Source of the DNA: Piscinibacter lacus
GTDB lineage: Bacteria; Pseudomonadota; Gammaproteobacteria; Burkholderiales; Burkholderiaceae_C
NCBI RefSeq assembly: GCF_016735685.1
Contig: NZ_JAERRA010000001.1
Location: 186,001 to 250,000 of the forward strand
Length of the DNA: 64,000 nucleotides
Reading direction: 5' to 3'
Shown here: in pieces, positions 1 to 64,000 of the stretch
Numbering within the stretch: the stretch's first letter is position 1
How the letters are laid out: each line of letters starts with the position of its first letter
Made by a program: the position numbers and the translations under genes
The notes under the pieces: generated by a model
The model's database searches: none
The model's input: only the letters and a program-made list of their open reading frames with translations
What the model was told of the DNA's origin: nothing

Positions 1-423
1 GGCGGCCAGGAGCTTGGTCTTCGGGGCGTCGACGGCGATCGAATCGATCACGGCCAGACGGCCTTCGCGGGCCAGCTGCGAGAAGATGGACGCCATGCCG
101 GCGCGGTACATCTTCTTGTTGATCTTCTGGGTGAAGTTCTCGTCCGGGCTGTTCGGGAAGATGCGACCGCCCCCACGCCACAGCGGGGACGAGGTCATGC
201 CGGCGCGCGCGCGGCCGGTGCCCTTCTGGCGGAACGGCTTCTTCGTCGAGTGCTTGACCTGCTCGCGGTCCTTCTGGGCACGGGTGCCCTGACGCGCGTT
301 GGCCTGGTAGGCGACGACGACCTGGTGGACCAGCGCTTCGTTGAAGTCGCGGCCGAACACGGTGTCCGGCGCGTCAACCTTGGCCGAGGCCTGGCCCTGT
401 TCGTTCAGGAGCTCGAGTTGCAT
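1..423 (-). CDS. rplD: 50S ribosomal protein L4, 3' part cut by window edge
   Basis: L4 binds 23S rRNA early in large-subunit assembly and lines the peptide exit tunnel. The first 141 codons are visible, starting [10 protein letters not shown]. The conserved stretch [12 protein letters not shown] lies near residue 68 and [12 protein letters not shown] follows it. The gene runs off the left edge, so the C-terminal third is missing. Its ATG overlaps the rplC stop codon by one base (TGATG), the usual arrangement in the S10 operon, which points to translational coupling. Confidence 0.97.
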
Positions 424-1103
424 CAGTTGGCTCCCTTCGAGGGCTTGGCCTTGACGGCCGGACTCACGGTCACGAAGCCACCCTTGGCGCCCGGCACCGC
501 ACCCTTGACCAGCAGGAGCTGGCGAGCCTCGTCGACGCGCACGACATCGAGGTTCTGGGTGGTGACAGTCTCGTCACCCATGTGGCCGGTCATCTTCTTG
601 CCCGGGAAGACGCGGCCCGGGTCCTGGGCCATCGAGATCGAGCCCGGGACATTGTGCGAACGCGAGTTGCCGTGCGAAGCGCGCTGCGAACCGAAGTTGT
701 GGCGCTTGATCGTGCCGGCAAAGCCTTTGCCGATCGACGTGCCCTGCACGTCGACTTGCTGCCCTTCGGCAAACAAGCTGGCGGGCACCACGGCGCCGGG
801 GGCATAGCCAGCGGCGACGTCGGCGGGGACGCGGAATTCCTTGAGGATCTCGCCGGCCTGCACGCCGGCCTTGGCCAGGTGACCTGCTTCGGGCTTGGTC
901 ACGCGGGACGCGCGGCGCTGACCGTAGGTCAGCTGCAGCGCGGAGTAGCCATCGACCTGTTCGGTCTTGACCTGGGTCACGCGGTTGTTCGACACATCGA
1001 GCACCGTCACGGGCACGGCATCGCCGTCGCTCGTGAAGATGCGCATCATGCCGACCTTGCGGCCCAGCAAACCGAGGCGATGGCCCGGATTGGCTGTCGT
1101 CAT
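423..1103 (-). CDS. rplC: 50S ribosomal protein L3
   Basis: L3 is an early-assembly protein of the large subunit near the peptidyl transferase centre. The protein is 226 residues and opens with [20 protein letters not shown]. The family signatures [17 protein letters not shown] and [11 protein letters not shown] are in the second half. An upstream in-frame ATG at 1139 exists, but the start at 1103 is preferred because TGGAG lies 6 bases before it and the protein then begins like other L3 proteins. It is co-transcribed with rplD downstream. A sigma-70-like promoter lies in the gap between rpsJ and this gene. Confidence 0.96.
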
Positions 1104-1276
1104 GAAGTTCTCCAGCCTCGTTGGGAGGCCTTGTTTCACCGACCCGGCATCGATTGGCCGGGCTTGAATGCCGCGCTTCCCGTCTTCAACCCACCCCCGG
1201 CCTGAACCTGGGGCGCGCAGCCTCTGGAAGAGCGCGAACGCCAGCCACCCGGGGGCAGCTGGCGCAAAAGCTTGCG

Positions 1277-1305
1277 AGTATAGCGACTCGCGGCACGCTC
1301 AGCAA
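1277..1305 (-). promoter_or_regulatory. Sigma-70-type promoter inside the S10 operon, upstream of rplC
   Basis: On the minus strand TTGCTG (1300-1305) is followed by a 17-bp spacer and TATACT (1277-1282). This sits in the 224-bp gap between rpsJ and rplC. It would give rplC-rplD and later S10-operon genes a start independent of the str promoter. The remainder of the gap has GC-rich stems but no recognisable gene. The promoter is predicted only from its boxes and spacing. Confidence 0.55.
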
Positions 1306-1327
1306 TCTGCGGCCGCGAGGCCGCGGC

Positions 1328-1639
1328 TTACTGCAGCTTGATCTCGACGTCGACGCCCGCGGGCAGGTCGAGCTTCATCAGCGCGTCGACCGTCTTGTCG
1401 GTCGGGTCGACGATGTCCATCAGGCGCTGGTGGGTGCGGATCTCGAACTGGTCGCGGCTGGTCTTGTTGACGTGCGGCGAGCGCAGGATGTCGAAGCGCT
1501 GCATGCGGGTTGGCAGGGGCACCGGGCCCTTGACGATGGCGCCGGTGCGCTTGGCGGTCTCGACGATCTCCTGGGCCGACTGGTCGATCAGCTTGTAGTC
1601 AAAGGCCTTCAGGCGGATGCGGATCTTCTGTTTTTGCAT
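1328..1639 (-). CDS. rpsJ: 30S ribosomal protein S10 / NusE
   Basis: S10 is a head protein of the small subunit and, as NusE, joins NusB and NusG in antitermination. It is 103 residues, exactly the usual length, beginning [17 protein letters not shown] and containing GPVPLPTR. An in-frame extension to 1684 is rejected because AAGGAAG lies just upstream of the ATG at 1639. It follows tuf by 70 bp, so it reads as the last gene of the str transcript and the first of S10. Confidence 0.98.
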
Positions 1640-1709
1640 GACGTTTCTTCCTTGAAAAGAGCGATGAGGCCGCCCGGCCCGCACAGGGCGGCGGGCGGCA
1701 GGTCATGCA

Positions 1710-2900
<1,191 letters not shown>

Positions 2901-3053
2901 TTCAATCTCCGATAAAGAGCACTGCCAGTGCTCAGGGTTTTAGGTTTCCATCCCGCCGAACACCCTCTCGCCACTGGCTGCGGGAGGTCGGACGGGACGA
3001 AGACCGGGGAAGGGGATGGGACCGCCGCATCGCGCGGCAGCCCCAGGTCTCGC

Positions 3054-5156
3054 TTACTTGGCGCGCGCGGTGATGATCGCGTCGGCGACATTCTTCGGCG
3101 CCTCGCTGTAGTGCTTGAATTCCATCGTGTAGGTCGCGCGACCCTGCGACATCGAGCGCAGCGTGGTCGAGTAGCCGAACATTTCCGACAGCGGAACTTC
3201 GGCCTTGATGACCTTGCCACCGCCGGGCATGTCGTCCATGCCCTGGACCATGCCGCGACGGGACGACAGATCGCCCATCACGTTGCCGGCATAGTCTTCC
3301 GGGGTCTCGACTTCCACGGCCATCATCGGCTCCAGGATGACCGGGCTGGCCTTGCGGCAGGCGTCCTTGAAGCCCATCGAGGCAGCCATCTTGAACGCGT
3401 TTTCGTTCGAGTCCACGTCGTGGTACGAACCGAAGGTCAGCGTGACCTTGACGTCCACCACCGGGAAGCCGGCCAGCACGCCGTTCGGCAGGGTGTCGAT
3501 CACGCCCTTCTCGACCGCGGGAATGAACTCGCGCGGCACGACGCCGCCCTTGATCGCGTCAACGAATGTGAAGCCCTTGCCCGGCTCCTGCGGCTCGACG
3601 GTGAAGACCACGTGACCGTACTGGCCCTTGCCGCCCGACTGGCGGACGAACTTGCCCTCGACGTCGGTCGCGGTCTTGCGGATGGTCTCGCGGTAGGCCA
3701 CCTGCGGCTTGCCGACGTTGGCTTCCACGCCGAACTCGCGCTTCATGCGGTCGACGATGATTTCCAGGTGCAGCTCGCCCATGCCGGAGATGATGGTCTG
3801 GCCGGACTCTTCGTCGGTGCGCACGCGGAAGGACGGATCTTCCGCCGCCAGGCGCGACAGGGCGATGCCCATCTTTTCCTGGTCGGCCTTGGTCTTGGGC
3901 TCGACGGCCTGCGAGATCACCGGCTCGGGGAAGACCATCTTCTCCAGGGTGATGATGGCGTCCGGATCGCACAGGGTCTCGCCCGTGGTCACGTCCTTCA
4001 GGCCCACGCAGGCGGCGATGTCGCCGGCCAGAATTTCCTTGATCTCTTCACGCTGGTTGGCGTGCATCTGCAGGATCCGGCCGATGCGCTCCTTCTTGCC
4101 CTTGATGGGGTTGTAGACGGTGGCGCCCGAGAGCAGCACGCCCGAATACACCCGCACGAAGGTGAGCTGGCCGACGTAGGGGTCGGTCATCAGCTTGAAG
4201 GCCAGGGCCGCGAACTTCTCGCCGTCGTCGGCACGACGCACGACCGGCTGCTCGTCCTCGTCGGTGCCCGGCACCGGCGGGATGTCGATCGGCGAGGGCA
4301 TGAAGTCGATCACGCCGTCGAGCATGCGCTGCACGCCCTTGTTCTTGAAGGCGGTGCCGCAGAACATGGGCTGGATCTCGGCTGCGATGGTGCGGGTGCG
4401 GATGGCCGACTTGATCTCGTCCTCGCTCAGCTCGCCCGTCTCCAGGTACTTGTTCATCAGCTCTTCGTTGGCCTCGGCTGCCGCCTCGACCATCTTCTCG
4501 CGCCATTCCTGGGCGACTTCGACCAGATCCGCCGGGATCTCCTCGTAGCTGAACTTCATGCCCTGCGAGGCTTCATCCCACAGGATGGCCTTCATCTTGA
4601 GCAGATCGACGACGCCCTTGAAGTTTTCCTCGGCACCGATCGGGATCACGATGGGCACGGGGTTGGCCTTCAGGCGGGCCTTCATCTGGTCGACGACCTT
4701 GAAGAAGTTGGCGCCGGTGCGGTCCATCTTGTTGACGAAGGCCAGACGCGGCACCTTGTACTTGTTGGCCTGGCGCCAGACGGTTTCCGACTGCGGCTGC
4801 ACGCCACCCACGGCGCAATAGACCATGCAGGCGCCATCGAGCACGCGCATCGAGCGTTCGACTTCGATGGTGAAGTCCACGTGTCCGGGGGTGTCGATGA
4901 TGTTGATCCGGTGCTCGGGCAGGGACAGGTCCATGCCCTTCCAGAAGCAGGTCGTCGCCGCCGAGGTGATGGTGATGCCCCGCTCCTGCTCCTGCTCCAT
5001 CCAGTCCATCGTCGCAGCGCCATCGTGCACTTCGCCGATCTTGTGGTTCACGCCGGTGTAGAACAGGATGCGCTCGGTCGTGGTGGTCTTGCCGGCATCG
5101 ATGTGCGCAGAGATACCGATGTTGCGGTAGCGCTCGATGGGGGTTTTGCGGGACAT
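3054..5156 (-). CDS. fusA: Elongation factor G
   Basis: EF-G is the GTPase that drives translocation and, with RRF, ribosome recycling. It is 700 residues from [15 protein letters not shown]1 is [12 protein letters not shown] near residue 17, G3 is DTPGHVDFT near 88 and G4 is NKMDRTGA near 142; domains II to V follow at normal length. An in-frame ATG at 5186 exists, but GGAG lies 7 bases before 5156. It sits between rpsG and tuf as in the classical str operon. Confidence 0.98.
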
Positions 5157-5236
5157 GGTGGGCTCCAAATACGAAAGCCGCCCCACCGATCCGCAGGATC
5201 GGCCAGGGCAGCCAGGGACATCAGGGGTCGGTCGGC

Positions 5237-5707
5237 TTAGAAGCGGAAGTGCGAGAAGGCCTTGTTGGCTTCGGCCATACGGTGCACTTCGTCGCGCTTC
5301 TTGCAGGCGCCGCCGCGGCCTTCCGAGGCCTCCAGCAGTTCGTTGGCCAGACGCTGGGCCATCGACTTCTCGCTGCGCTTGCGGGCCGAATCCTTGAGCC
5401 AGCGCATGGCCAGCGCGACACGGCGGACGGGGCGGACTTCCACGGGAACTTGGTAGTTCGCACCGCCGACGCGGCGGGACTTCACTTCGACCATCGGCTT
5501 CACGTTGTTCAGCGCGGTCAGGAACACTTCGAGCGGGTCACGCTGGGCCTTCTTCTCGACTTGCTCGAGGGCACCGTAGATGATCCGTTCGGCCACGGCC
5601 TTCTTGCCGGACTCCATGACCACGTTCATGAACTTCGAGAGATCCACATTGCCGAACTTCGGATCGGGCAGGATCTCGCGCTTGGGGACTTCGCGACGAC
5701 GCGGCAT
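5237..5707 (-). CDS. rpsG: 30S ribosomal protein S7
   Basis: S7 starts assembly of the 30S head and contacts mRNA and tRNA at the E site. It has 156 residues, starting [19 protein letters not shown], with [16 protein letters not shown] in the middle. In enteric bacteria S7 binds the rpsL-rpsG gap to repress its own operon. Here that gap is 167 bp and carries two similar GC-rich stems near 5782-5800 and 5816-5836, which could serve as such a site. Confidence 0.98.
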
Positions 5708-5874
5708 GACTCTTCCTTTATTGCTTCAGTCGGCCCGGACTTCCGGACCACGGACACCCATCCGGGGCATCCACTTACTCGGCGGCGCGCAGCGTGCGCC
5801 CCAACCGACAACCCTGGGCGCGCAGCATGCGCACCCGCGATGACACCGCGTTGAAGGCGGCGCCTGGCCTGTGA

Positions 5875-6252
5875 TCAGGCCTTCTTCGGGCGCTTCGCGC
5901 CGTACTTCGAGCGGGACTGCTTCCGGTCCTTGACGCCCTGCAGATCGAGGGAGCCACGGACGATGTGGTAGCGCACACCCGGCAGGTCCTTGACCCGGCC
6001 GCCACGAACCAGCACGACGCTGTGTTCCTGGAGGTTGTGGCCTTCGCCGCCGATGTAGGAGATCACCTCGAAGCCGTTGGTCAGGCGCACCTTGGCGACC
6101 TTCCGCAGCGCCGAGTTCGGCTTCTTCGGGGTGGTGGTGTAGACCCGGGTGCAGACACCGCGACGTTGCGGGCAGGCCTGCATGGCCGGCGACTTGGATT
6201 TCGTGACTTCGGTCTCGCGACCGTAGCGCACGAGCTGGTTGATGGTCGGCAT
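5875..6252 (-). CDS. rpsL: 30S ribosomal protein S12
   Basis: S12 sits at the decoding centre and controls accuracy. It is 125 residues, [13 protein letters not shown] onward. The streptomycin-interaction loops [11 protein letters not shown] and [13 protein letters not shown] carry the wild-type lysines, so the target looks streptomycin sensitive. It is the first gene of the str transcript, with a leader of about 200 nt after the promoter at 6466-6494. Confidence 0.98.
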
Positions 6253-6465
6253 GGGGTAACTTGTTCCCGTGTGAAGTTACATGAACCTTCCCGACGGTCC
6301 CTGCACGCGAATCGCATGGCGGGATCGAAGATCCCGGCCCCACACCGATCTCGCGGCTGCATGTGGCGCTTGCGGTCTTGAACGGGTCCGGTCCCGACCA
6401 ACACGCAAGGCCTGTCAGCTAAGCGCCCAGCAAAGAGCGAAGCAGAAACTGCCGAAAAGCTTTCC

Positions 6466-6494
6466 ATTGTAGGCTGCGCGACGCTTTGCTGCAA
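6466..6494 (-). promoter_or_regulatory. rpsLp: Main str-operon promoter
   Basis: The minus strand reads TTGCAG (6489-6494), a 17-bp spacer, then TACAAT (6466-6471). This is a near-consensus sigma-70 promoter with ideal spacing. Transcription would start near 6459 and leave a leader of about 206 nt before rpsL, which holds no other gene that I can see. The divergent PIN gene begins 15 bp beyond the -35 box. Confidence 0.7.
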
Positions 6495-6508
6495 GAAGCG
6501 CCTGGCCC

Positions 6509-7009
6509 ATGACCCCATTGCCCCACGATCCCCCGCCCGCAGAGGCAGGCGAAGCCAACCCCCCTCCCGACCCGGCACCGCTGCGGGCCGTGATCGACAC
6601 CCAGTTGCTGCTGGACTGGCTGGTCTTTGACGAGCCCGCGGCCGCCCCCTGGGTCCAGGCCCTGATCGCAGGCCGCCTGCGCTGGCTCGCCAGCCCCTGG
6701 ATGCAGCAGGAATGTGAGCGCACGCTGCGGCGCAGCGTGTTGCAGCGCTGGTCGCCCGACCCACAGCGCGTGGCGCAAGCCTGGTCGATCTGGGCCGAGC
6801 TGCACGCCGAGGCGCCGCCGCAGCCGCGCCTGCGCAGCCGCGATCCGGACGACCAGGCCTTCCTTGACCTGGCCCTGGCCTGCGGCGCCGACGCGCTGCT
6901 CACCCGCGACCGCGACCTGCTCGTGCTGCGCAAGCGCGCCGCAGCCCTCGGCTTGTGGATCGGCCCGCCGCAACAGCACCCTGCCCTGCGAGACGCCGCG
7001 CGACCATGA
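6509..7009 (+). CDS. PIN-domain protein, COG1569-like putative toxin ribonuclease
   Basis: PIN domains are metal-dependent ribonucleases; this subfamily is usually described as the toxin of a toxin-antitoxin pair. The protein has 166 residues with a Pro-rich N-terminus. It shows the first acidic residue in VIDTQLLLDW near residue 28, an acidic QQECERTLRR near 70, and SRDPDDQAFLDLALACGADALLTRDRD in the C-terminal half (residues about 110-137), which supplies the remaining Asp ligands. No antitoxin gene is adjacent: rpsL lies divergently upstream and rpoC convergently downstream. Its TGA stop overlaps the T-tract of the rpoC terminator. It may be a domesticated housekeeping PIN nuclease rather than an active toxin. 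Confidence 0.85.
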   Translation: MTPLPHDPPPAEAGEANPPPDPAPLRAVIDTQLLLDWLVFDEPAAAPWVQALIAGRLRWLASPWMQQECERTLRRSVLQRWSPDPQRVAQAWSIWAELHAEAPPQPRLRSRDPDDQAFLDLALACGADALLTRDRDLLVLRKRAAALGLWIGPPQQHPALRDAARP

Positions 7010-7032
7010 AAAAAGGCGGCCGAAGCCGCCTT
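7009..7032 (-). terminator. Rho-independent terminator after rpoC
   Basis: On the minus strand the stem GGCGGC/GCCGCC closes a TTCG tetraloop and is followed by six T. It lies 41 bp after the rpoC stop and ends the rpoBC transcript. The A-tract side overlaps the stop codon of the convergent PIN gene. Confidence 0.9.
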
Positions 7033-7072
7033 GTCCTGCCAGGACCGACCCCTTGCGGGGCCGGGGTCCGGA

Positions 7073-11311
<4,239 letters not shown>

Positions 11312-11331
11312 GGGGTGCTCCTTGTCCGTTC

Positions 11332-15459
<4,128 letters not shown>

Positions 15460-15727
15460 GAATCACTCCGTGTCGAAGAGACACCGCCCGGCCCAGGCGG
15501 CACCCGTTCGGCGACTGGCGGCGCAGACTTTGCGTCTGCTGCTTGGTGGCAGGCCACTACCTGCCGCTGGCGGACAACCGGGGCCTTGCACCCCAGTCCG
15601 ACCAAACCGGTTCCCTGCAGTCGGTTCAGAGAACACTTGCAAGGCCCGCCCCGCATGCGATGCGGACCTTGCAGCTGCTCTCCGGGGCCGGTGAACGCCG
15701 GCTGGCGCCCACCGACCCTGGAAGCAC

Positions 15728-15759
15728 AAAAGGCTGGGGGCCGAAACCGGCACCCAGCC
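15728..15759 (-). terminator. Partial terminator/attenuator between rplL and rpoB
   Basis: The minus-strand RNA forms a two-step stem: GGCTGGG with CCCAGCC outside and GCCG with CGGC inside, around a GUUU loop, followed by UUUU. It starts about 18 bp after the rplL stop. In E. coli a leaky terminator at this position lowers rpoBC relative to L7/L12; the short U-tract fits partial read-through. I see no gene in the rest of the 317-bp gap (15460-15776). Confidence 0.75.
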
Positions 15760-15776
15760 CCCTGTGCGGGTCGAGA

Positions 15777-16157
15777 TTACTTGATCTCGGCCTTGGCGCC
15801 GGCTTCCACCAGCTTCTTGACGGCGGCTTCGGCGTCGGCCTTGGCGATCGCTTCCTTGACGTTCTTGGGCGCGCCGTCGACCAGGTCCTTGGCCTCCTTG
15901 AGGCCCAGGCCGGTCAGCTCGCGCACGGCCTTGATGACCGAGACCTTGTTGGCGCCGGCTTCGAGCAGCACGACGTTGAACTCGGTCTTCTCTTCGGCGG
16001 CCGGGGCAGCGGCGCCACCGGCGGCACCGCCACCGGCGACGGCGACGGCTGCGGCGGACACGCCGAACTTCTCTTCAACGGCCTTGACCAGGTCGTTGAG
16101 TTCCAGGACGGTCATGGTGTCCAGGGCAGCCAGGAAGGCGTCTTTGTCGAAAGCCAT
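15777..16157 (-). CDS. rplL: 50S ribosomal protein L7/L12
   Basis: Stalk protein present in several copies, recruiting translational GTPases. It is 126 residues: an N-terminal dimerisation part [20 protein letters not shown], an Ala/Gly-rich hinge (about 37-55) and a C-terminal domain with [16 protein letters not shown]. It lies 60 bp after rplJ, with AGGAA just upstream of the ATG. Confidence 0.98.
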
Positions 16158-16217
16158 TTGGGGTTCCTAAATCGGTTGTCGTACGGTCTTCGTACGGTTG
16201 AATCAGAAGAGACGATC

Positions 16218-16742
16218 TCAGGCAGCAGCCGCTTCGGCGACCGGCGCTTCGGCGCCGCCACCTTGCTTCTTGGCCACCTCGGCCAGCACGCGGGCCAGGC
16301 CAGAGACCGGGGTCTGCAGCAGACCGAGCAGCTGGGCCAGCAGGACTTCCTTGCTGGGCACATTGGCCAGGGCCTTGACGCCGTCGACGTCCAGCACCTT
16401 GCCGCCAAAGGCACCGCCCTTGATGACCAGCTTGTCGTTAGTCTTGGCAAAGTCGGCGATGACTTTGGCTGCGGCGACGGCGTCTTCGGAGAAGCCGTAG
16501 ATCAGCGGGCCGACGAACTGGGCCTCGGCCACCTCAAAGGACGTGCCGGCAACAGCGCGACGGGCCAGGGTGTTCTTCAGCACGTGAAGATAGACACCCT
16601 TTTCCCGCGCGACCTTGCGCAGTGCGTCCAGATGAGCGACGGTGAGGCCACGGTACTCGGCCACGGCCAAGGTCTGTGCCTTGGCCGCCTGGGCCGACAC
16701 TTCCTCGACAACGGCTGCTTTCTCGTTGCGATTGAGACTCAA
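16218..16742 (-). CDS. rplJ: 50S ribosomal protein L10, TTG start
   Basis: L10 anchors the L7/L12 stalk and represses its own operon by binding the leader. The normal N-terminus of beta-group L10, [14 protein letters not shown], is preceded by a TTG codon at 16742-16740, and AAGGAG stands 6 bases before it. That gives 174 residues, the expected size. The upstream ATG at 16796 would add 18 residues with no homology pattern and is rejected. [14 protein letters not shown] and [10 protein letters not shown] are the rRNA-binding parts. Confidence 0.95.
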
Positions 16743-17031
16743 GGTCCACTCCTTAAAACGTGGATGGATCCGGAACGACGCCCGCACGCCACCCACACCG
16801 GGTTGCAGCGACCTTGCCGTTCAGGAACCCCGGAGCATCTTGCGACACCCCGCGGCCAACCTTTGCGGCGGGACCGCCATCTGCGCTGGCCGCCCGGCCC
16901 GAGGGCCGGACGATTAAGCGGGACCGGGGTCCCGCGCCAGCGGTCTTGGATGGCCCGGCGGCTCGCGCCGCCGGCCCACCAATCCTTGAGGCGCCCCGCC
17001 AGACCCGCGCGGCGCCGGATGTTTCAGCCGA
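16743..17031 (-). other. rplJ leader, GC-rich structured gap
   Basis: The 289-bp gap between rplA and rplJ has no gene. On the minus strand it holds several strong stems, including GCGGGACC/GGTCCCGC and GTCCGGCCC/GGGCCGGGC. This is where L10-L7/L12 binds its own mRNA in characterised bacteria. I could not identify a clear promoter. Confidence 0.5.
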
Positions 17032-17739
17032 TCAGGCGCCCGGCTGGGCGTTGATCGAGGCGACGTCGACGCGCACGCCCACGCCCATGGTCGAGGACAC
17101 CGCCACCTTGCGCAGGTAGATGCCCTTGCTCGACGCGGGCTTGGCCTTGTTCAGCGCTTCCAGCAGGGCTTGCAGATTGCCCTTGAGCTTGGCGCCGTCG
17201 AAGGAACGGCGACCGATGGTGCCGTGGATGATGCCGCCCTTGTCGACGCGGAACTGGACCTGGCCGGCCTTGGCATTGCGCACGGCGGTGGCAACGTCCG
17301 GGGTCACGGTGCCGACCTTCGGGTTCGGCATCAGGCCGCGCGGGCCCAGGATCTGGCCCAGGGTACCGACGACGCGCATGGTGTCCGGCGAGGCGATGAC
17401 CACGTCGAAGGGCATGTCGCCCGCCTTGACGCGCTCGGCCAGGTCTTCCATGCCGACGATGTCGGCGCCAGCGGCCTTGGCTTCCTCGGCCTTGGCGCCC
17501 TGGGCGAAGACGGCGACGCGCTTGGTCTTGCCGGTGCCGTTGGGCATCACGACCGCGCCGCGGACGACCTGGTCGGACTTCTTGGCGTCGACGCCGAGCT
17601 GCACCGACACGTCGATGGACTCGTCGAACTTGGCGGTCGCGCAGGCTTGCACCAGCGCCAGGGCCTCGTCGATCGGATAGAGCTTGGTGCTCTCAACCTT
17701 GCCCTGCAGGGCCTTGGCTTTCTTGGTCAGCTTGGCCAT
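17032..17739 (-). CDS. rplA: 50S ribosomal protein L1
   Basis: L1 forms the mobile stalk at the E site and is also a translational repressor of rplK-rplA. It has 235 residues from [28 protein letters not shown] and [14 protein letters not shown] are family signatures. The in-frame extension to 17805 is inside rplK and is rejected. The start follows the rplK stop by one base, with GGAGG in the end of rplK acting as ribosome binding site, so the two are coupled. Confidence 0.98.
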
Positions 17740-17740
17740 G

Positions 17741-18172
17741 TCAGACGCCCTCCACCATGATGCCCATCGAGCGGGCCGAGCCCGCGATCGTGCGAACGGC
17801 CGCATCCAGGTCGGCGGCGGTCAGGTCCGGCTGCTTGGTCTTGGCGATTTCCTCGACCTGCGCGCGCGTCAGCTTGGCGACCTTGTCCGTGTGCGGACGG
17901 GCCGAGCCACGCTCGATCTTCGCGGCCTTCTTCAGCAGCACGGTGGCCGGCGGCGTCTTGAGGACGAAGGTGAAGCTCTTGTCGGCGAAGGCGGTGATCA
18001 CCACCGGCAACACCAGACCGGGCTCCATGCCCTGGGTCTTGGCGTTGAACGCCTTGCAGAACTCCATGATGTTCAGACCGCGCTGACCCAGCGCCGGACC
18101 GATCGGGGGCGAAGGATTCGCCTTCCCTGCGGGGATTTGCAGCTTGATGAAGCCGACAATCTTCTTGGCCAT
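17741..18172 (-). CDS. rplK: 50S ribosomal protein L11
   Basis: L11 forms the GTPase-associated centre with 23S rRNA and is needed for RelA activation. It is 143 residues, [20 protein letters not shown] onward, with [19 protein letters not shown] and the C-terminal [12 protein letters not shown]. The 184-bp gap to nusG contains short GC-rich stems and a repeated GCCGGCACGAG, but no gene. Confidence 0.98.
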
Positions 18173-18356
18173 GCTTGCTCCGATGACCCCGTCCGCGGCC
18201 TGCGGCGGGGCTTGAGTGCAAACGCCCGGGGGGCTGCCCCAGGCTCCTCGTGCCGGCGTCTCGTGCCGGCTGAAACGGGTGGCGTTGCCTCATCTTGCGA
18301 AGGGCACCCCGCCACCGGGGTGGTTTGTTCGGGCGCGGGCCGCAGGGCCCGGCGCC

Positions 18357-18920
18357 TCAGATCTTCTCGATCTGGTGGAAGTCGAGTTCGACCGGCGTGG
18401 CGCGGCCGAAGATGGTGACCGAGACGCGGATCTTGGACTTGTCGTAGTTGACTTCCTCGATCGCGCCATTGAAGTCGGTGAAGGGACCTTCCTTGACACG
18501 GACGACCTCGCCGACTTCCCACTCGACCTTGGGCCGCGGCTTCTCGATGCCTTCCTGCATCTGGTTGACGATCTTCATGACCTCGTCTTCCGAGATCGGC
18601 GTCGGGCGGTTCTTGGCGCCGCCGACGAAGCCCGTCACCTTGGAGGTGTGCTTGACCAGGTGCCAGGAATCGTCGTCCATCAGCATCTCGACCAGCACAT
18701 AGCCGGGGAAGAAGCGTCGCTCGGTCACGGCCTTCTTGCCGTTCTTCATCTCGACGACCTCTTCGGTCGGGACGAGGATGCGGCCGAACTTGTCCTGCAT
18801 GCCGGCGCGGTCGATGCGCTCGCGCAGGTTGCGCTCCACGGCCTTCTCCATGCCGGAGTAGGCGTGCACGACGTACCAGCGCAAGGGGGCGGCTGCGGGG
18901 ATCTGCGGGGTCTCGCTCAT
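18357..18920 (-). CDS. nusG: Transcription termination/antitermination factor NusG
   Basis: NusG binds RNA polymerase, reduces pausing and links it to Rho or to S10 on the ribosome. It has 187 residues. The NGN domain includes [18 protein letters not shown] (about 15-32) and [10 protein letters not shown], and the C-terminal KOW domain includes [13 protein letters not shown] near 130. It follows secE by 36 bp, the normal pairing. Confidence 0.98.
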
Positions 18921-18956
18921 CGGGGGTCCTTCAGGATCGCGCGGGGTCGGGGGCGA

Positions 18957-19343
18957 TCAGCCGCGCCAGCCGAGGATCAGGTCGTAGAAGACCCATTCCA
19001 GCGCCTTGTCGGTCAGCCACAGGAAGAGCGCCATCACCACGACGAAGGCGAAGACGTAGAGCGTCATCTGCGTCGCTTCCTTTCGGCTCGGCCAGACGAC
19101 CTTGCGAAGTTCGCGCGTGGCATCCCGCCCGAAGCCGATCAGGCGCCTGCCCGGATCGGCGCGGAAGAACAGGGCGACGGCACCCGCCAGCAGCAGCAGC
19201 AGCGCGACCACGCGCTGCCACAGCGGCTGGCTGGCCAGCAAGTAGAAGGCGGCGACGGCCGCCACGACCAGCACGCCGACCGCGGCGAGCTTGGCCTTTT
19301 CGGCCGCCGGCGTCACGGTTTCGACGGAGGGAGATGCACTCAT
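18957..19343 (-). CDS. secE: Preprotein translocase subunit SecE
   Basis: SecE clamps SecY in the inner-membrane translocon. It has 128 residues and the three-helix form seen in E. coli: hydrophobic stretches about 20-38, 44-60 and 95-115. The conserved amphipathic part is ATRELRKVVWPSRKEATQ just before the last helix. It sits between tRNA-Trp and nusG. Confidence 0.96.
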   Translation of the reverse strand: MSASPSVETVTPAAEKAKLAAVGVLVVAAVAAFYLLASQPLWQRVVALLLLLAGAVALFFRADPGRRLIGFGRDATRELRKVVWPSRKEATQMTLYVFAFVVVMALFLWLTDKALEWVFYDLILGWRG

Positions 19344-19407
19344 GGTGTTCGCTTCGGCTGCACCCGGCCGGAACCGATCCGGGTTCGAGGGCCAGGCCGC
19401 TCATTCA

Positions 19408-19451
19408 GCAGCAAAGCCCGCCGGGCCGTGAGGCCTGTTGCGGGCTGCTGC
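19408..19451 (-). other. Long hairpin between tRNA-Trp and secE
   Basis: In the 192-bp gap GCAGC and AGCCCGC pair with GCGGGCT and GCTGC, with a small bulge, and an inner GGGCC/GGCCT stem closes a four-base loop. No T-tract follows, so it is not a standard terminator. It could be a processing or stability element at the tRNA-mRNA junction. Confidence 0.4.
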
Positions 19452-19535
19452 GCGGGGCGTCGGATCAGGCTTGCTTCGGGGCCGGGGCTCCGGAACAGAC
19501 CACTTGGACGCTGCGGTGTTTCGATCGATTCGGCG

Positions 19536-19611
19536 TGGCAGGGGCAGAGGGTCTCGAACCCCCAACCTTCGGTTTTGGAGACCGACGCTCTGCCAATTGA
19601 GCTATGCCCCT
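19536..19611 (-). tRNA. trpT: tRNA-Trp (CCA)
   Basis: A 76-nt cloverleaf with encoded CCA. The acceptor stem is AGGGGCA/TGCCCCT, the anticodon loop contains CCA, and the T arm contains GGTTCGAGACC. It lies between tuf and secE in the same transcript, as in E. coli relatives. Confidence 0.97.
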
Positions 19612-19631
19612 ACGCCTGAACCTTGCTTGTC

Positions 19632-20822
<1,191 letters not shown>

Positions 20823-20865
20823 CGCGATCTCCTGACGAGCTGTGCTGACGCTGGGGGGATGAAGG

Positions 20866-20940
<75 letters not shown>

Positions 20941-21003
20941 ATCGACACAGGTCTGCGCTGACTCGCAACGCACATCGGTATCGACCTTGCAGACCTCGAA
21001 GCC

Positions 21004-21077
21004 TGGAGCGGGAGACGGGAATCGAACCCGCGCCATCAGCTTGGAAGGCTGAGGTTCTGCCATTGAACTACTCCCGC
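21004..21077 (-). tRNA. glyT: tRNA-Gly (TCC)
   Basis: A 74-nt cloverleaf with encoded CCA. The acceptor stem is GCGGGAG/CTCCCGC, the anticodon loop is CTTCCAA and the T arm contains GGTTCGATTCC. It lies between tRNA-Tyr and tRNA-Thr. Confidence 0.97.
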
Positions 21078-21122
21078 ATCGCCCGCCGGAAGCGGTCCGG
21101 CAAGACCTGCCTGAAGTTCGCT

Positions 21123-21208
21123 TGGTGGAGGAGGCTGGATTCGAACCAGCGTAGGCGTAAGCCAACAGATTTACAGTCTGCCCCCTTTAGCCACTCGGGC
21201 ACCCCTCC
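21123..21208 (-). tRNA. tyrU: tRNA-Tyr (GTA)
   Basis: An 86-nt class II tRNA with a long variable arm and encoded CCA. The acceptor stem is GGAGGGG, the anticodon loop CTGTAAA gives GTA, and the T arm is CTGGTTCGAATCCAG. It is the first gene of the tRNA-tuf-secE-rpo transcript, about 8 nt after the predicted start point. Confidence 0.97.
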
Positions 21209-21222
21209 ACGGCGAGCCCGAG

Positions 21223-21253
21223 ACTATAGCACGGCCCTCATTGGGCCCCGCAA
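21223..21253 (-). promoter_or_regulatory. Promoter of the tRNA-tufB-secE-nusG-rpl-rpo transcript
   Basis: On the minus strand there is an extended -10, TGC followed by TATAGT (21223-21228). A possible -35, TTGCGG (21248-21253), is 19 bp away, longer than ideal. Predicted initiation near 21216 is just ahead of tRNA-Tyr. The -35 and spacer overlap the last codons of ung, so the promoter is partly inside that gene. Confidence 0.6.
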
Positions 21254-22101
21254 GGCTTTTCTGGGGCGGCCTCGGGGGCGGCTGCCGCAGGGTCACCGGG
21301 CAAGGTCCATCCTCCTGCCAGCGGTCGACCCCGGGCCTGCAGCCAGGCTTGCGCCAGGCCGAAATGGCCGCAGCCCAGGAAGGGCCGCGGCGGCCGGCGG
21401 GCCGACAACGGCGAAGGATGGTTGGCCTCGAGCCGCAGATGTCCTGGACCGGCCCGGGCGATGCGCTCGCCCAGGCGCTGCGCATGGGCGCCCCAGAGCA
21501 TGAAGACCTTGGGTGAAGGATCGGCCGCGACCTGGTCGAGCAGGGCCGCGCTCAGCGCCTCCCAGCCCCGGCCGGCATGGCTGGCGGGTTCGTTGTCGCG
21601 CACGGTCAGGGTGGTGTTCAGCAGCAGCACGCCCCGGCCGGCCCACGCGACCAGGCTGCCGCTGCGCGGTGGCGGCAGGCCGAGGTCGCGCGCGCGCTCG
21701 GCCAGCAGATTGCGCAGGCTGGGCGGGTGCGACCGGCCGGGCGCGACCGAGAAGGCCAGCCCCTCCGCCTGACCGGGGCCATGGTAGGGGTCCTGGCCGA
21801 GGATCACCACACGCACCGCCTCCGGCGCGGTCAGACGCAGCGCGCGCAAGGGATCGGGCGGGTAGACGCGCACGCCCGCCGCCTGCTCGGCGGCGAGGAA
21901 AGCGGCCAGCGCCCGCCCCTCCGGCCCGGCAAGAAAGGCCAGAACCGTGGGGCGCCAGCCCGGGGGCAGATCCGCCGCGAGGGCATGCAAGGCCGGCAGT
22001 CCGTCGCCCGCAGGCTGCGGCACGGCCGCTTCCGCAGCAGGATCCGCCCAGGGCAAGGCCCGCGTGACGTCATCCGCCCGGCACGGCGCGCCTGCGCTCA
22101 C
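21238..22101 (-). CDS. ung: Uracil-DNA glycosylase (family 1)
   Basis: Removes uracil from DNA to start base-excision repair. It has 287 residues, longer than E. coli Ung because of extra N- and C-terminal Pro/Ala-rich parts. The water-activating loop GQDPYHGPGQAEGLAFS and the C-terminal NHPSPLSA motif are intact. The start is taken as GTG at 22101, 11 bp after the trpC stop; no clear ribosome binding site is seen, so it may depend on trpC translation. It is the last gene of the trp cluster. Its 3' end contains the promoter for the tRNA operon. Confidence 0.95.
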   Translation of the reverse strand: MSAGAPCRADDVTRALPWADPAAEAAVPQPAGDGLPALHALAADLPPGWRPTVLAFLAGPEGRALAAFLAAEQAAGVRVYPPDPLRALRLTAPEAVRVVILGQDPYHGPGQAEGLAFSVAPGRSHPPSLRNLLAERARDLGLPPPRSGSLVAWAGRGVLLLNTTLTVRDNEPASHAGRGWEALSAALLDQVAADPSPKVFMLWGAHAQRLGERIARAGPGHLRLEANHPSPLSARRPPRPFLGCGHFGLAQAWLQARGRPLAGGWTLPGDPAAAAPEAAPEKPCGAQ

Positions 22102-22112
22102 GGCCGGCCCGC

Positions 22113-22910
22113 TCAGGCCAGCAGCGCGGCCAGGGCGGCGCCCGGATCGGGCGCGCGCATGAAGGCTTCGCCGATCAGGAAGGCATGGATGTTCGCCTCG
22201 CGCATCCGGCGCACATCGGCCGGCGCGAGGATGCCGCTTTCGGTGACCAGCAGCCGGTCGTCCGGCACGCGCGGCAGCAGGCCCAGGGTGGTGTCGAGCG
22301 TGACCTCGAAGGTCCGCAGATTGCGGTTGTTGATGCCGACCAGCGGCGTCCTCAGGCGCAGCGCCCGGTCCAGCTCTTCGCCGTCGTGCACTTCGACCAG
22401 CACCGCCATGCCCAGTGCATGGGCGCAGGCCTCCAGCTCGGCCATCTGGCCGTCGCCCAGGCAGGCGGCGATCAGCAGGATGCAGTCGGCACCCATCACG
22501 CGGGCCTCATGCACCTGGTATTCATCGACCATGAAGTCCTTGCGCAGCACCGGCAGCGGGCAGGCGGCGCGGGCGGCGCGCAGGTAGGCCTCGCTGCCCT
22601 GAAAGTAGTGCGCATCGGTCAGCACGCTCAGGCAGGCGGCGCCGTGGCGGGCGTAGCTTGCGGCGATCTCGGCCGGGTGGAAGTGCTCGCGCAGCACGCC
22701 CTTGCTGGGGCTGGCCTTCTTGACCTCGGCGATCACGCCGGCGCGGCCGGCCGTGATCGGCGCCCGCAGCGCGGCGAGGAAATCGCGCAAGTCGGCGCGG
22801 CGCTCGGCGCCCTCGGCGGCCTCGCGCAACGAGGCCAGCGAACGGCGCTGGCGCCGCTCGGCCAGCTCCTCATGCTTGGTGGCCACGATCTTCTGCAGGA
22901 TGTCGCTCAT
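22113..22910 (-). CDS. trpC: Indole-3-glycerol-phosphate synthase
   Basis: Converts CdRP to indole-3-glycerol phosphate in tryptophan synthesis. It is 265 residues and monofunctional (no PRA isomerase fusion). [14 protein letters not shown] (near 60), [13 protein letters not shown] (near 118), [13 protein letters not shown] (near 190) and LVTESGI are catalytic-loop signatures of the TIM barrel. It is separated from trpD by a 198-bp gap filled by a long palindrome, unlike the tight spacing elsewhere in the cluster. Confidence 0.97.
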
Positions 22911-22945
22911 CGGATAGCCGTCGGGCAGGTGAAGGGGAAGCCGCG

Positions 22946-23112
22946 CTCAGAAGGTGTGGATGGACCGGCCGTGTCCGAGCAGGTCGCACGGAGTCGTCCC
23001 ATCAAGGCGCAAAGCACAGCCGTAGCCCGAGCTACGGCGAGCATTTGCAAGGCCGAGGGGGCGGCTCCGGGCGGCATGAGCGGGCATGGCGGGTCCGTTC
23101 ACACCTTCTCAG
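22946..23112 (-). repeat. 165-bp imperfect palindrome between trpD and trpC
   Basis: The outer arms share AGAAGGTGTG (starting at 22949, and inverted ending near 23109). The similarity continues inward for the whole element with scattered mismatches, many of them G:U compatible in RNA. A perfect core sits at the centre, GCCGTAGC (23019-23026) and GCTACGGC (23031-23038), around a CCGA loop. The right arm includes the trpD stop codon. In the trp mRNA this would fold into one very long hairpin. I found no second copy in the window. It resembles a palindromic intergenic repeat of the REP/ERIC kind; the family is unknown to me. Confidence 0.8.
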
Positions 23113-24143
23113 GCCGCCGGGGCCAGGCGCTGGGTGGTCGCGACGAAGTCGGCCAGCTTGCGACGCGCCGCGCCCGAGGCCACAGCCTCGCGGGCGCGGG
23201 CCACGCCCTCGGCCAGGTCGGCGGCCACGCCGGCGGCGTGCAGGGCCGCGCCGGCGTTGAGCAGCACGATGTCGCGCGGCGCGCCGGCCTCGTCGTCCAG
23301 CACGCGGCGGATCATGGCCACCGAGGCCTCGCGGTCCGGCACCTTGAGCCCCGCATCGTCGCAGGGCGTCAGGCCCAGCTCGGCAGGATGGACGGTGTAC
23401 TCGCGGATCGCGCCGTCCTTCAGCTCGGCCACCAGGGTCTCGCCCGAAAGCGAGATCTCGTCCATGCCATTGCGGCCATGCACGACCAGCACATGCTCCG
23501 AGCCTAAGCGCTGCAGCACGCGCGCCAGGATGCCGACCAGGTCCGGATGGAAGACACCCAGCAACTGCCGGGTGGCGCCGGCGGGGTTGGTCAGCGGGCC
23601 GAGGATGTTGAAGAGCGTGCGCACGCCCAGCTCCTTGCGCACCGGGGCGGCATGCTTCATGGCCGCATGGTGGTGGGGCGCGAACATGAAGCCGATGCCG
23701 GTCTCGGCGATGCAGTCGGCCACGCGATCCGGCGGCAGCATGCGCGCGCCCAGGGCCTCCATCGCATCGGCGCTGCCGCTGGTCGAGGACACGCTGCGCC
23801 CGCCATGCTTGGCCACCCGCGCGCCAGCCGCCGCCGCCACGAAGACCGAGGCCGTCGAGATGTTGAAGGTGTGCGAACCATCGCCCCCGGTGCCAACGAT
23901 GTCGACCAGGTGGCGGCGGTCGACCACCTCGACCTTCGTGGCGAACTCGCGCATCACCTGCGCGGCGGCGCTGATCTCGCCGACCGTCTCCTTCTTCACC
24001 CGCAGGCCGGCGATCAGCGCGGCCATCATCACCGGCGACATCTCGCCGCCCATGATGCGGCGCATCAGGTGCAGCATCTCGTCGTGGAAGATCTCGCGGT
24101 GCTCGATCACGCGCTGCAGCGCGGCGGTGTCGCTGATCGTCAT
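23109..24143 (-). CDS. trpD: Anthranilate phosphoribosyltransferase
   Basis: Joins anthranilate to PRPP. It has 344 residues from [20 protein letters not shown]. The PRPP-binding [14 protein letters not shown] is near residue 82 and [15 protein letters not shown] near 110. The start at 24143 is chosen over the longer open frame because GAGGAG lies 9 bases upstream and family alignments start here. trpG ends 32 bp before it. The stop codon lies in the edge of the 22946-23112 palindrome. Confidence 0.97.
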
Positions 24144-24175
24144 GGCGGCAGCTCCTCGGTCGGCAGGGCCCGGGC

Positions 24176-24745
24176 TCAACGGCGGTCGAGCAGGAAGTTC
24201 TTCAGCATCGCGTGACCGTGCTCGGTCAGGATGGACTCGGGGTGGAACTGCACCCCCTCGATCGGCAGGGTACGGTGGCGCACGCCCATGATCTCGCCAT
24301 CCTCGGTGGTCGCGCTGATCTCCAGCTCGGCCGGCAGCGTGGCCGGCGCGATGGCCAGGGAGTGGTAGCGGATCACGGTGAACTTCTCGGGCAGCTCGCT
24401 GAAGACGCCGCGCCGGTCGGTGTGGATGGTGCTGGTCTTGCCGTGCATCTGCACCCGGGCGCGGACGATGTCGCCGCCCAGCGCGGCGCCGATGCTCTGG
24501 TGCCCCAGGCACACGCCCAGGATGGGCAGCTTGCCGGCGAAGTGCCGGATCGCCGGCACGCAGATGCCCGCCTCGTTCGGCGAGCACGGCCCCGGCGAAA
24601 GCACCAGGCGGTCGGGCCGCAGGGCCTCGATCTCGTCGAGCGTGATCTCGTCGTTGCGGTGCACCCGCACCTCCTCGCCCAGCTCGGCGAAGTACTGCAC
24701 GAGGTTGTAGGTGAAGGAGTCGTAGTTGTCGATCATCAGCAGCAT
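24176..24745 (-). CDS. trpG: Anthranilate synthase glutamine amidotransferase subunit
   Basis: Supplies ammonia from glutamine to TrpE; in many bacteria it also serves p-aminobenzoate synthase. It has 189 residues. The class I amidotransferase triad is visible: the nucleophile in [11 protein letters not shown] near 80, and GVQFHPES near 168. [14 protein letters not shown] is the N-terminal signature. It follows trpE by 15 bp with AAGGGG before its ATG. Confidence 0.97.
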
Positions 24746-24760
24746 GGCGCGCCCCTTCCC

Positions 24761-26260
<1,500 letters not shown>

Positions 26261-26395
26261 GTCGGCGGGCCCTCCATGGCCCGGCCCGCGAGAAGTTCGG
26301 CGGGCGCGGCGCGCCGGGCGCGCCTGGGTTCGTTCACCACCCCGGCGACATGGCGGCGGGGCATGCAGGGCGTCATGCAGGACGCCCGGTGCGGC
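26261..26395 (-). promoter_or_regulatory. trpE 5' leader with stems, including one over the ribosome binding site
   Basis: Between the putative leader-peptide stop and trpE the RNA can form GGGCGUC/GACGCCC (7 bp) and, just before trpE, GCGGGCC/GGCCCGC, whose loop and 3' side include the GGAGG. No U-tract follows any stem, so a classical terminator is not seen. Control by covering or exposing the trpE ribosome binding site is an inference from this layout. Confidence 0.45.
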
Positions 26396-26461
26396 TCAGG
26401 CCCGCCAGGGCCAGGCTCCCCGGTCGTGCGACCCCTTGGTGAACTTGCGCGCGATGAACAT
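26396..26461 (-). CDS. trpL: Candidate trp leader peptide (21 residues, Trp-Pro-Trp)
   Basis: A short reading frame ends ...GAWPWRA, giving two Trp codons separated by one Pro near its end, 135 bp before trpE. An extended -10 box lies exactly 6 bases before its ATG, so the message would begin at or next to the A of the ATG, without a 5' leader. Leaderless trpL genes are known in rhizobia such as Sinorhizobium meliloti. Ribosome stalling at these codons when charged tRNA-Trp is scarce would be the sensing step. It is too short for codon statistics to help. Confidence 0.6.
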   Translation of the reverse strand: MFIARKFTKGSHDRGAWPWRA

Positions 26462-26467
26462 GAAGTC

Positions 26468-26476
26468 AGTCTAGCA
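26468..26476 (-). promoter_or_regulatory. trpp: Extended -10 promoter of the trp operon
   Basis: The minus strand has TGC immediately followed by TAGACT (26468-26473). No good -35 lies at 16-18 bp, which is common for extended -10 promoters. The predicted start is at or next to 26461, the A of the leader-peptide ATG. Confidence 0.55.
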
Positions 26477-26502
26477 AAGCGCCTTGCAGACAAGCTGCCA
26501 TG

Positions 26503-26524
26503 AAAAAAGCAGCCCGGGGGCTGC
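26503..26524 (-). terminator. Rho-independent terminator after the 65-residue membrane peptide
   Basis: The minus strand has a GCAGCC/GGCTGC stem around CCCG, followed by six T. It lies 52 bp after the stop at 26576 and just upstream of the trp promoter, insulating the trp operon. Confidence 0.9.
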
Positions 26525-26575
26525 CTGCGCTTCGCTCGCCAGGGCCTTGAAAGCCCCGGCAGTCCTCGTGCGGAC

Positions 26576-26773
26576 TTACTGGCTGGCCGATGAAGCTGCC
26601 ACGGCCGGCGCCTCGACCGCCGAAGCGGCTGTGGGCGCCGATGCCGCATGGCTGTCGCCGTGGCTTTCAACGCCATGCTTTTCACCGCCCATGTCCACAT
26701 CGGCACCGGACTGGACCAGCACGAACATTGAAAGCGCAGCGAAGGCCACGAAGGCCACCAGAATCTTCCACAT
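26576..26773 (-). CDS. Small membrane-anchored or exported peptide, His-containing
   Basis: 65 residues: MWKILVAFVAFAALSMFVLV is one hydrophobic helix (residues 2-20) that could be an anchor or uncleaved signal. Then comes a short segment with four His (EKHGVESHGDSH, about 31-42) and an Ala/Ser-rich tail. AAAGG precedes the ATG and a strong terminator follows the stop, so this is a real unit. It lies 113 bp after the MHS transporter gene, separated by two long stems. The function is unknown; the histidines could bind a metal, which is only a guess. Confidence 0.75.
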   Translation of the reverse strand: MWKILVAFVAFAALSMFVLVQSGADVDMGGEKHGVESHGDSHAASAPTAASAVEAPAVAASSASQ

Positions 26774-26817
26774 GAGCACACCTTTCGAAGGTTGAGAGAG
26801 AAACATGTCCAGCACGA

Positions 26818-26868
26818 CGGGCCGCATGCTGCGGCCCGCGGGGGATGAGGGGCCGGGTGGCCCCTCAT
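26818..26868 (-). other. Two consecutive perfect hairpins after the transporter gene
   Basis: ATGAGGGGCC pairs with GGCCCCTCAT (26845-26868) and CGGGCCGCA with TGCGGCCCG (26818-26838). Neither has a T-tract. They start 18 bp after the transporter stop and could protect the 3' end of its mRNA or cause Rho-assisted termination before the small peptide gene. Confidence 0.5.
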
Positions 26869-26886
26869 GCTGGCGAGAGCGCCCGC

Positions 26887-28572
<1,686 letters not shown>

Positions 28573-28777
28573 GGCATGTCTCCTGTGTAAACCACTGACC
28601 TGCGCGGATTGCGAGGCGTGTCGACAGGATGGACGCGGGCTCTGACCGTCCTCTGACGCCAATCCAACAGAGGCTGACAAAGACGCATCAAGGCGGCAAA
28701 TCGTCCTGGGTTAACCCTCGGTTTCGGAATCCATCAAGGGAAAACACGGACCCTTCCGCGGGACACGATCCAGCGTG

Positions 28778-29443
28778 TCAGCCTTTGGGCCAGAGCTGAT
28801 CCAAGTGGTCATAAACCACATCGGCGCCCGCCCCCGCGACAGGCTGGCCGTGGTTGTAACCATGGCTGAGCAAGACCACGGGACAGCCCGCCGCCCGCGC
28901 CGCGCGGACATCGTTGCTCGAATCGCCGACCATCAACGCTTCGGCCGGGGCCACGTCGAGCGCGGCGCAGCTCGCCAGCAGCGGCAGTGGATCAGGCTTC
29001 TTGCGGGGATGACTGTCCCCACCGCAAACCAGGGCAAAGGGTTCGCGCAGGCCCACGTTGCGCAGCAGCGCTTCGGCGAACTCAACCGGCTTGTTGGTGA
29101 CGCACGCGAGGCGCAGTCCCTCGGCCCGGGCGCGCTGCAGAACCTCGGCGGCGCCAGGATAGACCCGGGCCTTACGCCCGTTCAGCCGGCGGTAGTGACT
29201 TTGGTAGGCATGCCAGGCCGGCGCCTCCAGTGCCCCCACGATGTCGGCTGGGCCGGTCGCAGCCAGCACGCCGCGGATCAGGTGCTCGGATCCCTGTCCG
29301 ATCAGGGTTTCGACGAGGGCTTCCGGGACCGGAGCGCGGTCCAGGTCGGCGAGCATGGCATCCAGGGCGGCCACGAAATCCCCGAGGGTGTCGACCAGGG
29401 TGCCATCGAGATCAAAAAGGGCGGCGCGTAGCGGACGATTCAT
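28778..29443 (-). CDS. gph: Phosphoglycolate phosphatase (HAD superfamily)
   Basis: Removes phosphate from 2-phosphoglycolate formed by DNA-damage processing or photorespiration-like reactions. It has 221 residues. HAD motif I is FDLDGTLVDT, motif II is in CVTNKP, and motif III/IV are KKPDPLPLL and MVGDSSNDVRAARAAG. A GTG two codons earlier (29449) is the alternative start and has better spacing to GAGGA. It lies 11-17 bp after ogt in the rpe-ogt-gph cluster. Confidence 0.93.
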   Translation of the reverse strand: MNRPLRAALFDLDGTLVDTLGDFVAALDAMLADLDRAPVPEALVETLIGQGSEHLIRGVLAATGPADIVGALEAPAWHAYQSHYRRLNGRKARVYPGAAEVLQRARAEGLRLACVTNKPVEFAEALLRNVGLREPFALVCGGDSHPRKKPDPLPLLASCAALDVAPAEALMVGDSSNDVRAARAAGCPVVLLSHGYNHGQPVAGAGADVVYDHLDQLWPKG

Positions 29444-29460
29444 GAACACGGAGAAAGTCC

Positions 29461-30012
29461 TCAGAGCGTGGCGGCATGGGGAAGGCCGGTTGCCTCGCGC
29501 GCCAGCAGGGCCTGCTTGCGCGCCAGACCCCAGCGGTAGCCGGCGAGGCGGCCGTCCTGCCGCAGCACGCGATGGCAGGGGACGGCCACGGCCACCGGGT
29601 TCGCGGCACAGGCCGCGGCCACCGCCCGCACGGCCCGCGGCCGGCCCAGCCGGCTGGCCAGCGCGGTGTAGCTCAGGGTCTGGCCGGGCGGGATGGCGCG
29701 CAACTGCGTCCAGACAGCCTGCTGGAAGGGCGTGCCGCAGAGGTCCAGCGGCAGCTCATCCGGCCAGGGCTGGGCAGGGGCTTCGATGCAGGCCTGCACG
29801 CGATCGAGAAAGCGGGCGACCTCGGGCGATGGCGCCAGCGGCCGGGCCTGCGGCCTGTGCCGGAGCAGCGCCTCGCGCAGCGCTTCGGGCTGGTCGCCCA
29901 GGGCCAGGGCGCACAGGCCGAGCGGGCTGCGTGCGACCAGCAGGGCGCCCAGGCTGCAGCGGGCCAGGGCGTAGTGCAGGGGCGGGGCGGGCTCGACCGG
30001 CTGGGTGTTCAC
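29461..30012 (-). CDS. ogt: Methylated-DNA-protein-cysteine methyltransferase
   Basis: A suicide repair enzyme that takes O6-alkyl groups from guanine. From the GTG at 30012 it is 183 residues, a normal size. The active-site motif is PCHRVLRQDGRLAGYRWG, and the DNA-binding helix is in GTPFQQAVWTQLRAIPPGQTLSY. The frame is open further upstream, but no start codon lies between rpe and 30012 and no family-like sequence is there. Lack of a visible ribosome binding site makes the start uncertain. Confidence 0.9.
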   Translation of the reverse strand: MNTQPVEPAPPLHYALARCSLGALLVARSPLGLCALALGDQPEALREALLRHRPQARPLAPSPEVARFLDRVQACIEAPAQPWPDELPLDLCGTPFQQAVWTQLRAIPPGQTLSYTALASRLGRPRAVRAVAAACAANPVAVAVPCHRVLRQDGRLAGYRWGLARKQALLAREATGLPHAATL

Positions 30013-30091
30013 GGCAATCTGCGGCAGGAGGGCGATGGCGCATCCTGCCCGATCGGCGGGTGCCGTGGCCGGCGCCGCAGCGCCGCCCCCC

Positions 30092-30799
30092 TCAGCCCAG
30101 GGCCTGGCGCATCGCGTCGATGACGGCGCGGTAGTCGGGCTGGCCGAAGATCGCGCTGCCGGCGACGAAGGTGTCGGCGCCAGCATCGGCGGCGGCGCGG
30201 ATGTTGTCGACCTTGATGCCGCCGTCGACTTCCAGGCGGATCTCGCGGCCGCCCTGGCGAACGTGGTCGTCGATCAGGCGGCGGATCTTCTCCAGCTTGC
30301 GCAGGCTGCTGGGGATGAAGCTCTGGCCACCGAAACCGGGGTTCACGCTCATCAGCAGGATCAGGTCGAGCTTGTCGCTGCCCTCGCCCAGCGTCCACTC
30401 CAGGATGTCGAGCGAAGCCGCCGGGTTGAAGACCAGGCCGGCCTGGCAGCCCGCGGCCTTGATCAGTTGCAGGGTGCGGTCGACATGGGTGCTGGCGTCG
30501 GGGTGGAAGCTGATCAGGTCGGCGCCGGCCGCGGCAAAGGCCTGGGCCAGGGCATCGACGGGCTGCACCATCAGGTGCACGTCGATGGGCACGCGCGCGC
30601 CGTCCTTCGTCACCGCATGCTTGCGCAAGGCCTGGCAGACCATGGGGCCGAAGGTCAGGTTCGGCACGTAGTGGTTGTCCATCACGTCGAAGTGGATCCA
30701 GTCGGATCCCGCGTCGATGACGGCACGGGTTTCCTCGCCGAGCCGCGCGAAATCGGCGGACAAGAGGCTGGGGGCGATGCGAAAGCGAGCTTGGCTCAT
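30092..30799 (-). CDS. rpe: Ribulose-phosphate 3-epimerase
   Basis: Interconverts ribulose-5-phosphate and xylulose-5-phosphate. It has 235 residues with TIM-barrel signatures [39 protein letters not shown]-like [22 protein letters not shown] and VDGGIK near the end. It heads the rpe-ogt-gph cluster and is divergent from apaG, with a 69-bp gap between the start codons. Confidence 0.97.
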
Positions 30800-30868
30800 T
30801 GCGTGTCGCCCGGAGGCGCTCCATATCAGTCTGCGCTTATTCTAAAGACGCTCCCTAGAATCAGGCGC

Positions 30869-31243
30869 ATGACGTCTGCCCGCCTGGTCTGCTCGGTTCA
30901 GACCCGATTCCTGCCCGAGCAATCGGACCCCGCGCAGTCGCGCTATGCCTATGCCTACACGGTGACCTTGCAGAACCGCGGCCCGCTGGCCGCGCAACTG
31001 GTGGCGCGAACCTGGCTGATCGAGGAAGGTGGCGAGACGACGCAGGAGGTGCGCGGCCTGGGCGTCGTCGGCCAGCAGCCGCTGCTGGGCCCTGGCGAAT
31101 CGCACGAATACACGAGCTGGGTGCAGCTCGGCCATCCCCAGGGCCGCATGCGTGGCCACTACCTGTTCGTTTCGGTCGAGGCCGAGGCCTTCGAGGTCGA
31201 GGTGCCGGCCTTCGAGCTGGCCTTTGCCAACATGCTGCATTGA
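30869..31243 (+). CDS. apaG: ApaG domain protein (DUF525)
   Basis: 124 residues folding as a fibronectin III-like beta sandwich; its role is unsettled, with links to Co2+/Mg2+ handling and diadenosine tetraphosphate. YAYTVTLQNRGPLAAQLVARTWLI and GVVGQQPLLGPGESHEYTSW are family signatures. The start ATG is 8 bp after a TAGAAT box, so a very short leader is possible. Its stop overlaps the possible TTG start of the next gene. Confidence 0.95.
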   Translation: MTSARLVCSVQTRFLPEQSDPAQSRYAYAYTVTLQNRGPLAAQLVARTWLIEEGGETTQEVRGLGVVGQQPLLGPGESHEYTSWVQLGHPQGRMRGHYLFVSVEAEAFEVEVPAFELAFANMLH

Positions 31244-31248
31244 GCGGC

Positions 31249-33354
31249 ATGCGCATGCCTTGGACGGCCTGGGCCGCGCGCCGGGCGCGTCGCGCCACCT
31301 GGGACTTGAGCGCGCTGCTGAATGCAGCCGATCCGCGGGCCGGTCAGGCCGAGCGGCATGTCTGGCTGATCCGCCTGCTGGAATGGCTGCGCCAACCCCA
31401 TGCGGTGGCGGCCGATGCCGGCCCGGGCGACGAGGCGCCGCGCCCCGCAACCACGCCGCCCGCCTTGCTGCGGCTGCGCCATCTCCTGAACGTGCTGGAC
31501 CGCCACCCCGAGCACCATGCGCGGGTGCTCGGCCTGCTGCAGGCCTGCCGGGCGGAGATCGACGGCCTGGCCCTGCTGGCCGATTTCGGCTTCGCGCGCC
31601 AGCGCAGCGTCGGGGGCGAACTGGGCGAACGCATGCAGATGCGCCTGCTGCCCGGCACGCCGGACACGGCCGACCTGGCCGCGCTCTTCCCCCTGCTCTT
31701 CAGCGACCCCGCCGACGCGCGTTGGGTGGAGGCGCTGGACGACAGCCTGCTGGAGCGCGTCGGGGCGCTGCTAGGCACCCAGCCCTTGGACACGCCCGCG
31801 CTCGGGCCCCCGGCCGGAAGCTGGCAGGCCATGGCGCTGGACGCCATCGTCATCCTGGCCTTGCAGGTGGCGGCCGCCGGCCTGCTGGGCCCGGTGCGGC
31901 AGCGCATGGACCCGCAGGCCCTGGCCGAGCGTCCCTTCGACGCGCTGCCGCGCAGCAGCGAGCGACTGCGCGAAGCCATGCGATCCGGCGACGAGGCCGC
32001 CGCCCTGCAGGAGGCGCAGTACCTGCGCGGCCTGCTCGACGCCGCACGCCGCGCCGCGGGCAGCGTGCGCCAGGGCATCGACGATCGCGGCATCTCGGTG
32101 GACCTGCTGCTGGAAATGGACCAGCTCACCGCGCGGGTTCGGCGCATCGACGCGCTGCTCGCCACCGTGCTGGAGCCCGCGGGCTCGGCCGACCGGCGCC
32201 GGGCCTGGGGCCTGTTGCTGCAGAGCCTGGTCGAGGCGGCCAGCGAGCGGCGCAGCATCCGTGCCTTGTTCTCGCGCCAGTACTCGATGCTGGCGCGGCG
32301 CATCGCCGAGCGCAGCGCCGAGACCGGCGAGCACTACATCACCCGCGACCGCGCCGAGTGGAAGGCCATGCTGCGCAAGGCCTTGGGCGGCGGTGCGGTG
32401 ATCGCCGGCACCACCTTCGTCAAGTTCTGGATCGTCGCCCTCGGCCTTTCGGCTTTCTGGGGCGGCTTCTGGGCCGGCATGAACTACGCGGTCAGCTTCG
32501 TCATCGTGCATCTCGCGCACTGGACGGTGGCCACCAAGCAGCCCGCGATGACGGCCCCCGCTCTGGCCGCGCGCATGGGCGAGCTCGGCAAGCCCGAGGG
32601 CGCGGAGCGCGTGGTCGACGAGGTCGTGCACCTGATCCGCTCGCAGACGGCCGGCATCGTAGGCAATCTGATGATGGTCGCGCCCCTGGTGCTGGCCGTG
32701 CAGCTCCTGGGGAGCTGGCTGGGCGGGCATGCCCTGGTGCCGGCGCATGAGGCCGAATACGTGCTGAAGAGCCTGACCCTGCTGGGGCCGACCCTGGCGT
32801 ATGCGGCCCTCACCGGCGTGCTGCTGTTCTCGTCCAGCCTGATCGCCGGCTGGGCCGAGAACTGGTTCGTGCTGCATCGGCTGGACAGTGCGATCCGCTG
32901 GCATCCACGCGCCCTGCGCTGGCTGGGCGCAGGCCGCGCGGGCCGGTGGGCGAGCTGGTGGCGGGCCAACATCTCGGGTCTGGCGGCCAATGTCTCGCTG
33001 GGCCTGATGCTGGGCCTGGTGCCGGCGCTGGCGCTGTTCTTCGGCCTGCCCATCGAGGTGCGGCATGTCACCTTGTCCGCAGGTCAGCTTGCCGCGGCGC
33101 TTGGCAGCCTGGGCAGCGCCGCGCTGCAGCAGCCCGCGTTCTGGTGGTGCCTGGCGGCCCTGCCGCTGACCGGCCTGCTGAATGTGGGCGTCAGTTTCGC
33201 GCTGGCCTTCCGCGTCGCGCTGCGCTCGCGCGGCCTGCGGGTGCGCGAGCGCGCCACCCTGTGGGCGGCGCTGCGCGCGCGTCTGCGCCGCGAGCCGATG
33301 AGCTTCCTGTGGCCGCCGCGCGAAAAGCCGCCGGACCGCCCGGCCGGGGGCTGA
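31249..33354 (+). CDS. COG4389 membrane protein, annotated elsewhere as 'site-specific recombinase' (Gcr family)
   Basis: A soluble N-terminal half (about 1-365) with many amphipathic helices is followed by several hydrophobic segments, for example VIAGTTFVKFWIVALGLSAF, LMMVAPLVLAVQLLG, TLAYAALTGVLLFSSSLIAG and GLMLGLVPALALFFG. It matches the PF10136 family. The recombinase label comes from early gonococcal work; I see no integrase or resolvase motif, and the many membrane helices argue against DNA recombination. Starts at TTG 31240, ATG 31249 or ATG 31255 are possible; 31249 is chosen. Confidence 0.85.
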   Translation: MRMPWTAWAARRARRATWDLSALLNAADPRAGQAERHVWLIRLLEWLRQPHAVAADAGPGDEAPRPATTPPALLRLRHLLNVLDRHPEHHARVLGLLQACRAEIDGLALLADFGFARQRSVGGELGERMQMRLLPGTPDTADLAALFPLLFSDPADARWVEALDDSLLERVGALLGTQPLDTPALGPPAGSWQAMALDAIVILALQVAAAGLLGPVRQRMDPQALAERPFDALPRSSERLREAMRSGDEAAALQEAQYLRGLLDAARRAAGSVRQGIDDRGISVDLLLEMDQLTARVRRIDALLATVLEPAGSADRRRAWGLLLQSLVEAASERRSIRALFSRQYSMLARRIAERSAETGEHYITRDRAEWKAMLRKALGGGAVIAGTTFVKFWIVALGLSAFWGGFWAGMNYAVSFVIVHLAHWTVATKQPAMTAPALAARMGELGKPEGAERVVDEVVHLIRSQTAGIVGNLMMVAPLVLAVQLLGSWLGGHALVPAHEAEYVLKSLTLLGPTLAYAALTGVLLFSSSLIAGWAENWFVLHRLDSAIRWHPRALRWLGAGRAGRWASWWRANISGLAANVSLGLMLGLVPALALFFGLPIEVRHVTLSAGQLAAALGSLGSAALQQPAFWWCLAALPLTGLLNVGVSFALAFRVALRSRGLRVRERATLWAALRARLRREPMSFLWPPREKPPDRPAGG

Positions 33355-33373
33355 GGCCGCCCCCTTGCCAGCC

Positions 33374-33523
33374 TCAGGCGCCAGGCGGCGGCGGCGGCGG
33401 CGGCGGGGAATCCTCGTCCTGGCGCGCGCGCTCGCCCCCCCGACGCCCGGAGAACATCGTCCACCAGACGATCAGCACCAGCACCAGCAGCGCACCCAGC
33501 GCTTCGAGCAGCAGCAGCCCCAT
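33374..33523 (-). CDS. 49-residue single-helix membrane protein with poly-Pro tail
   Basis: MGLLLLEALGALLVLVLIVW is one membrane helix. It is followed by a basic SGRRGGERAR, an acidic DED and a run of eight Pro ending GA. AGGAGG stands 10 bases before the ATG, one of the best ribosome binding sites in the region, which supports expression. Its ATG lies in the same CATG as the opposite-strand mltA start. The function is unknown; it could be a small inner-membrane accessory protein. Confidence 0.65.
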   Translation of the reverse strand: MGLLLLEALGALLVLVLIVWWTMFSGRRGGERARQDEDSPPPPPPPPGA

Positions 33524-34844
33524 GAGCCCAACACCTCCTGTCATCGACATTCCGCAGCCGGTCCGGGCCGCGCCGCCGCGCAGTGTCGCCGGGGCCCGCC
33601 GGGCGCGCCGGCTGAGCGGCTTGTCCGCCCTGCTGCTGGCAGCCTGCGCGGCCGTGCCGCTTGAGGGCGATCTGCCGCCAGCCGCGCCGCCCGCTGTCCT
33701 TGTGCCGGCACCGGCACCCGCCGAGCCCCCGGCTCCGCCTGCGCCGCCGCCCGTGCACGGCGGCCCCGAGCAGATCGACCGCGAACGCTCGACCTGGCGG
33801 GCCGCCCCCTGGGAGGCCCTGCCCGGCTGGACGCAGGACAAGCTGCACGAAGCCTGGCCGGCCCTGCTGGCGAGCTGCGAGCGCCCGGCCCGCGGCTGGG
33901 CCCTGGCCTGCCGCAGCGCCCTGGCCGAGGCGCGGGTGCAAGGCCCGGCCGACGAAGCACGGGTACGCGCCTGGCTGCAGGGCTGGTTGCAGCCCTACCG
34001 GGTCGAAGCCCGTGGCACCGGGCCCGGCGGCGATCCCGGCCTGGGCCTGATCACCGGCTATTTCGAGCCGCTGCTGGTGGGCCAGCGCAAGCCGGACGCC
34101 CGCCACAACGTCGCCCTGCACCGGCCACCGGCCGGCCTGGGCCAGCGCAAGCCCTGGTACAGCCGCAGCGAGATGGCGCGCGTGCCGGCGGCCCGCACGG
34201 CCCTGGCGGGCCGCGAGATCGCCTGGCTGGCCGACCCGATGGATTTGCTGATGGTCCAGATCCAGGGCTCGGGCCGCATCCAGTTGCTGGACGAGCTCGA
34301 CGCCGGAGGCCGGCCGCTGACCGTGCGCCTCGCCTATGCAGGACACAACGACCATCCCTACGGCTCGGTCGGGAAATGGCTGGTCGAGCGCGGCGCCTTC
34401 ACGATGGACCAGGCCTCCTGGCCGGCCATCCGCGCCTGGGCCCGGGCGAATCCGCAGCGCGTGCCCGAGCTGCTGGCGGCCAATCCGCGGGTGATCTTCT
34501 TTCGCGAGGAGCCGCTGCCCGACCCGCAGCGCGGTCCGCTGGGCGCGCACGGCGTGCCGCTCACGCCCGGGCGGTCGATCGCGGTGGACAAGGCTTCGGT
34601 GCCCTACGGCACGCCGGTCTGGATCTCGACGACCGAGCCGCAGGCCTGGCAGCCGATGCCGCTGCCGGCCCGGCCGATGGAACGCCTGGTGATCGCGCAG
34701 GACACCGGCAGCGCCATCGTCGGCGCCGTGCGCGCCGACTACTTCTGGGGCTGGGGCCCCGGGGTGGAGGAACAGGCCGGCCGCATGAAGCAGCCGCTGC
34801 GGATGTGGGTGCTGTGGCCGCGGGATCTGCCCTCACCGCCCTGA
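33522..34844 (+). CDS. mltA: Membrane-bound lytic murein transglycosylase A
   Basis: Cleaves peptidoglycan glycan strands with 1,6-anhydro product formation. It has 440 residues. A lipoprotein signal ends LLLAAC (Cys about 46), so it would be outer-membrane anchored. A Pro-rich linker follows, then the MltA double-psi domain with GYFEPLLVG, QIQGSGRIQL, YAGHNDHPYGSVGKWL and the 3D domain VPYGTPVWI...AQDTGSAIVGAVRADYFWG, which holds the catalytic Asp. The N-terminal region before the signal is long and no ribosome binding site is seen, so the start is uncertain. Confidence 0.92.
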   Translation: MSPTPPVIDIPQPVRAAPPRSVAGARRARRLSGLSALLLAACAAVPLEGDLPPAAPPAVLVPAPAPAEPPAPPAPPPVHGGPEQIDRERSTWRAAPWEALPGWTQDKLHEAWPALLASCERPARGWALACRSALAEARVQGPADEARVRAWLQGWLQPYRVEARGTGPGGDPGLGLITGYFEPLLVGQRKPDARHNVALHRPPAGLGQRKPWYSRSEMARVPAARTALAGREIAWLADPMDLLMVQIQGSGRIQLLDELDAGGRPLTVRLAYAGHNDHPYGSVGKWLVERGAFTMDQASWPAIRAWARANPQRVPELLAANPRVIFFREEPLPDPQRGPLGAHGVPLTPGRSIAVDKASVPYGTPVWISTTEPQAWQPMPLPARPMERLVIAQDTGSAIVGAVRADYFWGWGPGVEEQAGRMKQPLRMWVLWPRDLPSPP

Positions 34845-34876
34845 GGGGGTGGAGACGGCGCCCGGGCGCTTGCGCC

Positions 34877-35149
34877 TCAGCGTCGCGATTGGCCGCTGCG
34901 CCGGGCCAGGTGCAGGCCCATGACCGCCAGGCTCAGCACCAGCAGGGTGCCGGCGTTGAGATCCAGGGGCGTCTCGGACGCCGTCAAGGCCTTGCTGTCG
35001 CCCGGCGTGTGCAGGGCGGGATGGACTGACGACGACTCCGTGCGGGGCGCACGAACCGCAGACTGACTGCTGCTCTCGGCGGCGGCACCCGGCAGGGCAT
35101 GGGCCAGCAAGAGGGAGAGCACGAGCGCGGGAACGACAAAACGGGGCAT
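34877..35149 (-). CDS. Small exported protein with C-terminal membrane helix and Arg-rich end
   Basis: 90 residues: a signal peptide MPRFVVPALVLSLLLAHALPGAAA, a Ser-rich middle, then a C-terminal LNAGTLLVLSLAVMGLHLA helix and ARRSGQSRR. The layout of signal, short body, helix and basic tail is like a CTERM sorting signal, but no PEP, LPXTG or Gly-Gly motif is present. The start at 35149 is chosen because the signal peptide begins there; a longer frame to 35212 is rejected. It lies convergent to mltA. No function can be assigned. Confidence 0.6.
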   Translation of the reverse strand: MPRFVVPALVLSLLLAHALPGAAAESSSQSAVRAPRTESSSVHPALHTPGDSKALTASETPLDLNAGTLLVLSLAVMGLHLARRSGQSRR

Positions 35150-35345
35150 GGTCGGGGTCTCAGGTCTTGCGTGAGTGCCTCCAAGCAAGGATCGCGCCGA
35201 GGATGTTGACACGATGCTTGCTCTAGGGCTTACCCGCGATTGTGGGCCCTTAAGCTCACAAGTCTGTTCGGAACAGCACCCTCGTTCGAGGGAAAACCAC
35301 AGCCCGTTCCGGTGCAGGCGAGGCCGCGGCCTGCCCGCGCAGGCC

Positions 35346-35858
35346 TCAGACCGGCAGCTCGGTGAAGTAGCGCCCGCCGTGGAAGATGAGCGGCTGGGCC
35401 CCCGCCTGCACGGCGCAGCGCTCGACTTCGCCGACGAAGATGACGTGGTCGCCCTCGCGGTACTGGCTGCGATTGAAGCACTCGAAGGTGGCCAGGGCCC
35501 CGTCGATCAGGGGCACGCCCGCCGGGCTGTCGCGATGCGGCACGCCCGCAAAGCGCTCGTGCAGGCGCTGGGTCGCGAAACGCTGGGCCAGGTCGCGCTG
35601 CCCGGCCGCAAGGATGTGGATGGCGTAGTGCGAGCCGGTGGCAAAGGCCGCCATCGAGCTGGCCTTGAGCGACAGGCTCCACAGGACAAGCGGCGGATCG
35701 AGCGACACCGAGTTGAAGGAATTGGCGGTGAGGCCGATGGCCCCGCCGTCGGCGGCCCGGGCGGTGACGATGGTCACCCCGGTGGCGAAGCGGCCCAGCG
35801 CGTGCCGGAACTCTTGGGAATCGAAGCTGGGCGCCTGCGCGCGGCGGGGAAGGGTCAT
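35346..35858 (-). CDS. Flavin reductase family protein (FMN-binding, DIM6/NTAB type)
   Basis: 170 residues. Members bind FMN or FAD and pass NAD(P)H electrons to flavin for partner monooxygenases. FRHALGRFATGVTIVTA (near 17), GLTANSFNSVSLDPPLVLWSL (near 46) and a C-terminal GGRYFTEL are typical. The frame is open 55 codons further up, but the family start fits 35858. No monooxygenase partner is nearby, so the physiological substrate cannot be inferred. Confidence 0.9.
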   Translation of the reverse strand: MTLPRRAQAPSFDSQEFRHALGRFATGVTIVTARAADGGAIGLTANSFNSVSLDPPLVLWSLSLKASSMAAFATGSHYAIHILAAGQRDLAQRFATQRLHERFAGVPHRDSPAGVPLIDGALATFECFNRSQYREGDHVIFVGEVERCAVQAGAQPLIFHGGRYFTELPV

Positions 35859-36100
35859 GCCCCATTGTCGACGGGCCCGCCGACCCCCCGCCGCGTGGGC
35901 CGATGCCGGGCGCGGCGCTGCGGGCGCCGCAGCAGGCCGGGACGGATGGGCGACATCTCCCCGGCCTTGCAGGGCTTGATCGCGGGATGGCCCCGGGTCG
36001 CCCCGCCGCAGACTGGCCGGCACGGCCTTCGGGCCTGCAGGCCCGGCGCGCGAGCGGCGCCGCCGGGTGCCATGCAGCCCCCCGGCCCCGCGAGACGCCG

Positions 36101-36385
36101 ATGAACCCGAGCTTCGAATCCATCCACAACATCCATGAGGCTGCGGTCATCGAGACCGTGCTGGCCCTGCAGGGCGACTACCCGGCCGTGGCGCCGGACC
36201 TGCTGCCCGACGTGGCCTGCGTGGCCCTGAACCGCCTGCCGCCGCGCTACATCCGGCACAGCGTGGATCTGGCCTTCTATCAGGACGAGAAGGAGCGCGA
36301 GGAGCTTGCGCGCCTGCAGCAGAGCACGGTGCGGCTGGCCTTCGAGTTCGTCCAGGCGCGCCGGGCGATGCGCGCCCGGGTCTGA
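36101..36385 (+). CDS. ComFB family protein
   Basis: 94 residues related to Bacillus ComFB, a small protein of the late competence operon. Relatives in other phyla have been reported as cyclic dinucleotide binding proteins. IHNIHEAAVIETV, LPDVACVALNRLPPRYIRHSVDLAFY and a helical end are the family pattern. No competence genes are close. It stands alone, 92 bp before the DUF1800 gene; the stretch between holds short stems but no gene. Confidence 0.85.
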   Translation: MNPSFESIHNIHEAAVIETVLALQGDYPAVAPDLLPDVACVALNRLPPRYIRHSVDLAFYQDEKEREELARLQQSTVRLAFEFVQARRAMRARV

Positions 36386-36477
36386 TACGAACCGAAACAT
36401 CATTCCCCTCAAACAAGGGGGGTGACACACCGAAGAGCAGTCATCGCGACAAGTCCCGTCGCTTCGGTGAGGTAGCC

Positions 36478-38189
<1,712 letters not shown>

Positions 38190-38193
<4 letters not shown>

Positions 38194-39392
38194 GCCGCAA
38201 ACTGCTGATCGTCTACCTCGGGGGCGGCCTGGACGCGCATGCCCTGATCGCCCCGCGCCGGGGCAGCAACCGCACCGCCTATGTCGCCGCCCGCGGCAGC
38301 CTGGCCGCACCCGATGCGCCGTCCATGGCGCTCGATGCCGACTGGCAGTGGCATCCCGCCATGACCCGGCTGGCCGCGCTGCATCGTCAGGGCCGGGTCG
38401 CCGCGGTGATGAACACCGGCCCCCTGGCCGGACCGACCACGCGGGCTCAGTACGAGAGCCGCTCGGTCCGGCTGCCGCTGGCCCTGAGCAGCCACAGCGA
38501 CCAGAGCCGCGGCTGGCAGATCGGCGATGCCACCGACACCGCCGGCAACTCCGGCTGGATCGGTCGCATGGTCGCCGCCCTGCCGGGCCATCTGCGCGGT
38601 GGCGCCTTCTCGCAGATCACGAGCATGGCCGGCCCGCAGCCGGGCTTCGTGGCCGCCGGCATCCGCGCCCTGGGCCTGGGGCCCAACGGGGTGGTCGCCC
38701 GGCATGCCAACTACGTCATCCCCGATGTGGTCCGCATGATGGAAAGCGTGATGGGCCAAGCCAGCAGCTTCAGCCATCCCCTGGCGGCCGAGTTCGCGGG
38801 CGCCCAGGCCCGGTCCCAGGCCAACTCCGGGGTGGTGCAGGCCGCGCTGGACAGCGTGACCGACAGCACCGCCTACACCGGCCTGCCCGAGCTGAAGACC
38901 GTGGCCCGGCTGTTCAAGTCCGATGCCAGCAATGGCCGGCCGCGCTCGGTGCACTTTTCGGTGCAGGGCGGCTACGACACCCATGCCGACCAGGCCGCCA
39001 CGCTCAACAAGAACCTGGCCGCGCTGGACCAGGGCATCGGCGCCTTCTGGACTTCGGCCCAGGCCCTGGGCATCCAGGATGAGGTTTCGATGCTGGTCTA
39101 TTCCGAGTTCGGCCGCAGCCTGGTGCCCAATGGCAGCGGCACCGACCATGGCTGGGGCGGTCACGCCCTGCTGATCGGCCCGGTGCGGGGCGGCCTGCAT
39201 GGCAAGCTGCCCGACCTGCGGCTCAACGGGCCGGACATGGTCGAGTCGCGCGGCATCATGCTGCCCAGCACGCCGACCGAGCACCTGCTGGCCGAGATCG
39301 CCCGCTGGATGGGCGTGCCGGCCGCCTCGATGGGCGCCGTCTTCCCCAACCTCGGCGCCTTCCCGGCCTCCACCCTCAAGCTCTACCACTGA
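38190..39392 (+). CDS. DUF1501 family protein (sulfatase-like fold)
   Basis: 400 residues. VHFSVQGGYDTHADQ, LVYSEFGRSLVPNGSGTDHGW and GGHALLIGP are the conserved stretches with His/Asp residues resembling the metal site of the alkaline phosphatase/sulfatase superfamily. Most DUF1501 proteins carry a Tat signal; this one starts MSRKLLIVYLGGG with none. It is translationally coupled to the Tat-bearing DUF1800 partner, so co-export in a complex is possible. Confidence 0.92.
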
Positions 39393-39395
39393 GCC

Positions 39396-40820
39396 TCAGG
39401 GCTCGGCAAGCAGCCAGCCGCCCAGGTTGCCGACCTGGGCGGCCAGGCGCAGCCGGGCGTCGTGCCAGGCCAGCACCGCCTCGACCTGCTCGCGCCGGGC
39501 GCGTGCCGCGTCCTGCTGGGCCGAGAGCCACTCGAACAGGCCCCCGGCGCCAGCGTTGAAGCGGGCGGCCAGGCCGTCGGAGGCGTCGCGGGTGTCGCGC
39601 ACCAGGCGGTCGACGGCTTCGATGCGCTGGTTCTGGGCGCGGGCCTCCTGCCAGCTCCGCCACAGGCTGCTTTCGACCTCGTTGCGCAGCTCGTCGGCCG
39701 AGGCCTCGGCCCGCTGCACTTCGGCGGCGGCGCCGCGGCGGCGGGCCGGGCCGGCGCCGCCCTCGAAGATCGGCACCTGCAACTGCACATTGGCCGAGCG
39801 CAGGCGGTCGACGATGAAGAGGCTGCCGTTGGGCGGCTGCTGGGTGCTCTGCTGGGCACTGAGGCTGAGCACGGGCCAATCCTCGGCCCGGGTGGCGGCC
39901 TGGCGGCCGCGGGCGGCCTCGGCCTCGGCGCGGGCCGCGAGCATGCGGGGATGCTGCTGCAAGGCTTCGTCGATCAAGGCCTGCGCATCGGCCGGCAGGG
40001 CCTGCGCGCTGGGCAGAAGGCGCAGGGCCGGCACGGTCAGCGCCGTGGTGGCCGACAGGCCCATGCGTCGCGCGAGCTCGCCACGCGCAGCCTCGGCGGC
40101 GGCCTCGGCATCGAGCCGGCCGAGGGTGGCGCGGCTCAGCGCGGCCTGGGCCTGCATCAGCTCGGCCCGAGCGGACACGCCGCCGGCCTGGCGGCCCTTC
40201 ACCCGCTCGGCGGTGCGCCGGGCGACTTGCTCGACCTCGACACTGGCCAGGCGCAGGGCTTCGGCGGCCTGGGCCAGGTGGTAGGCGCGCAGGGCGTCGA
40301 GCAGCTCGCTGCGCACGACGACATCCTGCGTGGCATTGGCCGAAGCCAGCAGGGCGCGGGCCTGCTGCTTGCGGCCGCTGCGCCGGCCGCCATCGAACAG
40401 CACCCAGTTCAGCCGCAGGCTCATGCCCTCGGTCTTGCTCGAAATGCTGACGGCCGGCTCGCGGTAGCGCTGGCGGGTCTCGTCGTAAATGGCGCCGGCT
40501 TGCAGCGTGGGCCAGTAGCTGGCTTCGACCACGCCGAGCTCGGCCGCACGCTGGCGGGCCAGGGCCCAGGCCCCGCGCGCCTTGGGTGACTGGCAGAGGC
40601 TGCGGGCGACCGCCTCATGCAGGCCCAGTGGCTGCGTGACCGGCCCCTCCGGACAGCCGGCCTGCTCGGGCGGCAGCGCAGCGGGCAGGGCCTGGGCTGC
40701 GCGGCGAAGCGCCTCCGGGCCATCCCCGGCCGGGGGCGGGGCCGAGACCGCGGGGAAAGCCAACAGCAGCCCGGCAAGCAGGCCGAGCACCGGCACGCCG
40801 CACCGGGCAAGGCGGCTCAT
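39396..40820 (-). CDS. TolC-like outer-membrane efflux protein
   Basis: 474 residues. It has a signal peptide MSRLARCGVPVLGLLAGLLLAFPAVSA, then two OEP repeats: the first around LGVVEASYWPTLQAGAIYDE and the second around VLSLSAQQST, with the typical long helical hairpins rich in Ala/Glu/Arg. It would form the outer-membrane channel of the type I exporter. Its ATG overlaps the stop of the ABC gene by 4 bases, so HlyD, ABC and TolC make one transcript. It serves the double-glycine peptides upstream by context. Confidence 0.93.
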   Translation of the reverse strand: MSRLARCGVPVLGLLAGLLLAFPAVSAPPPAGDGPEALRRAAQALPAALPPEQAGCPEGPVTQPLGLHEAVARSLCQSPKARGAWALARQRAAELGVVEASYWPTLQAGAIYDETRQRYREPAVSISSKTEGMSLRLNWVLFDGGRRSGRKQQARALLASANATQDVVVRSELLDALRAYHLAQAAEALRLASVEVEQVARRTAERVKGRQAGGVSARAELMQAQAALSRATLGRLDAEAAAEAARGELARRMGLSATTALTVPALRLLPSAQALPADAQALIDEALQQHPRMLAARAEAEAARGRQAATRAEDWPVLSLSAQQSTQQPPNGSLFIVDRLRSANVQLQVPIFEGGAGPARRRGAAAEVQRAEASADELRNEVESSLWRSWQEARAQNQRIEAVDRLVRDTRDASDGLAARFNAGAGGLFEWLSAQQDAARARREQVEAVLAWHDARLRLAAQVGNLGGWLLAEP

Positions 40821-43039
40821 GCGGTCTCGCCGGGCGAGGTGCCGGCTTCGAGGCGGGCGAGCAGCGCGGGCAGCTCGGCCGGGCCGGCGACGCTGACGAT
40901 GCGCCCGCCCTGCATCAGCGCGATGCGGTCGGCGCTGGCAATGGTCTGCGGCCGGTGCGCGATCAGGATGCGGCTGAGCTTGAGCCGCGCCACGGCCTGG
41001 CTGACGCGCTGCTCACTGGCCAAATCGAGGTGGCTGGTGGCTTCGTCGAGCACCAGCAGCCGCGGCCGCTTGTACAGCGCACGCGCCAGCAGCACCCGCT
41101 GCTGCTGGCCACCGGAGAGCACGGTGCCCATGTCGCCCACCAGAGTGTGGTAGCCCATGGGCAGCGCGACGATGTCGGCATGGATGTCGGCGGCGCGCGC
41201 ACATTCCTCCATCCAGGCCCGGTCGGGGGTGGCGTCGAAGAAGGTGATGTTGTCGGCGATGGAGCCGGCGAAGAGCGTGTCGGACTGGGTGACCGCGCCG
41301 GTCATGGCCCGCATCGCGTGGCGGCCCAGGCGCTCGCTGGGCACGCCGTCGACGAGGATCTGGCCGGCCGCCGGCTCGCGCAGGCCCAGCAGCAGGGCGG
41401 CCAGCGTGCTCTTGCCCGAGCCGGAGGCGCCGACGATGGCCAGCGAGCTGCCGGCCGGCAGGTCAAGGTCGAGGCCGTCGAGCACCCAGGGCAGGCCGTC
41501 GCCGTAGCGAAAGCGCAGGCCCTCTAGCCGCAGCGCCGGGGCCTGGCTGGGCGGGGGGGCATCGGCCGGCGTGGCGGGGCCCGGGTCCTGCGGCTTGGCC
41601 AGCGCGATGTCGGCCAGGCGCTCGCCGTGCAGGCGCAGCATGCGCAGCTCGAAGAGGCGGTCGATCAGCACGCTGACGCGGTGCGCGAACTGGTCCTTGT
41701 ACGCAATGAAGGCCAGCAGCGCACCGGCGGTGAAGACGCCGTCCAGCACCAGGCTCGCGCCGAAGGCGATCACGCCGACACGCTCCAGGCCGAACAGCAG
41801 GCCGTTGGCGAGGCGGTAGCCCAGCTCCAGCTTCTGGGTGCGCAGCTCGGCATTCATCTGCTCGACGACGCGGGCCAGCCAGGTGTCGCGGCGCTGCGGC
41901 TCGCGGCCGAAGAGCTGGATCGCACGGATGCCGCGCACGGTTTCGAGGAAGTGCGACTGCTGGCGCGCGGCGTGGACGATCTGCTCCTCGGTCGCCTCGC
42001 GCAGCGGGCGGTACCAGAGCATGCGCATCACGCCGTAGATCGTCATGGTGCCCAGCGCGACCGCAGCCAGCACCGGGCTGTAGAAGAACATCATCACCAG
42101 CACCAGCACCGACATCAGGCCGTCGAGCAGGGCCTCGACGAAGGACGAGGTGAGCGTGCGCTGGATGGTGTCGGCCGCGCCGAAGCGCGAGACCACATCG
42201 CCAAGATGCCGCACCTCGAAGAAGCCGGCCGGCAGCTTGAGCAAGTGGCTGAAGAGATTGGCCCGCCATTGCAGCGCCATGGTGGTCGACAGCACCAGCA
42301 GCAGCCAGCTTCGCAACAGCGAGATGAGCTGCTGCATCACGACCAGCGCGGCGAAGCCGATGGCGAGGAGGACCAGCAGGTCGAGATCGGCGCTGACCAG
42401 CACATGGTCCATCGTCCACTGCAGCATCAGCGGCGAAAGCAGGCCGAAAAGCTCCAGCACCAGGGCCAGGCCGATGATCTGCAGGCCGGCCGGCAGCCAG
42501 CCGCTGATGCGGCCGAGCAACTCGGTCACTTTGATACGACGCTCGACCTTGGCGGGCTTGAAACCGGGGTTGGGCCAGGCCTCCAGCGCCACCCCGGTGA
42601 AGGACTTGCCAACCTGGGCCCAGGGCACATGGCGCTGGCCGAGGCTGGGGTCGTGGATGGTGATGCCGCGGCGGTCGACCGCCGTCAGCACGACGAAGTG
42701 ATTGAAGTCCCAGTGCAGCACGGCAGGCATGCGCAGGTCCTTCATGTCCTCGACCTGCAGCTTGACCGCGCGGGTTGCGAGGTGCAGCGCGCCAGCCTGG
42801 GCCATCAGGCCAGCCAGGGTGGCACCGGCCAGCGAGACCTGGAAGTGTTGGCGCAGCGTGGCCAGGTCGATGCGCAGGCCGTGGTAGCCGGCCACCATGG
42901 CGAGGCAGGCGATGCCGCACTCCGCCGCCTCGGCCTGCAGCAGCACCGGGGTGCGGCGGCGCCCGCCGAAGTGCAGGCGGTTCAGCCAGGAGGCATGGGC
43001 TGCGGCGTCGGGCTTGGGCTTCGGGGAAGAGGGCGTCAT
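40817..43039 (-). CDS. Peptidase-containing ABC transporter (C39 leader peptidase + permease + ATPase)
   Basis: 740 residues. The N-terminal C39 domain has the catalytic Cys in AECGIACLAMVAGYHG (near 42), the His in HWDFNHFVVLT (near 115) and the Asp in IHDPSLGQ. Six membrane helices follow (about 180-450). The ATPase has Walker A GASGSGKST, signature LSGGQQQR, Walker B LLVLDEAT and the switch His in IAHR. Such proteins cut leaders after Gly-Gly while exporting the peptide. All catalytic residues are present. The substrates are most likely the three peptides at 44536-45747. Confidence 0.96.
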   Translation of the reverse strand: MTPSSPKPKPDAAAHASWLNRLHFGGRRRTPVLLQAEAAECGIACLAMVAGYHGLRIDLATLRQHFQVSLAGATLAGLMAQAGALHLATRAVKLQVEDMKDLRMPAVLHWDFNHFVVLTAVDRRGITIHDPSLGQRHVPWAQVGKSFTGVALEAWPNPGFKPAKVERRIKVTELLGRISGWLPAGLQIIGLALVLELFGLLSPLMLQWTMDHVLVSADLDLLVLLAIGFAALVVMQQLISLLRSWLLLVLSTTMALQWRANLFSHLLKLPAGFFEVRHLGDVVSRFGAADTIQRTLTSSFVEALLDGLMSVLVLVMMFFYSPVLAAVALGTMTIYGVMRMLWYRPLREATEEQIVHAARQQSHFLETVRGIRAIQLFGREPQRRDTWLARVVEQMNAELRTQKLELGYRLANGLLFGLERVGVIAFGASLVLDGVFTAGALLAFIAYKDQFAHRVSVLIDRLFELRMLRLHGERLADIALAKPQDPGPATPADAPPPSQAPALRLEGLRFRYGDGLPWVLDGLDLDLPAGSSLAIVGASGSGKSTLAALLLGLREPAAGQILVDGVPSERLGRHAMRAMTGAVTQSDTLFAGSIADNITFFDATPDRAWMEECARAADIHADIVALPMGYHTLVGDMGTVLSGGQQQRVLLARALYKRPRLLVLDEATSHLDLASEQRVSQAVARLKLSRILIAHRPQTIASADRIALMQGGRIVSVAGPAELPALLARLEAGTSPGETA

Positions 43040-43100
43040 GTCGGGGAAATCCGGATCACCGGCACCGGGCCGCGGGCACTGAAGGGGAGGAAGGGGCGGC

Positions 43101-44375
43101 TTACCAGCGGCTGGCCACGCCCAGCAGGGGCTCGAAAACCCATTCGATCAGGCGCCGCTTCTCGGCACGCAGGTCGGCCTCCAGCAACATGCCCGGCCGA
43201 AGCACGGCCGGGCCGCGCGGGCCATCCAGGGCCTGGGCCGGCAGGTCGACGGTCACCCGGAAGTAGGGCTCGGCCCCCTTCTGAAGTTGCGGGTGGAGGC
43301 CCAGGCCGATGTTGAGCAGTTCCTCGCCAAAGACCGGGGCCGGCGCGATCTCGCGCACCGTGCCCTGGTGATGGCCGAATTTCTGGAAGGGGAAAGCCTG
43401 GTAGCGCAGGAGCACCGTGTCCCCGGGCTTGAGGGGGCCGGCGGCGCGGCTGGGCGCATAGAGAACGGCCTGCAGGGGATCCTCGGGCGGCACGAGACGA
43501 AACAGGGTGCGACCGGCGTCCACCGACTGGCCGGCCTCGACGAGGACGGCAGCGACCACGGCATCGGCCGGCGCCACGAGTTGCAGGACGTGGCGGCCCT
43601 CGGCCTCCTCGCGCTCCTGGCCGGCCCGCGCGAGATCGCGCTCCAGCGCGGCGCGCTGCTTGCGCTGTCGCTCGGCCAACAGGGCGAGCTCGTCGCGGCG
43701 GCTCGCCAGCTCGCGTTGCAGAGCGGCGCGCTCGCGGGCCATGGCGCCGGCCCGGGCGCGCTGGTCCAGGGCGTCGGCGCGGCGCTGCTGCCACTCCTCG
43801 CGCGAAACATGGCCCGGTTCGACCAAGGCCTCATACCGGGCGCTCGACTCTTCGGAGAGCTCGACCCGGCGGTTCTGGAGCGCCAGGGCCTCGTCGAGGC
43901 GGGCCAGCTCGCTGCGCAGGCCGGCCACGCTGCGGGCCAGCGCGGCGCGCTCATCGGATTCGGCGGTGTCGGCGCGTTCCAGTTCCTGCTTGAGGGAATC
44001 TTCGCGGCGCTGCAAGAGCTCGGTGACGCCGGTCTCGACACTGCGGCCCTCAGCGCGACGCTCGAAACTCAGCGTACCGAGCAGCTCGCCCCGACGCACG
44101 GCCTGGCCTTCGCGCACGGCCAGCGTCTGCAACAGGCCGGGCGCGGGTGCGGCCACCCGCATCACGCCCCCGCTGGGTAGAAGTTGCCCGGCCACCGCGA
44201 CCCGGCGGGTGTATTGCCCGCCCAGCAGCAGCGCCAGCACCAGCAGGCCGCAGACCAATCCCAAGGCGACCCACCACCGGGTTGCGGGCGGCTGGGCCAG
44301 GACAATCTCGCCCAGACCTTGCCCGACGCGTGCGCGCAAGGCTTCTTCGCGGTACATCGGGGCGTCAGCGCTCAT
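43101..44375 (-). CDS. HlyD-family membrane fusion protein of the peptide exporter
   Basis: 424 residues. One N-terminal helix (about 35-55, WWVALGLVCGLLVLALLLGG) is followed by a lipoyl/barrel part, a long coiled coil (about 120-260, rich in Leu/Arg/Glu) and the C-terminal beta domain with PGMLLEADLRAEKRRLIEWVFEPLL, typical of bacteriocin HlyD proteins. The start at 44375 begins MSADAPMYREEAL; the longer frame to 44450 lacks support. It links the ABC protein to the TolC channel. The gap to the ABC gene is 61 bp. Confidence 0.94.
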   Translation of the reverse strand: MSADAPMYREEALRARVGQGLGEIVLAQPPATRWWVALGLVCGLLVLALLLGGQYTRRVAVAGQLLPSGGVMRVAAPAPGLLQTLAVREGQAVRRGELLGTLSFERRAEGRSVETGVTELLQRREDSLKQELERADTAESDERAALARSVAGLRSELARLDEALALQNRRVELSEESSARYEALVEPGHVSREEWQQRRADALDQRARAGAMARERAALQRELASRRDELALLAERQRKQRAALERDLARAGQEREEAEGRHVLQLVAPADAVVAAVLVEAGQSVDAGRTLFRLVPPEDPLQAVLYAPSRAAGPLKPGDTVLLRYQAFPFQKFGHHQGTVREIAPAPVFGEELLNIGLGLHPQLQKGAEPYFRVTVDLPAQALDGPRGPAVLRPGMLLEADLRAEKRRLIEWVFEPLLGVASRW

Positions 44376-44456
44376 GGCGTGAGGACATCGCGGGCTGCGG
44401 TGGAGTTGCGGGCGAAGTTGAACAAACTCTTGGATCCACGGGAAGCACAAGCGCAG

Positions 44457-44488
44457 AAAAGCGAAACGCCCGCAGTGGGGCGTTTCGC
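44457..44488 (-). terminator. Rho-independent terminator between peptide gene 1 and hlyD
   Basis: A perfect 10-bp stem, GCGAAACGCC with GGCGTTTCGC, encloses an 8-base loop and is followed by TTTT on the minus strand. It lies 47 bp after the peptide stop. It isolates abundant peptide mRNA from the exporter genes, which must then rely on read-through or their own promoter. Confidence 0.88.
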
Positions 44489-44535
44489 GCAGTCGGCCGG
44501 CCGTTCAGATGAACGGGCCGGTGACCCAAGCCGGA

Positions 44536-44730
44536 TCAGCCCAGCTTGATGCCGCCCAGCAGGCCGCCCAGCAGACCGGTCACGGTCGACAGCAGGCCGC
44601 CCAGCAGGCCGGTCACGGTGCCCAGCAGGCCGCTGACCAGCGAGGTCACGGGGGACAGCAGGCCGCCGAGGTCCAGCAGGCCGCCGGAAACTTGCTCGAC
44701 TTCTTGACGGTTCAGTTCTTGGATCGCCAT
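44536..44730 (-). CDS. Double-glycine leader peptide 1, Gly/Leu repeat type
   Basis: 64 residues. The leader MAIQELNRQEVEQVSGG has the GG-leader pattern with hydrophobic residues at fixed steps before Gly-Gly, and cleavage would leave a 47-residue peptide. The mature part contains three tandem 11-residue units (PVTSLVSGLLG, TVTGLLGGLLS, TVTGLLGGLLG) and ends GIKLG. It has no Cys and almost no charge, so a membrane-active or self-assembling peptide is likely. AAGGA precedes the ATG. It lies beside the C39 ABC transporter, which fits as its processing exporter. No similarity to a named bacteriocin is recognised. Confidence 0.85.
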   Translation of the reverse strand: MAIQELNRQEVEQVSGGLLDLGGLLSPVTSLVSGLLGTVTGLLGGLLSTVTGLLGGLLGGIKLG

Positions 44731-45038
44731 GTCAATTCCTTAGATCGTGGTTTGTACTCGAAGGGGGGGTGCCGGCAGAGGCCCTGCAGAACCTCTGCCT
44801 GCCTTCGGGACCGGCCGGGTCTTGTGGATCCCGGCCAGCACCTGAGGCAGCCGCACTTTAGAGGTGCAACACCGCGTGACTTGTGCGAAGTTGCTAGCAA
44901 TCATGAGCAGCGGTTGCACTTCTCACAGAGCAAGCTCTGGCCCGCCGAGCGTTTCCTTGCGTCGATGCACGACGCGCCACGATCCAGGCCGGGTTGCACA
45001 GCGATCTGTGCCTTGGGCCACCGGGCCCCGGGCCAGGC
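44731..45038 (-). promoter_or_regulatory. Upstream region of peptide gene 1
   Basis: This 308-bp gap has no gene. TAAAGT at 44855-44860 (minus strand) is a possible -10 without a good -35. It lies about 124 bp before the ATG. A perfect 10-bp palindrome TTGCTAGCAA (44891-44900) is 30 bp upstream of it and could be an operator. The transcribed leader can form a GGCAGAGG/CCTCTGCC hairpin. Confidence 0.4.
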
Positions 45039-45230
45039 TCAGCCCAGGCGGAGACCGCCAAGCAAGCCGCCCACGACCTTGACGACCAGCGACAGCGTGG
45101 GGCCAAGCAGTTGGCCCAGCGTGTTGATCAAGCCCCCGATGATGGTGTTGGTGGGGCCCAGCAAGGTGCCGAGGCTGATGCCGCCGGCGACTTGCTTGAT
45201 TTCCTGACAGTTCAATTCCTGGATGGCCAT
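45039..45230 (-). CDS. Double-glycine leader peptide 2
   Basis: 63 residues. The leader MAIQELNCQEIKQVAGG differs from peptide 1 at only four positions, and the sequence around the ATG (AAGGAAT...) is also alike, so the two are duplicates. The predicted mature part (46 residues) starts ISLGTLLGP, repeats LLGPT twice about 18 residues apart, and ends GGLLGGLRLG, close to the end of peptide 1. It is hydrophobic, with only Lys and Arg near the end. The longer frame to 45347 is rejected because the leader begins here. Confidence 0.85.
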   Translation of the reverse strand: MAIQELNCQEIKQVAGGISLGTLLGPTNTIIGGLINTLGQLLGPTLSLVVKVVGGLLGGLRLG

Positions 45231-45537
45231 GGTGATTCCTTGGGTTGCGGTTCGCTGCTGAGAAACTGCCCAAACCCATGCCGGGCTTTGAGCGCCACCT
45301 GCCAGACAGTCAAGGAGAAACCCTTGAGCCCAGGTGTGGTAATTCAACTCTAGGGGATCAGCCCAGCCCTTGCGTAAGCATGTGCTACGAAGTGCACAGA
45401 ATGTTTCGGATGTGAGCTGATGCTACCGAGAAACCGGGTGCGGCGCCCCGGCAGGGGCGCTTGCCGGGAGCGGGCACGAGAATCTGGCCCCGCGGAGACG
45501 CCGAACCCTCTGGCGAGGGGCTCGCGCGCCGCTTGAA
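45231..45537 (-). promoter_or_regulatory. Upstream region of peptide gene 2 with -10-like box
   Basis: The 307-bp gap has no gene. TAGAGT at 45347-45352 on the minus strand shares its surroundings, CCTAGAGT(C/T)GA, with the promoter of peptide 3 and lies 116 bp before the ATG. The -35 region is poor. Near 45450 a GCGCCCC/GGGGCGC stem without T-tract follows peptide gene 3. Confidence 0.4.
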
Positions 45538-45747
45538 TCAGCCGCCGATCGTGCCCAGCAGGCCGCCAATCACGGGCAGCCCCTTCAGCAAGCCGGTCAG
45601 GCCGCCGAGCAGGCTGCTGATCAGGGTGAAGATGCCGTTCGGCGTCAGGTCGAGCGAGCCGTTGAGAATCGGGTTGCTGCCAATCGACAGCAGCAGACCG
45701 CCGGAGACTTGCTCGATTTCCGGCTGCGACAGGTTTTGAATGGACAT
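45538..45747 (-). CDS. Double-glycine leader peptide 3
   Basis: 69 residues. The leader MSIQNLSQPEIEQVSGG keeps the pattern of peptides 1 and 2, and the predicted mature part has 52 residues. It begins LLLSIGSNPILNG and ends with Gly/Leu repeats FTLISSLLGGLTGLLKGL and IGGLLGTIGG. It is more divergent and lacks the 11-residue repeats. GAGGAG precedes the ATG. It has the strongest promoter of the three. Confidence 0.85.
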   Translation of the reverse strand: MSIQNLSQPEIEQVSGGLLLSIGSNPILNGSLDLTPNGIFTLISSLLGGLTGLLKGLPVIGGLLGTIGG

Positions 45748-45852
45748 AGGTTCTCCTCAGTGGAAGGGAATGGCCCGCTGACTCGGGTCTGCCGGCGGGG
45801 CCGAGTGGCAACAACAGTAAATCAGCCATTACTTTTGAAGCACACGGCGTCG

Positions 45853-45881
45853 ACTCTAGGGAGCTGACATATTGGCGTCAA
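45853..45881 (-). promoter_or_regulatory. Promoter of peptide gene 3
   Basis: The minus strand has TTGACG (45876-45881), a 17-bp spacer and TAGAGT (45853-45858), close to sigma-70 consensus. Transcription would begin near 45846 and leave about 98 nt before the peptide ATG. The rest of 45748-45997 shows no gene. Confidence 0.65.
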
Positions 45882-45997
45882 GAGCCGCTGGGCCGAGGGA
45901 TTGCATGGCTTCCCGTTACTGGGGCGTGCCCTGTGCGGCTGACGCCCAGGGCCTCGCCCACGCCCGGGACCGCAGGGCCGTGCTGCGAAGCGCGCGA

Positions 45998-46354
45998 TCA
46001 GGACCTCGACTGGAAGTGAGCGAGCCAAGCCGCTGACAAGCTGACAACCGGCGGCCCGCCCGGGCTGGCGCGCAGTGCGGCGAGCAGGCGCTCCAGCGGC
46101 TCAGGCTGCGGCAGCAGCGGTCCGAAGAAGCGCGGGCACCGGCCTTCCATCACGAGCAGGCAGGGGAAGGTCTCGACATCCAGGTCGCCGAGGACGTCGG
46201 CCTCGTCCTCGATGTCCAGCCAGTGGAAGCCGACCTCGGGGTGCCGCCGGGCCAGCGCCTCGAAGATCGGCTGATAGGCCTCGCAGACACGGCACCAGGC
46301 CGCGCAAAGGCAGACGACGCGCCAGCCTGGCGCGTCGGGCGCGACCGGGGTCAC
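45998..46354 (-). CDS. Thioredoxin-like protein
   Basis: 118 residues with a thioredoxin fold: VVCLCAAWCRVCEAYQP holds the redox CxxC (Cys-Arg-Val-Cys) after the typical Trp, and the cis-Pro is in VETFPCLLVM. No signal peptide is seen, so it is probably cytoplasmic. The GTG start at 46354 is 14 bp after the ssb stop, so it is translated from the ssb message. The active site CRVC is not the classical CGPC, so its redox potential may differ. Confidence 0.88.
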   Translation of the reverse strand: MTPVAPDAPGWRVVCLCAAWCRVCEAYQPIFEALARRHPEVGFHWLDIEDEADVLGDLDVETFPCLLVMEGRCPRFFGPLLPQPEPLERLLAALRASPGGPPVVSLSAAWLAHFQSRS

Positions 46355-46368
46355 GGTCGGCGCCTGAC

Positions 46369-46884
46369 TCAGAAGGGGATGTCGTCTTCCAGATCGTCGA
46401 AGCTGCTGGCGGCCGGCTTGGGCGCCGGGGCCGGGCGCGGCGCGGGCGCGCGGGCGGCCGGGGCGCGGGCCGGGCGGTCCTCGTCACCGCCGCCGTAGCC
46501 CCCGCCGCTGCTGCGGCTGTAGCCGCCACCGCCCTCGTCACCGCCGCCGTCGCGGCCGCCGAGCAACTGCATGGTCTCGCCGACGATCTCGGTCGTGTAG
46601 CGGTCGTTGCCGTCCTTGTCCTGCCACTTGCGGGTCTTCAGGCGGCCCTCGATGTAGACCGGGCGGCCTTTCTTCAGGTACTCGCCCGCGATCTCGCCGA
46701 GCCGGTCGTACAGGACCACGCTGTGCCACTCGGTTTCCTCGACCTTCTCGCCGCTGGACTTGTCCTTCCAGTTGCGGGTCGTGGCGATGCGCAGGTTGGC
46801 CACGGCCGAGCCGCTGGGCGTGTAGCGAACCTCCGGGTCTTTGCCGAGGTTGCCGAGGACGATGACTTTGTTGACGGAGGCCAT
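46369..46884 (-). CDS. ssb: Single-stranded DNA-binding protein
   Basis: 171 residues. The OB fold (1-110) starts [21 protein letters not shown], then comes a Gly-rich and Pro/Ala-rich linker and the acidic tip DDLEDDIPF that recruits repair proteins. The ATG at 46884 is the family start; the frame is open far upstream but antisense to recQ and is not coding there. It is divergent from recQ. Confidence 0.97.
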
Positions 46885-47049
46885 GGCGCAGATCCAGCGA
46901 GCTTGAAAACGAAGCACCCGCGCGGTCGATGGGACGGGGCGCGGGCGGGCCATCGATGATAAGGCGCGCGGCCCGGCCACCGCCCCCCGCAAGGGCGACT
47001 CCGGAGGGGGGCGGGCGGCCGGGCCGGGCCGCAGGGGACACTCGGGCCT

Positions 47050-48999
<1,950 letters not shown>

Positions 49000-49049
49000 G
49001 GGCCGCTGCCGGGCGTGCCGGCGGCGAGACGCTGGACCGGGCGGACGGC

Positions 49050-49799
49050 TCAGCTCCCGGCGGCGCCCTCGGCCTTCAACTCGGCCAGCAAGCGGCCCAT
49101 GTCGACCCGCGCATGGCGGGCATCGACCGGCTCGATCAGGCCCTCGCGGCGGAAGGCAGAGACCAGGCGGCTGGCGGTCTCGACCGTCATGTCCAGCATG
49201 GTGCCCATCTCCTGCCGGGTCGGCATCCAGACGCGGGCCCCCGCATCGCCGAACTCGCTGAGCTTGAGCAGCAGCCGCAGCATGCGGTGACGGGCCGGGC
49301 CGCTGCCCAGCTCGGTCAGCCATTCGTCGGCGTCGTCGAGCGCGCGCTGCCAGCGCTTCATCAGGTCGCGGGTCAGGTTGGCGTGGCGCTGTTGCAGCTC
49401 GTCGATCAGGACCTTCGGGATGCCGCAGAGCTCGACTTCGGTGCAGGCCACCGCATCGGCCGCATAGCGCTGGCCGAGCAGCACCTCCAGGCCGATCAGG
49501 TCGCTGGGGCCGGCCAGGCGCACGATGCGGCGCTCGCCGCGGTCGTTGTGGCGCTCGAAGCGCATCACGCCGCGGCGCAGGGTGTAGAGCACCTGGCCCG
49601 GTTCATGCGCGCCGTAGAGGCGCTCGCCCGCTTGCAGGCGGCGGTCGCTGATGCGGTGGTGGATGCGGACCAGGTCCCCTTCGCCGAGCACGCCGAACAG
49701 CGCCGTCTGCCGCACGCCACAGTTCAGGCAGGCCTGGGCCTGCGGGCTGTAGGGCGCGATCTCCGGACGAAGGGGGATGACGTTGGTGGCGGGCGGCAT
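49050..49799 (-). CDS. Crp/Fnr family regulator, FNR-like with altered cysteines
   Basis: 249 residues: a cyclic-nucleotide-like sensor domain, a long dimer helix, and a C-terminal HTH with [19 protein letters not shown]. The ETASR recognition helix is FNR-like, predicting TTGAT half-sites. Cys24 and Cys27 (CLNC) and Cys125 match three FNR iron-sulfur ligands, but the third N-terminal ligand position is Ala33. Cys119 could replace it. The start at 49799 is chosen because the longer frame is not family-like. It lies next to two cytochrome c genes. Confidence 0.9.
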
Positions 49800-49899
49800 G
49801 GGAGGACGGGACGGCGTCGGAAAACCGCCGCGAGGCGTCAAGTGTCCGGCAAAGCCCGTCGGGATGCGCGGCACGGCCCGGGGCGCGGGGCGGGACGGG

Positions 49900-51357
49900 T
49901 CAATCGGCCCGGCGCTCGCGCAGCTGGCGCAGCGCAAAGGCGCTGGGCGGCGGCAGCCCAGGGGGGCCCCAGCGTGTGCGCAGGTGGGTGATCAGGGCCA
50001 GCAGCTCGGCATCGCTGAGGACCGGATCGAAGGGCGGCATGCCGAAGGGCTGCGGATGGCCGACCGTCGCCGGGCCGAAGCCGCCCTCCAGCACGACCCG
50101 CAGCAGATTGGCCGGCGAGGCCTGGCCGATCAGCCGGCTGCCCGCCAGCGGCGGCACGGCCGGCACGCCGTCCGGGCCGAGCACGCCCTCGCCCTGCGCG
50201 CCATGGCAGGCCGCGCAATGCTGAACATAGAGGCGCGGCCCGGCAGCCAGCGCAGCCAGGGCCTCCTCGGACGGCCGCGGGGCGGCCTGGCCGGTCGCCG
50301 CGGGATCGGCCGCCGCCACCAGCCGCCCGGGCGGGGGGACCGCCGGGCCCGCCGCGGGGGCAGCGGGCGGCGCCAGGCGCTGCAGGTAGAGCGCCATCGC
50401 GCGCAGGTCCGGGGCACTCAGGTGCTGGGTGCTGCCGAGCACGACCTGCGCCATCGGCCCCTGGGCCAGACCGCGCGGCGCATGGCCGTCGCGCAGCAGT
50501 GCGACGATCTCGTCGAGCGGCCAGTCGCCGACACCGGCCTCGGCGTTGTCGTGCAGCGAGGGGGCGAACCAGTCGAGGGCCGGCATCGGGCCGCCGCCAC
50601 GCCGGTCGGTCGGGCCGCCCAGGGCATTGCGCTCGACATGACAGGCCTGGCAGTGGGCCGGGCCTCGCACCAGGTAGGCGCCGCGCGCCCATTCGGCGGC
50701 CAGGGCCTCGGTCCACGGCGGATCGCCGGGGCGCGGCGCGGGCGGGGCACCCGGGGCCTCGGGCGGGCGGCGGTAGAGCGCGCGCCAGGCCGCCAGCGCC
50801 AGCGGCTGGCGCAGCAGGGGCGACAGGCTGCCGCCGGCCCGCGACTGAACCACCGGCGCCTGGGCCTGCAGGTGGGCGTGGAGCGCCCGCACATCGGCCG
50901 GATCGAGCAAGGCGTAGGCATCCGTCGGGCAGACCGGGTGGATCAGGCCGCCGTCGGGCCGGCGACCATGGCGCAGCGCGCGGCCGAGGTCATCCACCGT
51001 CCAGCCCCCGAGACCCGTGGCCGGATCGGGCGTGAGGTTGGCTGCAAGGAGGCTGCCGAAGGGCGTGGCCACGGCCTTGCCGCCGGCCAGCGGCGGCCCG
51101 CCCGGCGCGGTGTGGCAGCCGGCGCAGTGGCCGACCCGGGCCAGGTAGGCCCCGCGGGCCTGCGGCTCCGCCGACAGGCCGGCCACGGCGGCAGCGGGCT
51201 GGGGCGGGGCGGCATCCAGCCAGGCCAGCGGACGCAACTCCCAGCCGATGCGGGCCAGGGCGAGCAGGGCCAGGAAGGCCAGCGCGACGGCCAGGCCGCG
51301 ACGTAGCCGACGGCCGGCCCAGCCGGCGCGCAGGCGGGCGAGGGCGGACGCGCTCAT
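49900..51357 (-). CDS. Triheme cytochrome c (alcohol/gluconate dehydrogenase cytochrome-subunit type)
   Basis: 485 residues. An N-terminal helix (about 20-40) acts as signal or anchor, then three CxxCH motifs follow: CAGCH, CQACH and CAACH, each with a later Met ligand candidate. Size and heme spacing fit the membrane cytochrome subunits of periplasmic dehydrogenases, but no dehydrogenase gene is adjacent. It overlaps the upstream diheme gene by 4 bases (ATGA), so the two would act together in periplasmic electron transfer. Confidence 0.9.
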   Translation of the reverse strand: MSASALARLRAGWAGRRLRRGLAVALAFLALLALARIGWELRPLAWLDAAPPQPAAAVAGLSAEPQARGAYLARVGHCAGCHTAPGGPPLAGGKAVATPFGSLLAANLTPDPATGLGGWTVDDLGRALRHGRRPDGGLIHPVCPTDAYALLDPADVRALHAHLQAQAPVVQSRAGGSLSPLLRQPLALAAWRALYRRPPEAPGAPPAPRPGDPPWTEALAAEWARGAYLVRGPAHCQACHVERNALGGPTDRRGGGPMPALDWFAPSLHDNAEAGVGDWPLDEIVALLRDGHAPRGLAQGPMAQVVLGSTQHLSAPDLRAMALYLQRLAPPAAPAAGPAVPPPGRLVAAADPAATGQAAPRPSEEALAALAAGPRLYVQHCAACHGAQGEGVLGPDGVPAVPPLAGSRLIGQASPANLLRVVLEGGFGPATVGHPQPFGMPPFDPVLSDAELLALITHLRTRWGPPGLPPPSAFALRQLRERRAD

Positions 51358-52079
51358 CGCGTGCCCCCAGCCGCGGCAACACGGGCCGTGCCGCACTCGC
51401 GCAGCGGCTGCGGCAGGGTCTGCGCGGCGGGCTTGGGATCGGCCGGCAGGGGCTGGGCGGCCAGCCAGGCGGCGACCGCTTCGACCTCGTCGGGCGCCAG
51501 CGCACGGACCAGCTCGGCCATGCAATCGGGCGCGCGGGCCTGGCGCTGGCCGGTGCGCCAGGCGCCGAGCTGGGCGTTCAGGTAGTCGCGCGACAGGCCG
51601 AGCAGGCCGGGCATGGCGGGCTGGGCGCCGGTCAGGCCTTCGCCGTGACAGGCCACGCAGGCCGGCAGGCGGCGGGCCGGATCGCCGTGGCGGACCAGGG
51701 CCTCGCCGCGGGCCCGCTGGGCGGCGGAGGCGGTCGGCCGCTCGGGTGGCGGATAGGGCAGATCGAGCGCGGCGAAATGACCGGCCAGGGTGGCCAGGTA
51801 GTCGTCGGACAGCGGGGCCAGCAGGCGCGCCATCCCGGCATGCGGCCGGCGGCCGTCGCGGAAGTGCAGCAACTGCTGCTGCAGGTAGCCGGCCGGCTTG
51901 CCGGCGAGGCGCGGAAAGTAGCCGCCCGGGGTGGCCCGCCCGGCTGCGCCATGGCAGGCGGTGCAGGCCAGCGCACGCTGGGCCAGGGTGTCGGGCAGGG
52001 TCGAGGGGGAAGGAGGTGGCGGGACGGCGGCGGCAGGCGCAGCCGCGAGCGTCAGCATGAACAGGAGGGCAGGCAGCAT
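51354..52079 (-). CDS. Diheme cytochrome c4-like protein
   Basis: 241 residues from MLPALLFMLTLAAAPAAA, a signal peptide. Two heme sites, ACTACH and ACVACH, are about 105 residues apart in duplicated domains, each followed by GYL(Q/N) and a Met-containing stretch as in cytochrome c4. An upstream ATG at 52115 adds 12 residues before the signal and is less likely. It is the first gene of the pair and probably passes electrons between the triheme protein and a terminal oxidase. Confidence 0.88.
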   Translation of the reverse strand: MLPALLFMLTLAAAPAAAVPPPPSPSTLPDTLAQRALACTACHGAAGRATPGGYFPRLAGKPAGYLQQQLLHFRDGRRPHAGMARLLAPLSDDYLATLAGHFAALDLPYPPPERPTASAAQRARGEALVRHGDPARRLPACVACHGEGLTGAQPAMPGLLGLSRDYLNAQLGAWRTGQRQARAPDCMAELVRALAPDEVEAVAAWLAAQPLPADPKPAAQTLPQPLRECGTARVAAAGGTR

Positions 52080-52213
52080 GGAGGGGCCCGGCGGACGGGC
52101 AGGCAACAGGGGCATCGAGGTCGGCCGGGTCGGGCGCCAGCCGACCCGGCGGAGGCAAGCCTAGGCCCTGTGCTGCGGCCTGAACAGCAGCAGTGCCGGC
52201 GCGAAAGACCGGA

Positions 52214-53716
52214 TCAGCGGGCCGCGGCGGCCGCCATCTCGGCGATCCAGCCGCCCAGCGTGGCGAGGGCCGGCCCCTCGCGGGCCGCATCGCCGTGACC
52301 GGCGTTCAGCCGGATGCAGTTCCGGAAGCCGCGCCGGGCCGAGAAGATCGGCCCGGGCGCCAGGCTGATGCCGGCCGCCAGCGCGCGGCGGTGCAGGGCC
52401 AGCGCGTCCACGCCTTCGGGCATCTCGATCCACAGGAAGTAGCCGCCTGCCGGCCGGGTGGCGCGGCAGCCCGGGGGGAAGTGGCGCGCCACCGCCTCGG
52501 CCAAGGCGGCCTGCTGTGCGGCCAGACGGCGACGCAGCAGGCGCAGGTGCCTGTCGTAGCCGCCGCCCTCGAGGTAGGCCGCGATCGCGAGCTGGGCCGG
52601 CATCGAGGCGCCCAGCGTGCTGCCGAGCCTGAGCCGTGAGACCGCCTGCCGCCAGCGTCCGGCCAGCGCCCAGCCGATGCGGTAGCCGGGTGCCAGGCAT
52701 TTGGAGAAGGAGCCGCAGTGCAGCACCAGGCCGTCGGTGTCGAAGGCCTTGGCGGGCCGCGGCCGGCTCGGGCCGAAGTGCAGCTCGGCGTAGACATCGT
52801 CCTCGATCAAGGGCAGCTGGTGGCCGCGCAGGGCCTCGACCAGCGCCTGCTTCTTCGCCTCGGGCATCAGAAAGCCCAGTGGGTTCTGGAAGCTGGTCAT
52901 CAGCCAGCAGGCTGCGGGGCGGTGGCGCTGGATGGCCAGCTCCAGCGCGTCAAGCTCGATGCCCTCGCGCGGATGGGTCGGCACCTCGACGGCCTCCAGG
53001 CCGAGGCGCTCCAGCGCATGCAGGGCGGCGTAGAAGGTCGGCGACTCGATCAGCACCTTGTCGCCCGGCCGGGTGACGGCGGCCAGGCAGAGGTTCAGCG
53101 CCTCCAGCGCGCCGTGGGTGATCAGCACGTCCTCGGGCGCGACGGCCAGGCCCTCGGCGCAGTAGCGGCGGGCGATCTGGCGGCGCAGCTCAGGGTCGCC
53201 AGGGCCGAGGTCGTCGATCGTCGTCCACGGGTCGAGGCGCTGCAGCGCGCCGGCGGCCAGGCGGCCCAGGCGCGGCAGCGGGAAGAGCAGCGGACTGGGA
53301 AAGGCCGAGCCGAGCGGCACCACCTCGCGGGCCAGGGTGGCCTCCAGGATCTCGAAGACCTGGGCGCTGACATCCAGCGGCCCGGCATGGGCCTGCGGCT
53401 GGGAGGGCCGCTCGGGCTCGGGCAGTGGGGCCGGAGCGGCCTCGGTGACGTAGTAGCCCGAGCGCTCGCGGGCCCGGACCAGACCCTCGGCCTCCAGCCG
53501 GTAATAGGCCTGGAAGACGGTGGCCGGGCTGCAGCGCTGGCTGGCACAAGCCGCGCGCACGGAGGGCAGACGGTCGCCCGGACGAAGGGCACCGCGGCGG
53601 ATGGCCCCGGCGATCTCGGCGGCCAAGGCCACGTAGCGGGGGATGCGGGCAGCCGGCCGCGCAGGGTCGGCAGAGGGTGAGGACGGCGGAGGGGGCGGGG
53701 CGCGGCGGGCAGGCAT
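52214..53716 (-). CDS. MocR/PdxR-type regulator (GntR HTH fused to aminotransferase domain)
   Basis: 500 residues. A Pro-rich N-terminus is followed by a GntR winged helix (about 35-95, LRPGDRLPSVRAACASQRCSP). A fold type I aminotransferase domain comes next, with SFSKCLAPGYRIGW holding the PLP lysine. Such regulators sense PLP or amino compounds. Many have an adjacent target such as pdxST or gabT; none is visible here. The ATG at 53716 is preferred to GTG at 53731. It is divergent from uvrA. Confidence 0.92.
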   Translation of the reverse strand: MPARRAPPPPPSSPSADPARPAARIPRYVALAAEIAGAIRRGALRPGDRLPSVRAACASQRCSPATVFQAYYRLEAEGLVRARERSGYYVTEAAPAPLPEPERPSQPQAHAGPLDVSAQVFEILEATLAREVVPLGSAFPSPLLFPLPRLGRLAAGALQRLDPWTTIDDLGPGDPELRRQIARRYCAEGLAVAPEDVLITHGALEALNLCLAAVTRPGDKVLIESPTFYAALHALERLGLEAVEVPTHPREGIELDALELAIQRHRPAACWLMTSFQNPLGFLMPEAKKQALVEALRGHQLPLIEDDVYAELHFGPSRPRPAKAFDTDGLVLHCGSFSKCLAPGYRIGWALAGRWRQAVSRLRLGSTLGASMPAQLAIAAYLEGGGYDRHLRLLRRRLAAQQAALAEAVARHFPPGCRATRPAGGYFLWIEMPEGVDALALHRRALAAGISLAPGPIFSARRGFRNCIRLNAGHGDAAREGPALATLGGWIAEMAAAAAR

Positions 53717-53817
53717 CGGGGACGGCGTCACCCCGACTTCGGCCGGGATGCGCCCGGTGACTATGATCGCCGGTTGCCTGCGACTTTCCCGCGGGCCCTG
53801 CCCGACACCCCCACCGC

Positions 53818-56754
53818 ATGTCCGCCCGCCCCGACCCGCTGTCCCCGATCGACCCTGACCGAGCGCAGCGCGCCGAGCCGGCCGGCCCCATGCTGCGCGT
53901 GCGCGGGGCCCGCACGCACAACCTGAAGAACCTGGATGTCGACATCCCCAAGCAGGCCCTGGTGGTGATCACCGGCCTGTCGGGCAGCGGCAAGTCCAGC
54001 CTGGCCTTCGACACGCTCTACGCGGAAGGCCAGCGGCGCTATGTGGAGAGCCTGTCGGCCTATGCGCGTCAATTCCTGGCGCGCATGGACAAGCCGGAAG
54101 TCGACGTGATCGAAGGCCTGTCGCCCGCGATCGCGATCGAGCAGAAGGCGACCAGCCACAACCCGCGCTCGACCGTCGGCACCGTCACCGAGATCCACGA
54201 CTACCTGCGCCTGCTCTATGCCCGCGCCGGCACGCCGCACTGCCCCGACCACGGCCTGCCGCTTCAGGCTCAGAGCGTGAGCCAGATGGTCGATGCCGTG
54301 CTGGCCCTGCCGGAGGACACCAAGCTGATGATCCTGGCCCCGGTCGCGCGCGACCGCAAGGGCGAGCATGCCGAGCTGCTGGCCGACATGCAGGCGCGCG
54401 GCTACGTGCGCTTCCGCGTCGGCAGCGGCGGCCAGCCCGGCGAGGTGCTGGAAGTCGCCGACCTGCCCAAGCTCAAGAAGGCCGAGAAGCATGATCTGGA
54501 CGTGGTGGTCGACCGCCTGAAGGTGCGGGACGACGCCGGCCAGCGCCTGGCCGAGAGCTTCGAGGCTGCGCTGCGGCTGGCCGAGGGCCGCGCGATCGCG
54601 CTGGAGATGGACAACGGCCGCGAGCACCTCTTCTCCAGCCGATTCGCCTGCCCGGTTTGCAGCTTCAGCCTGTCGGAGCTGGAGCCGCGGCTGTTCAGCT
54701 TCAACTCGCCAGTCGGTGCCTGTCCGAGCTGCGACGGCCTCGGCGAGGTCATCGTCTTCGACCCGGCCCGGGTGGTGGCCTTCCCCAGCCTCAGCCTGGC
54801 CAGCGGCGCGGTCAAGGGCTGGGACCGGCGCAATCCCTACACCTTCTCGATGCTTGAGGCGGTGGCGCGCCATGCCGGCTTCGACCTCGACACGCCCTGG
54901 GAGGCGCTGAGCCCGGCCCACCAGCACCTGCTGCTGCGCGGCTCGGGCGAGGAGGCGATCAGCTTCACCTACAGCGCCGAAGGCTCGAACGGCAAGACCC
55001 GCAGCGTCAAGCGCAGCCATCCCTTCGAAGGCATCCTGCCCAGCCTGGAGCGGCGCTTCAAGGAGACCGATTCCGCCGCGGTGCGCGAGGACCTGGCGCG
55101 CTACCAGACCCACCAGGCCTGCCCGGACTGCGGCGGCACCCGCCTGCGCCGTGAGGCCCGTCACGTGAAGCTGGTCGATGCCGCCAGCGGCGAGGGCTGG
55201 CCGATCTACACCATCGGCCGTGCGACGCTGCGCGAGGCCCTGGCCTTGTTCGAGGGCCTGCGGCTGGCCGGCGCCAAGGCGGAGATCGCCGACAAGGTGG
55301 TGCGCGAGATCGCCTCGCGCCTGCGCTTCCTGAACGACGTGGGCCTGAACTACCTGAGCCTGGACCGCAGCGCCGACACGCTGAGCGGCGGCGAGGCCCA
55401 GCGCATCCGCCTGGCCAGCCAGATCGGCAGCGGCCTGTCGGGCGTGATGTATGTGCTGGACGAGCCCAGCATCGGCCTGCACCAGCGCGACAACGACCGC
55501 CTGATCGCCACCCTCAAGCACCTGCGCGACCTGGGCAACAGCGTGCTGGTGGTCGAGCACGACGAGGACATGATCCGCAGCGCCGACCATGTGCTGGACC
55601 TGGGCCCCGGCGCCGGCGTGCACGGCGGCCGGCTGATGGCGCAGGGCACGCCCGACGAGGTCGCCGCCAACCCCAATTCGCCGACCGGCGCCTACCTGTC
55701 GCGGCGCCTGCGCATCGCGGTGCCCAAGCGCCGCCGTGCCGCCGCCGCCGATGGGGCGGTGATCCGCATCGTCGAGGCACGCGGCCACAACCTGAAGGGC
55801 GCGACGGTCGACATCCCGGTCGGCCTCTTCACCTGCGTGACCGGCGTGTCGGGCTCGGGCAAGAGCACCCTGGTCAACGACACCCTGCATGCGGCGGTGG
55901 CGCAGAAGCTCTACGGCAGCCACACCCAGCCCGAGGCGCACACGGCCATCGAGGGCCTGGAGCACTTCGACAAGGTCATCGCGGTCGACCAGTCGCCCAT
56001 CGGCCGCACGCCACGCAGCAACCCGGCCACCTACACCGGGCTGTTCACGCCGATCCGCGAGCTTTTCGCCGAGGTGCCGACCGCCCGCGAGCGCGGCTAT
56101 GGCGCCGGCCGCTTCAGCTTCAACGTGCCCGGCGGCCGCTGCGAGGCCTGCCAGGGCGACGGCGTGATCAAGGTGGAGATGCACTTCCTGCCGGATGTCT
56201 ACGTGCCCTGCGACGTCTGCCACGGCCAGCGCTACAACCGCGAGACGCTGGAGGTGCTCTACAAGGGCAAGCACATCGCCGAGGTGCTGGGCCTGACCAT
56301 CGAGGCCGCACATGCCTTCTTCAGCGCGGTGCCCACGCTGCAGCGCAAGTTGCAGACCCTGCTTGATGTGGGCCTGGGCTACATCCGCCTGGGCCAGGCC
56401 GCGACCACCCTGTCCGGCGGCGAGGCGCAGCGCGTGAAGCTGGCCCAGGAACTGAGCAAGCGCGACACCGGCCGCACGCTCTACATCCTCGACGAGCCGA
56501 CCACCGGCCTGCACTTCGCGGACATCCAGTTGCTGCTGAAGGTGCTGCATCAGTTGCGCGAGGCCGGCAACACCATCGTCGTGATCGAGCACAACCTCGA
56601 CGTGATCAAGACCGCCGACTGGCTGATCGACATGGGCCCCGAGGGCGGGGCCGGCGGCGGCAGCGTGGTGGCCGTCGGCACGCCGGAAGCCATCGCTGCC
56701 TGTCCGGCCAGCCACACCGGGCGCTACCTGAAGCCGCTGCTCGACGAGGCCTGA
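53818..56754 (+). CDS. uvrA: Excinuclease ABC subunit A
   Basis: 978 residues, damage-recognition ATPase of nucleotide excision repair. It has two ABC modules: Walker [10 protein letters not shown] near 60 and GVSGSGKST near 680, with signatures [12 protein letters not shown] and [12 protein letters not shown]. Zinc fingers are CPVC...CPSC (near 280) and CEAC...CDVC (near 780). An N-terminal extension of about 24 residues precedes [15 protein letters not shown], and an internal start there (53890) is possible. Confidence 0.98.
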
Positions 56755-56909
56755 TCGTCGCGGGCCCCGGGGTCGGCTGCGCCGCCCCGGTACGGCGGCC
56801 CGGGTGAGGCGGCACGGCGCCGTGCACGATCGCACGCCGGCACGGCCCGGCGGACGAAGGCGCATGCCCCCGGCCTCAAGCGCCCGGGGCATGCGCCGAA
56901 GGCTGGGGC

Positions 56910-57500
56910 ATGTCCCCCCTGCCCTTCCGCTCTCCCCCGCGCGCTGCGGCTCGATGCTCCGCCCCCTGGGCGCTGGCAGCCCTGCTGGCACTGGCCGGCA
57001 TGCTGGCTGCGCCGGCCCAGGCCGGCAGCACGCTCAAGCCCTGTGCCGACGAGGCCGTGGCCCAGGCCCAGTGGCTGGCCGCGCTGAATGCGCTGCGCGC
57101 CCAAGGCGTGCAATGCGGCGGCGAAGCGGACCAGCCAGTGCACGCCCCGGCGCTGCATTGGGCGGGCGAGCTGGCCGAGGGCGCCCGCCACCTGGCCGAG
57201 GACCTGGCCGCCCACGACCGCGTGGCCCACACCGACAGCGAAGACCGGGACTTCGCCGAGCGGATGCGGGCCAGCGGCTATCCCCTGCGCGCTGCGGGCG
57301 AGAACATCGCCGCGGGCCAGTCGGACTTCCTGCGCGCCCTGCGCGCCTGGGTGGCCAGCCCCTCGCACTGCCGCACCATGATGCGGCCCCGATACACCGA
57401 GGTCGGCCTGGCCTGCTTCGAGCGGGCGGATTCCAGCTACGGCCGCTACTGGGTGGCCCACTTCGGCCAGCGCCTGGAGCTGCACGCCGGTTCACGCTGA
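56910..57500 (+). CDS. Exported CAP (SCP/PR1) domain protein
   Basis: 196 residues. The signal peptide MSPLPFRSPPRAAARCSAPW... ends AAPAQA near 38. The CAP domain has LNALRAQGVQCGG, LHWAGELAEGARHLAEDLAAH, the GENIAAGQ signature and WVASPSHCRTMMRPRYTEVG. Cys pairs suit a periplasmic or secreted location. The biochemical role of bacterial CAP proteins is poorly known. It is followed by a bidirectional terminator. Confidence 0.9.
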   Translation: MSPLPFRSPPRAAARCSAPWALAALLALAGMLAAPAQAGSTLKPCADEAVAQAQWLAALNALRAQGVQCGGEADQPVHAPALHWAGELAEGARHLAEDLAAHDRVAHTDSEDRDFAERMRASGYPLRAAGENIAAGQSDFLRALRAWVASPSHCRTMMRPRYTEVGLACFERADSSYGRYWVAHFGQRLELHAGSR

Positions 57501-57507
57501 AAGACAA

Positions 57508-57530
57508 ACGGCGCCCGAAGGCGCCGTTTT
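57508..57530. terminator. Bidirectional terminator between the CAP and PEP-CTERM genes
   Basis: The CGGCGCC/GGCGCCG stem around CGAA has TTTT on the plus side and a short T-run on the minus side. It lies 8 bp after the CAP stop and 1 bp after the stop of the convergent PEP-CTERM gene, so it serves both. Confidence 0.88.
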
Positions 57531-57531
57531 C

Positions 57532-58371
57532 TCAGTCGCGGGGCTTGCGCCGTCGCGTGAAGACCGCGAGGCCGGCCAGGCCCAAGCCGATCAGGGCCCA
57601 ACTGCCCGGCTCGGGAATGGGCGTCGTCGGCGTCGTCGGGTTGAGGATGGGCGTGAAGGGCAGGCCCGAGGAGCCGCCCCCCGGCGAGGGGAAGGACAGG
57701 GAGGGCGTGCCGAGCGCGCCGGAAGGCGCAGGGCCGAAGCTGGGGCTGTCGCCTCCCCCGGTGGAGGGCGGCGCGGCCGAGATGGCCACCGGCGGCAGGG
57801 CCGCAGGCAACTGCGCCGGCAAGACCTCGACCTCCTGGGAAAGCACCTTCTCCGGCCGGCGCGTGATGCGCCCGACATTGCGCAGCTCGGTGGAGACCAC
57901 GATGCAGTCCTGACCCTCGCAGTAAACCAGGCCACGGGCCATCATGGATTCGGGCCAGTGCGCACGGCTCGGCTTGCGGCAGACCTGCGGCCTGTCTCCG
58001 AACATCAGGTCGCGGATTTCGGGTTCGTAGCTGTAGGTTCCGACGATGCTGTCCCGGCGGATCTCGACGAAGTCATCGTAGTCGATGCGGTCCATCCGAG
58101 CCTCGAACTTGGCACGAAGCTCGGGAGGCATGGTCCCAGCGTACCGCTGCAAGGTCTTGGGGACCAAGCCATTGAAAGGCTTATCACCAGGCCGCTCCCA
58201 GCGGCATTCGTCCACGACCGCGGCCGGCGCAGCTTTCCTCACCTTTTTGGACTTGCTGGTCTGCGCCAGAGCCGTCGTGGAGACCAGTGACAGCGCCAGG
58301 AGCGCGGCAACGCCGACACCAAGACGCGCGGCGCTGGGAGGGTGCATTGAGGGCGCAGCAGGAGGCTTCAT
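57532..58371 (-). CDS. PEP-CTERM protein, MHFG-like family
   Basis: 279 residues. A signal peptide (VAALLALSLVSTTALAQ, to about 36) is followed by a domain with IRDLMFGDRPQVCRKPSR and ARGLVYCEGQDCIVVSTELRN, and then a Gly/Ser/Pro-rich linker. The C-terminus is TPIPEPGSWALIGLGLAGL followed by FTRRRKPRD, the exosortase sorting signal. The body resembles the MHFG family of PEP-CTERM proteins, here with LMFG. It would be cleaved by exosortase and placed on the surface or in exopolysaccharide. No exosortase gene is in the window. Confidence 0.9.
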   Translation of the reverse strand: MKPPAAPSMHPPSAARLGVGVAALLALSLVSTTALAQTSKSKKVRKAAPAAVVDECRWERPGDKPFNGLVPKTLQRYAGTMPPELRAKFEARMDRIDYDDFVEIRRDSIVGTYSYEPEIRDLMFGDRPQVCRKPSRAHWPESMMARGLVYCEGQDCIVVSTELRNVGRITRRPEKVLSQEVEVLPAQLPAALPPVAISAAPPSTGGGDSPSFGPAPSGALGTPSLSFPSPGGGSSGLPFTPILNPTTPTTPIPEPGSWALIGLGLAGLAVFTRRRKPRD

Positions 58372-58517
58372 ATGGGATCAACCTGTGTCCAAAACTTACA
58401 AAAACATGATACGGCCGGAAAGGCTGCGGGAAATCCCTCGGCCGAGGGTCTCAGGGGCACAAGGTGCAACATCCCCACACACTGACCCGAAATCCCCCCT
58501 TCAGAGGGACGCAAATG

Positions 58518-58540
58518 AAAACGCCCAGCAGCGCTGGGCG
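58518..58540 (-). terminator. Rho-independent terminator after the SWIB gene
   Basis: The CGCCCAGC/GCTGGGCG stem around a three-base loop is followed by TTTT on the minus strand, 40 bp after the SWIB stop. Confidence 0.85.
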
Positions 58541-58580
58541 CATCGCTCGGCACGGCACCCCCCGGGGTGCCGGCGCCGGA

Positions 58581-58976
58581 TCACTTGAGGTGGCCGCTGA
58601 TCAGCTTGGTCATCTCGAACATCGACACCTGGGCCTGCTTGAAGATTTCCTTCAGCTTGGCATCGGCATTGATCATGCGCTTGTTGGTCGCGTCCTGAAG
58701 CTTGTGCTTCTTGATGTACTCCCAGACTTTCTTGGTGACCTCGGTCCGCGGCATGGGCTTGGCACCGACGATGGCGGCCAGCGCCTCGCTCGGCGTCAGG
58801 GCCTTCATGAAGGCGGCATTGGGCGTGCGCTTGACGGCCGCCGTCTTGGCCGGGGCCTTCTTGGCGGCAGGCGCCTTCGCGACCGGAGCGGCCGCCTTCT
58901 TCGCCGGTGCCTTGGAGGCCGGCGCGGCCTTCTTGGCCGGGGCGCGCTTGATCACAGTCTTCTTCGCAGTTGCCAT
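58581..58976 (-). CDS. SWIB/MDM2 domain protein with Lys/Ala-rich N-terminus
   Basis: 131 residues. Residues 1-55 are repeats of PAKKAAP/APAKKA type, highly basic and like histone H1 tails, so DNA or nucleoid binding is plausible. Residues about 58-131 form a SWIB domain: NAAFMKALTPSEALAAIVG, EVTKKVWEYIKKHKLQD and a helical end. The start at 58976 begins MATAKKTVIKRAP. It stands as a single gene with its own terminator. Similar fusions occur in chlamydiae and betaproteobacteria; the role is unknown. Confidence 0.93.
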   Translation of the reverse strand: MATAKKTVIKRAPAKKAAPASKAPAKKAAAPVAKAPAAKKAPAKTAAVKRTPNAAFMKALTPSEALAAIVGAKPMPRTEVTKKVWEYIKKHKLQDATNKRMINADAKLKEIFKQAQVSMFEMTKLISGHLK

Positions 58977-59172
58977 GGTTCGGTACTCCATCCAGTCGTG
59001 GCTCGATGTTCCGGCCCGGCCGGCCTGCCTTGCAGCGGTCGTTTTCTCGGGGCGCGGTGCGGGCCGCATGGTACTGCGCGCACCCCCAAAAAAGAAGCCG
59101 TTTCCCTAGGAGAAATCCGAGGTTCCGGCATCCGTCAGGCCCTCCCGCGCCATGACCCTGATAGCCTCACTG

Positions 59173-59185
59173 GCAATTGAATTGC
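59173..59185. promoter_or_regulatory. Probable OhrR operator
   Basis: GCAATT-G-AATTGC is a perfect inverted repeat in a short AT-rich stretch 41 bp before ohrR. Known OhrR sites have AATT half-sites of the same kind. OhrR would repress ohrR-ohr until its Cys is oxidised by organic hydroperoxide. Confidence 0.6.
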
Positions 59186-59226
59186 ACACAATAAATTAGT
59201 CTGCAATCAACCTTCAGCTTTCACTG

Positions 59227-59763
59227 ATGCCCTCTGCCCGCCTGCCCCGCCCACGCAGCCGCATGGGCAGCAGCCGCGGTCCGGCCCCGGCCGAGCCGGC
59301 TGCCGCCGAGCCCGATCCGTTGGCCCTGGCCTCGCAGCTCTGTTTCGCGCTCTATGCAAGCTCGCTGGCCATCCAGCGCCGCTACCGCGAGCCGCTGGCT
59401 GTCCTGGGCCTGACCTATCCGCAGTACCTGGTGATGCTGGTGCTGTGGGCCGAGGACGGCCTGAGCGTGTCAGCCCTGGGCACGCGGCTGATGCTCGATT
59501 CGGGCACGCTGACCCCGCTGCTCAAGCGCCTGGCCGCCCAGGGCCTGCTGGAGCGCCGCCGCGGCACCGAGGACGAGCGCCGGGTCGAGCTGCACCTGAG
59601 CCCTGCCGGCCGCGCCCTGCGCCGCCGCGCGCTGCACCTGCCCGAGCAAATGGCCGCGGCCATCGGCTGCACGCCCGAGGTGCTGCGCCCCATGGTCGAG
59701 GAACTGCACGAGCTGCGCCGCGCGCTGCACGACGAACTCGCCCCCCCGAACCCCCAAGACTGA
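59227..59763 (+). CDS. ohrR: Organic hydroperoxide sensor OhrR (MarR family)
   Basis: 178 residues. The sensing Cys39 lies in QLCFALYASSLAIQRRY, the OhrR signature, with the partner tyrosines. The winged helix includes LSVSALGTRLMLDSGTLTPLLKRL and the wing RRGTEDERRVELHLS. A second Cys148 toward the C-terminus is placed much as in two-Cys OhrR of Xanthomonas, so an intersubunit disulfide is possible. The N-terminus has a Pro/Ala-rich extension; ATG at codon 13 is an alternative start. ohr follows 60 bp downstream. Confidence 0.93.
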   Translation: MPSARLPRPRSRMGSSRGPAPAEPAAAEPDPLALASQLCFALYASSLAIQRRYREPLAVLGLTYPQYLVMLVLWAEDGLSVSALGTRLMLDSGTLTPLLKRLAAQGLLERRRGTEDERRVELHLSPAGRALRRRALHLPEQMAAAIGCTPEVLRPMVEELHELRRALHDELAPPNPQD

Positions 59764-59823
59764 AGCGCCTTCCCCCCGGGCGCCTGCGCGCCCATCCTCC
59801 CCCGCCCCTGAAAGGATCGCACC

Positions 59824-60249
59824 ATGGCCCTCGAACAAGTCCTCTACACCGCCCACGCCCGCGCCACCGGAGGCCGTGACGGCCGCGCCGTGTCCTCGGA
59901 CAGCGTGCTCGACGTCCAGCTCTCGACGCCCAAGCAGCTCGGCGGCGCCGGCGGCCCGGGCACCAACCCCGAGCAGCTCTTTGCCGCGGGCTATTCGGCC
60001 TGCTTCCTTGGCGCAATGAAGTTCGTCGCCGGCCAGCAGAAGATCGCGCTGCCGGCCGATGTGGCGGTCAGCGGGGCGGTCGGCATCGGCCCCATCCCCA
60101 ACGGCTTCGGCATCCAGGTCGAGCTCGCCATCGAGCTGCCGGGCATGGACCGCGCCGCCGCGCAGGCCCTGGTCGACGCCGCGCACATCGTCTGCCCCTA
60201 CTCGAACGCGACCCGCGGCAATGTCGACGTGACGCTCAAGCTGGTCTGA
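59824..60249 (+). CDS. ohr: Organic hydroperoxide resistance protein
   Basis: 141 residues. A lipoyl-dependent thiol peroxidase. The peroxidatic Cys is in [12 protein letters not shown] near 60 and the resolving Cys in [14 protein letters not shown] near 124; both are intact. AAAGGA lies just before the ATG. It forms a two-gene unit with ohrR. Confidence 0.97.
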
Positions 60250-60283
60250 GGCGCAGCCGCGGCGGCCTCCCGGCGCCGCGGCT

Positions 60284-62080
60284 TCAGAAGGCGCTGTTGC
60301 GCTCGTCGGCCAGTTCGAGCTGGCGGCGGGCCTGAAGCTCGCGCAGCCGGGCGTCGATGACCGAGGCTTCGATGAAGTCGCCGCGCACGCCGCGCTGCTG
60401 CGCGGCCTTCAGGCGGTCGATCGCGCCCTGCAGATCGGCCTGGGCCGCCCGCGCCTCGGCCGCGGCGCGCAGGCTGCGCATCCCCTCGCCGAGCCGTTCC
60501 CAGACGCGACCGAGCAGGGCCCAGGCCGGGCCGTCCTCGGGCCGCTCGGCCACCCAGGTCTGCAAGCGATCGGCCAGCGGCCGCAGGCTCTGCGGCGCGG
60601 CGCCCGGCAGCAGGGCCTGCTCGACCTCGGCGAAGAGCCAGACGCGGCCGCCCGCCGCTGCGAACTGCGTGTCGACGCCGGTGCCGGCCGGTGCGCGCGG
60701 TGTGGCCAGCGCGGCTTCGAGCCGGCCGGCGGCCGCCGCAGCGTCGCCGCGGGCGGTCTGCAATTCGATGTCGAGCAGCTCGACAGCGCGCAGCGCGGCG
60801 GCGTCGCCGGCTGCCAGCGCACGGGCTTCGCGCAGCGGGCGCTCGGCGCGCGGCCAGTCGCGCAGCCGCAGCGAGGCCAGCGCGCTGGCATAGGCCTGGC
60901 CCAGGCGCTCGGGCAGGGGCGCGGCGGTCTCGCGGCTCAGCGTCGCATCCAGGGCCTGCCAGCGTTGCAGCGAGAGCGCGCGCGGATCCATCAGCACCCG
61001 GGCGCGGGCTTGCATCAGTGCATGCAGCAGGCTGCGGGGCGGCGTGCTGCGGCCGGACAGGTCCAGCCCGAGGCGCGAGCGCGCCTCGCCGATGCGCTCG
61101 GTGCTGAGCGGGTGGGTGCGCAGATAGGGGAAGTTCTGGCTGTCGTTGAGCCGCGCGGCCTGCAGCAGCTTCTCGAACATCGAGGCCATGCCGGCCGGGT
61201 CGAAGCCGGCGCCGGTCAGCACGCCATGGCCGATGCGGTCGGCCTCGCGCTCCATGTCGCGCGAATAGTTGAGCTGGCCCTGCACCGCCACCGCCTGGCC
61301 CCCGGCGATCAGGGCATTGGCGGCATCCGCACTGCGGCTGGCCGCCAGGACGCCGAGGATCAGCGTGGCCACGGCCAGGATGGAGCGGCTCTGGTTGGAC
61401 GCGACGCTGCGCGCGATGTGGCGCTGGGTCACGTGGCTCATCTCGTGCGCGAGCACCGAGGCGAGTTCATCGGCCGAGGCCGTCACCGCGATCAGGCCGA
61501 GGTGGATACCGACATAGCCGCCGGGCAGCGCGAAGGCGTTGACCGAGGGGTCCTGCACGAGGAAGGTCCGCCAGGCGAAGCGCTCGCCGGCCTCGCCCGC
61601 CACCTCGCCGCGGCGGCGGGCACTGTCGAACAGCGGCTGCCACAGGGCGCGCAGGTAGTCGTTGAGGACGGGGTCGTCCAGGTAGGCCGGGTCGCGCCAG
61701 ATGTCGCGCATGATCCGGTCGCCCAGGCGGCGCTCGGTGCCGATCGGAATCGATTCGGCACCGCCATCCCCCAGGGAGGGCAACTGCGGCCGTTCGCCCG
61801 GCAGCGGCGCCGAAAGGGCCGCGAGCAGGGCCAGCGTGCCGCCCGTCGACACGCCGTGGACATGGCCGGCATGCGCATCGGCCAGGCCCTGCAATGGGGC
61901 GGGCCAGGGCACGGGCTCGGCGAAGGCGGGCAGGCCCTGGGCGGGCGCGGGGCCGGCCGCCAGGCCCAGGCTCAACAGCGCGATCAGCGCGGGGCGCAGG
62001 TCCACGCGGCGCCGGATCTGGGCCGTGAGGGGCCGGGCCAGGGCGGCGGGCGGGCGGGCGGGGGGGGCGGGCGCGGTCAC
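60284..62080 (-). CDS. Periplasmic M48 metalloprotease with TPR-like tail, BepA type
   Basis: 598 residues. After a hydrophobic signal-like part (about 28-48), the protease domain carries the zinc motif HEMSH near 214 and the third ligand in DMEREADRIG. The C-terminal half is Ala/Leu/Arg-rich helical repeats. BepA relatives assemble or degrade outer-membrane proteins such as LptD. GTG at 62080 is the open start; a GTG at codon 27, right before the signal, is equally possible. It is divergent from moaC by 53 bp. Confidence 0.92.
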   Translation of the reverse strand: MTAPAPPARPPAALARPLTAQIRRRVDLRPALIALLSLGLAAGPAPAQGLPAFAEPVPWPAPLQGLADAHAGHVHGVSTGGTLALLAALSAPLPGERPQLPSLGDGGAESIPIGTERRLGDRIMRDIWRDPAYLDDPVLNDYLRALWQPLFDSARRRGEVAGEAGERFAWRTFLVQDPSVNAFALPGGYVGIHLGLIAVTASADELASVLAHEMSHVTQRHIARSVASNQSRSILAVATLILGVLAASRSADAANALIAGGQAVAVQGQLNYSRDMEREADRIGHGVLTGAGFDPAGMASMFEKLLQAARLNDSQNFPYLRTHPLSTERIGEARSRLGLDLSGRSTPPRSLLHALMQARARVLMDPRALSLQRWQALDATLSRETAAPLPERLGQAYASALASLRLRDWPRAERPLREARALAAGDAAALRAVELLDIELQTARGDAAAAAGRLEAALATPRAPAGTGVDTQFAAAGGRVWLFAEVEQALLPGAAPQSLRPLADRLQTWVAERPEDGPAWALLGRVWERLGEGMRSLRAAAEARAAQADLQGAIDRLKAAQQRGVRGDFIEASVIDARLRELQARRQLELADERNSAF

Positions 62081-62133
62081 AACCTATGATGCCAGCGCCC
62101 AGGTTTCCCGCTTGTTTCCCGCGCCCTTGACCC

Positions 62134-62637
62134 GTGAGCTCCTCCGAATCCCCCACCCCCGCCTCGCCGCTGACCCATTTCGACGCCCAGGGCCAGGCCC
62201 ACATGGTCGATGTGTCGGCCAAGCCCGCCACCCATCGCAGCGCGACGGCCGAAGGCTGGATCCGCATGCTGCCGGCCACGCTCGCGCTGATCGCCGGCGG
62301 CCAGGCCAAGAAAGGCGATGTGCTGGGCATCGCGCGCATCGCCGCCATCCAGGGCGCCAAGCGCACGGCCGAGCTCATCCCGCTCTGCCACCCGCTGCCG
62401 CTGACTCGGGTGGCCGCCGACTTTTCGCTGGATGCCGAGGGCTCCCGCGTGCGCTGCCAGGTCACGGCCGAGACCGTCGGCCCGACCGGCGTCGAGATGG
62501 AAGCCCTGACCGCCGTGCAGGTCGCCCTGCTGACCATCTACGACATGTGCAAGGCCGCCGACCGCGGCATAGTGATCGAGCAGGTGCGGCTGCTGGAAAA
62601 GCACGGCGGCAAGTCGGGCAGCTACCGCGCCGACTGA
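62134..62637 (+). CDS. moaC: Cyclic pyranopterin monophosphate synthase
   Basis: 167 residues. With MoaA it makes cPMP, the first molybdopterin intermediate. [39 protein letters not shown] and [23 protein letters not shown] are the family signatures. The GTG start at 62134 gives the usual length. No other molybdenum cofactor gene is in the window. Confidence 0.96.
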
Positions 62638-62694
62638 GGCCCGGGCCCCGGGCGCCGCGGGATGCGGGCGCGGGGATGAAGACCCGCAGCGGGC

Positions 62695-64000
62695 TCAGCG
62701 CGCGAGCGCGCGCAGCCGCATCCAGTCCAGGTCCTCGGCGATGTCGGCTGCACAGGCCCAGGCGCCCAGGCGCTGCGGATCCGGGCTAGCGCCCGCGCTG
62801 CGGGGGCCGCGGCAGTCGGGCAGCGCCCGCATCGATTCGACCCGGCGGAACTCCTTGAGCCGTCGCACCACGGCCAGGGCTTCGGGCCCGTGGCCGCGGG
62901 CGTGCAGGGCGCGGGCATAGGCCACCATCAGGCGCACGTCGATCAGGTGATCGAGCGGACGGCCGAAGACGGCCAGCGGCACCTGCTCGGGCGCCAGGGT
63001 TGCGGCCGCGTAATCGGCATGGTGACCGAAGAGCGGGCTGAGCTGGCCGCGGGCGATGCGCTCGTCCAGCGGCTGGCGGCCATCGGCCGGCGCGAAGACA
63101 CGCTCGACACGGCGATGGTCCATGGCGGCCATCACCGCCCCCAGCATCAGCAGCACGCCGGCCAGGCGCTGCAGGCCTTGCAGCCACGGCGCCTGCGGCG
63201 GGGCCGTGCCCCCGACAACCGGCCGGGCCGCCGCCGCCGCACCCGCCCCCAGCCACAAGCCGGTGGCCCAGGCCGCGGGCAACAAGAAATAGGCATACCA
63301 GAGCGGGTACTCAAGCTGGCTGTGGACGATCAGCACGGCGAGCATCACCAGCACGGCACGGCCGGGATGGTCGGGGTCAGGCACGGCACGGCCGGGAGGG
63401 TCGAGGTCAGCCACGGCGCGGCCGGGCTGGTCGGGGTCGGCCACGGCACGGCCGGGCTGGTCGGGGTCCAGCCCCGCCCGGTCGACCGGGCCCGGCACCA
63501 CCGGGCTGCCCCGCCAGGCCGCGCGGCGCTGCCACATCAGCGCCAGCCAGGCCAGCAGCAGCAACAGGGTGGCGGGCAGGCCGATCTCCACCGCAAGCTG
63601 CAGCGGCAGGTTGTGGCTGTGGTCGAAGAAGGCGGTCGGCCGGTCGGGGAAGGGGCTGAAGGTCCAGGCCAGGTTGAATCGGCCCCAGCCCACGCCCGTC
63701 CAGGGATGGGCGGCCAGCAGCTCGAGCGCATTGCGCCAGATCGCGAAGCGCGAGCTGCTGATGTCGCCGTCGAACTGGAAGCGGTCGGCCGCGACGAAGC
63801 CCGACTGCCGCGCCCGCGCCCAGGCCGAGAGCGCCAGGGCCAGGCCGCCGTAGAGCAGCGGCCCCAGGCCCAGCAGCAAGCGCATCGGGCCGGGCAGGCG
63901 GCGGTCGATCAGGGCCCAGGCCAGCAGCAGGGCCAGGCTGATCGCGCCGGTGCGCGAGCCGCTGCCCGCCAGCGCCGCGAGCAGGGCCGCCAGGCTGATC
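62695..64000 (-). CDS. O-antigen ligase / PglL-type membrane glycosyltransferase, 5' part cut by window edge
   Basis: 435 visible codons; the frame stays open to the right edge, so the N-terminus is missing. Hydrophobic helices surround the Wzy_C-like signature: GSGSRTGAISLALLLAW, then GVGWGRFNLAW, DHSHNLPLQLAVEIGLPA and, after a loop, HSQLEYPLWYAYFLLPAAW. This family joins O-antigen to lipid A core or glycans to pilin (PglL). The extramembrane loop between two helices holds four 10-residue repeats encoded by a 30-bp minisatellite. The C-terminal soluble part has a helical-repeat look as in PglL proteins. Confidence 0.88.
   Translation of the reverse strand, partial: ISLAALLAALAGSGSRTGAISLALLLAWALIDRRLPGPMRLLLGLGPLLYGGLALALSAWARARQSGFVAADRFQFDGDISSSRFAIWRNALELLAAHPWTGVGWGRFNLAWTFSPFPDRPTAFFDHSHNLPLQLAVEIGLPATLLLLLAWLALMWQRRAAWRGSPVVPGPVDRAGLDPDQPGRAVADPDQPGRAVADLDPPGRAVPDPDHPGRAVLVMLAVLIVHSQLEYPLWYAYFLLPAAWATGLWLGAGAAAAARPVVGGTAPPQAPWLQGLQRLAGVLLMLGAVMAAMDHRRVERVFAPADGRQPLDERIARGQLSPLFGHHADYAAATLAPEQVPLAVFGRPLDHLIDVRLMVAYARALHARGHGPEALAVVRRLKEFRRVESMRALPDCRGPRSAGASPDPQRLGAWACAADIAEDLDWMRLRALAR
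63351..63470 (-). repeat. Four tandem 30-bp repeats in the ligase gene
   Basis: Units at 63351-63380, 63381-63410, 63411-63440 and 63441-63470 differ at only a few bases. They keep the reading frame and code for variants of DPDQPGRAVA. A partial fifth unit follows. The repeat lies in a loop outside the membrane and could gain or lose units by slippage without a frameshift. Confidence 0.92.

Follow-up and report, generated by a model that had tools for sequence, protein, structure and literature searches.

A three-peptide double-glycine export cassette in Piscinibacter lacus and a possible surface role for its Leu- and Gly-rich products

Within the window, by which we mean the whole 64,000-nucleotide stretch of Piscinibacter lacus DNA that was analysed, three genes for double-glycine peptides (P1, P2 and P3) lie upstream of hlyD, followed by a C39-type ABC exporter gene and tolC, all on the minus strand (Table 1). 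A preliminary description of this DNA had placed HlyD, a C39 ABC transporter with full catalytic residues and TolC beside the peptides, and Pfam confirms all three; Gln, Cys, His and Asp are present in the C39 domain (QAEAAECG ... HFVV ... HDPS), and Cys, His and Asp are the residue set named for CvaB (PMC9746304). The whole genome contains one C39 domain. Each peptide ATG is preceded, 5–6 bases upstream, by a purine-rich stretch resembling a ribosome-binding site (AAGGA or GAGGAG). For P2 the start was taken as the ATG at 45230; the mechanical ORF extends upstream to a TTG at 45347. A terminator-like hairpin occupies the gap between peptide gene and hlyD in 8 of 12 such gaps, exceeding all 60 base shuffles. 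A 118-aa thioredoxin-like gene (thioredoxin by Pfam) adjoins P3.

Table 1 Features of the peptide export cassette, in window positions.
Feature	Position	Strand	Basis
tolC-type outer-membrane channel	39396..40820	-	Pfam; start overlaps ABC stop
C39-peptidase ABC exporter, 740 aa, catalytic residues complete	40817..43039	-	Pfam
hlyD-type membrane fusion protein	43101..44375	-	Pfam; start ATG 44375 picked from A. albus homologue
Terminator-like hairpin, 11 pairs and T-rich tail, between P1 and hlyD	44461..44488	-	
P1, double-glycine precursor, 64 aa, mature 47 aa	44536..44730	-	Family profile E 1.8e-26 (profile includes P1)
P2, double-glycine precursor, 63 aa, mature 46 aa	45039..45230	-	Family profile E 1.7e-20 (profile includes P2)
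P3, double-glycine precursor, 69 aa, mature 52 aa	45538..45747	-	Family profile E 6.3e-15 (profile includes P3)
Sigma-70-like promoter upstream of P3, TTGACG-17-TAGAGT	45853..45881	-	Consensus match only

The three peptide genes and their 17-residue leaders (MAIQELNRQEVEQVSGG, MAIQELNCQEIKQVAGG and MSIQNLSQPEIEQVSGG, all ending in GG) are confirmed, and the mature parts agree with the earlier account of them as Cys-free, almost uncharged and 46–52 residues long. Each mature part has two charged residues and 13–17 Leu; one Cys occurs in the P2 leader. Predicted average masses for the three mature forms are 4387.2, 4480.4 and 5042.0 Da. The C-terminal ends of the peptides are IKLG, LRLG and TIGG, and the P1 gene carries 33-base (11-codon) direct repeats. 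None of the Pfam and NCBIfam models scored over its own cut-off on P1, P2 or P3. A family profile that includes all three peptides gave exactly three matches in the whole genome, all of them P1–P3, and a leader pattern written from the same peptides occurs three times in the six frames of the window. In a literature search that reached a minority of subscription journals, we found no paper containing the string MAIQEL, none joining double-glycine, glycine zipper, type I secretion and microcin, and none joining bacteriocin, double-glycine, type I secretion and betaproteobacteria.

Related sets, with one to four peptides per locus, are scattered patchily among other bacteria. The profile search found 127 related proteins. 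Among 126 sequences examined for leader length (two duplicate P1 and P3), 8 did not fit the leader pattern, and the leader is exactly 17 residues long in 108 of the 118 that did, the pattern allowing 14–19. Related HlyD and ABC genes lie within 10 kb at 14 of the 17 loci found via the peptide. The pairing of leader and exporter that the preliminary description had proposed to look for in relatives is thus present, and there is good support for a system that exports double-glycine peptides. Scanning 300 genomes of the order and 369 of the class gave family-profile matches of any kind, not all of them true members, in 5 and 4 genomes respectively. Weak matches without a leader (G225, G417 and G540) or with a different one (G134 and G428) were not counted as members; in G042 the match is confined to the leader. 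Together these results outline the exported glycine-striped peptides as a family that can be recognised.

The mature parts diverge faster than the exporter, with dN of 0.20–0.70 versus 0.04–0.07 for the exporter proteins. The P3 leader diverges as fast as the P3 mature part, so a fixed leader with a fast cargo does not describe all three peptides. Fast divergence of the mature parts fits antagonism as well as it fits a loosely constrained structural role. A mobile cassette was first considered because thioredoxin, DUF1501, DUF1800, SSB and RecQ were unmatched in 20 kb around the A. albus locus. In the whole genome of A. albus (G001), a member of the same genus, one contig carries a left-flank match of 290 bases, the cassette and the flank with SSB and RecQ, in the order and strand of the window and with extra DNA between them, and the DUF1800/DUF1501 pair matches another contig. 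Since flanks and cassette are collinear there, the mobile-cassette reading was dropped.

Small residues every 11/3 residues are the mark of a striped helix. Of 59 non-redundant mature parts, each tested singly at p<0.05, 40 show this period (38 in another run); the same test at four control periods gave 1, 0, 3 and 3 of 59, and among other double-glycine peptides, hand-picked from more and differing from the family in composition, it gave 0 of 7. The period is clear in P1, weak in P2 (p 0.03) and absent from P3 (p 0.55). AlphaFold predicts the mature part of P1 as one 43-residue helix (residues 21–63, mean pLDDT 83.7); the model of P3 is poor (pLDDT 60.9). GxxxG counts are barely above those of composition shuffles (p about 0.03 for P1 and P2, 0.18 for P3). 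P1 and most of the family look like helices along which a stripe of small residues recurs every 11 residues, or three turns.

The reading we favour, with a probability of roughly 0.4, is that the peptides are retained at the cell surface, associate with one another and serve contact between cells or with surfaces. The three small precursors would probably be made in larger amounts than the exporter, whose C39 domain most likely cuts each of them after Gly-Gly, and the ABC-HlyD-TolC channel would place the mature part outside. Nearly neutral, Leu/Gly-rich striped helices are expected to pack together or in a membrane, not to be soluble, so the peptides probably stay on the outer surface. That surface would then hold self-associated helical peptide material with an adhesive role in cell-cell or cell-surface contact; for peptides gathered there, adhesion and contact killing are both roles that they may have. 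Genes with a LapA-type retention module lie no more than 10 kb from a family peptide in 4 of 14 genomes and at 4 of 17 above-cut-off places, and a rough estimate of the number expected is about 0.15. The retention_LapA model has no match anywhere in the genomes of the window or of A. albus, which counts against surface adhesion. In Synechococcus, the double-glycine EbfG proteins are described as enabling biofilm (PMC4997328; PMC9981879). We count in favour of surface material (i) the leader-exporter pairing and the 17-residue leader, (ii) the 11/3 period and the predicted P1 helix, (iii) the hairpin, (iv) the lack of a hydrophobic small ORF in the cassette and (v) the LapA neighbours and the EbfG parallel; against it stand the aperiodic and poorly modelled P3, the weak period of P2, the slight GxxxG excess and the fast mature divergence.

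A bolder form of this proposal, which we consider unlikely, is that the peptides form a distinct exported class in which an 11-residue glycine-striped helix takes the place of cross-beta amyloid as the building unit of a helical coat or fibre outside the cell. The leader-exporter pair would be the steadier part, the cargo would diversify or be exchanged, and some bacteria would have LapA-type adhesins as partners. If so, surface peptides built as helices with an 11-residue repeat would stand beside functional amyloid as an uncommon alternative.

Contact-dependent killing is a credible, if tentative, alternative: glycine-zipper peptides held at the surface would enter the membrane of a neighbouring cell on contact and make it permeable, as in the Cdz system. 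The kinds of gene agree (ABC, HlyD and small glycine-zipper proteins with Gly-Gly-type leaders), as do the presence of one to four peptides per locus, the patchy distribution and the faster divergence of mature parts than of exporter, and adhesion genes lie beside some loci, as noted for Cdz-like regions (PMC5380434). The published search for such regions used proteins of 60–151 residues whose leader ends in G[G/A/S], with genes for type I secretion no more than 10 kb away and with one or two GxxxGxxxG motifs free of Pro and charge (PMC5380434). Our precursors have 64, 63 and 69 residues, leaders ending in GG and an exporter within that distance; the strict motif occurs twice in P1, once in P3 and not in P2, and in 47 of 59 non-redundant family members. 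Against killing by contact, a charged or polar C-terminal tail is weak or absent, the P3 leader departs from the pattern of fixed leader and fast cargo, and no CdzI-like gene was found in the cassette.

The last point rests on several searches. A simple hydrophobicity scan found no hydrophobic small ORF, and so no CdzI-like small transmembrane gene, within the window cassette; the one of 16 window ORFs that passed the limit lies outside it, antisense to thioredoxin/SSB. Two of 17 ORFs passed in A. albus, one of 38 aa overlapping the P2 start and one of 109 aa just past tolC; Pfam assigns the second to cytochrome c, and the genome of the window has relatives of it. No immunity gene emerged by conservation among 18 loci (ORFs of at least 30 aa, E at most 1e-4, common to at least three other loci), and in the listed maps of 16 loci no family beyond exporter, peptides, adhesins and regulators was common to several. 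The thioredoxin-like gene by P3 fits an immunity gene in size and distance, yet is a thioredoxin by Pfam. CdzI-like immunity genes are described as hard to identify (PMC5380434), and a fast-evolving or distant one may have escaped these searches.

We regard a diffusible class II microcin or bacteriocin as improbable. All components described for class II microcins are present, namely a double-glycine precursor, a C39 ABC protein with Cys, His and Asp, a fusion protein and TolC (PMC9746304), and one source names an A. albus peptide 'Bacteriocin'. Weak matches (E at most 0.01) to Pfam Bacteriocin_IIc came from 2 of 42 family members, and 3 of 42 weakly matched NCBIfam lactococcin G-beta; P1 and P2 match TIGR03949 below its cut-off, and P1 reaches 15.6 bits against a gathering cut-off of 27.1 for PF10439 (Bacteriocin_IIc), which P2 and P3 do not match. 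These few weak matches, and glycine-zipper features in common with Cdz as described in PMC5380434, make the earlier phrase 'unlike any bacteriocin class' too strong. On the other side, the only immunity candidate that turned up is the thioredoxin-like gene next to P3, and near-zero charge with strong hydrophobicity makes free diffusion unlikely. The preliminary interpretation is supported in part: the export system stands, a bacteriocin identity is tentative at most, and no immunity gene was found. Least probable of all is a role as secreted signals or as autolysis peptides resembling the gonococcal Naps, double-glycine peptides that promote autolysis with no antimicrobial activity detected in the published account (PMC11798529): three loci (L022, L025 and L028, two of them close relatives) have neighbouring genes for PAS histidine kinases, but none was recognised beside the window cassette or, in the maps as listed, beside the other loci, the Naps are cationic whereas P1–P3 are near neutral, and the mature sequences probably vary too much for a receptor-matched signal.

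Among known systems, the class II microcins have the exporter arrangement in common with this cassette (PMC9746304), which differs in its very hydrophobic, near-neutral peptides and in that no immunity gene was found. The Nap island likewise has three double-glycine peptides predicted to be helical; the secretion genes named in it encode a C39 peptidase and a channel of the FapF type, and it also includes an immunity-like gene along with a possible regulator (PMC11798529). The closest known systems are Caulobacter Cdz and cyanobacterial EbfG. EbfG1-4/PteB of Synechococcus elongatus is alike by description, in that several small proteins of the double-glycine kind depend on a cysteine-peptidase transporter for efficient secretion, and is set apart in that EbfG1-3 are reported to form amyloid (PMC4997328; PMC9981879), whereas the peptides here look helical. 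Cdz of Caulobacter crescentus (CdzABCDI), as described in PMC5380434, has small glycine-zipper peptides, often several, with a Gly-Gly-type leader end, adjoining type I ABC and HlyD genes and a patchy distribution. It differs in its CdzI, for which no counterpart was found here, in a cdz cluster without tolC, which lies inside our cassette, and in the peptides themselves: CdzC/D have 86 and 84 residues and are rich in Gly and the small hydrophobic A, V and I (PMC5380434), whereas P1–P3 have 63–69 residues and are Leu-rich. The 11-residue period and the hairpin between peptide gene and hlyD are features of the present cassette, unlike Cdz.

The cassette comprises three short precursor peptide genes (P1, P2 and P3) together with genes for HlyD, a C39-ABC exporter and TolC, the last ending 3 bases from a convergent DUF1501 gene. 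Each peptide has a 17-residue leader ending in Gly-Gly and a Cys-free mature part (47, 46 and 52 residues in P1, P2 and P3) that contains two charged residues, and the leader-coding DNA of the three genes is 74-75% alike to the P1 copy at a spacing of ~500 bases. The exporter's C39 domain, the only one found in this genome, retains the Gln, Cys, His and Asp, and a peptide profile built with P1-P3 included gave three matches genome-wide, all in the cassette. Given established knowledge of C39 exporters, this one very likely cuts the peptides after Gly-Gly and exports them.

Features of the peptide-export cassette (window coordinates)
Feature	Position	Strand	Remark
P3	45538-45747	minus	first in transcription order
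P2	45039-45230	minus	second in transcription order
P1	44536-44730	minus	third in transcription order
Terminator-like hairpin	44488-44461	minus	between P1 and hlyD; 11 pairs, T-rich tail
hlyD	43101-44375	minus	fourth in transcription order
C39-ABC exporter	40817-43039	minus	fifth in transcription order
tolC	39396-40820	minus	last in transcription order

The hairpin rests on strength and position, not number, since the hairpin-finding tool returned 2 sites in the scanned stretch versus 2.8 in shuffles. In a separate scan, a hairpin scoring above all 60 base shuffles occurred in 8 of 12 peptide-to-hlyD gaps (the window and the loci L014, L015, L016, L019, L021, L024 and L028 from other genome records; some tails have just 4 T); none did so in L020, L022, L025 or L027, and none stood out between the window's own peptide genes. 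Because a terminator-like hairpin precedes hlyD, we infer that peptide is made in excess over exporter.

A single-peptide query retrieved 53 related proteins and an alignment of 42 sequences retrieved 127, with scoring limited to the 7994 candidates sharing most words; none of the 120 family proteins listed (of 127) carries a precomputed Pfam domain. Named genome records contain 17 family loci, with hosts including Aquariibacter albus, Parasulfuritortus, Rhodocyclaceae, Dechloromonas, Thiobacillus, Gallionellaceae, Sulfuricella, Methylophilus, Solimonas and Nevskiales. One of the 17, L013, is near-identical to the window; its contig, titled a Rhodobacteraceae MAG and perhaps misbinned, carries almost the same peptides and HlyD (HlyD 99.8%). 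Related HlyD and ABC genes are present in the fetched stretch at 14 of the 17 loci, the contig stopping inside the ABC gene in two. They were not found in the fetched stretches of L017 and L023, whose strains have an exporter at second loci (L015, L029), or in L026, a Methylophilus stretch of 10.6 kb. Matches occurred in 5/300 genomes of an order-level sample (clear in the window's own and G097; leader only in G042) and 4/369 of a class-level sample (clear in the window's own only), and the family looks rare in the sampled genomes.

In a 28-row exporter tree, the 13 full-length family-locus exporters, including the window's (the set excludes L013 and L019, which are truncated), form one supported set with L045, L048 and L058 (16/28 rows, support 100/98). 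The family label needs three changes on this tree and 0/500 shuffles need so few, a result that near-copies favour. The window and A. albus exporters share a long branch of uncertain exact placement. At L045:4953-5135, a family-type leader (MAIQQLSMKEIDEVSGG) precedes a 43-aa cargo rich in Cys, Phe and Pro; in this single case leader and exporter are kept and the cargo is different, possibly through a cargo swap.

Between the window and A. albus, the DNA of the cassette core shows 86% identity; its order is preserved and the flanks are shared, with additional DNA on either side in A. albus. Values of dN are 0.038 for HlyD, 0.041 for ABC and 0.071 for TolC and, over few codons, 0.23, 0.70 and 0.20 for the mature parts of P1, P2 and P3 (repeats make the P2 alignment uncertain) and 0.03, 0.13 and 0.22 for their leaders; thus, in P3, leader and cargo change equally fast. 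The DUF1800/DUF1501 pair adjoining the cassette (window:36478-39389) has a 72% match on a different A. albus contig, and that flank therefore differs between the species.

In a non-redundant set of 42 mature parts, small residues, counted as Gly, Ser, Ala and Thr, are repeated at lags of 4, 7, 11, 15, 18 and 22. The strongest period is 3.667; its pooled z-score overstates significance because the peptides are relatives. Tested singly, 40/59 mature parts reach p<0.05 (38/59 in another run), whereas the control periods gave 1, 0, 3 and 3 of 59, and hand-picked other double-glycine peptides 0/7. In the window, shuffles matched P1 in 0/2000 cases and gave p 0.03 for P2; P3 has no such period (p 0.55). 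AlphaFold predicts a helix at 21-63 in P1 (mean pLDDT 83.7, pTM 0.45) and at 36-68 in P3 (mean pLDDT 60.9). The striped, near-neutral and hydrophobic character of the predicted helices favours their self-association at a membrane or other surface.

No hydrophobic immunity candidate (ORFs of at least 35 aa, hydrophobicity 1.6 over 19 residues) was found within the window cassette outside its genes; the nearest small neighbour is a thioredoxin-like gene adjoining P3. Genes for LapA-type (retention-module) adhesins adjoin L015, L019, L021 and L028, each with retention_LapA (NCBIfam) over cut-off. This model exceeds its cut-off at 17 places in 7/14 genomes, and a family peptide lies <10 kb from four of them (three within 1 kb, one at ~9 kb), against a chance expectation of ~0.15, roughly estimated without allowing for contig breaks. 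Neither the window's genome nor that of A. albus gave a retention_LapA match. The L015 adhesin (L015:10855-18012) is a giant LapA/Bap-type protein (2385 aa) that carries a type I secretion domain at its C-terminus. Its gene follows a family peptide gene downstream and shares its strand, and the adjacent exporter might serve both. PAS-histidine kinases adjoin L022, L025 and L028, and small ORFs near two of these (L022:6099-6263, L028:5756-5929), which we take by eye to resemble Flp pilins, had no match in an NCBIfam search.

Because no immunity gene was found and some relatives have adhesin partners, we lean towards the peptides being surface material (probability roughly 0.42). Close behind, and plausible if somewhat less probable, is a contact toxin like Cdz, the glycine-zipper system of Caulobacter.
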